A stretch of 41,434 bases of DNA from Candidatus Cloacimonadota bacterium. GTDB taxonomy: Bacteria > Cloacimonadota > Cloacimonadia > JGIOTU-2. The DNA lies in NCBI GenBank assembly GCA_030613025.1, contig JAUWMT010000023.1, forward strand, positions 1 to 41,434. Reading direction: 5' to 3'. Shown here piece by piece: positions 1 to 41,434 of this stretch. Made by a program: the position numbers and the translations under genes. The notes under the pieces are model-generated. The model saw nothing but the letters and a program-made list of their open reading frames with translations, had not been told where the DNA came from and did not search any database. The first letter of the stretch is position 1, and every line of letters begins with the position of its first letter.

Positions 1-71
1 TAGTTATATAAATACATTGTTAATTAAATAGTTGTCCCTACAATTTAGAATTTGTTTGAAAACAAAAATAA

Positions 72-254
72 AGAATCCTTTATTCATGCGGGTTTACACG
101 ATTTGATATTGAATTAATTGGGTACAACTGTCAAAGGTAGGATGAAGAAGGTTATAGATTATTTATAAAACGAGGTGAAACAACGGTCTGGGATTCACTC
201 GACCTGCCTGAAAATACTGAAGAATATTCCGATGAAAATGTTATACCCGGAGTA
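72..254 (+). pseudogene. Decayed upstream FnIII repeat of the following gene
   Basis: The frame of the next gene stays open upstream of its first ATG. From about 141 it reads DEEGYRLFIKRGE..., which matches the two FnIII-like repeats inside the gene (EQGFKIDRKI and EVGFHIDKKI). Further upstream, at about 105-137, a weak match to the preceding strand of the same fold (IELIGYN against FELNWDDN) is interrupted by an in-frame TAG at 138-140 and then by more stops at 69-71 and before. No ATG, GTG or TTG start lies in the open stretch 141-254. The reading is that the gene once began further upstream and has lost its 5' part, including any signal peptide. A sequencing error at 138 is the alternative. 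Positions 1-71 show no coding signal. Confidence 0.55.
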
Positions 255-1757
255 ATGAATTACTTTAAAATTTGTGCTTATTTTGAGAACGAAACTTCGG
301 GATTTATTGAAGATTCAACAAACACATTACCTGCACCGAGTAACTTAATTTGCACACAGCAAAACGCACATACATTTGAATTAAACTGGGATGATAATAG
401 CCAATTCGAGCAGGGCTTTAAGATAGATAGAAAAATTGATGAAGAAGACTGGATTAACAATATTCATTCCACACCGCAAAATGCAACATCATGGATTGAT
501 TCAACTGTGGTAATTAATTCTAATATTGTATATTATAGGATATATGCATTTTTTAATAATTTTAAGTCTGATAGTATTGATATTCATTACAATATTACAT
601 TTCCAGCTCCTTCAAATCTTACATTGCAAAAACTCGATCAAAACAAGATCAAGCTATCCTGGCAGGACAACAGTGAAGGTGAGGTCGGTTTCCATATCGA
701 TAAAAAGATCGGCGGCACCGACTGGGTAACTAATTATGCGACTGTAGATAGCAACACAGTTTCTTTTATTGATAACATCACAGAGACCTGCGGAACTTTC
801 TATTACAGAGTGAAAGCTTATTCCGGCACTTATATCTCTGCAAACAGTAATGAAGCACAGATAAATATTCTTCTCGATCTAATCGGTTCTGTAAATACGC
901 CGGGGGTTGCTCAAGATATTATTACTTCCGGCTGGTATGCTTACGTGCCAGACAATTATGAAGGTTTGCAGATAATCTATTTTGGCAATCCTGAGATTCC
1001 GGAAATTGTGCACACAATGAATGACTTTGAGGGCAGAGTTCTTTCTGCCGATGTAGAAGATGATTTTTTATATGTAACAAGCCATATTAGCAGTACTGCT
1101 CCTGGAGTTATCACCTCCGTCGATATTACAAATCCACTTAATCCTCAAATATCCGGCAGCAGCTTGACGTCAGGAATTCCATATGATATCGAAGTCGTTG
1201 GTGATTTTGCTTATATTTCTGATGGTGACAACGGGTTGACTATTTTCTTTATATTAAATTCAACTCCTGATTTTGTGACAAATGTCTCCAGCAGTGGTCA
1301 TGCTCAAAGTATTTGTGTTGATGGCACTAATGCTTATATTGCTCAGGGTTTAGATGGAATTGCAATTTTTGATATAACAGACCCCTTCAATCCCTCATTA
1401 AGCGCAACCTACTCAACAACCGGCGCTAAAGATATTTTTGTTCAGAACAATTATGCATTTATCGCAGATAGTGAAGATGGTCTTCTCATTCTTGATGTTT
1501 CGAATCCTGCTTTACCAACCTATGTTGCAGAGGTAGAAACTGATGGATTTGTCACCGGAGTTCACGTGGATAATTCATATGCATATATATCCGATTCCGA
1601 AATTGGATTGGTTGCAATAGATATATCTTCTATTATAAATCCGTGTATTATTGGTTATTATGAAATGATTGCGGAACCTTCTTCATTAATTCTTTCAGGT
1701 AGTTATGCACTGCTTATAGATAATGAGGGTATGAAAATTGTACAGGTTTCACCTTAA
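255..1757 (+). CDS. Surface protein with FnIII repeats and LVIVD beta-propeller, probably 5'-truncated
   Basis: 500 residues from the first ATG. Residues about 25-110 and 118-205 are two fibronectin type III-like repeats, each with an LxWxDNS...E.GF.I..KI pattern. From about residue 207 to the end run seven LVIVD-type repeats, each of the form YAYI.D...GL.I.DI..P..P, for example at the segments NYAFIADSEDGLLILDV and SYAYISDSEIGLVAIDI. Seven such repeats would make a seven-bladed propeller. Proteins of this build are normally secreted and surface-exposed, but this ORF has no signal peptide. Coding similarity continues upstream of the ATG, so the start is not the original one. No C-terminal sorting domain is visible; the protein ends in the last propeller repeat. 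It may be untranslated or a fragment. Confidence 0.7.
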   Translation: MNYFKICAYFENETSGFIEDSTNTLPAPSNLICTQQNAHTFELNWDDNSQFEQGFKIDRKIDEEDWINNIHSTPQNATSWIDSTVVINSNIVYYRIYAFFNNFKSDSIDIHYNITFPAPSNLTLQKLDQNKIKLSWQDNSEGEVGFHIDKKIGGTDWVTNYATVDSNTVSFIDNITETCGTFYYRVKAYSGTYISANSNEAQINILLDLIGSVNTPGVAQDIITSGWYAYVPDNYEGLQIIYFGNPEIPEIVHTMNDFEGRVLSADVEDDFLYVTSHISSTAPGVITSVDITNPLNPQISGSSLTSGIPYDIEVVGDFAYISDGDNGLTIFFILNSTPDFVTNVSSSGHAQSICVDGTNAYIAQGLDGIAIFDITDPFNPSLSATYSTTGAKDIFVQNNYAFIADSEDGLLILDVSNPALPTYVAEVETDGFVTGVHVDNSYAYISDSEIGLVAIDISSIINPCIIGYYEMIAEPSSLILSGSYALLIDNEGMKIVQVSP

Positions 1758-1864
1758 CTAAAATAAACGTGACCATTTTATGAACCCAAACCAAAAAATT
1801 TATCGTTTAAAAGGTTTTTACATTGCAATCGAGAGACTCCCAAAGCATGATTGTTTAATGCTGG

Positions 1865-1974
1865 ATTCCCGATCGGTGTCGGGAATGACATCGCTTCTTT
1901 CTTTTTGGAGTTGCCGACTCCGTCGGCTTCTAATTCGAGCTACCCTACATCGAGGAGCTCGATGCTCTCCAAAA
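1865..1974. repeat. Nested hairpin element in a gene-free stretch
   Basis: The 1758-2169 interval has no convincing gene. It holds a compact set of inverted repeats: ATTCCCGA/TCGGGAAT (1865-1872 with 1879-1886), GCCGA/TCGGC (1913-1917 with 1923-1927) and CATCGAG/CTCGATG (1948-1954 with 1958-1964). The last two sit inside an outer stem TTTTGGAG/CTCCAAAA (1903-1910 with 1967-1974), giving a three-way-junction-like shape. Such hairpins resemble dispersed intergenic palindromes seen in many bacterial genomes. No poly-U tract follows them, so they are not simple terminators. Confidence 0.55.
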
Positions 1975-2112
1975 TAAGAAAGAATTACCTTGTTACAAGT
2001 CGAAGATGTTTTCTCCTTATTTGCGAACGGTCCGTGAATAAAACCGATCCGCAAAGAAATGATTTTCATTCTATTTGCGATTAACCATAAATGGAAATTC
2101 ATTAAGCTGAGT

Positions 2113-2134
2113 TTTTTGTAAAGAAATAAAATAA
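2113..2134. repeat. 22-bp direct repeat, copy A
   Basis: The 22 bases starting TTTTTGTAAAG are repeated exactly at 2970-2991. The two copies flank the membrane-protein gene at 2170-2814. Copy A lies 35 bases past the stop of that gene; copy B lies 37 bases past the stop of guaD. Confidence 0.7.
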
Positions 2135-2169
2135 CTATATATGAAGAGATGTGTTGAATATTTACTTGT

Positions 2170-2814
2170 TTATATTTTTCGAATTCTTAGTGTTCCATCA
2201 TTGTCTACTGCTAGTTTCCACCGATATCCATTTTGTGATTTAAAAATAATTCCATTATCTGAATTTTTCATTTCCAAATCAACATACCCAAAGATTTTTT
2301 TATTCTCAACACCCCCTGTTCCATCTGCCTCAGAAATAATACCTAAGATATTATTGGACCCAACCCTAAATACATAACCCATTTGGGAACCTCTTGGGGC
2401 TTCGCTTGTAACAGGCAGATCCATTGCGGTTACAATGCCCGCGTCAGCAACAAATTCCCAGAAATCAAAATTCATTGGTCTCAATGGATCTATACTACCA
2501 CTTGCGTTTAATTTAAACATGGAATACAGTCTTTCTTTAACCTCTTGAATTTTTATTGCTTCTGATTCAATCCTCTTCCTTAATTCATCAACAGCTTTTG
2601 CATCTGCTTGAGCTGATTTTTTTGCTATTTTAATTGTTCCGATATCTTTTACCACTATTTCAGTGGCTCTTTCATTGAAAATTAAAACAATGCCTATAAA
2701 GATTCCCAACAAGCAGAATATTACTAATCCTGTTGTCTTTGATTTATTTGTAACTAATGCCCATCCGGTAAAAATTAAACTACAAATAATAATTATTATT
2801 CCTATGATTATCAT
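2170..2814 (-). CDS. Two-TM membrane protein with coiled-coil and soluble C-terminal domain, unknown function
   Basis: I do not recognise the family. The open frame extends to a TTG at 2829, but GGAGG at 2822-2826 followed by eight bases and ATG at 2812-2814 makes the internal ATG the better start, giving 214 residues. Residues about 1-20 and 29-48 are two very hydrophobic segments (IIIGIIIIICSLIF and GLVIFCLLGIFIGIVLIF). Residues about 60-100 are charged and heptad-like (VDELRKRIESEAIKIQEVKERL), probably a coiled coil. The rest (about 110-214) looks like a small beta-rich domain. A TATAAT with an extended-10 TG lies upstream. It stands alone between two direct repeat copies, so it may be an insertion in this locus. 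Confidence 0.65.
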   Translation of the reverse strand: MIIIGIIIIICSLIFTGWALVTNKSKTTGLVIFCLLGIFIGIVLIFNERATEIVVKDIGTIKIAKKSAQADAKAVDELRKRIESEAIKIQEVKERLYSMFKLNASGSIDPLRPMNFDFWEFVADAGIVTAMDLPVTSEAPRGSQMGYVFRVGSNNILGIISEADGTGGVENKKIFGYVDLEMKNSDNGIIFKSQNGYRWKLAVDNDGTLRIRKI

Positions 2815-2875
2815 TTTGCTAACCTCCAATCATTTTACTTTTCTTATTAGTTTAATGTATTATTTGCTTTTAAGA

Positions 2876-2904
2876 ATTATAACATCTATTTTACTATAAC
2901 ATAA
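2876..2904 (-). promoter_or_regulatory. Candidate promoter of the 2170-2814 gene
   Basis: On the minus strand the sequence TGTTATAAT gives a perfect -10 (2876-2881 on the plus strand as ATTATA) with the extended TGn motif. The -35 position (about 2899-2904, TTATGT) is poor. The -10 lies about 60 bases upstream of the chosen ATG. Confidence 0.4.
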
Positions 2905-2969
2905 TACATAATATTATCAGGATTAAATTTTTAAGAAAACGAATTATAGCAAATGATTATCAATAAAAA

Positions 2970-2991
2970 TTTTTGTAAAGAAATAAAATAA
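2970..2991. repeat. 22-bp direct repeat, copy B
   Basis: Exact copy of 2113-2134. It lies just beyond the 3' end of guaD. Confidence 0.7.
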
Positions 2992-3028
2992 ATATGGTTT
3001 GGAAATGCTCCCTGCAAGGATGTGGTAT

Positions 3029-4321
3029 TTATTTATTGAAAACCTGTTTTCCCCGCACAAAGACTTTTTCGATGTAATTCTCTCCATTTCCATATATTAG
3101 TTTTGAAATAAGGTCTTCGGGTTTTGAAAAAAAATCTTCACCGCACACATCTAGCTGCGCAATATCAATTACAGAAAAGTCCGCGCTTTTTCCCTTTTCA
3201 AGACTGCCTGTCTCGTCTTCTATCGAGAGTGCTTTTGCTCCTCCAAGTGTGGCAAGATGGAATGCTTCTGTGGAAGTAATGGGCTTATAATTTGCAGAAG
3301 GATCAAGAAAATGTATTGTCTTTGATGATTCTATGGCTTCCCTCATTTCAGAAAACATTGATAAACTGTATCCGGCGCCTACATCTGTTCCCAGTCCGAT
3401 TGGAATCCCGCTCTTCTCTAATTTTCTATATGGCATAATACCGCTCTGTAAAAACAGGTTCGATGAAGGGCAATGGCTGATTTTCGTGCCTGTGTTTTTG
3501 AGCATCTTTATCTCTTCGTCTTCCAGATAGACACAATGTGCCATGGTGGTTTTTTCGGTTAGCAAACCTGCCTTAAGATAGATATCGGTATAATTTTCAA
3601 AATCAGAGTACGTTTTCATTACTACTGCGATCTCCGCTTTGCTTTCTGCAAGATGTGACTGGATGTGTACATCAAATTTCTTTGCGATTTGCCCTATTCC
3701 TTGCAGTAATTCAAAGGAACAGGAAGGAGCATATCGAGGTGTGAGCACATAGTGCAGTCTCCCATTATCATGCCCTTCCCATTTTTCAATAAGATCGCTG
3801 GAATCCCGCATCAAAACTTGCATGTCTTTAATGAGATGCTCCGGTGCATTCTGGTCCATAAGCACATTACCGAGAAATGCTCTGATGCCAGATTTTTTCG
3901 CACACTTAAAAGCAACCTCTGTTGCCTCTTTATGGATCGTTACATATGAACTCGTTGTTGTGGTGCCCTTACTTAGCAGCTCCTGAAAAAATCTTTCTGC
4001 AAATATTTCTGCAACTTCGGGGGATGAAAACCGTTCCTCTACTGGAAAAATAATGTCGGTCAACCATTCAAGAAGGTTACCTCTGTATAATCCGCTCAAA
4101 GTAAATTGTGGAAGATGATTATGAATATCGACAAAACCCGGGCAGATCAGCTTGCTGGAAAAATCTAAATATTCCGAATCCGGCCCTGCTCCCTTTGGCA
4201 TTTCTTTGCCTATCTCCTCTATTTTGCCATCTTCAGAAATAATAAGATATCCAGGATCAAGATATAAAATCTCAAGAGGGGAAATGGAGGAAAGCAACTT
4301 TCCTTTAATTATCTTTTTCAT
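3029..4321 (-). CDS. guaD: Guanine deaminase (amidohydrolase family)
   Basis: Zinc-dependent hydrolysis of guanine to xanthine and ammonia, in purine salvage or catabolism, in the cytoplasm. Metal and active-site motifs are all present: PGFVDIHNHLPQF (HxH near residue 67-69 of the 430-residue form), HLAES near 223, AHC near 262, SHCPSSN, and GLGTDVGAG with the catalytic Asp near 313. The GTDVGAG-S-LS block is typical of guanine deaminase as opposed to other amidohydrolases. The frame is open to an ATG at 4369, but I place the start at 4321, where ATGA overlaps the last 17 bases of ftsB; this begins the conserved N-terminus (MKKIIKGKLL) and suggests translational coupling. It is the last gene of the gmhA-hyp-eno-ftsB-guaD run. 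Related chlorohydrolases are the alternative. Confidence 0.88.
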   Translation of the reverse strand: MKKIIKGKLLSSISPLEILYLDPGYLIISEDGKIEEIGKEMPKGAGPDSEYLDFSSKLICPGFVDIHNHLPQFTLSGLYRGNLLEWLTDIIFPVEERFSSPEVAEIFAERFFQELLSKGTTTTSSYVTIHKEATEVAFKCAKKSGIRAFLGNVLMDQNAPEHLIKDMQVLMRDSSDLIEKWEGHDNGRLHYVLTPRYAPSCSFELLQGIGQIAKKFDVHIQSHLAESKAEIAVVMKTYSDFENYTDIYLKAGLLTEKTTMAHCVYLEDEEIKMLKNTGTKISHCPSSNLFLQSGIMPYRKLEKSGIPIGLGTDVGAGYSLSMFSEMREAIESSKTIHFLDPSANYKPITSTEAFHLATLGGAKALSIEDETGSLEKGKSADFSVIDIAQLDVCGEDFFSKPEDLISKLIYGNGENYIEKVFVRGKQVFNK

Positions 4322-4634
4322 CTTCAGCCACTTTTTTGATACGGATAATGGTTTCGCCTTCTTTTGCAAGACCTAGCTCACGGGCTTTTTTCTCAATTGT
4401 TTTTGGATCCTGTTCTTCAAGTTTCTTTTTTTCTTCTTCCAGAACTTCCCGCTCCTGTGCAAGTTTGTCGATTCGTTCAACTTTCTGGGTTATGAGAAAG
4501 TTCGTTCTTAAAATTTTGATGACACTATATTTATAAAAAAACAAAAACCATACAAGCCCGAGAAGGAGAAGGATCAGAAAAATTGTTATATTGCTCCGCA
4601 AACTTGTGGATTTTTTCCTTCTTCGGGCATCCAT
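4305..4634 (-). CDS. ftsB: Septum formation initiator FtsB/DivIC family
   Basis: 109 residues with the family layout: a short basic cytoplasmic N-terminus (MDARRRKKSTSLRS), one transmembrane helix at about residues 16-34, then a periplasmic coiled coil (about 50-75, rich in E/K/L) and the conserved tail in which a stretch like ...KARELGLAKEGETIIRI appears. FtsB bridges FtsL and FtsQ in the divisome. The gene lies 7 bases after eno, a pairing (eno then divIC/ftsB) that is common in bacteria, which supports the assignment. Its 3' end overlaps guaD. Confidence 0.85.
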   Translation of the reverse strand: MDARRRKKSTSLRSNITIFLILLLLGLVWFLFFYKYSVIKILRTNFLITQKVERIDKLAQEREVLEEEKKKLEEQDPKTIEKKARELGLAKEGETIIRIKKVAEDEKDN

Positions 4635-4641
4635 AATGTAT

Positions 4642-5928
4642 TTACTTTGAATATTTAAAGAGATTTTTCCCTGGAAATTGTGCTATTTTACCAAGCTCTT
4701 CTTCGATTCGCAGAAGCTGATTGTATTTTGCAATACGTTCGGAACGAGATGTTGAGCCGGTCTTGATCTGTCCGTTGTTCACTGCCACTGCGAGGTCTGC
4801 AATGAAGGTATCACAGGTTTCTCCGGAGCGGTGTGACACAACGGAAGTATAGCTTGCATTCTTTGCCCTCTCGATAGTGTCCAGTGTTTCCGTCACGGTG
4901 CCGATCTGGTTCAGTTTTATGAGTATCGAATTCGCGACACCCTCTTGGATCCCGCGGTTCAGCAATCTGATATTTGTTACAAAAATATCATCACCAACGA
5001 TCTGAATTTTATCGCCAAGCTCATCGGTAAGGAGCTTCCATCCCTTCCAGTCATTTTCATCAAGTCCGTCTTCGAGAGAAACAATGGGATATTTCTTGAT
5101 CCATCCTTTGTAAACCTCTACAAGGTCAGCACTTGACAGCTTTTCGGTTTTGCCTGTGTTGAAAACATATTTGCCTGATTGAAAAAAAGATGATGCAGCA
5201 GAATCCAGCGCAATTGAGATATCTTCTCCGGGACGATATCCGGCAGTTTCAATCGCCTTCAGTATAAATTTAATTGCATCTTCGTTTGATCCCAGGTTTG
5301 GTGCAAATCCACCCTCATCACCAACCGCAGTACTATAGCCACCATTTTTGAGGATACTTTTCAGAGCATAAAAGGTCTCCGTAGCCATTTGCAGAGATTG
5401 TGCAAAGTTATCAGCCCCCAGCGGCATGATCATGAATTCCTGAACATCAACGTTATTATCAGCATGCTTGCCACCATTGAGCACATTCAGCATAGGAACC
5501 GGTAAGGTCTTTGCATTTGTGCCACCTAAATAACGGTATAACGGGAGCTCCAATTCCAGTGCCGTAGCTCGGGCTACTGCCATAGAAACACCAAGAACCG
5601 CATTGGCTCCTAGTTTTTCTTTGTTTGGTGATCCTGCCATTTCACACATTATTGCATCGATCTCAACCTGCCTGTCGCTTTCGATACCCAGTATTTCAGG
5701 TGTAATTATTTCATTTATGTTTCTGACCGCTCTTCGTACGCCTTTTCCATTATATCGGTCATCATTTTCATCACGAAGCTCTACTGCCTCATACTCGCCG
5801 GTCGAAGCCCCTGAAGGAACTGCAGCCCGACCACAGCAACCGGATTCAAGCATAACATCAACTTCAACTGTTGGATTCCCACGAGAATCTAATATCTCGC
5901 GAGCAAAAATTCCATCTATTAGAGACAT
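4642..5928 (-). CDS. eno: Enolase
   Basis: Converts 2-phosphoglycerate to phosphoenolpyruvate in glycolysis; cytoplasmic Mg-dependent dimer. The 428-residue length is standard. Key sites are visible: LDSRGNPT (13-20), PSGASTG (38-44), the catalytic Glu in GDEGG (203-207), metal ligands Asp242, Glu286 (SLEDGLDE) and Asp313 (GDDIFVTN), catalytic Lys338 (LIKLNQIGT), SHRSGET (365-371) and Lys389 ([11 protein letters not shown]). An AAAGGAG ribosome binding site sits just before the ATG. It follows the small gene at 5941-6222 by 12 bases and precedes ftsB by 7. Confidence 0.98.
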
Positions 5929-5940
5929 CTTTTCTCCTTT

Positions 5941-6222
5941 TTATTTTTTAAGAATATAATCGATCTTCTTGCCATTAATATATAGAAATTTTGGCTTTCT
6001 CGGATAATCCTTTTTCTTGATCTTATCAGAATCTCCTTCTTCTTCGATACGCCAGACTTCCCAGCGGTCATCGCTGCCGTCGACACAGAAGGTCACCTTC
6101 TTCACAATAAAGTCATCAATTACAAATTGAATGCTCTCTAAGCTGCCGATCTTTGTTACAGGTACGCAGAATTTCCTAGCATCATAGGCATATTTTTCGT
6201 CAGTTTTCTTTTTCTTCGCCAT
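5941..6222 (-). CDS. Small lysine-rich protein of unknown function
   Basis: 93 residues, not recognised. It starts with a lysine-rich stretch (MAKKKKTDEKY) and has alternating hydrophobic and charged residues that suggest a small beta-rich fold, ending in YINGKKIDYILKK. There is no signal peptide, TM segment or cysteine cluster. A good ribosome binding site (AAGGAGATGAA) overlaps the end of gmhA, whose stop is 13 bases upstream. Its place between gmhA and eno in a tight run argues that it is a real gene. It could be nucleic-acid binding given its basic ends, but that is a guess. Confidence 0.7.
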   Translation of the reverse strand: MAKKKKTDEKYAYDARKFCVPVTKIGSLESIQFVIDDFIVKKVTFCVDGSDDRWEVWRIEEEGDSDKIKKKDYPRKPKFLYINGKKIDYILKK

Positions 6223-6235
6223 TTCATCTCCTTAT

Positions 6236-6823
6236 CTATGGGTTTATTATAAAAATTAGTTCTTCGGTAAGTCTGCAGAGGATATGTCCTACTGTAATAT
6301 GAGCTTCCTGGATTCGGGCTGTATCCTTATGGGGAATGATAATCGAATATCTTGCAATTTTCGCGATCTTCCCGCCATCTCTCCCTGCCAGCAACACAGT
6401 ATTGATATTCTGCTTGTTTGCATATTCCAGTGCCTTGAACACATTCGGGGAATTCCCACTTGTACTTATCCCGATCAGCAGGTCACCTTCATTCCCAAGC
6501 CCTTCAACCTGGCGCTTAAAGACTTCATCATAACCATAATCGTTTGCACACGCCGTGAGCAGCGAGGTGTCTGTGGTAAGCGCAATTGCCGGAAGAGACC
6601 TTCTGTTGAAATCTCCGCGGAACCGTACCATGAACTCAGTTGCAATATGTTGTGCATCCGCAGCACTTCCGCCATTTCCGCAGAGCATAATCTTATTACC
6701 CCTTTTTATAGTTTCGGACATTTGTGAAGCAATTTCTTCAATAACCGGATAAAAAGCTTCTAATCCGTCGATAACTTTCTTGTGTTCTCGAAGGGCGTCA
6801 TCAAATAATTTTTTAATTTTCAT
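6236..6823 (-). CDS. gmhA: Phosphoheptose isomerase
   Basis: Isomerises sedoheptulose 7-phosphate to D-glycero-D-manno-heptose 7-phosphate, the first step of ADP-heptose synthesis for LPS core. 195 residues, the usual length. SIS-domain signatures: [16 protein letters not shown] at about 48-63 (sugar-phosphate binding), STSGNSPNV at about 120-128, and the GmhA-specific [16 protein letters not shown] near the C-terminus with the metal/catalytic Glu and His. The gene ends in TAG. There is no clear Shine-Dalgarno before the ATG. rodA ends 61 bases upstream. Other heptose genes are not in the window. Confidence 0.93.
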
Positions 6824-6884
6824 AAGTTATACATTTTTCTGTGTGTGTGAAAAATCATGCAAGAAAAATTTTAACCAATTTTCA

Positions 6885-8108
6885 TTACACAAAACTTCGC
6901 TCCCTGGCATATTTAAAAATAAGCCCCATTGAAACCATATTAACAAGCAAACTACTTCCTCCGTAACTGATAAAAGGAAGTGGGATTCCTACAACAGGAA
7001 TGATCCCGATATTCATACCGATGTTCACGACTATCTGAAATATAAAATATGAGAGAATGCCTGCAATGACAAGTCTTTGCTTATCGATCCTGATTTTTCT
7101 CAGGATTATGACAATACGCCAGATAAGCACCGTAAAAAGAATGAGCAGAATAAAACATCCAATGAAACCGAGTTCTTCTCCTATCACTGAGAAAATAAAA
7201 TCCGTTTGCTGTTCCGGCAAAAAATTCAAATTCTTCTGAGTTCCTTGCAAAAAACCCTTACCAAAAATACCTCCGGACCCGATAGCGATCTTTGACTGTA
7301 TGATCTGATACCCGCTTCCGAGCACGTCGAATTTAGGGTTGATGAAGGCAAGTATGCGGTTTCGCTGATACTCATGCAGGGTCCACCACATGTATGGGGT
7401 TACTAATGAAATGAAGGCATTTCCTGCCAGTATAGCTCCTGCAGGGAGCAATGATACTTTTCGGAAGATCAGCACAAGAAGAAGAAATATATCAAAGATT
7501 ATCCAATAGGTGATATTGAAACCCACAAGTACGCTTACAAGCGGGGTGATAATAATAAATATAGTAAAAAAAGATACACCTGCAAAATACATCATTGGAA
7601 ATAGGATTGCGAAAAACACAAGCGCACTTCCCAGATCCGGTTGCCTTAGCACAAGAAGAGCCGGAAGTATAGCTATGAGGAAGCCGTAGAGCACGATCTT
7701 GTAAGTGGGTATATATTTGGCTGAAAATACTTTTGCGAGAAGGAATATCACCCCGATCTTTGCAAACTCAGCTGGCTGAACATAGACACTTCCCAAACTT
7801 ATCCATCGGTGAACCCCCTTTATTGAAGGAAGGAGCAACACGACAATAAGTAATATAAAGATCAGGATGTTATATGGAACAATAAGCAGGTCTAAAATTA
7901 CATCGGGAATATATAGTATGGTGAAAAAAACAGCAAAGCCCAGAACTATCCAGATAAGCTGTTTCACATAATAATCGCTTACAATTATCTTCTCGCCAAC
8001 CCTCTGCACAGACGCACTATAAAGTGCAAGTTCACCGAACACCAAAAGAATCAGAAGAATTGCCATCAGCTTCCAGTCAAATTTCTGAATGATCTCTGTT
8101 GAACTCAT
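6885..8108 (-). CDS. rodA: Rod-shape determining glycosyltransferase RodA (SEDS family)
   Basis: SEDS peptidoglycan polymerase of the elongasome, which works with PBP2 in the inner membrane. 407 residues with about ten transmembrane helices. Family marks: LALYSAS near residue 27-33, RWISLG...QPAEFAKIG (about 105-125), LRQPDLGSALV (about 154-164), the GSGGIFGKGFLQGTQKNLNFLPEQQTDFIFSVIGEELGF block (about 277-315) and the C-terminal GIPLPFISYGGSSLL. The FLPEQQTDFIF form and the lack of FtsW-type features favour RodA over FtsW. It starts at the base following the comM stop (TAA-ATG). Its partner mrdA is about 28 kb away on the other side of dnaA. Confidence 0.92.
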   Translation of the reverse strand: MSSTEIIQKFDWKLMAILLILLVFGELALYSASVQRVGEKIIVSDYYVKQLIWIVLGFAVFFTILYIPDVILDLLIVPYNILIFILLIVVLLLPSIKGVHRWISLGSVYVQPAEFAKIGVIFLLAKVFSAKYIPTYKIVLYGFLIAILPALLVLRQPDLGSALVFFAILFPMMYFAGVSFFTIFIIITPLVSVLVGFNITYWIIFDIFLLLVLIFRKVSLLPAGAILAGNAFISLVTPYMWWTLHEYQRNRILAFINPKFDVLGSGYQIIQSKIAIGSGGIFGKGFLQGTQKNLNFLPEQQTDFIFSVIGEELGFIGCFILLILFTVLIWRIVIILRKIRIDKQRLVIAGILSYFIFQIVVNIGMNIGIIPVVGIPLPFISYGGSSLLVNMVSMGLIFKYARERSFV

Positions 8109-9653
8109 TTATACCCAGTATTTCCTGTCTAAGCTACGGTATTGGATTGCTTCGCTGATGTAGGCGGGAGTGATTTTTTCGCTTTTATCAAGGTCTGCAA
8201 TAGTTCTGGAAACTTTCAGGATGCGGTCATAGGCACGGGCGGAAAGTCCAAGTTTTTCAATAGCTATCTTCATGAGCTTTTTGCCATCTTCATCGATCTG
8301 GCAGAACTCTCGGATCTGTTTTGATTCCATATCCGCATTTGAGTAGATTTTCTTTGAACCTGCAAAGCGCCGGTGTTGAGCATCTCGAGCAGTATTCACT
8401 CTTTCCTGTATGATATCTGACCTTTCACCTTTTGGATCTCTTGAGAGCTCATCATATTTCACGGCAGGTACTTCAACATGAATATCTATACGGTCAAGAA
8501 GGGGTCCTGAGATCCTTGAAACATACTTTTGTATCATTGTCGTAGAGCAGGTACAGGTGTGCCCTTCCACATTACTCCCGTAATAGCCGCAGGGGCAGGG
8601 ATTCATGGATGCTACTAGCATGAAGTTTGCAGGGAAAGTTAGGGATTGAACAGCTCTTGATATTGTGACAACGCCATCCTCAAGTGGTTGCCTGAGCACC
8701 TCAAGTACGGATTTTTTAAATTCCGGCAGTTCGTCCAAAAAGAGCACTCCGTTATGGGCAAGAGAAACTTCTCCGGGTTTTGGATAGCTTCCTCCGCCGA
8801 TGAGTGCAACATCACTAATAGTATGATGTGGTGAGCGGAAAGGTCTGGTTGCTATCAGGGAATGCTCGCGGGCAATTTTCCCTGCGACAGAATGGATCTT
8901 TGTGGTTGTTAGTGCTTCATCGAGAGTGAGTTGGGGGAGAATGGTAGGAACTCTTTTGGCAATCATTGTTTTTCCCGAGCCGGGAGGTCCTATCATAAGA
9001 ATATTATGACTTCCGGCTGCAGCAACTTCCATAGCACGCTTTACACTATATTGTCCTTTCACATCGAACATATCGATGGTCTCTCTGAGCTCCTTTTCAA
9101 AAAGAGTAGAAATGTCAACGCTTAATGGCTCTATCGCTTCTCGCCCTTCCACAAAAGCAATGCATTCGGAAAGGGTTTTTACGGGATAGATTGAAATTCC
9201 TTCCACGACAGCGGCTTCATTTGCATTATCTTCAGGAACGATCAATCCCTCCAGTCCCTTCTCTTTTGCTGCAATAGTAATTGGCAGAATACCCCTTACC
9301 GGATGAACTTCGCCATTCAGGGAAAGCTCTCCAGTCATGCCAACTGTTTCCAGAATAACCGGATATATCTGCCGAAGTGAAGAGAGCATACCGATAGCGA
9401 TCGGCAGATCAAACCCGACACCTTCTTTTTTTACATCTGCGGGTGCGAGATTCACAGTATATGCACGTGCCGGCTTCTTGTATCCATTATTCTTTATTGC
9501 AGCGGTAACCCTGTCTTTACTCTCTTTGACCGAATTCGTCGGCAGACCGACCATTGTGAAATAGGGCATTGAGGTGTGTTTTGTGTCGACTTCCACTTCA
9601 ATGGGAATGGCATCGATACCTAAAATTGAAAAAGAAATGACTTTTGTAAACAT
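8109..9653 (-). CDS. comM: YifB/ComM-family AAA+ (Mg-chelatase-like) ATPase
   Basis: ComM is a hexameric helicase that promotes branch migration during natural transformation; many bacteria outside Pasteurellales carry it. The protein has an N-terminal Lon-protease-like domain ([15 protein letters not shown]...[13 protein letters not shown]), Walker A GPPGSGKT at about 222-229 of the 514-residue form, Walker [10 protein letters not shown], and a C-terminal Mg-chelatase domain ([18 protein letters not shown]). A zinc-like CPCGYYG...CTCS stretch is present, as usual. The open frame extends 35 codons further upstream, but those run toward the tRNA pseudogene and lack similarity, so I start at ATG 9653, where family members begin with M.(T/S)K..S..ILGI. 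No clear ribosome binding site is seen. Confidence 0.93.
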
Positions 9654-9723
9654 ATGACAAATAGGAAAATACAAGCTGGAGTGGTCAAGATATAAAATGT
9701 GTAATTTATTATGAGCAAAGAAA

Positions 9724-9805
9724 TGGCACGCCAGAGAGGATTCGAACCTCTGACCCACAGCTTAGATCCGCCGGCTGGCGGACTATCCTGCTGAACTGCT
9801 GGTGA
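9724..9805 (-). pseudogene. Degenerate tRNA-Arg copy with palindrome insertion
   Basis: The minus strand matches the intact tRNA-Arg(TCT) at 9979-10055 from the CCA end through the T arm, the variable loop and the 3' half of the anticodon arm. Then 12 bases of the 5' anticodon arm are replaced by 17 bases holding the palindrome TCCGCC-AGCC-GGCGGA. The D-stem is broken (GTTC with no GAGC partner) and the acceptor 5' strand has changed (TCACCAG instead of GCGCCAG, two lost pairs). It cannot fold as a tRNA. Confidence 0.85.
9767..9782. repeat. 16-bp palindromic insert in the tRNA-Arg copy
   Basis: TCCGCC (9767-9772), loop GGCT, GGCGGA (9777-9782). It is absent from the intact tRNA-Arg. GC-rich compared with its surroundings. 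Confidence 0.7.
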
Positions 9806-9978
9806 TTTTAATTAGTTGCTTATATTTTAAAATGTCGGGAAGGTAAAATGTTGTTTTGGGGAGGGAAGTTGCAGGTGCGAAATTCTACATCAAAAAAAAC
9901 AATACCCAAAATTTCAATTACCCAACCATATAAATTTTGAGGGGAATATCATCTCGAAGCCTAATAATTGGTAGAAAA

Positions 9979-10055
9979 TGGCACGCCAGAGAGGATTCGA
10001 ACCTCTGACCCACAGCTTAGAAGGCTGTTGCTCTATCCTGCTGAGCTACTGGCGC
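9979..10055 (-). tRNA. tRNA-Arg (anticodon TCT)
   Basis: 77 bases. Acceptor GCGCCAG/CTGGCGT (G1-U72 wobble), discriminator G and encoded CCA; D stem GCTC/GAGC; anticodon stem ACAGC/GCTGT with loop CTTCTAA; T stem AGAGG/CCTCT with TTCGAAT. Reads AGA (and AGG) codons. Last of three intact tRNA genes transcribed leftward. Confidence 0.95.
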
Positions 10056-10091
10056 GCGTAGAATAAAAAACTGCCCTGTAGGCAGCAAAAA

Positions 10092-10168
10092 TGGTAGCGA
10101 TGCAGGGACTTGAACCCCGGACACTCGGATTATGATTCCGATGCTCTAACCAGCTGAGCTACATCGCC
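10092..10168 (-). tRNA. tRNA-Met, elongator (anticodon CAT)
   Basis: 77 bases. Acceptor GGCGATG/CATCGCT (G1-U72), discriminator A, encoded CCA; D stem GCTC/GAGC; anticodon stem TCGGA/TCCGA with loop ATCATAA; T stem CGGGG/CCCTG with TTCAAGT. The overall sequence resembles bacterial elongator tRNA-Met more than the lysidine-modified tRNA-Ile2, which also has CAT. Confidence 0.9.
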
Positions 10169-10182
10169 GCGAATTCAAAAAA

Positions 10183-10259
<77 letters not shown>

Positions 10260-10272
10260 TCAAAGGGACACA

Positions 10273-10301
10273 AAATTTCGCTGCACCCATTATGCTGTCA
10301 A
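10273..10301 (-). promoter_or_regulatory. Promoter of the fMet-Met-Arg tRNA cluster
   Basis: On the minus strand a perfect -35 TTGACA (10296-10301) is followed after 17 bases by AAATTT (10273-10278), 13 bases before the mature 5' end of tRNA-fMet. The second tRNA cluster has the same TTGACA plus AAATTT arrangement. Confidence 0.55.
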
Positions 10302-10410
10302 GAAAATGACATACCTCTTTATGAAGAAGAATATAGCACTTAATTTTGAAAAAGCAAATTTGAACTTTCACATTCCATAATAAATAAAGAAAATTCTTAA
10401 AATTGACTAT

Positions 10411-10549
10411 CTCCGTGGCAGAGCCAAGGAGTATTTCGCCAATTTTATTTCAATCCAATGATTGAAAACCGAATTTTCATTATTTTACCTCACCCCAGCC
10501 CTCTCCAAAATGGAGAGGGAGAAATTGGAAACCCCGAGGCAGAGCCTCG
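10411..10549. repeat. Three short palindromes between the tRNAs and the exporter operon
   Basis: The 10260-10653 interval has no gene. It holds CTCC-G-TGGC/GCCA-A-GGAG around an AGA loop (10411-10431), CCCTCTCC/GGAGAGGG (10499-10506 with 10512-10519) and CGAGGC/GCCTCG around AGA (10535-10549). The first and third share the GGCAGAGCC core. They look like dispersed intergenic palindromes. A TTGACT at 10581-10586 might be a -35 for the downstream operon but I see no convincing -10. Confidence 0.5.
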
Positions 10550-10653
10550 AGGAATTATTTGAGTAAATTATTCAAAGGAATTGACTTTTTATTATTTTAT
10601 TCAAAAAACATGTACAGAATTTTATTTATTCATGAATAATTTAAGGAAGTTAT

Positions 10654-12099
10654 ATGAAAAGAATATTGTTTCTTTCTATTGTAATCTCTATATGTTTACC
10701 GCTCTGCTTGTCTGCACAGGGAATTTCTTTGAGCTTAGAAAATGCTGTGGACAGCGCCCTTGTCAACAACCGGAAGATCAAACAGCAGGAAGAAGTGGTG
10801 CGGCAGAAAGAGTATCTGAACAAAGCTGCAATCGGGAATTTCCTGCCCTCAATTGATCTGTTTGCCGGCTATACTTACCTCAGTGATAATCCTGAATTCA
10901 GCACTGAAAAGATAAAGGAATCCATTGATGATATGTTTGGAGACTATGGCGCGGTCATGGCAAAGCAGCTCGATCTTTCTCCGTGGTCTCAGCAGGTAAT
11001 ACATGATGAGATCGTTGCCGGACTGGCTGACCTTCCGGCATACAAACTTGAGATCGACCAGCAAACCTATAAGAATGCAAACCTCGTTGTGACCCAGCCG
11101 ATATTCCTCGGTGGTGAGCTCTGGGCGGGGAAGAAATTCGCACAAGCTGAGTTGGACCTCGCAAACGAAGAACTGAATAAAACCTGCAATGAAATAATCC
11201 ACAGCACAACGCAGCGATATCTTTCCGTAATACTTCTTGAGCAAGTTGCGGAGCTGCGAAAAAATGTGATCTCCGGCATGAAAAAGCACGAAACCCAGGT
11301 TGAACGGGCTATAGAAATTGGTGCGATCGCCCCACCGGAAATCATACGTGCACAAGTAGCTGTTGCCAACGCAGAAAGAAATTTGGAAGATGCAAAGAAC
11401 GAACTGTCGCTTGCAGCTTCCGCGCTTCGTGCAACGCTAAATTTACCCGCATATACATCTTTAGTTCTTACTGATTCCCTGTATTTCCATGATGTCGAGA
11501 TAAATCTTCCTGAGATGAAGGAGCTGGCATTGGCAGAAAACTCTATCCTTAGAGAGATCGACCATAAACAGAAAATCGCAGACCAGGCATTCGCTGTGAA
11601 GCGTTCTAAATTCCTTCCTCAGATCGTAGCGATCGGAGAATACAATCTTATCAGGGAAGATTATCCAATTGTGCTGCCCCGCTATTCTGTGGGAGTGCAG
11701 CTCGAACTCAACCTATTTCATGGCATGAAGAAGATCAATGAACTGAAATCTGTTAAACACCTCACAAAAGAGGTGAAGTTCGCAAAGCAATATGCAGAAG
11801 ACGAGATAATGCTTCTCACAGAGGAACTTTTCTATAAAACAGAAAACAGCAAAACCCGCTATCTCAAACTGAAGCCGACAGTCGATCTTGCCAAGAAAAA
11901 TCTGGATATCAACGAGAAACGCTTTCGCGAGGGGTTGGGTAAATCCATCTATGTTATCGACGCACGGCTCCTATTCCAGGCAGCTTCGATAGAACGCCTT
12001 CTCTCACTATATAAATACTACACATCTCTCTCTCAACTGTATATCACAGTCGGGCAGCCAGAGAAGGTCATAAACCTATTTCAAGTATTTCAAGAATAA
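10654..12099 (+). CDS. TolC-family outer membrane efflux protein
   Basis: 481 residues with a signal peptide (MKRILFLSIVISICLPLCLSAQG) and two tandem outer-membrane-efflux repeats made of long amphipathic helices: LENAVDSALVNNRKIKQQEEVVRQKE at the start of the first, and the second from about residue 280 with the family-type LELNLFHGMKKINELK. The C-terminus shows the common YEKRFREG-like motif (NEKRFREGLGKSIYVIDARLLFQAA). TolC trimers form the outer-membrane channel and periplasmic tunnel of tripartite exporters. Start ATG follows AAGGAAG. It is first in a four-gene operon with an HlyD adaptor and two ABC-2 permeases. Confidence 0.92.
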   Translation: MKRILFLSIVISICLPLCLSAQGISLSLENAVDSALVNNRKIKQQEEVVRQKEYLNKAAIGNFLPSIDLFAGYTYLSDNPEFSTEKIKESIDDMFGDYGAVMAKQLDLSPWSQQVIHDEIVAGLADLPAYKLEIDQQTYKNANLVVTQPIFLGGELWAGKKFAQAELDLANEELNKTCNEIIHSTTQRYLSVILLEQVAELRKNVISGMKKHETQVERAIEIGAIAPPEIIRAQVAVANAERNLEDAKNELSLAASALRATLNLPAYTSLVLTDSLYFHDVEINLPEMKELALAENSILREIDHKQKIADQAFAVKRSKFLPQIVAIGEYNLIREDYPIVLPRYSVGVQLELNLFHGMKKINELKSVKHLTKEVKFAKQYAEDEIMLLTEELFYKTENSKTRYLKLKPTVDLAKKNLDINEKRFREGLGKSIYVIDARLLFQAASIERLLSLYKYYTSLSQLYITVGQPEKVINLFQVFQE

Positions 12100-12116
12100 T
12101 ATTTCCGGAGAATGAT

Positions 12117-13091
12117 ATGAAAAATAAAAACCTACTTTTACTCATTCCGCTGATCTTGGTCATTATTGCAGTCATCTTTCTGCTGATACATTCCTGCTCA
12201 CCTGCAAAGGAAGTCTTCACCGGCACATTCGAGACAACTGTTGTTGATGTTGCCTCAGAAATCCCGGGTCGCATCGACACGATCTTTGTGGATCGAGGTG
12301 ATATGGTCACAAAAGGAGAGCTTCTCGCAACGATCCAGCCGAATATCATGAATGCCAAGCTCGGGCAGGCACAGGGTGTATTGCAGGCAGCACAGGCACT
12401 TGTGGATAAGGCAGAACACGGTGCGCGGGAACAGGAAAAAACCGCTGCCAAGAATCAGTATGAGATGGCAAAAAGTCAGTTCGAATTTGCAGAAAAGACC
12501 TACATGCGCTTCAAGGTGCTCTATGCGGACAGCATCATCTCCACGCAGGAAATGGATGAGATCGAGTTCAAATACAGCGCTGCAGAATACCAGATGGAAG
12601 CAGCAAAAGCCATCTATGACATGGCTCTTCAGGGTGCACGTATCGAGGATATTGACGCCGCAAAAGGCGAATATATCGAAGCTCACAATGTGTACAAGGA
12701 AGCACTTGCGTATCATGAAGAATTGGAAGTCATCGCTCCTGTGTCCGGCGAAGTATGCAGCCGTATTGCTAATCCAGGCGAGGTAATGGGCGCAGGTTTT
12801 CCGCTACTCTCGATCCAGATTCCTGAAAAAATATACCTGCTGCTGAACGTGCGAGAGGACAAACTTTCTGCATTCCAAAAAGGGAAAAAATGCAAAGTCA
12901 AAATTCCTGCTCTCAAAAATAAGGAATTCGAATTCACCGTTCATTTCATTTCGGTCATGGCTGATTTTGCCACCTGGGTTCCCACAAAAGCCGTAGGCCA
13001 GTTCGACCTGAAAACCTTTGAGGTTCACCTCAAGCCCACAAAACTAATTGAGGATTTGCGCCCGGGCATGACTGCGCAGGTTTACTTCTAA
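12117..13091 (+). CDS. HlyD/YbhG-type periplasmic adaptor (membrane fusion protein)
   Basis: 324 residues. An N-terminal membrane anchor (residues about 4-24) is followed by a split lipoyl/barrel-sandwich domain (first half VDVASEIPGRIDTIFVDRGDMVTKGELLATI at about 42-72, second half IAPVSGEVCSRIANPGEVMGAGFPLLSI at about 205-235), with a long helical hairpin between them (about 75-195). A cysteine near residue 27 (IHSCSPAK) could be a lipobox but lies after a long hydrophobic segment, so I treat it as uncertain. It couples the inner-membrane permeases to the TolC channel. It starts 17 bases after the tolC-like stop. Confidence 0.9.
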   Translation: MKNKNLLLLIPLILVIIAVIFLLIHSCSPAKEVFTGTFETTVVDVASEIPGRIDTIFVDRGDMVTKGELLATIQPNIMNAKLGQAQGVLQAAQALVDKAEHGAREQEKTAAKNQYEMAKSQFEFAEKTYMRFKVLYADSIISTQEMDEIEFKYSAAEYQMEAAKAIYDMALQGARIEDIDAAKGEYIEAHNVYKEALAYHEELEVIAPVSGEVCSRIANPGEVMGAGFPLLSIQIPEKIYLLLNVREDKLSAFQKGKKCKVKIPALKNKEFEFTVHFISVMADFATWVPTKAVGQFDLKTFEVHLKPTKLIEDLRPGMTAQVYF

Positions 13092-13097
13092 TAATAT

Positions 13098-14279
13098 ATG
13101 AAATACCAACCCGCGGTCTTTCGCGTTACCATGCGGGAGCTTGACCGGATCGTTCACCAAAAATCCACGAGAAACCTGCTCCTCTTTGTGCCGATTTGCG
13201 TATTCCTGCTGCTTTCATTTATTTATGTGAAGGGTATGCTCCACGATATCCCGGTTGTGGTTTATGATAAGGATAATACCGAGCTTTCCCGAACTATCAT
13301 ACGCTACATCGAAGCATCGCCGGAAACAAAAGTAGTACGCTATCTCACATCAACTGATGATATAAAAACCATCTTCCTGGAAAACAATAGCATAGAAGCG
13401 ATCTATGAGATACCAAAAGGGCTGTCGGATGATGTCTTTTCGGGAAAAAGTACGAAGGTCGCTGTCTATACAAATTCTTCAAATATCATTTTTGGCAATA
13501 CCGTATATAAGGAAGCCGAAGATGTTATGAACACTGTGAATGCCGGCATCCTGATCGAAAAATTCGTGAAAGTGGGCATGACAGAAGAACAGGCAATGAA
13601 CCTTGCACTGCCCATTCGGGTGGATGCAAAACCGCTTTTCAGTCCCAATTATAATTATTTGAACTACCTCGTTCCCGGGCTGATGACCGTGCTTCTGCAA
13701 ATGATCCTTTTCTTTGTTACGACACGGGCAATAAATTCTGAGTTCAATAACAATACGTTTGGTGAACTGCTGCGAACAGCAAAGGGAAAAATTCTCAACA
13801 TCCTTTTTGGCAAAGCATTTGCATATCTGATCATGGGACTGCTCATTCTGCTCTTTATTATTGGGATCATTTATCCGCTCTTTGGAATCCCGATAAATGG
13901 AAATCTAATCATTATTCTGGGATTTTTCATTGTTTTTTTTGTCTCTGTTATTTTTCTTGGGTTGATGCTCTCCTCGATTGTAAAAGACGAGATCCTCGCT
14001 CTGGATATAGCATTTTTTTACAACTCCCCAGCATTCGTATTCAGCGGATTCACATTCCCGATCTTTGCGATGCCCCTTTTCGATAAGCTCTATGCACAGT
14101 TCATTCCCTATACGCACTTTTTATACGGCTTTTTCAAACTTGCCCAGATGAACACGCCTGCTCGCTATGCACGTCCTGAGGTTCTGGCTCTGCTTCTATT
14201 TGTTGTGATCGGTTTTGTGGGAAGCGCCATCGCTCTCGGCACCAGAACAAAAAAATTCTTACAACAGACCACATCATGA
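13098..14279 (+). CDS. ABC-2 type transporter permease, first of a pair
   Basis: 393 residues with the YhhJ/YbhS layout: one N-terminal helix (about 24-42), a large periplasmic domain (about 45-190, with DKDNTELSRTIIRYIEAS) and a cluster of about five or six helices at 190-385. The ABC-2 membrane domain is recognisable (PFAMPLFDK-like FTFPIFAMPLFDKLYAQFIPYTHFLYGF). It starts 6 bases after the adaptor gene and overlaps the next permease by 4 bases (ATGA). No ATPase gene is present in the operon. Substrate unknown; homologues export drugs, lipids or polymers. Confidence 0.88.
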   Translation: MKYQPAVFRVTMRELDRIVHQKSTRNLLLFVPICVFLLLSFIYVKGMLHDIPVVVYDKDNTELSRTIIRYIEASPETKVVRYLTSTDDIKTIFLENNSIEAIYEIPKGLSDDVFSGKSTKVAVYTNSSNIIFGNTVYKEAEDVMNTVNAGILIEKFVKVGMTEEQAMNLALPIRVDAKPLFSPNYNYLNYLVPGLMTVLLQMILFFVTTRAINSEFNNNTFGELLRTAKGKILNILFGKAFAYLIMGLLILLFIIGIIYPLFGIPINGNLIIILGFFIVFFVSVIFLGLMLSSIVKDEILALDIAFFYNSPAFVFSGFTFPIFAMPLFDKLYAQFIPYTHFLYGFFKLAQMNTPARYARPEVLALLLFVVIGFVGSAIALGTRTKKFLQQTTS

Positions 14280-15430
14280 AGACAATTCTGAAAGTATTTT
14301 CCCGCGAACTGTGCATCATTTTCAAGGATCACAGTATAATCCTTACAGTGCTCATTGCGCCGATCCTATATGCATTTTTCCTCGGCTCGATCTATCTTCA
14401 TAAAGATGCCGATCATATAAATTTTGCTGTGGTGGACATGGACAGAACTCCAACCACGCGCCAGATCTATCGCTTCATGGATGCCGATCAGAAGATCAAG
14501 CTCATTGGCACGCTTGGCAGTTATGAGGAAGGCATCGACCACCTCTACAAGATGGATATTCAGGGATTTATTTACTTCCCAAATGGATTTGAAGATGACG
14601 TAAAATCTCTGAAAGGCGCTGCCGTAAAACTCTATTTGAACACGACCCGTTTCCTGCCATCCAATGATCTGAATAATGCGGTGCAAAAAATTCTGCTTAC
14701 TTATGGTGCCGGTGTGCGGCTGCGGTATTTTGAAGCAAAGGGAATGACGCAGGCAACAGCAACGGAACTGGTCGAACCCATTATGGCAGATGTGCACCCG
14801 ATTTACAATACCACAAACTGTTATGGAGATTTCCTGCTGCCGGGATTATTTCTGCTCATCCTCCAGCAGACACTCTTGATCGGTTTTGGCGAGAGCATTG
14901 CAAAAGAGAATGAAAAGAACAAATTTTCTAAACTTTTTGCTGCGGGGAAAAATAATTTGTTTCAGATGCTTTCGGGCAAGAGCGGTTTTTACGTGCTTTT
15001 ATATGTTGCTTATTTCCTGTTCTTTTTCGCTGTGGTCTTTCATGCTTTTGAGATCCCGATAACGGGTAACCTGCTTGCTGTGGCTGTAATGAGTGTGCTT
15101 TTTTTATTGTCCGCACTTTTCTATACGCTTTTTGTAGCATCCTTCTTCCATAGCCAGAAAAGGTACATGGAAATTATGGCGTTCACGTCTTATCCCCTGT
15201 TTTTGATATGTGGGTATTCCTGGCCCATTTCTGCAATGCCGCTTCCCATAAAGTGGCTTTCCGGTACGATTCCCACCACACCATTTTTTAATGGATTTAT
15301 CAAGCTCAGTGTGATGGGTGGAGGTTGGACTTCCATAAAGGGCTATGCCTTCCATTTGATCATTTTAATGATCGTTTCTTTTGTTGCAGTTGTGCTGAGG
15401 TGGAGATATTTGGAGAAATTATCAACATAA
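14276..15430 (+). CDS. ABC-2 type transporter permease, second of a pair
   Basis: 384 residues, paralogous in layout to the preceding permease: N-terminal helix (about 20-38), periplasmic domain with VVDMDRTPTTRQIYRFMDADQ (about 52-72), helix cluster from about 185, and the matching GYSWPISAMPLPIKWLSGTIPTTPFFNGF motif near 300-330. The two probably form a heterodimer. The ATGA overlap with the first permease suggests coupled translation. It is the last gene of the operon; a large inverted repeat follows within 25 bases. Confidence 0.88.
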   Translation: MKTILKVFSRELCIIFKDHSIILTVLIAPILYAFFLGSIYLHKDADHINFAVVDMDRTPTTRQIYRFMDADQKIKLIGTLGSYEEGIDHLYKMDIQGFIYFPNGFEDDVKSLKGAAVKLYLNTTRFLPSNDLNNAVQKILLTYGAGVRLRYFEAKGMTQATATELVEPIMADVHPIYNTTNCYGDFLLPGLFLLILQQTLLIGFGESIAKENEKNKFSKLFAAGKNNLFQMLSGKSGFYVLLYVAYFLFFFAVVFHAFEIPITGNLLAVAVMSVLFLLSALFYTLFVASFFHSQKRYMEIMAFTSYPLFLICGYSWPISAMPLPIKWLSGTIPTTPFFNGFIKLSVMGGGWTSIKGYAFHLIILMIVSFVAVVLRWRYLEKLST

Positions 15431-15452
15431 TACCCCAACAAACTTTTCTGAT

Positions 15453-15600
15453 TGTCACCCTGAGCTTGCCTGCTTGGGCGTAATGAAATGAAGACCAGCC
15501 GAAGGGTCTATTTTCTAAAGACATAGAATATAATTGTAGTTTGATGCACTATTTTTAAAGAATAGATTCTTCATTACGCTTCGCTTCTCTCAGAATGACA
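15453..15600. repeat. Large imperfect inverted repeat
   Basis: The left arm starts TGTCACCCTGAG at 15453 and continues through GCGTAATGAA and GGGTCTATT. The right arm, read on the minus strand from 15600, starts TGTCATTCTGAG and also carries GCGTAATGAAGA and TCTATT. The arms are about 60 and 45 bases and are separated by an AT-rich centre. This type of sequence (TGTCA..CTGAG...GAAGGGTC) occurs between genes in many FCB genomes. The remainder of 15601-15930 shows no gene; it holds a smaller imperfect palindrome around TCCAAGCCCCTGCTTGGA (15675-15692). Confidence 0.6.
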
Positions 15601-15930
15601 AGGTGTTGTGTTTTTCTGATGGGATAAACCCGTCTCTGCTCTTAATAAATTTATCTCCTCTTCTCCCCTCGTTTCCAAGCCCCTGCTTGGATACGCCAAT
15701 CGCTTGGGTCACCAAGCTGGGAACAGTGAAATAAATAAAAAGATTTCACGTCCTAAAGGGCTTAGTGACCGGAAGCAAAGTGGGGGCGGTGTAAATTCAT
15801 TTATAAAAACCGTTAGGGTCGGGGTAAAGTTACATTCCGTATTGATATTTTACTCATCGCCAAATTTAACTTTGTTGCGAGTTTTCAAATATCAGAGAAT
15901 TTTAATATTGTTAGGGAAGCATCTTTCCGG

Positions 15931-16295
15931 CTATATTTGTAACAACTTCTTCTTCAGAATTCTCATCGTTTCGTTAATATTATCAAGAATCTTTTGATTA
16001 GAGAATCTTATAACCCGATAATTTAATTTGTTCAATATTTCGGTCCTCATTAAATCATATTCCTTTTGCTGCTCATGAATTCCTCCATCAATCTCGACAA
16101 TCACTTTTTTCTCCGCACAATAGAAATCTGCGATAAAGTGTCTGGTATGGTTTTCATATTCGAACTCGATTGGGTGTTGTCTGCGAAACTTCCGGTTATT
16201 AACTCTTTTAGATCGAACCTCATTCCAAAATATTTTTATGCCTTTTTTTGATTCTTTCTTAGATTTCTTGCAGTTTCTATTATTTTTTGTTTCAT
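15931..16295 (-). pseudogene. DUF559 (Vsr-like endonuclease fold) protein, frameshifted
   Basis: Read on the minus strand, ATG at 16293-16295 follows a strong GGGAGAGGA site and gives MKQKIIETARNLRKNQKKA, then hits a stop. One base shift restores IFWNEVRSKRVNNRKFRRQHPIEFEY..., DFYCAEKKVIVEIDGGIHEQQKEYD, and RVIRFSNQKILDN to a TAG at 15931-15933. These are the DUF559 signatures (FRRQ, ADFYC, VIVEIDG.H, R..RF). The break falls at a run of seven A (T on plus, about 16242-16248); one more A would join the frames. The length (365 bases) is one base short of a multiple of three. DUF559 proteins are often found with mobile or repair genes; function is poorly known. A slip in the A run or a sequencing error would both explain it. 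Confidence 0.75.
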
Positions 16296-16331
16296 TATCA
16301 TCCTCTCCCTTTGATTCCGTGAGGTTACATC

Positions 16332-17234
16332 CTATAAATTAAACCGATAGCCAACGCGGAAAACAAATGTCTCATTCCCCAATCCGTGCCCTTCGCCTAG
16401 GATAATATGAAAGAGTTTAACTTTCGATAAAAGTTCCAGATAGAACTTCTTTTTATATTCTACGCCAAGACCACCAGCACCATATATCAGAATAGGTGCA
16501 GTCATATAATCGTCCTGAACATATCCCCACGACCAACCCATCCCTCCTTGCGTTGTAATATAGATCCTTAATGCTGCGTCTCTATTAAATGGTGAAAATT
16601 TAACCAGGAAATATATTGGAACATTCACAATATCTTTCCTGTCTTCCAGTTTATTAATGTACTCAAAGCCAACTCCAAGACCAAGATGGTATCTCCCCCT
16701 ATATGATTGAATTATCTCAAAGCCAAACTCGGGTATGCATATAAAATTATCTTTGTAATCATCAAAATATGAATAAACTCCCAAGCCCCCAGAAATCAAA
16801 AAATATTTTTCCGGTTTTCTTATCTTGCTCGCAATATCAACGGTTATAACCTTGTCCGTTTCCGTATATTTGAATCTAAGAGTTTCTTCATTAAATGAGC
16901 GCCCTGAGCAAATGAGATAATCAAATGCAAATGCCCCAATCCCCAAGAGCGGTTCAACCAAAAGAAGCAGCCCATTGTTCAGGATCGCTGCATTAATGTG
17001 GGTTTTTAGCAGATAATGTTGTTCCTGCCCGTCCGGCAAGTAGAACGTTGCGTGGTTTTTTTTGATCTTCCAAAGTTCAATCGAAGCAGGTGTCTGTCCG
17101 ATATTTTTATTGTTTACATACACGGTTACGCTATCTGAATTGCTGGTAAATTCTATTTCTTCAATCGGTCCTCGTGTGATCGTTGCGCAACCAGCAAGAA
17201 TGAGAAGTATAATTACAACGATCGGGAATTTCAT
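16332..17234 (-). CDS. Lipoprotein with PEGA-like domain and C-terminal barrel-like region
   Basis: 300 residues. The signal peptide ends in the lipobox LAGC (Cys about 16). Residues about 30-70 look like a PEGA domain (SDSVTVYVNNKNIGQTPASIEL). A hydrophobic stretch follows (about 84-108), then alternating strands rich in G, Y and aromatic residues up to a final F/L (VFRVGYRFNL), as in small outer-membrane barrels. It overlaps the upstream gene by ATGA with GGAG inside that gene's end. It is the final gene of the 11-gene unit and ends in TAG. Probably outer-membrane located; function unknown. Confidence 0.7.
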   Translation of the reverse strand: MKFPIVVIILLILAGCATITRGPIEEIEFTSNSDSVTVYVNNKNIGQTPASIELWKIKKNHATFYLPDGQEQHYLLKTHINAAILNNGLLLLVEPLLGIGAFAFDYLICSGRSFNEETLRFKYTETDKVITVDIASKIRKPEKYFLISGGLGVYSYFDDYKDNFICIPEFGFEIIQSYRGRYHLGLGVGFEYINKLEDRKDIVNVPIYFLVKFSPFNRDAALRIYITTQGGMGWSWGYVQDDYMTAPILIYGAGGLGVEYKKKFYLELLSKVKLFHIILGEGHGLGNETFVFRVGYRFNL

Positions 17235-19723
17235 TTTTCTCCTATAACCATTGTGGTTGTTTTTTCATATATCTTGTTACTCTGCTTTCCTCCACCTTCA
17301 AGATGAACGATATAAATTCCAATTGGTACCACATTCCCGTTTTCATTTTTGCAGTCCCAAATTATTGTGCCCTGGGCTGCAACCCATTGCTGGTCTGTCA
17401 GCCAGCGGACCATGCGCCCCTTCATGTCAAAAATACGGATGTTTATTTTAGTGATCGGCTCGGGCAGATTGTATTCGATAAGCACTGATTTCTTCTCCCT
17501 GTAGGAAAGCGGATTCGGCGTAACTGTCAACTCTACTTCAGGAATGATATGCTCGACATAAATGCTGTTCTGCTTTCCGGGTGTCGCACCCAAACTGCTC
17601 ACAGAACTGTCCCAATTATCGGAATTCTCGGTGGCAAGGTGCGGATTGATACGCTCGAGAGAATTGTCTTCGATCTCTTTCCAATCGCTGTAATAATAGA
17701 TACTGTCGATAAGGCAGCCGTTTTCGTCACGGAGCACAAGGATATCATCGTCATTATTCAGAGAAGGAAGTTCCCATGCAAAAACGAAATGAGATAGAGT
17801 GTCCAGGTAAGCGAAGTGTGCTTTCAGCGCTAGCGAATCGTTTTCGTCCGGAAGTATCACAATATAATCACCTTTTGATATCGTGCTTTTTGCTGGCTGT
17901 AAAATGAGCGTATCGCTCTTATCTGCAAGTGTCCATCCTGAAATATCGAGTTCGTGGTCGAAGATATTGAAAAGCTCGATCCATTCCGGCTGCTCCTCGG
18001 GCGGCGCTGCCTGAATTTCATTTATGCAAATCGGATGTGAGCCGGGTGTATTATGAGTTGTCAGCATTTGATTATTTGAAATATCCATATCCTGCAGATC
18101 CTTCACATAAAAGCCATATCTATAATAGCCGCTTTCCGGAATGAAGGAATAAGAAAAACTTGCAGAATCTCCTGTTGAAATGTCAAAATAGCCGTTATCC
18201 AGTTCTTCTCCTTCATCATACTGCGCATTCCAATTTATGTCATCAAAGAAAATATATTCTGCATTATCCACAGAATTGAATCCGATATTTTTGCATGCTG
18301 CATGCAGTTCAAGGGTTTCGCCTTCGCTAATTTTTGATAGAGAAACAACGCTAATATCATATTCTTTTGGTGTGATGCTGTTCGCCTTGCCGGGTGTTGC
18401 GCCGAGACTATCAACCGAAACACCCCAATTGAGGGGAATATTTTCATAAGTATCAATGCGCTCCAGAGAATAGTTATAAGGGCAGGAAAACTCGCCCGGA
18501 TCATAACCCATTGAATCCAGTTGCGTGTAATATTTATCAGAGATATGGACTTCGTCCGGTGATGTATTATTCAAGGATGCCCAATCGTTTGTTTGGACAA
18601 GTATAATATCATACTCGTAATAATCTTTAACGGCGGTCGTGTCCTCAGTAATTACAATATATGAAAAAGGTGTTATGCTTTTCTGTGTAACGACAACATT
18701 CCAGCCGGAAGTTGCATCTCTGATATGCCAGTTCAGAACAGGAAAAGTATTTTCAGAATTATTGAATATCTCGATCCATTCTACGTTCGGAGTGCCCGGC
18801 ATATACATTATCTCGTTGATGACGATCGGTGATTCTCCAACAAGGAAAGAGGATTCATAGGAATTATTTGACGGAGTCGTATCTGTTGAGAGGAGCAATT
18901 CCACATAATATTCATACAATCCGTTTTCAAATATTCCAAGCTGAACTTCTAGCTGATGTGTCGCATGGCTGGGAATTTCTTCGGAAATTATGCCCTCGGT
19001 TACAAGCTCTCCAGACACAAATATTTTGTAGGAGCAGCTATCCGCCTGGATCGAAATGTCTGAATTATTATACGCAGAAAAATGGAGAGAAACTATATCC
19101 GTGCTGTCCGGATGGGATGGGTGGATAAGAACATTCTGCAAAATAACATCTTGCGGCATAACATTTGGTTCTCCGGGTGTCGGGTATTCGCAATCAAAGA
19201 AATCTTCCTCGCAATTATCAGTATCGTGGCCATCCGGGTAGCGGATGAGTGTGTGCCCGGAAGAAACATCAACGGCAAAATAAATGCCAGGATCGTGTGC
19301 GTCGTCAGGGAGATTATTTGTATTAGGAGAATCATACAGAATAGTGTCTATCGTATCTCCTTCTGCTGAGATGATGCGCACACCGTCTGTTGCGGTTCCT
19401 CCGTTTTGAAAAGCCAGTACTCCGATCAGGTCTGCGTCCGGGACCTGGGATTCTCCAATTAACAGATATTCTCCGGTGTTAATAATATACTCGGGGAAGG
19501 TGAAGCATTCCTCGAAGTTAGTACCCGCTTTTTGTATCTGCCATCCCTCAAGCTGAACCGGTTCGGTGCCTGCGTTGTATAATTCAATCCATTCTTTGCC
19601 TGTGTCGCCACCTGCGGGATCGTAGAGTATTTCGTTGATCTTGATTTCCTGTGCCTGCAATGTGAGTGCGGATACGCACAGGGCTATCACGCTTGCCAGT
19701 GATACAAGAATGTGTTTCCTCAT
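17231..19723 (-). CDS. Secreted multi-domain lamin-tail protein with FlgD-Ig-like C-terminus
   Basis: 830 residues. Signal peptide MRKHILVSLASVIALCVSALTLQAQ. Three lamin-tail (LTD) domains each start with an INEI motif and contain EWIEL/I-(Y/F)N: about 26-170 (KINEILYDPAGGDTGKEWIELYN), 295-445 (VINEIMYMPGTPNVEWIEIFN) and 570-715 (CINEIQAAPPEEQPEWIELFN). CARDB-like beta domains lie between them. The end (about 735-830) is a FlgD-Ig-like sorting-type domain (VTPNPLSYREKKSVLIEYNLPEPITKINIRIFDMKGRMV...WDCKNENG...GIYIVHL). This layout is typical of secreted proteins in FCB phyla. LTDs may bind nucleic acid or act as adhesion modules; the role here is unknown. Start chosen at the ATG following GGAGGACTCC. 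Confidence 0.82.
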   Translation of the reverse strand: MRKHILVSLASVIALCVSALTLQAQEIKINEILYDPAGGDTGKEWIELYNAGTEPVQLEGWQIQKAGTNFEECFTFPEYIINTGEYLLIGESQVPDADLIGVLAFQNGGTATDGVRIISAEGDTIDTILYDSPNTNNLPDDAHDPGIYFAVDVSSGHTLIRYPDGHDTDNCEEDFFDCEYPTPGEPNVMPQDVILQNVLIHPSHPDSTDIVSLHFSAYNNSDISIQADSCSYKIFVSGELVTEGIISEEIPSHATHQLEVQLGIFENGLYEYYVELLLSTDTTPSNNSYESSFLVGESPIVINEIMYMPGTPNVEWIEIFNNSENTFPVLNWHIRDATSGWNVVVTQKSITPFSYIVITEDTTAVKDYYEYDIILVQTNDWASLNNTSPDEVHISDKYYTQLDSMGYDPGEFSCPYNYSLERIDTYENIPLNWGVSVDSLGATPGKANSITPKEYDISVVSLSKISEGETLELHAACKNIGFNSVDNAEYIFFDDINWNAQYDEGEELDNGYFDISTGDSASFSYSFIPESGYYRYGFYVKDLQDMDISNNQMLTTHNTPGSHPICINEIQAAPPEEQPEWIELFNIFDHELDISGWTLADKSDTLILQPAKSTISKGDYIVILPDENDSLALKAHFAYLDTLSHFVFAWELPSLNNDDDILVLRDENGCLIDSIYYYSDWKEIEDNSLERINPHLATENSDNWDSSVSSLGATPGKQNSIYVEHIIPEVELTVTPNPLSYREKKSVLIEYNLPEPITKINIRIFDMKGRMVRWLTDQQWVAAQGTIIWDCKNENGNVVPIGIYIVHLEGGGKQSNKIYEKTTTMVIGEK

Positions 19724-19738
19724 GGAGTCCTCCTAATT

Positions 19739-20797
19739 CTATTTTTTTTCTATCGTTTTAAAAGTGTTGGTGATTATTTCTAATCCGATCAAAGCGCGCA
19801 GCTTTTCACCTTCCGGAAAATACACTGCATTATCTATCATATAAGCCATTTTCTGCTGCTCGTTATAGAAGCCCCAGCAGGCAAAGGTGCCGCCGGTAAA
19901 GCTTGCCGGATTCTGCCATCTTCCTGATAATTTATATGCCGTATAGCCAAGAAAATCTGCGTTTTCCTGCCGTACATCTTTCACCAGAAGCGTATCACCA
20001 TTGTAGTATTTATCTCCAATTTCAAGCCGTTTTTGATAGAGCCATTCTTTTGATACATTATTCTCTTCCATGGACTCCCAATAGATGCCCAGAAATCGGT
20101 CTGGATATTTTTTCACCCGGCAAAGATAGGATACAAAATTGTGTGCATCGTCCTTGCGGAAAACTCTATATTGAGAAGGAAGCTCTAAATACCAAGGATA
20201 ATGTTCCTTCTCGTATGTGATCTCCGTCTCATTCAATCCGAGCTTATACACCACATTCTCGATCCGTTCAAACTCACCACCCTCATAAATTTCAAAGATG
20301 AGGTTCAGGTTTTCAAAAGTGTAGAGAAGCAACTGCTCAATATCTTTTCCCAGCACAAAGATAACACGTTGGTCACGCGCCCATATATCCTTTGCTGCGA
20401 CTATCGTTGCAGGAAGGGAATCTCCGATCATTGCTGCCTGCTCCGGGATGATCTCTTTTACATATTCAGAAACCTGTTGTTTCGAGCTCACATCACACAA
20501 AAAGAGGAGATTGGCAAATTTATAATAGGTATGGATATTTGATATGTCGTGTCTTTCCACGCTAAAAAGCACTTCATTGGTTGTGGTGAAGAATTGGCGT
20601 TCGAGGGATTTCTTTATTTCAAGCTGTCCATAATCCCACGCTTTGTTGTCAGCATAAGTAAAAATGCGGTGGGATTGTCCCCAGGAAAGTGGCTTCTTGT
20701 GGTCGGAGCTGCTCTTTCGCACCGATGGTCCATTATCACATCCTGCGATAACCAATAACATACACCCAACAATTAGAGTAATAAATTTACGTCTCAT
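19739..20797 (-). CDS. DUF4837-like lipoprotein
   Basis: 352 residues from ATG 20797, which has a strong GGAAGGAG site; the frame runs 20 codons further upstream but inside pgsA. Lipobox VIAGC places Cys near residue 19. The rest resembles DUF4837 proteins of Bacteroidota: an N-terminal block about a small W-containing motif (NKAWDYGQLEIKKSLERQFF), IERVENVVYK-like central part, then the (W/Y)Y-LELPSQYRVFRKD segment and a second half ending in a GLEIITNTF tail. Function unknown. It overlaps pgsA by 11 bases and ends in TAG, 15 bases before the LTD gene. The family name is from memory of the pattern and should be treated as probable. Confidence 0.65.
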   Translation of the reverse strand: MRRKFITLIVGCMLLVIAGCDNGPSVRKSSSDHKKPLSWGQSHRIFTYADNKAWDYGQLEIKKSLERQFFTTTNEVLFSVERHDISNIHTYYKFANLLFLCDVSSKQQVSEYVKEIIPEQAAMIGDSLPATIVAAKDIWARDQRVIFVLGKDIEQLLLYTFENLNLIFEIYEGGEFERIENVVYKLGLNETEITYEKEHYPWYLELPSQYRVFRKDDAHNFVSYLCRVKKYPDRFLGIYWESMEENNVSKEWLYQKRLEIGDKYYNGDTLLVKDVRQENADFLGYTAYKLSGRWQNPASFTGGTFACWGFYNEQQKMAYMIDNAVYFPEGEKLRALIGLEIITNTFKTIEKK

Positions 20798-21338
20798 GCC
20801 GCTCCTTCCGAACCTGGTGTAAATAGATAATTGCTGACATCCATGCCAATACTGCAATCAAAAAATACATAATGGTCAGTATGGTGTCAATGATTACGAC
20901 CTTTGGCAGGATCGCTCTATATGCAAGGGTTGCGATGATGGTGACCATCTGTGTGGTGGTTTTCATTTTGCCGTATCGATTCGCTCCAAGGAAGGTGCCT
21001 CTTTTCTTAAGAAGCTCACGATAAACCGTCATAAATACTTCTCGCAATAAAATAATTGCAGTAAGCCACCAGAATAGAATCCCCCAGTATGAAAAAATTA
21101 CAAGCGCTGAAGCGACCAGCAGTTTATCAGCAAGAGGATCGACTATTTTTCCAAAATTTGATACATATCCGAATTTTCTTGCGATCACGCCGTCAAAAGC
21201 ATCTGTCAGTGCTGCTACAACAAACACGATAAGGGTGAGGATGAAGTGGTCGTTGAGCGCAAAATAAATAAAGACCGGTATCAGGATGATCCTGAAAACC
21301 GTGAGTGCATTTGGAATCTGGTGTTTAAAATTTTCCAC
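20787..21338 (-). CDS. pgsA: CDP-diacylglycerol-glycerol-3-phosphate 3-phosphatidyltransferase
   Basis: Makes phosphatidylglycerophosphate, the committed step to phosphatidylglycerol, in the inner membrane. 183 residues. The CDP-alcohol phosphotransferase motif is complete: Asp46-x2-Asp49-Gly50-x2-Ala53-Arg54-x8-Gly63-x3-Asp67-x3-Asp71. PNALTVFRI at 9-17 and REVFMTVYRELLKKRG at about 99-114 are typical of PgsA rather than PssA. About five TM helices. The start is a GTG at 21338, 14 bases inside the ftsX-like gene. The 3' end overlaps the DUF4837 gene. Confidence 0.92.
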   Translation of the reverse strand: MENFKHQIPNALTVFRIILIPVFIYFALNDHFILTLIVFVVAALTDAFDGVIARKFGYVSNFGKIVDPLADKLLVASALVIFSYWGILFWWLTAIILLREVFMTVYRELLKKRGTFLGANRYGKMKTTTQMVTIIATLAYRAILPKVVIIDTILTIMYFLIAVLAWMSAIIYLHQVRKERHET

Positions 21339-22200
21339 TTTTTTTAAAAACCACCTTTGTTTTTTCTTTATCCTTGAACATGAGGTTTATGAGTGAAATC
21401 AACATATAAAGTCCAAGCAGCACACACACAGACCGCCAGCCGTCATTGAACTGCAGAATGTTGATGTTTAACAAAAGCAGCATGTCATCTCCGAAAAGCA
21501 GAATAAGTACTTCAAACATACCGCCAACCACAACAGTTGTAATAACAAATTCCAGAATGAGATGTGGAACCTTAAAAATAGGTCTGATATTCATGCTTTT
21601 CCAGAGTTTCCACTTTTCTTTCTGCCTGCTTCGCATTAGCCGCCTGACGAGGAAAAGAACAAAGCTGAAAAGGATCAATACCAATATTTGCGGTGCCCAT
21701 TTGAATTTTTTGAAGAGCGAGGTGATCGTGCCAAGACGCCTTACTTCCAAGGAGTTATAGTCAATCTGCTGGATACTTTCGTCTGCCGTTAGTGAATCAA
21801 CCATGGCAGTGAAATTTTTTATTGAAAACTCCAGCGGGTTAAGATTTGCCTGCACAAAATCCGGGATTTTTTCGGGATTCACCCACCGAGGAAGAGTGCT
21901 AAGCCCATAGGCTCTCTGCAATTCATTGATGGTTTCCATACTTGTGATAAGTCTGTGATTCTCAATGACTGGATATGAAAGAATACTCATCATCACATCT
22001 TCTGTCTGTGCTTGAGGATCGATATACACAATTACCGATGACTTCACCACTTCCTCGTGCAGCGCTTTTTCTAAGTACTCTTCCGCATAGAACATAGCAA
22101 GGAGCACAAGTGCAGTGAGTAGGATCAGGAACCAAATTATGATGAGGTGTCCGATAAGATCAGAATAGAGTTTCCTAAAAAGTGGAAAAAATCCTTTCAT
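21325..22200 (-). CDS. ftsX: FtsX-like cell division permease
   Basis: 291 residues. One N-terminal TM (about 15-38), an extracytoplasmic domain (about 40-165) and three C-terminal TM segments (about 168-190, 215-240, 260-280), which is the FtsX topology. Residues 115-160 fit the FtsX pattern: NPLEFSIKNFTAMVDSL...IQQIDYNSLEVRRL. FtsX relays ATP hydrolysis by FtsE to periplasmic peptidoglycan hydrolase activators. Here no ftsE is adjacent, but an M23 peptidase gene with a coiled coil (25113-26060), of the kind FtsX can control, is in the same transcription unit. The sequence is divergent, so a different MacB-like permease half cannot be excluded. It overlaps trmN6 by ATGA. Confidence 0.65.
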   Translation of the reverse strand: MKGFFPLFRKLYSDLIGHLIIIWFLILLTALVLLAMFYAEEYLEKALHEEVVKSSVIVYIDPQAQTEDVMMSILSYPVIENHRLITSMETINELQRAYGLSTLPRWVNPEKIPDFVQANLNPLEFSIKNFTAMVDSLTADESIQQIDYNSLEVRRLGTITSLFKKFKWAPQILVLILFSFVLFLVRRLMRSRQKEKWKLWKSMNIRPIFKVPHLILEFVITTVVVGGMFEVLILLFGDDMLLLLNINILQFNDGWRSVCVLLGLYMLISLINLMFKDKEKTKVVFKKSGKF

Positions 22201-22901
22201 GGTCGCTTCTTAATCTCCGCTACAAACAATTTGCTCTTTTGCGCCCATTTAGATAAATCAGATTCGTTTTGTGAAGGTTTCCATGTTCCGCAGTGGTGTT
22301 TTATGTCTTTGAAAAACTGAATGCGAGAGAGCTTCATATGTTTAAGTAATCTCATCTTTTCCAGAAATTCATCGAGCCGTTCCACGGAATAAATAAGAAA
22401 CCCAACACCTTGGGCTTTGAGCATATATTCAAATGAATTCAGCACGTCGTCCATGGTGCAAAGCAGTTCGTGGCGCGCTTGAAGCTTCTCCTTTGATGAA
22501 CTGGGCTTTCCTGAATTCGTTGGGAAAAAGGGCGGGTTTGCAAAGGCACAGTCATATTTTTGGGGATTGAAATATTCTTTGATCTTTCTGCCGTCTGCTT
22601 TTATTAGAATAATCCTTTCTTCCTGTCCGGCACGAAGAATATTTTCTTTTGCCAGACCGAAGAGGGATTCTTGTATCTCAATTGCTGTTATTGTAATATT
22701 TTTCAGTTTTGCTGCAAGTAGTAATGAAATGATACCTGAGCCGGTTCCGAACTCAAAGGCATTTCCGCTGTAGTTAAATCCCAACCCTTTTATAATAGCG
22801 TATAAAAGAATCAGTGAATCTTCTGTGCTTCGGTAACCCCGTTTATTCTGTCGCAGGTGAAGGTCTTTGTATTGCAGGTCATCCAGCGTGGTTTCCGGCA
22901 T
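22197..22901 (-). CDS. trmN6: tRNA1(Val) (adenine-37-N6)-methyltransferase (YfiC/TrmN6 family)
   Basis: 234 residues, Rossmann-type SAM-dependent methyltransferase. N-terminus LRQNKRGYRSTEDSLILL matches the YfiC family start (Q...G.R...D..LL). SAM motif FEFGTGSGIISLLLA (about 49-63), acidic residue in AIEIQE (about 73-78), and the N6-adenine-type catalytic NPPF (AFANPPFF, about 121-127) are present. The enzyme modifies A37 of tRNA-Val in E. coli; other substrates are possible in this lineage. It starts 6 bases after dut and overlaps the ftsX-like gene. Confidence 0.82.
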   Translation of the reverse strand: MPETTLDDLQYKDLHLRQNKRGYRSTEDSLILLYAIIKGLGFNYSGNAFEFGTGSGIISLLLAAKLKNITITAIEIQESLFGLAKENILRAGQEERIILIKADGRKIKEYFNPQKYDCAFANPPFFPTNSGKPSSSKEKLQARHELLCTMDDVLNSFEYMLKAQGVGFLIYSVERLDEFLEKMRLLKHMKLSRIQFFKDIKHHCGTWKPSQNESDLSKWAQKSKLFVAEIKKRP

Positions 22902-22907
22902 GTTTGA

Positions 22908-23339
22908 TTATCCCGTGTGCCCAAATCCGCCATCGTTTCGTTCTGTCTCTTCTAAAGAAGTGCTTTCGGTTAATTCCGCATGTTCTGCTCTGGCAAACAC
23001 CATCTGGGCGATCCGCATGTCCCGCACTACAACAAATGGCTTGTTTCCGAAATTGAACAGGATCACCTTCACTTCTCCGCGATAATCTGCATCTATTGTG
23101 CCGGGAGAATTCAGAATTCCTATCTTGTGTTTGATAGCCAATCCGCTTCGTGGGCGAACTTGCGCTTCATAGCCCGGAGGAATTTCCAGAGAGATACCCG
23201 TTGAGATAAGCGCCACATCTTTGGGTTGTATAATAAGTTCATCAACGTCTGCATAGAGGTCAAAACCCGAGGAATGTTCGGTCATTTTTTGTGGTGTTTG
23301 TGCTGTTTGTGTGAGCTTTTTGAATTTTATACTGATCAT
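22908..23339 (-). CDS. dut: dUTP diphosphatase (trimeric dUTPase)
   Basis: Hydrolyses dUTP to dUMP and PPi, keeping uracil out of DNA and feeding dTMP synthesis. 143 residues. Trimeric dUTPase motifs: SGFDLYA (motif 1, about 24-30), RPRSGLAIKHKIGILNSPGTIDADYRGE (motifs 2 and 3, about 62-89), and the C-terminal ERNDGGFGHTG (motif 5, RxxxGFGxTG). The start ATG shares one base with the ispA stop (TAATG). Confidence 0.95.
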   Translation of the reverse strand: MISIKFKKLTQTAQTPQKMTEHSSGFDLYADVDELIIQPKDVALISTGISLEIPPGYEAQVRPRSGLAIKHKIGILNSPGTIDADYRGEVKVILFNFGNKPFVVVRDMRIAQMVFARAEHAELTESTSLEETERNDGGFGHTG

Positions 23340-24229
23340 TAAAATTCACGAGTTGCAATATAGATACAGATCTTTTTCAGGAACTCCGCTTTTGGTCCGT
23401 AATAAGAAATAATATTCTGCGCCTTCAGCATGAGCTCGTCGCGTTTTTCCTTTGCTTTATCCAGTCCGTAAACTTGTGGATAGGTTGCCTTTCCGACCTT
23501 TACATCCTTGCCGGATTTCTTACCCATCATTTTGGTGATTCCCTCTACATCCAGAATATCATCCACGATCTGAAAAAGCAGCCCGAGGGTTTCTCCGAAT
23601 TCAGTAACGCGGTCCACATCATCTTCACCTGCTTCACTCATTATAGCGCCAAACCGGATTGCCATGCAGATCAGCTTGGCGGTTTTATTCATATGTATGT
23701 AGTCGAGGGTTTCGGCGCTAACCTTTTTTCCTTCGCTCAGAATATCGACAACCTGGCCCGCTATCAAACCCTTGCTGCCGGTTATCTCTGCAAATTCAGA
23801 GATCATTTGAGCTTTGAACTTCGGTTTTGCGTCGAGTTGTAACATCAGCCGAAAAGCTTCTACGATCAGGGCATCGCCTGCAAGGAGTGCAATATCTTCT
23901 CCGAATTCCACGTGGTTTGCGGATTTTCCTCTTCGCAGATCATCATCATCAATATCTGGAAGATCGTCATGAATAAGCGAATAGGTATGAATGAGTTCTA
24001 TTGCGGCAGCGACAGGCAGTATCTTCTTGTCCATGTGCCCGAAGAGCTGGTATGTCGTAATAGTCAAATAGGGTCTGATGCGCTTGCCTCCAGCAAAAAG
24101 TGTGTAGCGCATAGCTTTATGAATTATTTTAGGATATTCATCCTTTCTCGGTAAAAAGCGATCTATAACAATATTGACCAATTCCCGTTTTTCTTTAACG
24201 TCCTTTTTCAGTCGCATCATTTTGGTCAT
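23339..24229 (-). CDS. ispA: Polyprenyl (farnesyl/geranylgeranyl) diphosphate synthase
   Basis: Condenses IPP with allylic diphosphates to build short-chain prenyl diphosphates for quinones and undecaprenyl phosphate. 296 residues. First Asp-rich motif HDDLPDIDDDDLRRGK (about 87-102); second motif FQIVDDILDVEG (about 220-231); GGKRIRPYL (47-55) and GQVVD (about 165) also fit. AAAGGAG precedes the ATG. It lies 25 bases after xseB, a gene pair that is common in bacteria. Chain length cannot be set from sequence alone. Confidence 0.9.
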   Translation of the reverse strand: MTKMMRLKKDVKEKRELVNIVIDRFLPRKDEYPKIIHKAMRYTLFAGGKRIRPYLTITTYQLFGHMDKKILPVAAAIELIHTYSLIHDDLPDIDDDDLRRGKSANHVEFGEDIALLAGDALIVEAFRLMLQLDAKPKFKAQMISEFAEITGSKGLIAGQVVDILSEGKKVSAETLDYIHMNKTAKLICMAIRFGAIMSEAGEDDVDRVTEFGETLGLLFQIVDDILDVEGITKMMGKKSGKDVKVGKATYPQVYGLDKAKEKRDELMLKAQNIISYYGPKAEFLKKICIYIATREF

Positions 24230-24254
24230 TGGGTTACTCCTTTACATCAACGCC

Positions 24255-24467
24255 TTATTCGTTTTGTGTGTTCTCATCCTCGTCTGTCTCGTTAAGAAGA
24301 GCGATCTTATTCTCGATCTTTTTCAATTTTGAGGAACATTGTTTTATTAGGCCGATTCCCTCTTCGTAAAATTCCAAAGACTTTTCGATATCAATATTTC
24401 CTTCTTCGAGTTTTTCCACGATTTCCTGAAGTCTCTCTAATGCTTTTTCAAACTTTATTTCTGCCAT
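24255..24467 (-). CDS. xseB: Exodeoxyribonuclease VII small subunit
   Basis: 70 residues with the XseB pattern: KFEKALERLQEIVEKLEEGNIDIEKSLEFYEEGIGLIKQCSSKLKKIENKI, two short helices of the three-helix fold. It partners XseA in single-strand exonuclease VII; xseA is not in the window. It starts exactly at the base after the thiN stop and is followed by ispA. Confidence 0.93.
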   Translation of the reverse strand: MAEIKFEKALERLQEIVEKLEEGNIDIEKSLEFYEEGIGLIKQCSSKLKKIENKIALLNETDEDENTQNE

Positions 24468-25097
24468 TTATCTTCCTCGTACGATTAATAAAATTCCTGA
24501 CGAGATCTTTACTGAAAGCATCTCGTTTTCTGCTACATTACTAATGCCGCGCGTATGTGTCCTGAACAAGATCTCGTTCTGCATGGGATATTTAAAACCA
24601 TTGATTAACTCTATTTTCACCTGCTCGGTGAGAGGGATCAAAGAAACTTCTGAGCCCTTTCGGCAAGCAATCTCGATCCTGTCTGGACCATTCAGAACAA
24701 AGATTTCATTTTCTTTATTTATAAAATGAAGGGAGAGCCCTTTTCGCACAAAATTTTCTATCAAAAAAATATTCGCCAGCGAATGTTCGAGCCGGCCATT
24801 CACTGCATTGACCATTGTTACTGAATCATAATGCCCATCAACACAATAATCAAGAGCAAGCTCGCTATCGGTTTTATCCTTTTCTTTGGGAAACTGCAAA
24901 ACCTTTGATTTTTTTTTTAGTTCGTCCAAAGAATTATCTGATATGGAATCAAAATCTCCAATGAGAACTTGGGGTATTATATCTTGGTTGAGAAGGAAAT
25001 CTGCTCCTCCGTCCGCTGCTATGATCGTGCCATCCAAAGCAAAGCCCATAGCAAAATCAATATAATTATTATTACAAAAAATAAATGCTTTTTTCAA
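24468..25097 (-). CDS. thiN: Thiamine pyrophosphokinase
   Basis: Transfers pyrophosphate from ATP to thiamine, giving TPP. 209 residues. Marker motifs: DGGADFLL (about 31-38), GDFDSIS (about 47-53), FPKEKDKTDSELALDY (about 69-84, with the metal-binding Asp) and NAVNGRLEHSLANI (about 97-110; the family normally has G-G-R-x-D-H). The only start in this frame is TTG at 25097, because the TAA of the M23 gene is in frame upstream. No strong ribosome binding site is seen. Confidence 0.88.
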   Translation of the reverse strand: MKKAFIFCNNNYIDFAMGFALDGTIIAADGGADFLLNQDIIPQVLIGDFDSISDNSLDELKKKSKVLQFPKEKDKTDSELALDYCVDGHYDSVTMVNAVNGRLEHSLANIFLIENFVRKGLSLHFINKENEIFVLNGPDRIEIACRKGSEVSLIPLTEQVKIELINGFKYPMQNEILFRTHTRGISNVAENEMLSVKISSGILLIVRGR

Positions 25098-25112
25098 GAT
25101 GCGATAAAATCG

Positions 25113-26060
25113 TTATGAAAGATATCTTTTGTCTACGCAAATCGTAGATTTCTTTTTATTGAAATAGTTTATCGGATTGGTGCTCTTGCCGTAAAAACGC
25201 ACTTCGTAATGAAGGTGAGAACCTGTTGAGGTTCCGGTTGAGCCCATTTCTCCGATTATTTGATATTTTGTCACTTCCTGTCCGGTGATTACAAACCTCT
25301 TCCTAAAATGGCCATAGAAGGTTTTATAGCCATATCCGTGATCGATCAGCAAATAGTAACCGTAATCTTTGTGATAGCCCCTGTCGACAACTTTGCCATC
25401 CGCTGTTGCATAGATTACAGAGCCCTCCCTGTTAGCAATATCAACTCCGTGATGGAAATGCTTTACGTCATAGATTGGATGAACCCGGTATCCGTATCCT
25501 TGTGAAATTCGCCCATAGGTCGGTTTTATCGAAGGGGTGTGGCTATAGATTGTATTCTTTACCGTAAGGTATTTTGAGATTTCAGAAAAGCTGGATTTTT
25601 CAAAATCTATCTGACGCGTGAAAGCATCTATTTTGTTCAGAACACTATTATGTGTATCAAAGAGTTCCTTGTCCACAGAGAAAAATGTCGAGTCAAAATA
25701 TTGAATACCACCAACACCCATCTGTCGAATATCATCGTCGATGGAACGCAACCCCTCAAGCTCTCTTACTTCTTTATCTTTTTCCTGAACGTTCTCCAGC
25801 TCGAATTGCATCGTGTCGAGCAGGGAATTTATTCTCGTCATCTCTGTTTTGAGTCTAATATTATGATCTTGTAGCTCTCGTAATTGGTGCCTGTCAATCT
25901 CGCTGTTGACAAAAAAATATGTGATCACTCCTGTGGTGATAACAAAAACTGAAACGAAAATTACGAGGAAAAGAATCAATGGTTTCGATATATGAAAGCC
26001 CTTCACTCCTGTCGAAGAATTGCTCGTAATTAGTATATGCCAGCTTTTTTTATTACTCAT
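25113..26060 (-). CDS. Membrane-anchored M23 metallopeptidase with coiled coil
   Basis: 315 residues from ATG 26060; earlier in-frame ATGs at 26108 and 26123 fall inside the candidate promoter. An N-terminal cytoplasmic stretch (KSWHILITSNSSTGVKGFHISKPL) is followed by a TM helix (about 28-50), a coiled coil (about 55-115), and an LytM/M23 domain. Zinc ligands are visible: HHGVDIA (HxxxD) and HLHYEV (HxH), with GYGYRVHP in front. A C-terminal STNPINYF tail is typical. Such proteins cut peptidoglycan cross-links and are often partners of FtsX or of cell-shape control. It is the first gene of the 11-gene minus-strand unit. Confidence 0.9.
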   Translation of the reverse strand: MSNKKSWHILITSNSSTGVKGFHISKPLILFLVIFVSVFVITTGVITYFFVNSEIDRHQLRELQDHNIRLKTEMTRINSLLDTMQFELENVQEKDKEVRELEGLRSIDDDIRQMGVGGIQYFDSTFFSVDKELFDTHNSVLNKIDAFTRQIDFEKSSFSEISKYLTVKNTIYSHTPSIKPTYGRISQGYGYRVHPIYDVKHFHHGVDIANREGSVIYATADGKVVDRGYHKDYGYYLLIDHGYGYKTFYGHFRKRFVITGQEVTKYQIIGEMGSTGTSTGSHLHYEVRFYGKSTNPINYFNKKKSTICVDKRYLS

Positions 26061-26093
26061 TTCATTTAAAATTATTAATATTTTTCTTTCGTT

Positions 26094-26123
26094 AATTTGC
26101 TTTTTCATTATTATGAATGTCAA
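26094..26123 (-). promoter_or_regulatory. Candidate promoter of the M23-to-PEGA gene unit
   Basis: On the minus strand a perfect -35 TTGACA occupies 26118-26123, and AAATTA or CAAATT lies 18-19 bases downstream. This would start transcription about 25 bases before ATG 26060 and supports that start codon. Confidence 0.4.
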
Positions 26124-26315
26124 GTTTTACGCTCTATACAAGTATGTATAAATGATGGAATAATAAGGAAATTACTCTCCCTTAATTTATGTATAAATTT
26201 AAGGAATTTCTGAACATTTAGATATAAAATTTGCAGATAGAGAAATTTTTGTTGACAGGAGTTGTATAAAACTTCCTTTTTTGAAAAAATTTTTAGAGTG
26301 CGAGATTCACAAAAA

Positions 26316-26414
26316 TGTGGATAACCAAATTGTTCAGATGGTGTTTAGTTTTGTATCCTCCTGAATAATAGCTAATTACAACTGTTTGTAAATTGTTGAT
26401 AATTCTGTGGATAA
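26316..26414 (+). promoter_or_regulatory. Two perfect DnaA boxes upstream of dnaA
   Basis: TGTGGATAA occurs at 26316-26324 and 26406-26414, both perfect matches to the DnaA box. They lie in the AT-rich 26061-26474 intergenic stretch, which also carries a TTGACA at 26252-26257. They may regulate dnaA expression, be part of the origin, or both. Confidence 0.7.
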
Positions 26415-26474
26415 CATTGCGGTGGATTTCGTATCTCCCTGATATTTAGTAATATAAAAGGTTGATAACTGTAT

Positions 26475-27809
26475 ATGGCTGGAACTTTAGGATTGTGGAA
26501 ACAGATTCTCGATGAGATAAAAGTTCAGGTAGATCCTCAAACCTATTCTACATGGTTTGATAAAACAAATGAGTTCAGTCTTGTTGGCAATACACTCACA
26601 GTAAAAGCTCCCACCAAATTTTTTGCAGACTGGCTTGACCAACATTATAAATCTTTCATCGAGGAAATCGCATATAATCTCACCGCAGAAAATATTTCTG
26701 TTGATTTCATCGGTTCTGCTTCAGAAGCTCCAAGCAATTACTCGTTTTCGAAATCGTCTTTTGTCGGTTCCTCTAAGGATAACGGACTCAATCCAAGATA
26801 TACATTTGAGAGGTTCGTGGTCGGTAATAATAATCATTTTGCTTTTTCTGCCGCACAGGCAGTCGCCGACAAATCCGGTAAAATTTACAACCCCCTTTTT
26901 ATTTATGGTGGTGTCGGGCTTGGGAAAACGCACCTCATGCAGGCAGTTGGCAATTCGATAGTAAATAACAAAATTAACAAACGGGTTCTTTATACTTCTA
27001 CCGAAGACTTCACAAACGAGATGATCTCTGCAATCCAGACAAATACTACAATAAATTTCAGAAAGAAGTTCCGAACCTACGACATCCTCATGATTGATGA
27101 CATCCAGTTCCTTGCCGGAAAAGAAGGAAGTCAGGAAGAATTCTTCCATACATTCAATACACTTTATAATGCCAAAAAGCAGATCATTCTTACAAGTGAC
27201 CGTCCTCCCAAAGAGATCAAACGGCTGCAGGATAGACTAATCTCTCGCTTCGAATGGGGACTACTCGCTGATATAAAGAGGCCAAATTATGAAACTCGCG
27301 TAGCAATCCTACGTCAGAAATGTGTCGAAGAAAATATCACCTTAAAACCTGAAGTTCTTGAATTTATTGCAGAAAATTTTGATGATAATATTCGACAGCT
27401 TGAGGGTTCTCTCATAAAAATTCTTGCCTTCTCATCATATAAAAAAGTCAAGCCACACCAGATCGAAATTACTGATGTGAAAGAAATACTCGAAGATATG
27501 ATGGGAAACCGTAAGCGTCCGGTCACTCTTGATCTTATTCAGGAGGAAGTGGCAAAATATTTTGAGATCGGAAAAAATCAGATAAAAGAACCCACACGAA
27601 AGAAGGAGATCGCTTTTCCTCGCCAGATAGCAATGTACCTCTCTGCAAAATTGATACCTCATATTTCATTGCTTGAGATCGCTAATCATTATAATAAGAA
27701 AGACCACACCACTATTATCCACGCGAAAAAGACCATCTCTCAAAAGATCGATAAAGATAATAATCTCAAAAGCAAAATAAATGAAATCACAGAAAATATA
27801 CTCCAATAA
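26475..27809 (+). CDS. dnaA: Chromosomal replication initiator DnaA
   Basis: 444 residues with the standard four domains. Domain I about 1-80; a short linker 81-105; AAA+ domain III about 106-320 with Walker A GGVGLGKT (145-152) and Walker B DILMIDDIQFL (203-213) and sensor/arginine-finger region FEWGL; domain IV from about 335 with the DnaA signature KDHTTIIHAKKTI (about 418-430). Binds DnaA boxes and opens the origin. No dnaN, rpmH or rnpA lies nearby; the neighbours are the M23 gene (divergent) and a lipoprotein gene. Confidence 0.98.
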   Translation: MAGTLGLWKQILDEIKVQVDPQTYSTWFDKTNEFSLVGNTLTVKAPTKFFADWLDQHYKSFIEEIAYNLTAENISVDFIGSASEAPSNYSFSKSSFVGSSKDNGLNPRYTFERFVVGNNNHFAFSAAQAVADKSGKIYNPLFIYGGVGLGKTHLMQAVGNSIVNNKINKRVLYTSTEDFTNEMISAIQTNTTINFRKKFRTYDILMIDDIQFLAGKEGSQEEFFHTFNTLYNAKKQIILTSDRPPKEIKRLQDRLISRFEWGLLADIKRPNYETRVAILRQKCVEENITLKPEVLEFIAENFDDNIRQLEGSLIKILAFSSYKKVKPHQIEITDVKEILEDMMGNRKRPVTLDLIQEEVAKYFEIGKNQIKEPTRKKEIAFPRQIAMYLSAKLIPHISLLEIANHYNKKDHTTIIHAKKTISQKIDKDNNLKSKINEITENILQ

Positions 27810-27835
27810 AAAATGAAAAATATTTATTCACTACG

Positions 27836-28001
27836 TTATCCACAAACTATGTGCAAAGGTGTGCATAAACAAACGACTGGGTTAATATTATTAAGTTTAT
27901 CACTCTTCCGTGTGAATAAGTCCTATTTATCAACAATTTCTTCCACAGAATATTATGCCGTTATATATAATAGTTTCAGGCACTTTGCAGTGTTTTCCAC
28001 A
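27836..28001. other. oriC: Probable origin of replication (DnaA-box cluster)
   Basis: The 257-base gap between dnaA and the next gene holds one perfect box TTATCCACA (27836-27844) and four one-mismatch boxes: TGTGCATAA (27860-27868), TGTGAATAA (27911-27919), TTATCAACA (27927-27935) and TTTTCCACA (27993-28001). AT-rich runs at about 27890-27905 and 27955-27975 could be unwinding sites. Gene direction changes around this region (mostly minus to the left, plus to the right), as at a bidirectional origin. No gene is seen in it. Confidence 0.7.
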
Positions 28002-28066
28002 AATCCACTATGCCTATAAATACTACTGTTATGTTTATATTATTTTAGATAAGAAAAGGTTAAAAT

Positions 28067-29221
28067 ATGAATAAATTTATTTCCATTATGATTCTCGTAC
28101 TTTTGGTCGTTATTGTTTCATGTACGCAAAAAAACAATTACATGGGATACGATCAGGATGTTGTGATAGTATCAGATACTATTTCAAATGCGCTAACTCT
28201 TGAAAGATCATTCACGGATACGATTGGAATTTATTCTTCCAATTCCGTGATGCTGGTCGGAAACTTCAATGGAGTGAAAACCAGGTCGCTGATGAGGTTC
28301 GGTACATTGCCGGATACAACATGGCTTGATTCCACCTCTTTTGAAAGTTGTGAAATTCTCTTTGAAAGAAAGTCACAACTCGAAACAGATATAAATATTC
28401 ATGCGTACAAACTCTTGATTGATTGGTCGGTTGGTTCAACAAAATGGGATAGCATTGGCACAGATGACTATGAAGATTTTCCTGATCCTTTTGAATTTGT
28501 AGCCGATGCTGATTCTTTTTGCATTCCTTTTGACCAGACAATAGTTGAGGATTGGATTATTAGTGATACCCTTAACTATGGTATGCTTCTCGATGCTCCG
28601 GATGCGGTTGATAATTTTGTTGAGTTCTATACATTCAATTCCAATGATAACGGACCTAAACTGAAAATTGTTACAATTGGTGACGAAACTGGTAAAAAAG
28701 ATACTCTGTTGCTCGGAACGACAAGGGATACATTCATAGGGTTCGATGAAAACATGCAGAAAAATTATGATCCCGGCAAAATGATCATCGCAAATCTGCC
28801 ACCATCCCGGCTTGTTTTGGAAGTGCATGTGGATTCTATTTATACTCAGCTTGGGATTTCACTTGATAGGTTAAAGCAGTACAGTATAAATTTAGCTGAA
28901 GTGCAGATAGATTCATTAATTGTCGAAAACTCTTATGTTGATAATGACTACATTTCAATAATTCCATATTATGTTTCTGATCCCCAAACTGATGAATGTA
29001 CGTATATTTCAACAACACCAACTTCGTATTTCAGAAAAAGTGATTCACTTTCTTCGGTTACTATTACACCTGTACTGGAAGGGATAATCAGAGGCGATCT
29101 TTCAAATCCTTATATAGCATTAGTCTCAATCCAAGAGAATAAGGATTATTCATTTTTGGAATTTTTTGAGAACAGCAAACCCACTCTTCGAATTATTTAT
29201 ACAATACCAGTTTTAGAATAA
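28067..29221 (+). CDS. Lipoprotein with DNRLRE-like domain
   Basis: 384 residues. Signal peptide with lipobox VIVSC (Cys about 19). Residues about 50-210 fit the DNRLRE pattern: TRSLMRFGTLPDTTWLDSTSFESCEILFE, a Trp-containing W-S-x-G-S-TKWDSIG element, a DxTIVEDWI segment and GPKLKIV. A second half (about 215-384) repeats a similar fold (PPSRLVLEV...PTLRIIYTI). Such proteins are usually surface-anchored. AAAAGG precedes the start. It is followed by an outer-membrane barrel gene after 10 bases; the two may act together. Confidence 0.65.
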   Translation: MNKFISIMILVLLVVIVSCTQKNNYMGYDQDVVIVSDTISNALTLERSFTDTIGIYSSNSVMLVGNFNGVKTRSLMRFGTLPDTTWLDSTSFESCEILFERKSQLETDINIHAYKLLIDWSVGSTKWDSIGTDDYEDFPDPFEFVADADSFCIPFDQTIVEDWIISDTLNYGMLLDAPDAVDNFVEFYTFNSNDNGPKLKIVTIGDETGKKDTLLLGTTRDTFIGFDENMQKNYDPGKMIIANLPPSRLVLEVHVDSIYTQLGISLDRLKQYSINLAEVQIDSLIVENSYVDNDYISIIPYYVSDPQTDECTYISTTPTSYFRKSDSLSSVTITPVLEGIIRGDLSNPYIALVSIQENKDYSFLEFFENSKPTLRIIYTIPVLE

Positions 29222-29231
29222 ATGAGGTACT

Positions 29232-30476
29232 ATGTTTTATAGAAAAATAATAATATGTCTCCTGTTTTGTTGCCTTTCAGCTCCATTGTTCGGAGCATCT
29301 ATGTTTTCTCCAAATGGATTTGTTGAAGAGCATTTTGGAGTAGATAGTTTTGGTTCTGGAATGGGATTTACAGGTATCAGCTCGATATTCAGAAAGAATT
29401 TCTCGATAATAAATCCAGCTCTTCTTACTACAGTTAACAAAGCAAACTTTTCGACCCAGATAGATTTCGGATACACATATTTTAAAGATTCAAACGATTC
29501 TTATACAAACAAAGTATCCAGCATACCCTATGCAGCGATGTATGTTCCCGTTGCCAAAGGAACCGTTCTGGGAATATCCTATCTTGAAAAGTACTATTTA
29601 GGACTGGATACAGCGTTAGAAGACTCACTAAGTCTGGTTGGAGATTATCTTGTAACAGACCAGAAATTTGGCTCTCTTAACCAGCTTGGTTTCTATCTTG
29701 CAAAAAGGATAGGTATTTTTGGACTGGGTGTGAATGTGAACTATATCTTTGGCAGCCGTATCGAGGATTTGTATGTAGATTATTCTGATGCGGACTTGAT
29801 CGATACGAGGGAGATCAAAGGATTTCTTATGGATGGTGTAAATTTTTCTTTAGGATTTACTTTTCCATATAAGGCATTCTCCTTTGGCGGTTTCATCCAG
29901 ACAGCCGCAAAACTACATTCTGAGGATACGTATAAGGTTGAATACTATAGCAATTCAAATTATGATTATACAAGCAGCACAACATCAAAATATGATATTC
30001 CAATGCAGACAGGACTCGGTATCGGTATGGAAGTGACAGATTATCTCTATGCGGAGACGAATCTCCGTTATACCTTCTGGAAAGATACAAACATTGAAAC
30101 TATGAACGGCAGAAATACCAGTATGGTTTCTTTTGGATTTTCTTATACACCAAAAAAGGATTTCTTCTGGAAGACACCCGTGCGGATCGGCGGATATTAT
30201 AGACAATTATCCTGCAAATATAACGGTAATTATATTGATGAAAAAGCGATTACGGCAGGATTTGATATACCCATAATGCTTCTCAACCAGGGCAGATTAA
30301 GCGTGTCTCTTGCCTACGGCACACGCGGGTCAATTGATAAAAATATATATCAAGATGAGTTCTTACGTATCTCCTTTGGATTCGCATCAACAGATTGGTG
30401 GAGAAACCCCAAACACTATAAGAAAGACAAGGAAATTCCAAAATTAGACCCAAAATATAAAGAATATTGGAACTAA
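29232..30476 (+). CDS. Outer membrane beta-barrel protein, PorV/FadL-like
   Basis: 414 residues. Signal peptide (MFYRKIIICLLFCCLSAPLFGA), then GSGMGFTGISSIFRKNFSIINPALLTTVNKANFSTQIDFG, the fold start seen in FadL/PorV-type barrels (a conserved NPAxL). The rest alternates strands with aromatic girdles (GISYLEKYY, FYLAKRIGIFGLGVNVNYIF, FSLGFTFPYK, YLYAETNLRYTFWK). It ends with a cytoplasmic-like charged tail YKKDKEIPKLDPKYKEYWN, unusual for a barrel. Membership of a specific family and any substrate are uncertain. recJ follows after 6 bases. Confidence 0.7.
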   Translation: MFYRKIIICLLFCCLSAPLFGASMFSPNGFVEEHFGVDSFGSGMGFTGISSIFRKNFSIINPALLTTVNKANFSTQIDFGYTYFKDSNDSYTNKVSSIPYAAMYVPVAKGTVLGISYLEKYYLGLDTALEDSLSLVGDYLVTDQKFGSLNQLGFYLAKRIGIFGLGVNVNYIFGSRIEDLYVDYSDADLIDTREIKGFLMDGVNFSLGFTFPYKAFSFGGFIQTAAKLHSEDTYKVEYYSNSNYDYTSSTTSKYDIPMQTGLGIGMEVTDYLYAETNLRYTFWKDTNIETMNGRNTSMVSFGFSYTPKKDFFWKTPVRIGGYYRQLSCKYNGNYIDEKAITAGFDIPIMLLNQGRLSVSLAYGTRGSIDKNIYQDEFLRISFGFASTDWWRNPKHYKKDKEIPKLDPKYKEYWN

Positions 30477-30482
30477 GGAAAA

Positions 30483-32060
30483 GTGAAAGATAATTGGTTT
30501 CTTCGTAATCACCAAACAGAAGATATTGTCTCATCTGTTATCAGGAGCAGAGAGATAATGAATGTAGATAAATTTTTAAATCCTACTATTGACAAGTGCA
30601 ACGATCCCAATCTTTTAAGCGGATCACAAAGAGCAGCAAGGAAAATATTAGCGAATATCCAAGAAGGTGACAAAATCACAATTTTCGGGCATGATGATGT
30701 TGATGGGATCACAAGCACTGTCGTGCTATACACGTTTTTATCAAAACTTGGAGCGAAGAATATTTCCTATTACATACCCAACAGAGAATTTGATAAATTT
30801 GGGCTGAGAGAGAATTTTATTCAGAAGGTTCTGAAAGACGGCACCAAGAGAGTAATTACTGTTGATATAGGCATTTCAGAAGTAGAATCAATAGCGCTTC
30901 TCAGAAAGAAAGGTATTAAAACGATCATTCTTGATCACCACAAAATTATGAGAGAATATCCACAGGCATCTGCAATAGTCGATCCCCACAAAAGAAGCGA
31001 CAGATTTCCATTTAAGTATCTTGCCGGAGCAGGAGTTGTACTGAATGTTGTGAAGGTGTTATCTCGGATGACAGGCATTCCTGCCGAGCCGGTGCACCCT
31101 TTGCTTGCGGGTCTTGGCACTATTGCAGACAGAATGCCACTTGTTGACGATAACAGGATCTATGCAAAGCATCTATATTATAATTTTGAGCAGTCTGAAA
31201 ACCCGTTTTTTCATTTTTATGCAGAGAAAACCCACGGACTTTCAAGAGAGAAAGCAGTACATCAGCTTATTCTTTTGCTTACATTAGGAAGGGAAGGGGA
31301 CGGAAAGCATCTCGGAGTAGAAATTCTTCTCTCACAAAAGGAATCTGAGATCAGGGAAATCTATTCAATTCTAGAAAAGCGAGTTCATGACAACGAAGAA
31401 CAAGTCAATAAAGTTAAAGATTTTATTGAATCTGAATATAAAAACGAAGAGCCCCATTTTTTCATGTACTGCGACCCCAAAGGTGTCATATCAGCAAACT
31501 ATCTTGGAGTTGCAACGTCATACATTACAGACACCTATCGAATACCGAGCTTGGTGCTCACAAAATGGGAAGATGGTGTTCTCACAGCAGAAGCTCGCGC
31601 CCCATCCGGCTTTAACTGGCTGGACTGCGTGAAGAAGATCGAACCTTATCTCATACAATACGGGGGACATAAGGAAGCAGCAGGATTTACCTGCCATGCA
31701 AAAGACTATTCGAAAATTCATGATAAACTGAAAATTCTGGCGGAAGAACAGTATAAAAAAATACACAATCTTCAAAGGGAATCAAAGAAGCTCTATATAG
31801 ATTATGTGCTTGGTGAAGACCAGCTCGAAGTGAATAAACTGAGAGAGATACATAGAATATTTGCACCGTTTGGGGAAGGAAACCAGCCACTTGCTTATCT
31901 GATGATAAACGTAGATATCAACGATCTGCGGGAACAGAATTTTGTAAATATTCCAGAAAATGAGGAGAATGAGGATATTAATATTATCTTCTCAATTCTG
32001 GATAAAGAATTTACCATAATAGATTATGAACTAATAAGTAAACGACATGAAGTTTTTTAA
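30483..32060 (+). CDS. recJ: Single-stranded-DNA-specific exonuclease RecJ
   Basis: 5'-3' exonuclease of recombination and repair. 525 residues, slightly shorter than many RecJ proteins. DHH phosphoesterase motifs: HDDVDG (70-75; usually H/Y-x-D-x-D-G), VDIG (127-130), LDHHK (150-154), and in the DHHA1 half GFNWLDC...YGGHKEAAGF with the GGH motif near 395-400. A C-terminal OB-like domain follows (EVNKLREIHRIFAPFGEGNQPL). The start is GTG at 30483. It sits directly ahead of mreB (9 bases). Confidence 0.92.
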   Translation: MKDNWFLRNHQTEDIVSSVIRSREIMNVDKFLNPTIDKCNDPNLLSGSQRAARKILANIQEGDKITIFGHDDVDGITSTVVLYTFLSKLGAKNISYYIPNREFDKFGLRENFIQKVLKDGTKRVITVDIGISEVESIALLRKKGIKTIILDHHKIMREYPQASAIVDPHKRSDRFPFKYLAGAGVVLNVVKVLSRMTGIPAEPVHPLLAGLGTIADRMPLVDDNRIYAKHLYYNFEQSENPFFHFYAEKTHGLSREKAVHQLILLLTLGREGDGKHLGVEILLSQKESEIREIYSILEKRVHDNEEQVNKVKDFIESEYKNEEPHFFMYCDPKGVISANYLGVATSYITDTYRIPSLVLTKWEDGVLTAEARAPSGFNWLDCVKKIEPYLIQYGGHKEAAGFTCHAKDYSKIHDKLKILAEEQYKKIHNLQRESKKLYIDYVLGEDQLEVNKLREIHRIFAPFGEGNQPLAYLMINVDINDLREQNFVNIPENEENEDINIIFSILDKEFTIIDYELISKRHEVF

Positions 32061-32069
32061 GGAGAATCA

Positions 32070-33101
32070 ATGTTTTGGGATTTTATTTTAAACTGGTTAA
32101 CAAATGATGTAGCGATTGATCTGGGTACAGCGAATACGCTTGTGTATCTGAGGGGGCAGGGGGTTGTGGTCAACGAACCATCGGTGGTGGCACTGGAAAC
32201 GGAATCCAAAAAGGTCATTGCAATTGGATACAAAGCAAAAGAGATGCTGGGAAAGACACCTGAAGAGATCATAGCGATCAAGCCCATGAAAGACGGGGTG
32301 ATCGCTAACTTTGAGATCACAGAAACGATGCTGCGTCACCTTATTCTTCAGTCTCAGCAGAAAAAGTTCTTGATTAGACCCAGAGTGATCGTTGCAGTGC
32401 CCTCAGGTATTACAGAGGTGGAGAAGCGAGCAGTCAAAGAATCAGCAGAACATGCTGGAGCAAGAACAGTGTATCTTGTTTCTGAACCCCTTGCTTCAGC
32501 GATTGGAGTCGGACTGCCGATACACGAACCTTACGGTAATATGATCATAGATATCGGCGGAGGAACCACAGAGATCGCAATTATTTCGTTGTCTCATATT
32601 GTTGACCACAACTCCATCCGAATCGGCGGCGATGAGATGGATGAAGCAATAGTTGCTTATCTCAGGAGGAAACACAACCTCTACATCGGAGAGGCAACCG
32701 CAGAACGAATAAAAATTAAGATCGGTTCTGCCTGTCCACTTGAAGATGAGTTGACAATGGAAGTTCGCGGAAGAGATCTTATCACAGGATTTCCTGTTTC
32801 AATGAAAATATCCTCCGAAGAGATCAGGGATGGATTAACAGACACGGTGAATAAGATCGTAGATGCAGTCAAACGCCTTTTCGAAGAAACGGCACCGGAG
32901 CTTTCTGCAGATATAGCTGATAGAGGTGTGGTTTTGACCGGAGGAGCAGGCCTGCTTAAAGGGCTTGATAAAAAGATACAGGAGACTATCAATCTTCCTG
33001 TGACGCTTGTGGACGAGCCCCTAATCAGCGTGGTCATGGGGTGCGGCAAGATTTTGGATAATCTCGAAGAATACGAAAAAGTCCTTTTACCAAAGGTATA
33101 A
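32070..33101 (+). CDS. mreB: Rod-shape actin homologue MreB
   Basis: 343 residues; actin-like ATPase that guides the elongasome. Motifs: phosphate-1 AIDLGTANTLVYLRGQGVV, ADP-binding MIIDIGGGTTEIAIISL (about 154-170), IRIGGDEMDEAI, and VVLTGGAGLLKGLD near 290. First gene of a mreB-mreC-CofE-like-mreD-mrdA operon. An AAGGAG site lies before the ATG. Confidence 0.97.
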   Translation: MFWDFILNWLTNDVAIDLGTANTLVYLRGQGVVVNEPSVVALETESKKVIAIGYKAKEMLGKTPEEIIAIKPMKDGVIANFEITETMLRHLILQSQQKKFLIRPRVIVAVPSGITEVEKRAVKESAEHAGARTVYLVSEPLASAIGVGLPIHEPYGNMIIDIGGGTTEIAIISLSHIVDHNSIRIGGDEMDEAIVAYLRRKHNLYIGEATAERIKIKIGSACPLEDELTMEVRGRDLITGFPVSMKISSEEIRDGLTDTVNKIVDAVKRLFEETAPELSADIADRGVVLTGGAGLLKGLDKKIQETINLPVTLVDEPLISVVMGCGKILDNLEEYEKVLLPKV

Positions 33102-33131
33102 GAGAGCAGACCAAATTTTATACGGGTCTTT

Positions 33132-33899
33132 ATGTTCACCAGAAGAAACATTGTTTTCGGTATCCTTTTTGTTTTCTCAATTTTTTTTATAATTGGAAAC
33201 AATGAGGAGAGAATAAAAAAAGCACAATTTGTCGGCAACACAATTCTGTTACCCTTTTCATCAAGTATAACCTATATAAAAAATCTCTCAAATGTGTATC
33301 AAAGGAATAATTATTTGCAGAGAGAGCTCTTTCTTGCACAGAACGAACTGAGAATGTTTAAAGAAGAGCTTCAAGAACAGCAGAGATTTGAAGAACTGGT
33401 CCAAAATATTGATATTTCCAGCTATGAATTTTTGATAGCAGATGTAGTTGGAACAGGATCGTTCCTTAATTATGAAACTCTCATTGTTGACGCAGGGAAG
33501 AATAGGAATATACAGACCAATCAACCGGTTATATCCGAAAAAGGACTTGTCGGAAAAGTAATAGCAGTTTACCCGAACTATTCAGTAGTACAGACATTCG
33601 GGAATAAATATTTCAGACTTGGTGCGATCGACAGCAGAAGCAGGATACACGGCATTGTGGAAACGGAATTAAATGGGAAAATATATTTTGAAAAGATCAA
33701 GGTTGGAAGCGATTTGAAGACAGGAGATGTGATCGTTTCATCAAAATTGAGCTCGATCTACCCTCCCGAACTCCCATTTGGAAAGATCATTGAGATCGAA
33801 CAAAGCAGCGAAGGGTTTTTTACGAGAGCGGAGATCGAACCCTTTGTAAATCTGGCAAATATCGAGACAGTAGCAATAATACAGAAATATGAGCAATAG
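33132..33899 (+). CDS. mreC: Rod-shape-determining protein MreC
   Basis: 255 residues. N-terminal TM (about 8-22), a coiled coil (about 45-85), then the MreC beta domain with typical VVGTGSFLNYETLIVDAGKNRNIQTNQPVISEKGLVGKVIAVYPNYSVVQT...SRIHGIVETE and the closing DLKTGDVIVSSKLSSIYPPELPFGKI. MreC links MreB to PBP2 in the periplasm. It ends in TAG, overlapping the next gene by 11 bases. Confidence 0.93.
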   Translation: MFTRRNIVFGILFVFSIFFIIGNNEERIKKAQFVGNTILLPFSSSITYIKNLSNVYQRNNYLQRELFLAQNELRMFKEELQEQQRFEELVQNIDISSYEFLIADVVGTGSFLNYETLIVDAGKNRNIQTNQPVISEKGLVGKVIAVYPNYSVVQTFGNKYFRLGAIDSRSRIHGIVETELNGKIYFEKIKVGSDLKTGDVIVSSKLSSIYPPELPFGKIIEIEQSSEGFFTRAEIEPFVNLANIETVAIIQKYEQ

Positions 33900-34569
33900 T
33901 ATCACAGAACGAAGTGTCGGCGCGAAAGTCTATTTAAGACAGCCGATAAAAACGAAAATATTAACTCCGGAAGATGATATTATAGATATCGTTCTGGAAT
34001 ACACCGAAGGAAAACGAAAGAAGAACGATATTGTTATCATGAGCGAAAGCCCGGTAGCGATAACTCAAGGAAGAGCTGTTCTGGAAGACGAGATCAAGAT
34101 TGGGCTTCTATCAAAACTTCTCTGGCGCTGCGTGGGCAAGGTGCCCTATGGCATTGGATTACGCTCCAAAACAAGCATGCAATGTGCCATAGACGAGTGC
34201 GGGCATGTAAGAATAATCGTAGCAGCTATAGCCGGAGCTATCGGGAAATTATTTGGGATACATGGTGTGTTTTACCGCGTTGCCGGCAAGCAGGCAGCCC
34301 TGGTCGATGCAGCTCATACTTCTCCCGTGCCCCCTTATAACACAACGGTTATAAAAGGACCAATTCATACAGATGAGATATGTCAGAAGATCCATGAAAT
34401 GACAGGGAACGAAGCCGCGATCATGGATATTAACGACATTGGCGGTTCGTGGGTTATCGGCAGATCTGCAGGTGTTGATGCTCAGCTTCTTGAAGAAATT
34501 ATGCGAGATAATCCACAGGGACAGCAGATGGAACTCACACCCTTGTGCCTTGTTTGGGAGAAGCAATGA
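33889..34569 (+). CDS. CofE-like (F420-0:gamma-glutamyl ligase family) protein inside the mre operon
   Basis: 226 residues of the F420_ligase (CofE) type: KKNDIVIMSESPVAITQGRAVLED (matches the GD.VV.sEK.VA...GR region), AAIAGAIGKLFGIHGVFYRVAGKQAALVDAA, PPYNTTVIKGP, and DINDIGGSWVIGRSAGVD near 180-197. Classical CofE adds glutamate to the F420 tail, but many bacteria without F420 carry homologues of unknown role. Here it overlaps mreC by 11 bases and mreD by 4 (ATGA), so it is translationally built into the shape operon. A ligase acting on cell-wall precursors or a tetrahydrofolate-like substrate is possible; I cannot say which. No other F420 gene is in the window. Confidence 0.75.
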   Translation: MSNSITERSVGAKVYLRQPIKTKILTPEDDIIDIVLEYTEGKRKKNDIVIMSESPVAITQGRAVLEDEIKIGLLSKLLWRCVGKVPYGIGLRSKTSMQCAIDECGHVRIIVAAIAGAIGKLFGIHGVFYRVAGKQAALVDAAHTSPVPPYNTTVIKGPIHTDEICQKIHEMTGNEAAIMDINDIGGSWVIGRSAGVDAQLLEEIMRDNPQGQQMELTPLCLVWEKQ

Positions 34570-35048
34570 TTACTCTCATTCTCGTTACCATATTCACGGT
34601 CTATTTTCAATATTTCTTTGCAGCTTCCCTTGGATTGTGGGAAACGACCCCCAACCTTTTGTTACCCCTGATCATTTATTACAGTATCACACGCGAGAAT
34701 ATTTCGGGCTTTGTGCTTGCCTTCTTACTTGGAATTATTATAGATCTAAATCAGCCATCAACTTTTGGCGTTTCGTCTCTACTTTTCCTCATTATTGCCT
34801 TTTCACTCGGTAAGCTCAAGAAATTGCTCGGCAGGCAGTTGGTGGGAGTAGGAATTGCGCTGCTTCTTGCCACAAACCTATTTTATTTTTTACTTTCATC
34901 ATTAATATTCCTAGTATTTAATGCAGGTGATGCGCTGGCATTTGGAAAGATAATGGTTCTTACTCTATATAACTCCGTGTATTCGCTCATAATAATACTT
35001 CTTTTATACCTGATAGACCATCTTAAACTAAGCTTTACCCAAAAATGA
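34566..35048 (+). CDS. mreD: Rod-shape-determining protein MreD
   Basis: 160 residues from ATG 34566, chosen because GGGAG lies ahead of it and it overlaps the previous stop as ATGA; the frame extends seven codons further upstream. About five TM helices with the MreD pattern of a short N-terminus, a conserved NLLLPLIIYYSI stretch, GFVLAFLLGIIIDLNQPSTFGVSSLLF and a final FNAGDALAFGKIMVLTLYNSVYSLIIILLLYLI. Small integral-membrane component of the elongasome. Its stop overlaps mrdA by four bases (ATGA). Confidence 0.85.
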   Translation: MITLILVTIFTVYFQYFFAASLGLWETTPNLLLPLIIYYSITRENISGFVLAFLLGIIIDLNQPSTFGVSSLLFLIIAFSLGKLKKLLGRQLVGVGIALLLATNLFYFLLSSLIFLVFNAGDALAFGKIMVLTLYNSVYSLIIILLLYLIDHLKLSFTQK

Positions 35049-36805
35049 AAAGAAAGCTGAAAAAAGCTGACCAGCTACTTATACTTGTACTGGTTCTTTT
35101 CATTATTCTCACCTATTTTTTATTTCAGACACAGGTTATAAAGGGCAATGAGTATAAAGAAATCGCCGAGAAGAACTACTTTCGTATCATAAAAAAACCA
35201 GCCCGCCGTGGCATCTTGTACGACTGCAATATGCAGCCACTTACAGAGAACATACCTTCTCTTTCGGTTTATATTGATATAAAAGAAATTACTGATGCCG
35301 ACAGCGTAGCAGCTTTCGTTTCGATAAATCTTGGAGTTCCCGCAGAGGAAATTACCGAGCTCATCTACAAACACAGGTTTTTCAAATTTGCACCGATTCT
35401 TGTCAGGGATAAAATTGATATGGAAACTGCGATTATACTTGAGGAGCAGTGCGAAGCATACCCGGCGATTATTATTAAGCCGGAAGCAATCAGGTATTAT
35501 GACCTCAACTCTCATTATATTGGATATGTGGGAAAAATGTCATCAGCAGAATACCAGCAGCATAAAGGAAGCGATTATTCTAAGACGGATTATATTGGGA
35601 AAGTGGGCTTGGAAAAATGCTATGAGGCAGAGCTCAAAGGAGAAAAGGGATACGATATCATTCAGGTGGACGCAACAGGTCGTCCGCTCGGACTAATGAA
35701 GGAAAATACGGGAAAGCAATCTCTACCCGGCAAAGACTTTGTGCTTACGGTCGATAAAAACCTTCAAGAAAAAATTGCTCGATTGCTACCTAAAGACACA
35801 TCGGCTGTGGCTATTGTAATGAATTGCAAAACCGGCGGAGTTGTGGCAATGGTGAGCACCCCAGAATATAATCCCAATTATTTTGTCACAGGAATGAATG
35901 AGGATTATTGGAACCAGATAGTAGAGGATGAAAACAATCCTTTGCTGAACAAAGCGATGAATGCAACATACCCGCCGGGTTCAGTTTTTAAGCTGGTTGT
36001 AGCCGCTTATGCCTTGGAAAAGGACCTAGTTGAACCCTACGAAATTCTCGTAGATTGCGAGGGGGGAGTAGAATACGGGGGAAGATTTTTCGGTTGCTGG
36101 AAAAAGAAAGGTCACGGAAAAGTGAATCTTCTTGATGCCTTAAGAGAATCCTGCAATACCTACTTTTACAAGATCGCTGAAATGATCGATTTGAATGATT
36201 TTAAGAAATTTATTGAGGATTGCAATCTCCTGGAAAGCATTCCTATTAATCAAATTCGTAGCAGAAGGGGCTTTTTCCCAACTTCGGAATGGTATGACAG
36301 AAATTATGGAAAATTGGGATGGACCAGGGGCAACCTGCTGAATCTTTGTATCGGGCAGGGCGAAGTGCTTCTCACACCATTATCATTAGCGTGTTTTTAT
36401 GCCGGCATTGCCAACAACGGAATTGTACACAGACCACATTTTGTAGATTATGCAATCGGGGATGAGATTATGGAGACCTTTAAATATCCTCAATTAAGGC
36501 TACCCATTTCTCAGAACACGCTCGACATTTTAAAGCAGTCTTTATACGAAGCGGTAAATGCAAAGGGAAGAACAGGCGGTATGGCTCGAGTAAAAGATAT
36601 AATGGTCGGTGGAAAGACTGGATCTGCAGAAAATTATTATGGAGATACCCATGCCTGGTTCGTTGCTGTCGCTCCAATGAATGACCCCGAGATAGTTGTG
36701 CTCGTGTTTGTGGAGCAGAGTGGATCGGGAGCAGACATTGCTGCAATGCTCGCGGGAAAGATATTAGGTTATTATTTTGAGAAAGAGCCGATACTGAGAT
36801 ATTAA
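35045..36805 (+). CDS. mrdA: Penicillin-binding protein 2
   Basis: 586 residues; monofunctional transpeptidase of the elongasome. N-terminal TM about 10-28; dimerisation domain with RRGILYD (about 54-60) and YIGKVGLEKCYEAELKGEKG; transpeptidase motifs SxxK at 313-316 (PPGSVFKL), SxN at 369-371 (SCNTYFYK) and KTG at 525-527 (GGKTGSAEN). Its SEDS partner RodA is encoded far away at 6885-8108. It is the last gene of the mre operon. Confidence 0.95.
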   Translation: MKRKLKKADQLLILVLVLFIILTYFLFQTQVIKGNEYKEIAEKNYFRIIKKPARRGILYDCNMQPLTENIPSLSVYIDIKEITDADSVAAFVSINLGVPAEEITELIYKHRFFKFAPILVRDKIDMETAIILEEQCEAYPAIIIKPEAIRYYDLNSHYIGYVGKMSSAEYQQHKGSDYSKTDYIGKVGLEKCYEAELKGEKGYDIIQVDATGRPLGLMKENTGKQSLPGKDFVLTVDKNLQEKIARLLPKDTSAVAIVMNCKTGGVVAMVSTPEYNPNYFVTGMNEDYWNQIVEDENNPLLNKAMNATYPPGSVFKLVVAAYALEKDLVEPYEILVDCEGGVEYGGRFFGCWKKKGHGKVNLLDALRESCNTYFYKIAEMIDLNDFKKFIEDCNLLESIPINQIRSRRGFFPTSEWYDRNYGKLGWTRGNLLNLCIGQGEVLLTPLSLACFYAGIANNGIVHRPHFVDYAIGDEIMETFKYPQLRLPISQNTLDILKQSLYEAVNAKGRTGGMARVKDIMVGGKTGSAENYYGDTHAWFVAVAPMNDPEIVVLVFVEQSGSGADIAAMLAGKILGYYFEKEPILRY

Positions 36806-36861
36806 AAATTGCATAAATTAGTTAAGGGATTATAATACATAATAATAGACGTGCAAAATTC

Positions 36862-36889
36862 TTGACACAGGTAGCAGTGCTTAAAATTT
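36862..36889 (+). promoter_or_regulatory. Promoter of the Gly-Cys-Leu tRNA cluster
   Basis: Perfect -35 TTGACA (36862-36867), then 16 bases and AAATTT (36884-36889), 12 bases before tRNA-Gly. The spacing and -10-like element match the other tRNA promoter at 10273-10301. Confidence 0.55.
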
Positions 36890-36901
36890 TTACTTCCTAC
36901 T

Positions 36902-36976
36902 GCGGGAATAGCTCAGTGGTAGAGCTCTACCTTGCCAAGGTAGATGTCGCGGGTTCGAATCCCGTTTCCCGCTCCA
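36902..36976 (+). tRNA. tRNA-Gly (anticodon GCC)
   Basis: 75 bases. Acceptor GCGGGAA/TTCCCGC; D stem GCTC/GAGC; anticodon stem CTACC/GGTAG with loop TTGCCAA; T stem GCGGG/CCCGT; discriminator T; CCA encoded. Confidence 0.96.
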
Positions 36977-36984
36977 TTTTTTCC

Positions 36985-37058
<74 letters not shown>

Positions 37059-37070
37059 AATTTATTGCGT

Positions 37071-37158
37071 GCCGGAGTGGTGGAATTGGTAGACACAAGG
37101 GACTTAAAATCCCTCGGGCTTTTTGCCCGTGCCGGTTCAAGTCCGGCCTCTGGTACCA
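37071..37158 (+). tRNA. tRNA-Leu (anticodon TAA)
   Basis: 88 bases with the long class II variable arm (CGGGCTTTTTGCCCG). Acceptor GCCGGAG/CTCTGGT (G1-U72 and a G-U at 4-69), anticodon stem AGGGA/TCCCT with loop CTTAAAA, T stem GCCGG/CCGGC, discriminator A, CCA encoded. Decodes UUA and UUG. Confidence 0.95.
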
Positions 37159-37163
37159 TATTT

Positions 37164-37188
37164 AACCCGCCTTGTGCGGGTTTTTTTT
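37164..37188 (+). terminator. Rho-independent terminator of the tRNA cluster
   Basis: AACCCGC, loop CTTGT, GCGGG followed by eight T, directly after tRNA-Leu. Confidence 0.85.
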
Positions 37189-37200
37189 AATATAAAAAAA

Positions 37201-37229
37201 TTGACAAAAAATATCATACAAATTAACTT
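37201..37229 (+). promoter_or_regulatory. Candidate promoter of the barrel pair 37264-39889
   Basis: TTGACA at 37201-37206, then 17 bases and TAACTT at 37224-37229. Only three of six -10 bases match TATAAT. Confidence 0.35.
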
Positions 37230-37263
37230 ATTTTCAAGAAAAAATATATAAGTGGAGCGTGTT

Positions 37264-38058
37264 ATGAAATTTACTCTTCTTGTGATTTTATGTATGTGTA
37301 TGATCATCCTTCCGCTAGAAGGTGCATTCCTGCAGTATGCCCCTTCTGCAAAGATCGCAGCCCTTTCCGGCATTTCCCTGCTTGACGGTTCTGCCTCATG
37401 CCTGTTCCTTAATCCGGCAAATGTACAGCAGCAATTTTCAGCAACCACATCCTACATAATACCCTTTTCATTTAAAGGTGTCTCTTATAAAAATATAGCT
37501 CTCTCATATCGACTTGGAAGGACGACTATTGGTCTGGGCTACCAGGATTTTGGAAATGATATCTACAAGGAGCAGAGCATAATCTCAGCAGTAAATCTTC
37601 AAATTTTCTCACACTACTGGTTGGGAGTAGGATTGCGCTATCTTTATAATAAGACAGAAACCTTCGAAGCACAGAATTCTTATCAGGTTGATGTTGGCAT
37701 ACGCGCTGAATATAAGAATCTTACATTCTCAACATCATACTTAAATCTGAATTTCGGAGAGTTGGAAAACGACCCGCTTCCGCAAGAAAACAGAACATTT
37801 ATTTCATGCGCAATTTCGGAAAACCTGCATGCCGGCTTCGGCTTCGTAAAAGAATTTGACTATCCTTTTTCCTTTCGGGTTGGGATTTCTTATTATCCGC
37901 TCAAATATGCAGGATTCTTTAGCGGATTTCATACAGAGCCGAATCAATTCACCGCTGGATGCGAATTTAAGTTTTCAAATTTTAAGATTCAGTATGCCAT
38001 AGAAACCCATGAATATTTAGACCCAACACATTATATCTCAATTCAATATGGGAAATAA
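37264..38058 (+). CDS. Outer-membrane protein with PorV/PorQ-like start
   Basis: 264 residues from ATG 37264; the frame begins at GTG 37252, but GTGGAG there is the ribosome binding site. Signal peptide (MKFTLLVILCMCMIILPLEGA), then FLQYAPSAKIAALSGISLLDGSASCLFLNPANV, the start of the PorV/PorQ type, where an A-A-L-G-G...D...NPA pattern is usual. The rest alternates strands (GLGYQDFG, HYWLGVGLRYLYN, LTFSTSYLNLNFG, GFFSGFHTEPNQFTAGCEFKF). It is followed by an 11-base overlap with the HhH barrel gene. Possibly a carrier or anchor for surface proteins, or a small transporter; unproven. Confidence 0.65.
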   Translation: MKFTLLVILCMCMIILPLEGAFLQYAPSAKIAALSGISLLDGSASCLFLNPANVQQQFSATTSYIIPFSFKGVSYKNIALSYRLGRTTIGLGYQDFGNDIYKEQSIISAVNLQIFSHYWLGVGLRYLYNKTETFEAQNSYQVDVGIRAEYKNLTFSTSYLNLNFGELENDPLPQENRTFISCAISENLHAGFGFVKEFDYPFSFRVGISYYPLKYAGFFSGFHTEPNQFTAGCEFKFSNFKIQYAIETHEYLDPTHYISIQYGK

Positions 38059-39889
38059 ATTTTTCGTACTGGTTTTACTTGTTTTTGTAGTGCTTTATTC
38101 GCTTAGCGCAGAAGACACTGAAGAACAGATGGAAAAGCTCTTTTCTTCCGATGACGAAACCTATATTTCAACAGAATTGCAGCAGCATCTTGAATATCTT
38201 GAAAAGCACAAACTCGACATAAACAAGGCAGATTATGACGAGCTTATTGAGCTTCCGTGGCTTTCTCCACATGATGTGGACGCTATCCTCCGGTATCAAA
38301 AAAAACATAGTATTACCAGCCCAAAAGCATTGCAAAAGGCGGGTATTTCCGAAGAGATCATCGAGGAGCTCCAACCCTATATTTCATATCATCTGCCCAC
38401 ACCAGTTAAAATAATTACACGGCAGAGACTGCAACTTAAAGACAACACAGAATATGATTCTCCGTTGAAATTCTATCAGAAATATCAAGCGAACTGGCGA
38501 AATTTTTCTTTATATTTCCTATCTCAAAAAGACGAAGGAGAAAAAGAGTGGCTTGATTATTGGAGTGCTACATTATATGCGAAAGATATTGGTTTTGTGA
38601 AAACATTCGCAGCAGGCAACTACAGATTGTCTTTCGGGCAGGGAATACTTTTTGCACCCAAGCTGGCGCTCTCAAAAGGCGGAAATGCAACCCACCAGCC
38701 AATCAAGCATTATCAGGATATAAAACCCTACACATCGACCAACGAGGCATATTCGCTATTCGGAATTGCAGGAGATTTTTCTTTGTATAACATACACATC
38801 ATTCCATTTTATTCTGATTATGCACTTGATGGAATTGTTGAAAATGGGTGTATTAAAAGCATAGATATTACAGGTTTTCACCGAAGTGATACAGATAATG
38901 ATAAGAAGGATGCAATTTGGGAAAAACTTTACGGCGTACACATAAGCTACGGCGACCAAAACACATTTGGAATAACTGCATACAGAGATTTCTATGATCA
39001 TCCCTTTTGTGACTCGACCAAAAAACAGTTTCAAAATCTCTACAGTGCAGATTATTATCTGAACTACAAAAATATCACCTTTTTTGGAGAAGGCGCACTT
39101 GCGAATGAGAAGAAGGCGTTTGTTACAGGAGTACTCTGGCAGCAAGGCAAGTTTGAGAACATTATTCTTTATCGAGATTATGAAAAAGATTTTCCCACCT
39201 TTCATGGCAATCCATTTCACGCCGGAGGAAATTTTGATAACGAGAGGGGATTATATTATGGCATTACCTATCGCCCGTTTGCACGGTCGCGGCTGGATGT
39301 TTATTTTGATGTTTTTCGTTTTCCCGAGGAGAGCACTTACGGAAACCTTCCGATCTATGGCTTTGATTCCTTTGTGCAGTTCGACCAGAAGTGGACGGCT
39401 TCGCGAATACGCCTGACCTATCATCACAAGCAGACAGAGCGGTGGCGCAGTTTCGATGATGTGAGCAAGCTCTATCAAGTAAAGAGAAACACCTGCAGAT
39501 GCGATTTTGTGCAAAAGATAAACGAAAAGATCGAACTCAAATTCCGTACAGAATTTACATATCATCACTATACAAATACAGACAAATATGATGCAGGAAT
39601 TTTACTGTATCAGGAAGTGAAATACTTCATTACTCCCAAATTAAAGAACTACATACGTTTCTGTCAGTATCATACCGGGGATATTATTTTGTATATGTAC
39701 GAGAACGATCTGGACGGAATTATGCTCAACTCACAGTTCAAGGGGGATGGCGTTTTCGGATATATTCTCCTGAAATATGATATTGGTCCTCATATTTCAT
39801 TGCAGGTAAAATATGCCGAGAAAATTTGGAAAGAAAAACAGATAGAAAGGTCAAGACAGGTAAAATTCCAGATAGAAACAAGCTTCTGA
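38048..39889 (+). CDS. Helix-hairpin-helix protein with C-terminal outer-membrane barrel
   Basis: 613 residues. Signal peptide (MGNKFFVLVLLVFVVLYSLSA). Residues about 45-115 form a ComEA-like helix-hairpin-helix pair: LDINKADYDELIELPWLSPHDVDAILRYQKK and the second half SPKALQKAGISEEIIEELQPYISYH. The remaining 480 residues are beta-rich with regularly spaced aromatic strands (WRNFSLYFLSQKDEG, NYRLSFGQGILF, RLDVYFDVFRF) and finish with a barrel-like strand KFQIETSF. ComEA-like HhH domains bind double-stranded DNA; here the domain would sit in the periplasm or at the surface next to a barrel. It may help DNA uptake, but that is inference. The ATG overlaps the preceding gene by 11 bases. Confidence 0.72.
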   Translation: MGNKFFVLVLLVFVVLYSLSAEDTEEQMEKLFSSDDETYISTELQQHLEYLEKHKLDINKADYDELIELPWLSPHDVDAILRYQKKHSITSPKALQKAGISEEIIEELQPYISYHLPTPVKIITRQRLQLKDNTEYDSPLKFYQKYQANWRNFSLYFLSQKDEGEKEWLDYWSATLYAKDIGFVKTFAAGNYRLSFGQGILFAPKLALSKGGNATHQPIKHYQDIKPYTSTNEAYSLFGIAGDFSLYNIHIIPFYSDYALDGIVENGCIKSIDITGFHRSDTDNDKKDAIWEKLYGVHISYGDQNTFGITAYRDFYDHPFCDSTKKQFQNLYSADYYLNYKNITFFGEGALANEKKAFVTGVLWQQGKFENIILYRDYEKDFPTFHGNPFHAGGNFDNERGLYYGITYRPFARSRLDVYFDVFRFPEESTYGNLPIYGFDSFVQFDQKWTASRIRLTYHHKQTERWRSFDDVSKLYQVKRNTCRCDFVQKINEKIELKFRTEFTYHHYTNTDKYDAGILLYQEVKYFITPKLKNYIRFCQYHTGDIILYMYENDLDGIMLNSQFKGDGVFGYILLKYDIGPHISLQVKYAEKIWKEKQIERSRQVKFQIETSF

Positions 39890-39960
39890 TCGCCAGCTCG
39901 CAGCGGTATAGAAGTGTTCTTTAATGCCGGCAGATAACGAAAGTTACTTTTAGATATTAG

Positions 39961-39988
39961 CGGCAGGTGTATCCACTTGCCGTTTTTT
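39961..39988 (+). terminator. Rho-independent terminator after the HhH barrel gene
   Basis: CGGCAGGTG, loop TATC, CACTTGCCG (one G-U pair) then a run of eight T. It closes the 37264-39889 operon. Confidence 0.8.
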
Positions 39989-40036
39989 TTATTCGAAAAA
40001 CTTGCCGGAAATTTCTCAACAGATTACTCTATTAAT

Positions 40037-40441
40037 ATGTTTAGAGTACGAAAGCCACAAACCTTAAAAGGAAGAAAGCAGGCGGTGCCGATGTTCATCT
40101 GGGTGCTCCTGGTTGCAGCAGCAATGTTTGGTTTTCTTCAAACAAAGTATTGCCACAAGCAGCTTGATAAATATTTGGAAGTACAGGAGATCAAGATCGA
40201 GACAGAAGCTCCCACCTACTGCCAGGTTTATTTTGAGGTAGAAAATAAAGCGAGTTTTGAAATCAAAAGGCGTGTTATCATCCGAGTGTATCATAAAAAC
40301 CTGGAGCTTGGCTCAAAGATGATTTATGGGGTTTTCGGAGCAGGAAGAACAAAGGGCTTTCTTACAACGATTGAATTTCAGGAAAAAGTGCTCAAAGACA
40401 ACGAACAGATCGACGAAATATCAGTCAGATTTTACGATTAA
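40037..40441 (+). CDS. Small single-TM protein of unknown function
   Basis: 134 residues from ATG 40037; the frame begins at a TTG inside the terminator, so that start is unlikely. A basic N-terminus (RVRKPQTLKGRKQAV) precedes one TM helix (about 18-36), then a beta-rich soluble domain with VYFEVENKASFEIKRRVIIRVYHKNLELG...GVFGAG. The topology is N-in, C-out. I do not recognise the family. There is no good ribosome binding site. Convergent with the next gene, with 7 bases between them. Confidence 0.6.
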   Translation: MFRVRKPQTLKGRKQAVPMFIWVLLVAAAMFGFLQTKYCHKQLDKYLEVQEIKIETEAPTYCQVYFEVENKASFEIKRRVIIRVYHKNLELGSKMIYGVFGAGRTKGFLTTIEFQEKVLKDNEQIDEISVRFYD

Positions 40442-40448
40442 AATTGTA

Positions 40449-41114
40449 CTAATCTACCGGAAGAGTAATTTTAAAACCGCACTCATCATCACCAAGAAAA
40501 ACACTTTTTTGTACCTCGATTTCAACCGGTTTTTGCAGAATTGTTTCCCAAATGTTTTTATAAAACCCAGCGCCGCAATAGCAGTAATTCGCAGGAATGC
40601 TTTTGCCTAACTTCACCGCATCCCGAATTCTTGGGCAGTGGCAGTATATCTCTCTTCGTTTTTCCGGATCCTTTTCATCCAGATATTGTTTCAGATAATC
40701 GCTTTTTGGAATTTTAGCCGCAATGACCGTATTTCCCTTTTTGAATCCTGCAACGCCCCATCCTCTACGTTTCACTTCAGCGATCATTTTCTCGTCGAGC
40801 TTCAATACATTTCGAAGAAAACCTTCAAATTTTTCCTGTAATTTACTATGAACGAGATCGCTGTCCCCTGTTTCTGCATAAAGCTGCTTAAATTCTTCAA
40901 GCTCTGATTGGGGATAGTGGCACGCACACCCAAGCATGATTTTGCCGACCATACTATCGTCCATAAATCTTTCTAACCGATCCAAAGCACGCTGCGTCCA
41001 GGATATGATTTCTTCAGAACTAGATTTTGAGGTTAGATGTTCTGCCCCTTTAATTACCCTTTGAGCTGTTTCCTCATCGCTGTGCCCGATTATGGATTTG
41101 TAAAATTTGTTCAA
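40449..41114 (-). CDS. Cysteine-rich conserved protein (possibly DUF6144-like)
   Basis: 221 residues as read from a TTG at 41114. Seven cysteines, six of them in CxC pairs: Cys63/65 (GCACHYP), Cys158/160 (YCHCP), Cys178/180 (YCYCG) and Cys212 (GDDECGFKI). This suggests metal or iron-sulfur binding or disulphide chemistry. The C-terminus (VEIEVQKSVFLGDDECGFKITLP) resembles the end of small-molecule-binding domains of the 4-vinyl-reductase or DUF6144 kind; the name is uncertain. In-frame upstream of the TTG is a TAG (41115-41117) and ten codons that begin with an ATG (41145-41147) behind GGAGG. The natural start was probably that ATG, making this an interrupted gene, or translation restarts at the TTG. 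Confidence 0.6.
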   Translation of the reverse strand: MNKFYKSIIGHSDEETAQRVIKGAEHLTSKSSSEEIISWTQRALDRLERFMDDSMVGKIMLGCACHYPQSELEEFKQLYAETGDSDLVHSKLQEKFEGFLRNVLKLDEKMIAEVKRRGWGVAGFKKGNTVIAAKIPKSDYLKQYLDEKDPEKRREIYCHCPRIRDAVKLGKSIPANYCYCGAGFYKNIWETILQKPVEIEVQKSVFLGDDECGFKITLPVD

Positions 41115-41147
41115 CTAATAGGTTTCGAAATCAAATTCTTCTGCCAT
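41115..41147 (-). other. Ten-codon in-frame leader ending in TAG
   Basis: Minus strand: GGAGG at 41159-41163, ten bases, ATG at 41145-41147, codons for MAEEFDFETY, TAG at 41115-41117, then TTG of the 221-residue protein in the same frame. Either a nonsense mutation near the start of a longer gene, or a leader peptide with restart at TAG-TTG. TAG ends several other genes here, so it is a normal stop. Confidence 0.65.
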
Positions 41148-41257
41148 AATAAAAAGACCTCCATGGCTTTTTTTTTAAGAATGAATTCAAGCAAAGGGGG
41201 TCAAGAAAAAAGTTTTTATAGCTAATTCGTGCAATTTTTTATCTTGTGGTTTACAAT

Positions 41258-41283
41258 AAAAAAATCCGCCACAAGGACGGATC
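41258..41283 (-). terminator. Terminator on the minus strand
   Basis: Read on the minus strand: ATCCGTCC, loop TTGT, GGCGGAT, then seven T. It would end a leftward transcript whose gene lies beyond the right edge of the window. The rest of 41148-41434 holds no gene that I can support. Confidence 0.65.
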
Positions 41284-41331
41284 AGTTTCATATATTAGGT
41301 TCTTTTCAGAATTGAGTGGGTAAATAAAAAT

Positions 41332-41402
41332 AATATCCAATATCCAACCACAGTGTAATAAAAGAAAAAGAAGATTACACGGGGCAGGCACGGAATATCC
41401 AA
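41332..41402. repeat. Short degenerate repeats at the right edge
   Basis: AATATCCAA appears at 41332-41340 and 41394-41402, with ATATCCAA also at 41339-41346. Between them lies an inverted pair GTGTAAT/ATTACAC (41353-41359 with 41374-41380) around an A/G-rich loop. Looks like a dispersed intergenic repeat cut off by the window end. Confidence 0.4.
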
Positions 41403-41434
41403 TGAAGAAGGAAAAAGATAGATGAGTGAGTAAG

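Follow-up and report, generated by a model that had tools for sequence, protein, structure and literature searches.

A conserved CofE-fold protein of a separate branch, encoded between mreC and mreD in Cloacimonadota

The CofE fold has been characterised for the F420 pathway and for one substitution, in the folate metabolism of Chlamydia. The fold is represented by CofE itself and by the N-terminal domain of FbiB (PF01996, TIGR01916, PDB 2phn). Structures of CofE show two Mn ions, GTP and an elongated site at the dimer interface, and F420 is contacted by a domain-swapped beta-hairpin, by G153-C155 and by R234 (PMC10861534). The chlamydial protein, FolC2 (CT611, TIGR04132), is a putative folate gamma-glutamate ligase and thus a non-F420 use of the same fold in bacteria that lack F420. 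A further group, the ~400-aa clostridial-type PF01996 proteins (here, class ii), branches apart from true CofE. Here, we describe another branch that stands apart from true CofE, which we label class iii, starting from a member, labelled X, that lies within an mre operon.

X is encoded in a window of 41,434 nt, i.e., the whole stretch of DNA that we analysed, from a Candidatus Cloacimonadota bacterium with a genome of 2.83 Mb that is 98% complete. The first-pass annotation had placed a CofE-like ORF between mreC and mreD, overlapping these genes by 11 and 4 bases, and coordinates and sequence agree with this. The relevant features are as follows:

32070..33101, + strand: mreB, upstream (MreB_Mbl, 466 bits)
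33132..33899, + strand: mreC (MreC, 119.3 bits), its final 11 bases shared with X
33889..34569, + strand: X, the CofE-like class iii gene, ATG start, 226 aa (ORF, PF01996, AlphaFold2/Foldseek, tree)
34042..34074, + strand: SESPVAITQGR motif of X, residues 52-62, aligned with TQKIVSKAEGR of CofE (alignment A1, hhalign)
34306..34308, + strand: Asp140 of X, invariant in class iii and aligned with the Asp of CofE CANAGVDxSN (hhalign)
34426..34434, + strand: Asp180 and Asn182 of X, invariant in class iii, in an MDINDIGG block aligned with CofE ISDTFGRP (hhalign)
34566..35048, + strand: mreD (MreD, 40.8 bits), its ATG overlapping the TGA of X (four shared bases, ATGA)
35045..36805, + strand: penicillin-binding protein 2, a class B PBP, downstream (Transpeptidase, 193 bits; PBP_dimer, 112 bits)

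Elsewhere in the window, positions 40449-41114 of the reverse strand encode a Cys-rich DUF6144 protein (58.9 bits).

X matches the Pfam F420_ligase family, PF01996, at 28.5 bits (cut-off, 25) over N-terminal residues 20-103 only, and is the sole PF01996 match in its genome. No NCBIfam family matches it up to E 1, including the CofE model TIGR01916 and the folate-ligase model TIGR04132, and the closest outside relative scores 24 bits with TIGR01916, the cut-off of which is 181. A sequence search of the PDB returned only weak matches to cytidine deaminase and VirB2, nothing meaningful, so that a comparison of folds was needed. Two AlphaFold2 models of X, built from 22 and 36 sequences (pLDDT 86 and 92), match CofE structures only (2phn, 2g9i and 7uld; Foldseek prob 1.00). 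The best match is 2phn (E 3.8e-9 and 1e-7, TMq 0.62 and 0.61), the fold being shared over the whole length of X; across the CofE structures, TM is about 0.6 at 14-16% identity. Because the models match only CofE structures and all 22 phylum homologues in alignment A1 match PF01996, X is assigned to the CofE family at the level of predicted fold. Profile comparison agrees: aligned to true CofE by hhalign, class iii reaches Prob 95 (E 3e-8), compared with Prob <0.5 for MreB, MreC and MreD controls, a signal that came after divergent class iii members were added (the narrow alignment A1 gives Prob 1.9). Membership in the F420-0:gamma-glutamyl ligase family, as first annotated, is therefore right as a statement about fold. 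The best that current annotation pipelines would offer is the misleading label of F420 ligase.

Within this fold, class iii stands apart. Across 387 genomes searched with PF01996, true CofE proteins score about 155-254 bits and class ii proteins 134-196 bits; class iii proteins score ≤50 bits, mostly over their N-terminal part. Beyond the phylum, 262 genomes were sampled, and the A1 profile detects class iii in 21 of them. In a maximum-likelihood tree, all 28 class iii rows fall on one side of a branch with 99/99 support, on a long stem of uncertain depth. This clade excludes the Chlamydia-like FolC2 protein of G378, itself a long-branch row. Class ii proteins share a TES-x-VA-x-x-QG-like N-terminal motif with class iii (hhalign Prob 92) but are ~170 aa longer and form their own clade (100/100), and both types occur together in G376 and G285. 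Judged by its sequences, class iii is a distinct, strongly supported and previously uncharacterised branch of the CofE fold.

Across 36 class iii sequences, T22, G105, G126, F128, Y129, G133, D140, P158, D180, N182, N208, G211, T217 and P218 are invariant. The aspartates of the CofE motifs that align with D140 and the MDINDIGG block are presumably metal ligands in CofE. The comparison of active-site residues that the first-pass annotation had proposed gives a split result: D140 corresponds to the CANAGVD Asp, but the ISDT Asp falls on N182, with D180 and D183 close by, in an alignment of sequence profiles. Past the ISDT-like motif, the C-terminal region of class iii is shorter than that of CofE, and different (DNPxGxxxExTP). 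Some class iii proteins are extended at the N-terminus, with repeat-like helical segments, TPR-like by eye, in L136 (G285), L145 (G160) and L147 (G305), and with a membrane segment and an extra domain in L143 (G171) and L146 (G214).

The position of X is a feature of the phylum. Homologues are present in 97 of 125 Cloacimonadota genomes, 50-96% identical and in single copy except for split fragments. mre genes flank X on both sides, or on the single side that is on the contig, in each of the first 30 loci inspected. Among 80 separately fetched loci, 77 have the order mreB-mreC-X-mreD-pbp2, whole or as far as the contig reaches. Because of these counts, the mreC-X-mreD arrangement is phylum-wide and not due to chance; the first-pass annotation had allowed for an arrangement unique to this genome, and the same counts refute that. 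The start of mreD lies 4 bases within X in 29 of 75 measurable loci, and within a few bases in most of the others. Median pairwise identity in the same loci is 70% for MreB, 60% for X, 41% for PBP2, 31% for MreC and 26% for MreD. In the literature, of which our coverage was incomplete, we found no account of an F420 ligase associated with mreC-mreD. As for labelling, class iii genes also occur in L050 and L117, which bear the titles Armatimonadetes bin.262 and Desulfuromonas sp. SDB. L050 corresponds to a contig of the phylum genome G071, and its title is probably wrong.

Not every member of the phylum retains X in this place. In nine genomes (G011, G019, G022, G024, G025, G030, G031, G032 and G055), mreB-mreC-mreD-pbp2 is intact and X is cleanly missing, with no X elsewhere in these genomes at E 0.001. 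In genus g14, G029, G033 and G034 hold X away from mre, alone among unrelated genes. MreB and X are both missing from five more genomes (G028, G035, G038, G062 and G063). Since the genes are neighbours, such joint absence can reflect either an assembly gap or joint loss; the count of losses comprises only the nine genomes with an intact mre operon and leaves out the five without mreB. By this distribution, X is ancestral in the mre operon yet dispensable. X-less operons, the three relocations and carriers without MreB (G376 and G239, outside the phylum) also rule X out as an obligate component of the Mre elongasome.

F420 synthesis does not explain X. None of the 125 phylum genomes has CofD (TIGR01819), which indicates that the phylum does not make F420, and none of the 21 class iii carriers outside the phylum has it above the cut-off. 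Three genomes with true CofE served as positive controls and all yielded CofD: in two it passes the cut-off, and in the third it is a split match that falls just short. The initial remark that no F420 gene was in view extends to the whole genome, where X is the sole PF01996 protein and CofD is missing, and the idea that full F420 synthesis might run with X as the only CofE falls with it. Nor is X a replacement for FolC of the chlamydial type: FolC is above the cut-off in the host genome (G000:C24, 353 bits), in 106 of 125 phylum genomes and in 21 of 21 carriers elsewhere. The control genome with a Chlamydia-like FolC2 lacks FolC, as expected. Finally, MurC, MurD, MurE and MurF each pass the cut-off in the host genome, so X is not a stand-in for a lost Mur ligase.

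Outside the phylum, class iii genes have other neighbours, with mreC or mreD adjacent in 0 of 20 loci. In G251, the class iii gene sits in a division and cell-wall (dcw) cluster, rsmH-ftsI-murE-murF-X-mraY-murD-ftsW. In G376 and G239, it follows lpxB, the Kdo transferase gene waaA and a lipid A acyltransferase gene. V-ATPase genes flank class iii in G141, G288, G422 and G411; in a sample of 80 genomes from the phylum of G141, class iii occurs in four, each time with V-ATPase neighbours. Other class iii genes are preceded by genes for an IspDF fusion and for a small membrane protein (G237 and G374), follow argD-argF with a class B PBP ~3 kb upstream (G253), or lie between scpB and the pseudouridine synthase gene rsuA (G154 and L117; products named by eye). 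In G160 and G305, a FolK-FolC-type gene lies within ~1.3 kb; that of G160 is a FolK-FolC-type fusion on the opposite strand. Three of the loci are specified here:

L144, reverse complement 7942-8637: class iii gene of G251, sharing 4 bases with each neighbour (ATGA with murF, GTGA with mraY)
L232, 3964-6723: AsnB-type amidotransferase::class iii fusion, 919 aa, downstream of dapB (Pfam) and before dapA (by eye)
L231, 79-2895: Fhs (formate-THF ligase), an FchA-type cyclohydrolase and class iii in series, on a gut contig

L231 and L232 are unverified metagenomic gut records labelled Bacteriophage sp., the remaining genes of which look bacterial. A search for mobile elements gave no plasmid match and no IMG/VR relative of class iii, and we reject spread on mobile elements. 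Enzymes of the AsnB/LtsA type are known to amidate the mDAP of peptidoglycan (PMC8554201, PMC7920481). They are unrelated to class iii in fold and chemistry (glutamine amidotransferase) but may be its functional company, since the fusion, on one unverified contig only, hints at the carboxylates of wall peptides. Overall, envelope contexts (mre, dcw, lpx, dap) recur beside folate, energy and housekeeping ones, and the independent contexts are too few for a formal test.

We tentatively propose that X is an active orphan CofE-fold amide ligase with an acceptor other than F420-0, most likely a cell-envelope (peptidoglycan) precursor, a reading that we rate as somewhat short of probable. By analogy with CofE, a nucleotide and two divalent metals would activate the carboxylate of the acceptor as an acyl phosphate, and an amino acid, probably glutamate, would attack the acyl phosphate to form an amide. 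X would have settled early in its place between mreC and mreD, its frame overlapping theirs, and hence be co-expressed with the cell-elongation machinery. We infer the ligase activity, the amino-acid donor and the envelope acceptor. The invariance of D140, D180, N182 and the TP pair in 36 sequences, together with the median identity of X, well above those of MreC and MreD, fits an enzyme under strong constraint. The F420-contacting parts of CofE belong mostly to its C-terminal half. Class iii is shorter there, as would suit a different acceptor. The same short C-terminal part, and the replacement of a CofE Asp by N182, would speak against a ligase, and catalysis is not assured. In its wider form, the proposal is that class iii is a new kind of envelope ligase, which would add an amino acid to peptidoglycan or another envelope precursor in bacteria without F420, and would be co-expressed with mre in Cloacimonadota and with murF-mraY elsewhere; we consider this possible but rather doubtful.

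The link to the envelope comes from mreC-X-mreD in 77 of 80 loci, murF-X-mraY in G251, lpxB-waaA-acyltransferase-X in G376 and dapB-AsnB::X-dapA. Against it stand the nine mre operons without X, the three relocated genes, the MreB-less carriers G376 and G239, and the V-ATPase, Fhs-FchA, argD-argF and scpB-rsuA contexts, which are not wall-related. The first-pass annotation had suggested glutamate ligation tied to wall elongation. Of this, glutamate ligation linked to elongation is possible and an envelope role is plausible in view of murF-X-mraY and of AsnB::X by dapB and dapA, but an obligate tie to elongation does not hold. Much of the opposing evidence would also suit a class iii that is a housekeeping CofE-fold ligase for a soluble cofactor or metabolite, its position in mre being an old insertion kept for expression with no functional tie to cell shape. 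In almost all other lineages the neighbours are different (V-ATPase, argF, scpB-rsuA, ispDF, Fhs), X has been cleanly lost or relocated several times within the phylum, and class iii occurs without MreB. Such a passenger, however, sits poorly with the phylum-wide retention of one position with overlapping frames, and the three further envelope contexts (murF-X-mraY, lpx/waa and dapB-AsnB::X-dapA) exceed what a random passenger would show, although the tally of independent contexts is small. We regard this alternative as a serious possibility, if clearly less than probable.

It is unlikely that class iii is a second folate enzyme, glutamylating tetrahydrofolates beside FolC in the way that FolC2 replaces FolC in Chlamydia. 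CT611, from the same superfamily, does complement E. coli folC (PMC1971073), and in L231 the class iii gene follows those for Fhs and FchA, and in G160 it is near the FolK-FolC-type fusion. But Chlamydia lacks FolC, whereas FolC is present in every carrier outside the phylum and in most Cloacimonadota, so there is no gap to fill; the class iii clade is also separate from the FolC2-like protein, and X matches no NCBIfam folate-ligase model. A still poorer prospect, which we consider very improbable, is that X is no longer catalytic and instead acts in the cytosol, binding MreC/MreD or the elongasome. In its favour, X is nested exactly between the genes of two interacting membrane proteins, and its similarity to PF01996 fades across the C-terminal half. 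An adaptor should drift with its partners, yet X is far better conserved than MreC and MreD, certain acidic and polar residues are invariant across unrelated lineages, and class iii also occurs without MreB.

What is new here is that a so far uncharacterised branch of a known fold occupies a fixed place in an operon where it would not be expected. Class iii forms a branch of its own, is deeply conserved, and occurs in bacteria without F420 that already possess FolC; it thereby points to an amide-forming reaction still to be assigned. Its nesting in peptidoglycan operons of two unrelated lineages is a testable hint of a missed modification of wall precursors.

Two further observations concern other ligases in these genomes. 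On contig C56 of the host genome (L228), at ~5.4-7 kb, the poly-gamma-glutamate synthase PgsB (TIGR04012, 417 bits against a cut-off of 223) is encoded immediately upstream of a membrane protein of 149 aa that resembles PgsC, a pair that, by sequence, suggests production of poly-gamma-glutamate. Many Cloacimonadota (G094-G102 and others) also encode an ORF of ~930 codons that weakly matches the Mur-ligase part of FolC, with 45-70 bits (e.g., the match at G102:C15:34822-35688); these frames are probably cyanophycin-synthetase-like proteins or fused Mur ligases.
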